Assembly: GCA_027080315.1 (NCBI GenBank) | Contig: JALWSI010000061.1 | Span: 1 to 7,711 of the forward strand | DNA length: 7,711 nucleotides | Direction: 5' to 3' | Origin: a bacterium | Lineage (GTDB): Bacteria > Thermosulfidibacterota > Thermosulfidibacteria > Thermosulfidibacterales > JALWSI01 | Shown: one piece after another, positions 1-7,711 of the stretch | How the letters are laid out: each line of letters begins with the position of its first letter | Numbering within the stretch: position 1 is the first letter of the stretch | The notes under the pieces: model-generated | The model's database searches: none | Seen by the model: only the letters and a program-made list of their open reading frames with translations | What the model was told of the DNA's origin: nothing | Position numbers and translations under genes: made by a program

Positions 1-15
1 CCTGCATCCCACCCC

Positions 16-43
16 TTGACAGATATGGGCATATGCCTATTTA
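16..43 (+). promoter_or_regulatory. Candidate sigma-70 promoter of the DUF5320/DUF134 cluster
   Basis: A perfect -35 hexamer TTGACA lies at 16-21. Sixteen bases later there is a TATTTA -10-like hexamer at 38-43, within a T/A-rich stretch. A start of transcription near position 50 would leave a short leader before the Shine-Dalgarno AGGAGGTG at 76-83. A palindromic repeat occupies the -35/-10 spacer and its second copy lies just downstream of the expected start, so the promoter looks regulated. The -10 is imperfect, and TATTAT at 42-47 is an alternative with a longer spacer. Confidence 0.6.
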
Positions 44-64
44 TTATTAACGGGCATATGCCTA
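27..64 (+). repeat. Tandem palindromic operator-like repeats
   Basis: The 13-mer GGGCATATGCCTA occurs exactly twice, at 27-39 and 52-64, 25 bp apart. Each copy contains the perfect 10-bp palindrome GGCATATGCC (28-37 and 53-62). The first sits between the -35 and -10 hexamers and the second just after the expected transcription start. That is the geometry expected for a dimeric regulator blocking the promoter. The DUF134 helix-turn-helix protein encoded at the end of the same cluster is the obvious candidate ligand, but that pairing is inference. Confidence 0.65.
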
Positions 65-87
65 AGAAATCCATTAGGAGGTGCAAG

Positions 88-462
88 ATGCCAGGATTTG
101 ATGGAACTGGACCTTGGGGATTGGGTCCCAGAACAGGAGGAGGTAGAGGATTCTGTCCCCCAGGCTCTGGACCCGCATATGGGTACTACAGAGGAGGATT
201 CTACGGTGTAGGTAGAGGCGGCCTTCCCTGGGGTGGAGGCAGAGGAAGAACCTGGGGAGGGGGAAGAGGCTGGTGGTGGAGAGGCAGGTTTGTTCCTCCC
301 ACCTGGGGATGGTACACTCCCCTCTATCCCAGCTGGAGCATCTCTTCCCAGGACGAGGCTCAGTTTTTGAGAGATGAAATAAAGTTCCTTGAAGAGCGCA
401 TGGCCCAGATGCAACAGAGGCTGAACGAGCTTGAGTCTGAAACCGGGTCAGTAGAGGAGTAA
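88..462 (+). CDS. DUF5320-like Gly/Trp/Arg-rich protein with C-terminal coiled coil
   Basis: Predicted protein of 124 residues. The start at 88 is chosen because a strong Shine-Dalgarno AGGAGGTG (76-83) lies four bases upstream and the protein then opens with MPGFDGTGPWGLGPRTGGGRG, the hallmark N-terminus of DUF5320 proteins. A longer reading frame back to 16 would run through the promoter. Residues 10-70 are dominated by Gly, Arg and Trp (GWWW near 61-64), with one cysteine (Cys23). Residues 87-117 form a charged heptad-like helix, probably a coiled coil for oligomerisation. The biochemical role is unknown. In anaerobes, proteins of this type usually sit near DUF134 regulators and NifX/NifB-like Fe-Mo-cofactor-domain or Mrp-type ATPase genes, which hints at metal-cofactor handling, but none of those partners is in the window. 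The next gene begins three bases after the stop. Confidence 0.8.
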   Translation: MPGFDGTGPWGLGPRTGGGRGFCPPGSGPAYGYYRGGFYGVGRGGLPWGGGRGRTWGGGRGWWWRGRFVPPTWGWYTPLYPSWSISSQDEAQFLRDEIKFLEERMAQMQQRLNELESETGSVEE

Positions 463-465
463 AAG

Positions 466-717
466 ATGCAAAGAGGAGCAGGCGGAGGTAGAGGCGGCGG
501 CATGGGCGGAGGCCGTGGAGGTGGTAGAGGCATGGGTGGAGGAGGCCGCGGAGGGGGTAGAGGCATGGGTGGAGGAATGGGCAGAGGTATGGGAGCCGGC
601 AGAGGGGGAACCTGTGTATGTCCCCGCTGCGGCTACAAAGTGGAACACATACCTGGAAATCCATGCGTCAACCAGAGCTGTCCCCACTGCAATGTTCCCC
701 TTGTGAGGGGAGAGTAG
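466..717 (+). CDS. Gly/Arg-rich small protein with C-terminal zinc-ribbon-like module
   Basis: Predicted protein of 83 residues in two parts. Residues 3-48 are almost entirely Gly, Arg and Met, built from repeats of GGGRGGG and RGMGGG. Residues 50-75 carry six cysteines in a C-x-C-x2-C ... C-x4-C-x2-C pattern (Cys50, 52, 55, 67, 72, 75), including CPRCGY and CPHC knuckles that look able to bind Zn or possibly Fe. Small proteins with this cysteine tail and a Gly-rich head recur next to DUF5320 and DUF134 genes, but I know of no assigned function. The Shine-Dalgarno GAGGAG lies at 454-459, inside the end of the upstream gene, which suggests translational coupling. The Gly/Arg tract could bind nucleic acid or form a flexible, aggregation-prone segment; that is speculation. 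The repetitive DNA also creates long open frames on the opposite strand, which I regard as artefacts. Confidence 0.75.
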   Translation: MQRGAGGGRGGGMGGGRGGGRGMGGGGRGGGRGMGGGMGRGMGAGRGGTCVCPRCGYKVEHIPGNPCVNQSCPHCNVPLVRGE

Positions 718-720
718 AGA

Positions 721-1059
721 GTGAGCAGGCCACCCAAAAAGAGGAGGGTGTGCTGGAGGTGGGGATGGCGCAGGTTCTCTCCAGAGGTTCCGGGGGGAGA
801 AGAGGTGCTTCTCACCCCCGATGAGCTTGAGGCCATACGCCTATGTGACGGAGAAGGTCTTTACCACGAAGAGGCGGCAGAGAGGATGGGGGTATCGCGC
901 CAGACCCTGGGCAGAATCCTCTCTGCTGCCCGACAAAAAGTGGCCTTGGCATTAACCGAAGGAAGGCCCATAGTACACCTGCCGTCGGAAGATCCACAGG
1001 TAGAGAGGTTTGTGGAGTTCTCACCCCAGAGGAGAAGATGGAGGGGTGGAAGAGGTTAG
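721..1059 (+). CDS. DUF134 (UPF0251) family helix-turn-helix DNA-binding protein
   Basis: Predicted protein of 112 residues starting at GTG 721, three bases after the previous stop, with a purine-rich Shine-Dalgarno GGGGAGAG at 707-714. The N-terminus MSRPPKKRRV and the segment LTPDELEAIRLCDGEGLYHE (31-50) are characteristic of DUF134. A sigma-region-4-like helix-turn-helix follows at about 49-76, with recognition-helix residues around GVSRQTLGRILSAARQK. The family is annotated as putative DNA-binding; its targets are largely uncharacterised. Typical members carry extra N-terminal cysteines, while here only Cys11 and Cys42 are present. The C-terminal 20 residues are unusual: RRRWRGGRG echoes the Gly/Arg-rich composition of the two upstream products. 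Position at the end of the cluster, with paired palindromes at the cluster promoter, suggests an autoregulator (inferred). Confidence 0.85.
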   Translation: MSRPPKKRRVCWRWGWRRFSPEVPGGEEVLLTPDELEAIRLCDGEGLYHEEAAERMGVSRQTLGRILSAARQKVALALTEGRPIVHLPSEDPQVERFVEFSPQRRRWRGGRG

Positions 1060-1301
1060 CTCCTGCTGGGCACCATAGAGCCCTTCTTTCGGGCGTAGGA
1101 AATCATAAAAAGCCATATCTCAAGGTACTATTCAAAAATATAAAGTGGATTCCCGTTAAGAACACATTTCTCAAAGGGCAGGGCTCTAAACCAACTTTTT
1201 TAGGATACAAAACCTTTTAGGATACCCCAATCCCCAAACAAGGAGCTTCACCTACCCATTGTTAGGTTGACCCCGCCTCTTCTTCATCATAGGAAGATTC
1301 C
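1060..1301. other. Intergenic region without a convincing gene
   Basis: About 240 bases between the DUF134 gene and the short ORF ahead of the membrane fusion gene. It is more A/T-rich than its flanks. I see an 11-bp direct repeat at 1198-1225, a weak 4-bp GCCC/GGGC hairpin (1080-1094) without a T-tract, and a TATAAA at 1139-1144 with no good -35. A TTGACC at 1267-1272 could serve as a -35 for the membrane fusion gene, but no clean -10 follows it. No tRNA or clear terminator was recognised. Confidence 0.5.
1198..1225 (+). repeat. Short direct repeat TTTTAGGATAC (two copies)
   Basis: TTTTAGGATAC occurs at 1198-1208 and again at 1215-1225, a 17-bp period. Flanking bases are also similar (AC before and A/C-rich after). 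It may be a regulator site for the downstream fusion-protein gene or a small duplication. No palindrome is present within each copy. Confidence 0.4.
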
Positions 1302-1373
1302 ATGTTTCGGAAGAGGTTAAAGGCATGCGTAAAGGGATGGCAACCTACTCTGCACCAGACGGGGAATAGATGA
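1302..1373 (+). CDS. Possible 23-codon leader peptide overlapping the membrane fusion gene
   Basis: An ATG at 1302 is preceded by AGGAAG (1291-1296) at five bases, a good Shine-Dalgarno. The frame runs 23 codons (MFRKRLKACV then a Trp/Gln/His-containing tail) and ends at TGA 1371-1373. That stop overlaps the next gene's ATG at 1370 as ATGA, the same coupling used elsewhere in this window. The product is short and basic and matches no family I recognise. It may be a translated leader that couples or attenuates expression of the downstream gene, or the overlap may be chance. A second short frame from ATG 1325 ends at TAG 1367-1369, directly abutting the same start codon, and has no comparable ribosome-binding site. 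Confidence 0.35.
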   Translation: MFRKRLKACVKGWQPTLHQTGNR

Positions 1374-2479
1374 CAGAGCAAATGCCCAAAGAGAACAACA
1401 ACAAGAGGAAGAGAATCGTTCTCTACACCGCGGCTGTGGTGCTCCTGCTGGTTCTCGTAAAAGGGGGATTCTGGCTTCACTACCGCTTCACCCATGCCAC
1501 CACCGATGATGCCTTTGTAGAGTCTGATCTGGTTAAGATCTCTCCCCTTGTACCGGGGCACATTGCAAAGATGCTTGTGGACGAGTCTTACAAGGTGAAG
1601 AAAGGGGATCTTCTCTTCGTTATTGACGACAGAGACTACAGGGCAAGGCTCGCTGTGGCAAAGGCCACCCTAAATGAGGCCCAGAAAGCCGCCAAGGCCC
1701 AAAACGCAACCCTTCAGAAGGCTATTGAGAACCTTGAGATGGTGAGAGAAGAGGTGCCCCAGCAGATAGCCCTGGCAAAGGCGGCTATGGAGTCTGCTCA
1801 GGCAGAGCTCATCCATGCCCAAAGGGACTACAAAAGGTTCAAGGCCATGTTCTCAAAGAGGGCCGTTGGAAAGCGGAAGCTTGAAGAGATTGAGACCAGG
1901 TTGAAGGTGGCAAAGGGAACCTACCAGGCCAGAAAGGCCGCTTACAAAGAGGCCTTAGTGAAGAGAAGAAGCATAACCCTGGCAGAAAAGACCGTTGCAG
2001 AGGCAAAGATGGGCTTAGCAGCCGCCTTGGCAAAGGTGAAAAGGGCAAAGAGAGAGGTGGAGGCTGCAGAGCTCAACTTAGAGCACACAAAGGTGAAAAG
2101 CCCTCTCAACGGAGTGGTGGCAAAGAGGTTTCTTAACCAGGGAGACTACGCGGCCCCAGGGTATCCTGTGGTGAGCCTATACGACACCAGCAACATCTAT
2201 GTGATTGCCAATCTTGAAGAGACAAAGGCCCGTCACGTGAAGCTGGGCGCCCCTGTTGACATAAATGTGGACACCTATCCAGGAACCACCTTGAAGGGAA
2301 AGGTGGTGCGCATAGGAGCGGCCTCTGCAGCGAAGTTCGCCTTAATCCCCAGGGATGTCACAGCAGGAGAGTTCACCAAAGTGGTTCAGAGAATACCCAT
2401 AAAGATCGCCATTGTTGACAACAAGGGCAAGGCCCTTCTGCCTGGGATGTCTGTAGAGGTGGGAATAAGAAACCAATAG
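1370..2479 (+). CDS. HlyD/EmrA-type membrane fusion (periplasmic adaptor) protein
   Basis: Predicted protein of 369 residues, close to the usual EmrA length of about 390. A short basic cytoplasmic N-terminus precedes one membrane anchor (about 16-35). A lipoyl/biotinyl half-motif follows (about 57-92, with VPGHIAKMLVDESYKVKKGD), then a long Ala/Lys/Glu-rich coiled-coil hairpin (about 93-240), the second lipoyl half (241-270, VKSPLNGVVAKRFLNQGDYA) and a beta-barrel domain. The segment near 335-346, FTKVVQRIPIKI, is an EmrA hallmark. Family members bridge an inner-membrane MFS or ABC exporter to a TolC-like channel for drug or toxic-compound efflux. Here neither partner is adjacent: the next gene is convergent. 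The substrate therefore cannot be inferred. The start is ATG 1370 with GGGGA at 1361-1365; ATG 1382 is an alternative. The 33-base gap to the convergent selD end has no clear terminator. Confidence 0.88.
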   Translation: MTEQMPKENNNKRKRIVLYTAAVVLLLVLVKGGFWLHYRFTHATTDDAFVESDLVKISPLVPGHIAKMLVDESYKVKKGDLLFVIDDRDYRARLAVAKATLNEAQKAAKAQNATLQKAIENLEMVREEVPQQIALAKAAMESAQAELIHAQRDYKRFKAMFSKRAVGKRKLEEIETRLKVAKGTYQARKAAYKEALVKRRSITLAEKTVAEAKMGLAAALAKVKRAKREVEAAELNLEHTKVKSPLNGVVAKRFLNQGDYAAPGYPVVSLYDTSNIYVIANLEETKARHVKLGAPVDINVDTYPGTTLKGKVVRIGAASAAKFALIPRDVTAGEFTKVVQRIPIKIAIVDNKGKALLPGMSVEVGIRNQ

Positions 2480-2512
2480 AGCTCCAGAAACGAGCGTAAG
2501 GAGCCATACCCC

Positions 2513-3535
2513 CTAATCTTCTGCCACCACTCTTAAATGTCTATCTTCAAGTTCAACCACCCTTCCCACAACAACCCCTGGAATGAGGGGTGCTTTAGCT
2601 TCGGGAACTGAGATGAACAGCCCGCCAGAGGTCTGAGGATCGTAGAGAAGCATCTCAAAAGGATGATGATCAAAGGCCTTATGCAGATGGTCTGCCACAA
2701 AATCCCTGTTTCTGTAGGCTGCAGCAGGAATAAGCCCCATATTGGCATACTCAAGGGCATGGGGATGAACCACAGGCAACCTATCAATCCACAGTTCTAT
2801 GGTTACCCCGCTGGCCCTTGCCATCTCAAAGGCGTGGCCTACGAGACCGAAGCCGGTAACATCGGTACACGCACTTGCCCCTGCCTCCAACATGGCCTCT
2901 GAAGCCTCAGCATTGAGCCTGCTCATCACCTCAATAGCGGCCTCTGTAGCCTCATTTGAGGCAAGTCCACCTTTGATGGCGGTGGTGACAAAACCGGTGC
3001 CTAAGGGTTTAGTCAAAACCAGGAGCTCCCCAGTTTTTGCAGAGGCGTTGGTGACTATCCTGTCTGGATGCACAACCCCTGTCACAGAGAGACCGTACTT
3101 AAGCTCAAGGTCGTCAACGCTATGCCCCCCCAAAAGCACCGCATCAGCCTCTGAGACTGCCTGGGCACCACCCTCCAGAACACTACTCAACACCTCAAGG
3201 GGCAGCTCGCAGGTGGGAAAGGAGACTATGTTCATGGCGGTCAAAGGCCTGCCACCCATGGCGTAAACGTCAGAAAGCGAGTTGGCAGCGGCAATGCGAC
3301 CAAAGGCGTAAGGGTCGTCCACCACGGGGGTGATGAAGTCCACAGTCTGGATCAAGGCCGTGGTCTCATTCAAGAGATAGACCCCTGCGTCGTCTGAGGT
3401 CTCCATACCAACAAGCACCTCTGGCTTTGTAGGCGACGAGACGGATTTGAGCACCCGGGCCAGGTCCCCTGGCCCCAGCTTGGCCCCTCACCCTGAGGCC
3501 CGAACCGTGGTGGTAAGCCTCTTGATCTCCCTCAT
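2513..3535 (-). CDS. selD: Selenophosphate synthetase (selenide, water dikinase), selenocysteine-containing
   Basis: SelD makes selenophosphate from selenide and ATP, the Se donor for selenocysteine and selenouridine in tRNA. The gene should be read from ATG 3535, not GTG 3454, giving 340 residues. The recovered N-terminus is [15 protein letters not shown], then the TGA codon at 3490..3488, then [16 protein letters not shown] is residue 16 and aligns with catalytic Cys17 of E. coli SelD (G-C-G-C-K), and Lys19 aligns with essential Lys20. Other family motifs are intact: SDDAGVY (Asp48/Asp49), [11 protein letters not shown] (from 65), SDVYAMGG (Asp89), GGHSVDD (from 136), [11 protein letters not shown] (Asp225) and DPQTSGG (from 299). 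The start overlaps the yedF stop as ATGA. Sec at this position is known in many bacterial SelDs. Starting at GTG 3454 would remove the whole catalytic loop. An inactivating nonsense mutation is the alternative, but position, flanking conservation and the downstream hairpin argue strongly against it. Confidence 0.93.
3457..3490 (-). promoter_or_regulatory. Candidate bacterial SECIS element with Sec UGA codon in selD
   Basis: The UGA is at 3490..3488. Starting 13 bases after it, the mRNA forms a perfect 8-bp stem GGGCCAGG / CCUGGCCC with a GGA loop (3475..3457). If the last G-C pair opens, the loop becomes GGGAC. Loop guanines lie about 20-22 bases from the UGA, comparable to the GGU loop of E. 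coli fdhF read by SelB. An outer AGC/GCU pairing could extend the stem. Spacing, the short stem and the loop G's fit the general bacterial SECIS pattern. The hairpin coincides with codons for the conserved GPGDLAR stretch, so part of the complementarity could come from G/C-rich codons. Confidence 0.75.
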
Positions 3536-4140
3536 CCTATTGTCACCACCTTATCCCCACTGGTCAGCCTCTCAACGGTGTCGTACATGTTGGTGATCAC
3601 CCCCACCCCAAGCTGATCCTTCACCCCAAAAAACTCAAGGCAGGTGCCACAAGAGTAGAGCTCAACCCCTGACTTCTCAAGCTCCCTCAAAGGCTCAAGG
3701 ACCGAAGAGGTGGTGAGGGTTAGGAAGACTCCACGATTGAGAAAGAGAATCCTTTTGGGGAGACGGCTTGCCTCGGTCAAAGTGGCAATGAAGGCCCTCA
3801 TAAGCAGACTGCCCAGCTCCTCTTCTGGACCAATGGAGTCGCTGGTGATCAAAAAGGTCACCCCTTCTTCCCCTTGTTTACGAAGCTCCTGAGACCCTTC
3901 GGTTGAAGGAAGGGAGCAGGTGTATCCCTTGGCTATTGTGAGGACAAATGTGCCCTCTTTATCTGACACCTCAACGGCACAGCCCTGGCTCTCTGCAAAC
4001 CTACGCACATTCTCGCACGAGGCCTGGTTATCCACCAATACAGTGATCACTCCCTCATCAATCTTCTCTAAGGCCTCTTTTGTCTTCAACACGGGAACGG
4101 GACAGGACAATCCCCTTGCATCAACCTCTCTATCGTTCAT
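3532..4140 (-). CDS. yedF: YedF-type selenium metabolism sulfurtransferase-like protein (TusA + DsrE-like domains)
   Basis: Predicted protein of 202 residues. The N-terminal TusA/SirA-like domain (about 1-72) holds the signature [18 protein letters not shown] with reactive Cys13 in the C-P-x-P motif. The C-terminal DsrE/DsrF-like domain (about 91-200) ends with a Cys pair in [13 protein letters not shown] (Cys164, Cys167). This two-domain architecture defines the selenium-metabolism YedF family, which co-occurs with selD and is thought to carry or relay persulfide/selenosulfide species; its exact chemistry is not established. Both gene junctions are ATGA overlaps: its start overlaps the upstream desulfurase stop (4140..4137) and its stop overlaps the selD start (3535..3532). 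This points to translational coupling and a shared task. Further cysteines (42, 54, 75) lie outside the two motifs. Confidence 0.9.
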
Positions 4141-5297
4141 GGTGTCGCCTCCCGGGCTATGGAGCTCAAAGCATCAATCACCACAGCCACATCATCTTCG
4201 GTGTTTGTGAATCCAAAAGAGATCCTAACAGTACCCTCAGGAAAGGTTCCAATGGCCCTGTGGGCAGACGGAGCACAGTGCAGCCCTGGTCTGGTCATTA
4301 TTCCGTACTTTTGGTCAAGAATGGTAGAGGTCCACCCCGGATCCATACCCCTCACCAGTACCGAGCAGACTGCCACCCTCTCATCTCCCTGAGGGCCCCA
4401 CAGGGAGATTCCCTCCATCCCCTTAAACCTCTCCATAAAAAGCCCTAAAAGCCCCCTCTCGTGGGCGTGGATTCTCTCCAGTCCCACAGACTCCAGCCAC
4501 TCTAAGGCCGCATTGAGGCCGGCAATCCCCTCTGCGTTAGGGGTACCGCTCTCGTAAAGATCGGGAAGTATTTGGGGCTGTACCTCCTCCTCAGAGTTAC
4601 TCCCAGTGCCTCCACAAACGAGGGGGGGAGGCAGCTCATCACCTGAGATCACAAGCCCACCTGTCCCCTTTGGTCCCCCTAAGCCCTTGTGACCTGTGAA
4701 GGCAAGGTAGTCTATCTTGAGACGCTGAACATCAATGGGGAGAACCCCAGCAGTCTGAGCCGCATCCACCAGCAATAAGGCCCCAGTCTCCTTTGCTACC
4801 CGAGAAACATCCTCCAGGGGCACCACCTCTCCCATCACATTGGAGCCATGGTTCACCACAACTATTCGGGGCATCACCTGAAAGCAGAGCCTCTCAAACT
4901 CTTCCAACCAGTGGTGAGCAGCCGTGCCCCCTTTTGGCGATATGGTATGAACCTTCACCCCCCTTCTCTCACAAAGGGCGTGTAGAGGACGCATAACCGC
5001 ATTGTGCTGAAAGGGGGTGACCACAACCTCATCCCTTTGCTTCAACACTCCAAAGGCGAGGTTTATGGCCTCTGTGGCGTTCTTGGTGAAGATCACTCTA
5101 TCGCTACTGGGAGCACCAAATAGGTTAGCCAGTCTGCTGCGGCATTGGTAGAGAATACGCCCTGCCTCCACCGAGAGCCTGTGCCCAGAGCGACCGGGGT
5201 TACCCCCCACCTCTTCCATATACCTAACCATGGCCTCCACCACCCCTGGCGGTTTGGGGAATCCAGTAGCAGCGTGGTCAAGATATACGAGTCTCAT
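4137..5297 (-). CDS. Cysteine desulfurase family protein (class V aminotransferase fold), likely Se/S donor
   Basis: PLP enzyme of 386 residues that releases sulfur (or selenium) from cysteine (or selenocysteine). It resembles the SufS/CsdB-like subgroup found beside selD and yed[17 protein letters not shown] is the N-terminal signature. Visible cofactor residues are His98 (stacking; FQHN), Asp178 and Gln181 (VDAAQ), and the Schiff-base Lys204 in [15 protein letters not shown]. Catalytic Cys341 lies in [12 protein letters not shown], followed by the conserved [16 protein letters not shown] chose ATG 5297 because it directly precedes the family signature and has AAGGA upstream, overlapping the stop of the preceding gene. 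The longer frame to 5318 would need a TTG start inside that gene. The stop overlaps the yedF start (ATGA). Context suggests selenium delivery to SelD, but the sequence alone cannot separate selenocysteine lyase from cysteine desulfurase activity. Confidence 0.9.
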
Positions 5298-5304
5298 CAG
5301 ATCC

Positions 5305-5571
5305 TTACACCTTTGCAACCTTTAAACTCAAAGGAAGGGTCTCGGGCATAAGATACACTCCGCTGACCTTGTCTTGGCATCTCTCTTCAATCACAGAGAT
5401 ACCCTCTTTCAAAAAGCCTTTGCTGATCAACAGAGAAACCCCGCATTCGCTACTCACAACCTTGGGAGTGGGAATAACCAGGCACTCTACCCCCTTATCT
5501 TTCAGAGCGTTCTCTATTTCAAAGGCGTAATGCCCGCTTTTGGGAACAATAAGCACACCCTCTCTCTTCAT
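5305..5571 (-). CDS. DUF3343 family protein, putative Se/S carrier
   Basis: Predicted protein of 88 residues matching the DUF3343 pattern (Pfam lists the family as a putative Se/S carrier-like protein): a hydrophobic beta strand (GVLIVP), then a helix with HYAFEIENALKDKG, then LVIPTPKVVSSECGVSLLIS. Cys43 in the SSECG motif is the likely carrier residue; Cys30 and Cys65 are additional. The family has been noted to co-occur with selenium-utilisation genes, and here it is the first gene of the selenium operon, seven bases ahead of the desulfurase. The Shine-Dalgarno near ATG 5571 is poor (TAAGG only one base away). GTG at codon 6 is an alternative with AGAGAGGG just before it, but it would shorten the first strand. 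A selenium-carrier role is inferred from family and context. Confidence 0.8.
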   Translation of the reverse strand: MKREGVLIVPKSGHYAFEIENALKDKGVECLVIPTPKVVSSECGVSLLISKGFLKEGISVIEERCQDKVSGVYLMPETLPLSLKVAKV

Positions 5572-5580
5572 GCCTTAGAT

Positions 5581-5607
5581 TTAAGCCCTAAAAAAGATAA
5601 GGCTCAA
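5581..5607 (-). promoter_or_regulatory. Leader hairpin just upstream of the selenium operon
   Basis: On the minus-strand transcript, UUGAGCC (5607..5601) pairs completely with GGCUUAA (5587..5581) in a 7-bp stem that includes one G-U pair. The 13-base loop is U-rich. The stem ends ten bases before the first start codon (ATG 5571), close to the weak ribosome-binding site, so it could influence initiation. It is small and may be chance. I could not identify a convincing minus-strand promoter in 5608-5747. Confidence 0.3.
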
Positions 5608-5660
5608 ATAAGTATTCTTAATAGAAACCATGCAAAGATATTCCTTTTCAAAATAGACAC

Positions 5661-5714
5661 ATAGGGAATAGTTTAACCTCTCTTGACATAGGACCCTAAG
5701 GGTATAGTCTAACC
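5661..5714 (+). repeat. Two 18-bp direct repeats flanking the livK promoter, plus a palindrome
   Basis: An 18-bp element with core AGGGnATAGTnTAACC occurs at 5661-5678 and 5697-5714, exactly 36 bp apart, with 14 of 18 positions identical. The first copy ends just ahead of the -35 hexamer and the second overlaps the -10 region. An 11-bp inverted repeat ACCCT-A-AGGGT (5693-5703) lies in the promoter spacer. The layout fits a regulator binding two sites at the transporter promoter. The regulator is not identifiable here. Confidence 0.5.
5683..5710 (+). promoter_or_regulatory. Candidate promoter for the Liv transporter operon
   Basis: A perfect TTGACA -35 at 5683-5688 is followed after 16 bases by TAGTCT (5705-5710). 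An overlapping TATAGT (5703-5708) matches the -10 consensus better but leaves only 14 bases of spacer. Transcription would start near 5717 and give a leader of about 30 bases with the strong Shine-Dalgarno AAAGGAGGG at 5732-5740. Confidence 0.55.
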
Positions 5715-5747
5715 ATCACAAAAGCTCAGTGAAAGGAGGGTCAAGCT

Positions 5748-6971
5748 ATGAGGAGGTTCTTGGGGATTGGAGCTTCGTTGTTTGTGGCGGTAGCGGTGTT
5801 TTTGGCCTTCTCCCTGACCACGGGGGTTAAGGGAGCCCAGGCAGAGAATGTGATTAAGGTAGGCTGCGCAATCTCGTTCACCGGCAAAAAGAGCCGTTCT
5901 GGAAAGCTCTACGTTGACTCTTACAACATGGCTGTTGAAAAGATCAACGAGAGCGGCGGTGTAAAGGTGGGGGACAAGTACTACAAGCTCAAAATCATCT
6001 ACTACGACGACAAGAGCAGCGCAGATGAGAGCGCCAAGCTGGTAGAGAAGCTAATCTCTGAGGACAAGGTGAACTTCCTGTTAGGCCCCTACTCCAGCGG
6101 CATCACAATCCCCGACAGCATCATAGCCCAGAGGTACAGAATCCCCATGATTGAGGGTGGCGGTGCCTCGGGCAAGATCTTCAGCCGCGGCAACAAGTAC
6201 ATCTTTGGAACCCTTCCCCCTGCAGGTGAGTACTTCAAGACCACCCTTGAGATGATGAAGGGGTTCAAACCTGCTCCAAAGAGAATTGCCATTCTCTACG
6301 CCGACGACAAGTTTGATAAGAGCGTGGCTAAGGGAACCAAGAAGCTGGCCAAAGAGATGGGCTTCAAGGTGGTTGTTTACGAGAGGTACGCAGAAGGGGC
6401 CAGCGACTTCAACACCATCTTAACCAAAGTTAAGGCTGCCAAGGCAGACGCCGTGCTGGTTGCCGGCCACACCGAAGAGTCGTTGAACTTTGTGCAGCAG
6501 GCAAAAGAGCTGAACGTATGCCCCAAGATGATCTCTCTCACCGTTGGGCCCTCTGAGGCAGACTTCAGAAAGTCTCTTGGCAAAGATGCAGAGTACATCT
6601 TTGGTGTTGCAAGCTGGTCTCCTCAGATGAACTTCAAAGGGTACCTCTTCAAAGACACGAAGGAGTTTGTGAAAGAGTTTAAGAAGCGCTACGGTTACGA
6701 TCCCGATTACCACAACGCCAGTGGAATAGCAGATGTAGCGGTGTTGAAGAACGCCATTGAAAGAGCAGGCACGTTGGATCCACAGAAGGTGAGAGATGCC
6801 ATTGCCTCAACCTCATTGGACACCATCTACGGACACGTTGAGTTTGCACCAAATGGCCAGATCAAAGGGACAAGCGTGGTTCTGCAGATCCTGAACGGAG
6901 AGGTTGTCCAGGTCTATCCCAACGGTGCCAAGAAGCCCCACTATCCTGTACCTTGCTGGAAAGAGCGTTAA
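5748..6971 (+). CDS. LivK-like periplasmic amino-acid-binding protein (HAAT ABC transporter)
   Basis: Predicted protein of 407 residues. A Sec signal peptide is clear: basic MRRF, a hydrophobic core (about 5-22) and a signal-peptidase I site after Ala-Gln-Ala (30-32), giving a mature start near Glu33. There is no lipobox. The mature protein begins VIKVGCAISFTGKK and shows the two-lobed type-1 periplasmic-binding fold. LLGPYSSGITIPDS (111-124) lies in the N-lobe ligand region, and RIAILYADDKFDKSVAKGTKK (from 179) opens the C-lobe. The aspartate/glycine-rich repeat-lobe features are those of branched-chain amino acid or amide binding proteins. Ligand specificity cannot be read from sequence; leucine-type, other amino acids, urea or short amides are possible. 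AAAGGAGGG (5732-5740) precedes ATG 5748. A LivH-type permease follows after a terminator-like hairpin, as expected for a liv operon. Confidence 0.9.
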   Translation: MRRFLGIGASLFVAVAVFLAFSLTTGVKGAQAENVIKVGCAISFTGKKSRSGKLYVDSYNMAVEKINESGGVKVGDKYYKLKIIYYDDKSSADESAKLVEKLISEDKVNFLLGPYSSGITIPDSIIAQRYRIPMIEGGGASGKIFSRGNKYIFGTLPPAGEYFKTTLEMMKGFKPAPKRIAILYADDKFDKSVAKGTKKLAKEMGFKVVVYERYAEGASDFNTILTKVKAAKADAVLVAGHTEESLNFVQQAKELNVCPKMISLTVGPSEADFRKSLGKDAEYIFGVASWSPQMNFKGYLFKDTKEFVKEFKKRYGYDPDYHNASGIADVAVLKNAIERAGTLDPQKVRDAIASTSLDTIYGHVEFAPNGQIKGTSVVLQILNGEVVQVYPNGAKKPHYPVPCWKER

Positions 6972-7012
6972 AAAGAGAGGAAGTATTTAGACTGACTGAC
7001 AAAGGAAAAACA

Positions 7013-7047
7013 GGAGGGAGGGTTTGAAAAATAGCCCTCCCCCTTTT
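7013..7047 (+). terminator. Terminator-like hairpin between binding protein and permease genes
   Basis: The perfect 7-bp stem GGGAGGG (7016-7022) / CCCTCCC (7035-7041) has a 12-base A/T-rich loop that can be shortened by U-G and U-A pairs. Two further G-C pairs are possible across a bulged A at 7015. TTTT follows at 7044-7047, though interrupted two bases after the stem by CC. Partial termination here would make much more binding protein than permease, a common arrangement in such operons. The short T-tract suggests a leaky rather than full terminator. Confidence 0.65.
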
Positions 7048-7081
7048 ATGTTTACCACATCGCAAAAAAGAGAGGGGGTAA

Positions 7082-7711
7082 ATGCTGCTTCTTCAAATAA
7101 TCATCAACGGAATTCTTAAGGGAGGGCTTTATGCCCTGATGGCACTGGGCATGTCGTTAATCTGGGGGGTGATGGACATCATCAACATCGCCCATGGTTC
7201 CTTCATCATGCTTGGCGCTTTCACAACCTATTGGCTATGGCATCTCTTAGGTCTTGATCCCTTCATAGGTCTTATCGCATCAATAGTGGTGCTATTTGTT
7301 CTCGGATTCTTGATCCAGAAGTACGTGATAAACCTTGTGATAAGAGCCTCCATATTCGTAACCCTTATCCTCGCCTTTGGTATAGAGATCTTCATAAACA
7401 ACGCCGCTCTTGTTGCCTGGACTGCAGACGTTAGAAAGGTTCAGATCCCATACGCCGCCGCAAACTTCACCATTGGTGACGCCATAACCATTCCTCTGGT
7501 TCGTTTTGCGGCCTTTGTGTTGGCCTTCGTAATAGCCCTGATCTTCTTCTACATACTCAACAAAACCCGTCTGGGAAGGGCCATTAGGGCCACTTCCCAG
7601 GATCTTGATGCCGCAAGGCTATGCGGAGTAGATGTTGCAAACACCTACGCGATCACCTTTGGAATAGGTGTGGGTGCTGCCGGCGCTGCCGGCGCCCTAT
7701 GGTCTCTCCTC
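7082..7711 (+). CDS. LivH-like ABC transporter permease (partial, C-terminus beyond window)
   Basis: The first 210 residues of a branched-chain amino acid permease; the frame is open to the window end. The N-terminus MLLLQIIINGILKGGLYALM and the following ALGMSLIWGVMDIINIAHGS (21-40) with MLGAF are LivH hallmarks. Several hydrophobic membrane segments are visible (about 10-30, 35-55, 62-80, 93-112, 138-160). The cytoplasmic coupling region TRLGRAIRATSQDLDAARLCGVDV (162-185) contacts the ATPases in this family. LivH pairs with LivM and the LivG/LivF ATPases to import substrate delivered by the binding protein encoded just upstream; those genes presumably follow. The start at 7082 has AGAGGGGG (7071-7078) before it. 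Full-length members have about 290-300 residues, so roughly 80-90 are missing. Confidence 0.93.
   Translation, partial: MLLLQIIINGILKGGLYALMALGMSLIWGVMDIINIAHGSFIMLGAFTTYWLWHLLGLDPFIGLIASIVVLFVLGFLIQKYVINLVIRASIFVTLILAFGIEIFINNAALVAWTADVRKVQIPYAAANFTIGDAITIPLVRFAAFVLAFVIALIFFYILNKTRLGRAIRATSQDLDAARLCGVDVANTYAITFGIGVGAAGAAGALWSLL

Follow-up and report, generated by a model that had tools for sequence, protein, structure and literature searches.

The window, by which we mean the whole stretch of 7,711 nucleotides analysed here, is contig C61 of a fragmented assembly (1.84 Mb in 253 contigs, 94% complete). Its minus strand carries a gene for selenide, water dikinase (SelD) and, upstream of it, the genes of a Se/S carrier-like protein, a cysteine desulfurase, and YedF, all in the same direction and with overlapping ends. 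The features of the locus are as follows:

2513..3535, minus strand: selD, selenide, water dikinase, 340 residues with a predicted selenocysteine (Sec) at residue 16, from the read-through translation and a profile match
3488..3490, minus strand: in-frame TGA, the putative Sec codon, aligned with the catalytic Cys/Sec of SelD
3452..3454, minus strand: GTG, the apparent start for a standard gene caller, which encodes a Val inside the real protein
3457..3475, minus strand: SECIS-like hairpin, with an 8-bp stem (GGGCCAGG/CCTGGCCC) and an apical GGA loop that begins 21 nt past the TGA
3532..4140, minus strand: yedF, sulfurtransferase-like selenium metabolism protein (TIGR03527, 220 bits, cut-off 110), overlapping selD by ATGA
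4137..5318, minus strand: cysteine desulfurase family protein (TIGR01977, 406.9 bits, cut-off 377)
5305..5571, minus strand: putative Se/S carrier-like protein (PF11823, 44.6 bits, cut-off 25)

When the TGA is read through, the selD frame runs on the minus strand from ATG 3535 to a stop ending at 2513, with a single TGA at 3490-3488. The first-pass annotation had given the range 3452-3535, which is right for the N-terminal part, but the whole gene spans 2513-3535. As that annotation had described, ATG 3535 shares the bases ATGA with the stop of the yedF ORF (4140-3532). It had also claimed that the frame upstream of GTG 3454 stays homologous to SelD through the TGA up to this ATG, and the profile match bears this out: TIGR00476 (the selD model of NCBIfam) matches the read-through protein from residue 6 to residue 314 with 384.5 bits (cut-off 125), covering positions 1-310 of the 311 in the profile. 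The catalytic motif of the family is complete, with the Cys/Sec position three residues ahead of the essential Lys (U16 and Lys19, motif UGAK) and then the GPGDL loop.

We aligned the 340-residue read-through product with SelD of both the Cys and the Sec type, as had been suggested, from about 110 loci that include some duplicate records. The column of residue 16 is reached by 111 loci and contains only TGA (104 loci) or TGC/TGT (7 loci), which agrees with the earlier placement of the TGA at the catalytic Cys/Sec position; near relatives are over-represented in the sample, and the share of TGA does not equal its general frequency. In the same order, seven genomes have a full SelD match, and each of these matches contains a TGA, as does the majority of full-length SelD matches in the 145 genomes searched. 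The residues ahead of the TGA are also conserved among relatives (VRASG in the nearest ones), and GTG 3454 is therefore not the real start.

Some of these genomes encode more than one SelD. A relative of the same order (G001, contig C5:1381-2292) has, besides its main Sec-type SelD, a second and diverged one (46% identity), also with one TGA. Another genome (G052, contigs C27, C53, and C33) has two Sec-type SelD and a third one within an uninterrupted frame of 745 residues, which is probably a fusion. Long frames of this kind are also present in G009, G037, G142, and G144.

The bases that follow the TGA can fold into a stable hairpin. The folding energy of the first 45 bases, counted from the TGA, is -26.1 kcal/mol, and none of 200 synonymous recodings that keep the protein is equally stable (z of -4.3). 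Compared with dinucleotide shuffles, the hairpin is moderately unusual (z of -2.2). The mean z against synonymous recodings is -1.4 for 95 Sec loci and -0.2 for the 7 Cys loci. The stem shows a compensatory change: one pair is G-C in the window, A-T in one relative (L024), and T-A in two others (L061 and L066). The two sides of this pair fall on a third and a second codon base. The 27 nearer Sec loci provide 216 cells, of which 182 are paired, above all of 1000 column shuffles (mean 164), a count to be read with the reservation that pairing leans high among related sequences and that column shuffles can be exceeded without structure. Shifting the partner columns by one or two positions results in poorer pairing in the same 27 loci. 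Covariation and stability give good support to a SECIS-like hairpin, predicted to be the element bound by SelB.

The first-pass annotation held that the organism decodes Sec and proposed a search of the same genome for selA, selB, and selC. All three are present in single copy, on contigs other than that of the window. The gene selA (C208:3004-4359, 630.8 bits) lies directly ahead of selB (C208:4392-6266, 376.5 bits), and the tRNA-Sec (C237:4797-4887) scores 83.5 bits (gathering score 47) and is assigned the anticodon TCA by ARAGORN. Within the window itself, Rfam and ARAGORN gave nothing useful. We found no second SelD in the genome, including no complete one of the Cys type; its other matches to the AIR-synthase fold are distant from SelD. 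Hence, neither a lack of the machinery nor a second complete Cys-type selD, the two observations that would have spoken against the earlier claim, was found.

The claim of a Sec-decoding host is further strengthened by a second gene with an in-frame TGA. This gene encodes a peroxiredoxin of the PrxU type (contig C138, approximately 3471-3869; L157:1483-2082), matches the PrxU model of NCBIfam with 377 bits (cut-off 270), and contains one TGA within its AhpC-TSA domain. The TGA lies in the motif FYPGDFTFVUATE and aligns with the peroxidatic Cys of solved peroxiredoxins. The predicted Sec decoding is seen in two unrelated genes, selD and PrxU, and does not rest on selD alone.

We sought further selenoproteins through searches for individual families and in ten of the contigs. 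FdhA or any other formate dehydrogenase, YbbB (selenouridine synthase), and YqeB were not found in the 94% complete assembly, absences that are provisional given its incompleteness; the sole match to PF00384 (molybdopterin-oxidoreductase) sits among complex I genes. The ORFs of the FlpD and HdrA types in the genome are uninterrupted, its CCG-domain proteins have no in-frame stop, and there is no convincing match to a NiFe(Se) hydrogenase. The search for TGA-interrupted frames on the ten contigs returned 174 candidates, which by eye and motif resemble plain gene ends or non-coding frames. The discovery of the TGA in the peroxiredoxin gene led us to reject SelD as the sole selenoprotein of the genome. 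The products of Sec decoding seem to be SelD, a peroxiredoxin, and possibly further proteins. Its occurrence without formate dehydrogenase, YbbB, and YqeB, as seen in this incomplete assembly, is a combination that is uncommon though not unknown.

The TGA could be a real stop, either in a decaying selD or as a sequencing error for TGC or TGT, and a standard gene caller would indeed end the frame there. We regard this as very improbable: the identical TGA occurs at the same column in independent assemblies across many phyla, the frame is otherwise undamaged and conserved, and the genome, which has selA, selB, and selC, contains no SelD besides this one. Equally hard to credit is translation from GTG 3454 into a SelD of 313 residues without the catalytic loop. 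The uninterrupted part of the frame from this GTG is its longest open stretch, as expected if the gene began there, but the protein would lose both the catalytic Cys/Sec and the Lys, and the residues upstream of the GTG are those conserved among relatives.

The least probable of the alternatives is a variant genetic code in which TGA stands for another amino acid. It would account for an in-frame TGA with a protein still kept downstream, but other genes, yedF among them, end in TGA, the Sec machinery is complete, and in both genes found the TGA falls at a Cys/Sec active site.

The neighbourhood of selD is also consistent with selenium metabolism. The order desulfurase-YedF-SelD recurs in relatives of the same order, two of which also have the carrier. 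The cysteine desulfurase is related to the model of the Sec lyase SclA but scores under its cut-off. From what is known of these families, the likely role of the operon is to supply selenium to SelD. The gene after selD (HlyD/EmrA family) has the opposite orientation, and selD is therefore apparently last in its operon. At the start of the window (1-1059, plus strand), a DUF5320 protein, a Gly/Arg/Met-rich ORF of 83 residues with a Cys-containing stretch at its end, and a DUF134 protein resembling sigma-70 region 4 follow one another.

The SelD of the E. coli type belongs to the same family and catalyses the same reaction, with Cys in place of Sec, and hence lacks self-dependence. The solved SelD of Aquifex aeolicus (PDB 2yye, 2zod) probably derives by mutation from a natural enzyme with Sec. 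Its chain in 2yye aligns over residues 5-316, shares the loop SGxxAKxGPGDL, and has a Cys where the SelD of the window has the TGA. The Sec-containing bacterial SelD resemble the present one in family, Sec position, N-terminal motif, a SECIS-like hairpin that follows the UGA, and the presence of selA/selB/selC in the genome, and show no difference of note besides the species. In the survey of Peng et al. 2016 (PMC5029168) they are the second most numerous bacterial selenoprotein, with 394 Sec-SelD proteins in 383 organisms. Mariotti et al. 2015 (PMC4561486) found that 19% of SelD genes in a set of reference genomes have Sec, and that its position does not vary. The selD of the window is one more gene of this type; SelD genes that depend on their own product have been known for a long time, and the present one is an ordinary example.

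We conclude that selD is almost certainly a functional Sec-type gene, whose UGA would be read as Sec to give a selenophosphate synthetase of 340 residues encoded in a likely selenium-supply operon. The earlier view of SelD as a selenoprotein of a Sec-decoding host is upheld by selA, selB, the tRNA-Sec, the single SelD, the SECIS-like hairpin after the TGA, and PrxU. Sec insertion and the enzyme activity are predicted from what is known of the family. At the UGA (3490-3488), the ribosome would insert Sec with the aid of the tRNA-Sec, SelB, and the hairpin immediately downstream; the resulting enzyme would have a catalytic Sec16 with Lys19 nearby. Probably supplied with selenium by the Se/S carrier, the cysteine desulfurase, and YedF, it would make selenophosphate for SelA, and in this way serve its own Sec and that of at least a peroxiredoxin.

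The first-pass annotation had further noted that SelD would need Sec for its own synthesis. This is a logical consequence of the pathway and has already been discussed in the literature. The role of selenium sensor that it proposed for this self-dependent loop is speculation. Since selD is apparently the final gene of its operon, translation ending at the UGA would not turn off any gene further along in it. We consider it unlikely that the Sec-dependent SelD acts as a positive feedback switch, in which low selenium would lower SelD and lead to a deeper loss of Sec decoding; if it did, selenoprotein synthesis would be shut off sharply and not gradually. The proposed reading of selD restores the full length of a gene that would be cut short in standard annotation, and indicates that a poorly described lineage decodes selenocysteine.
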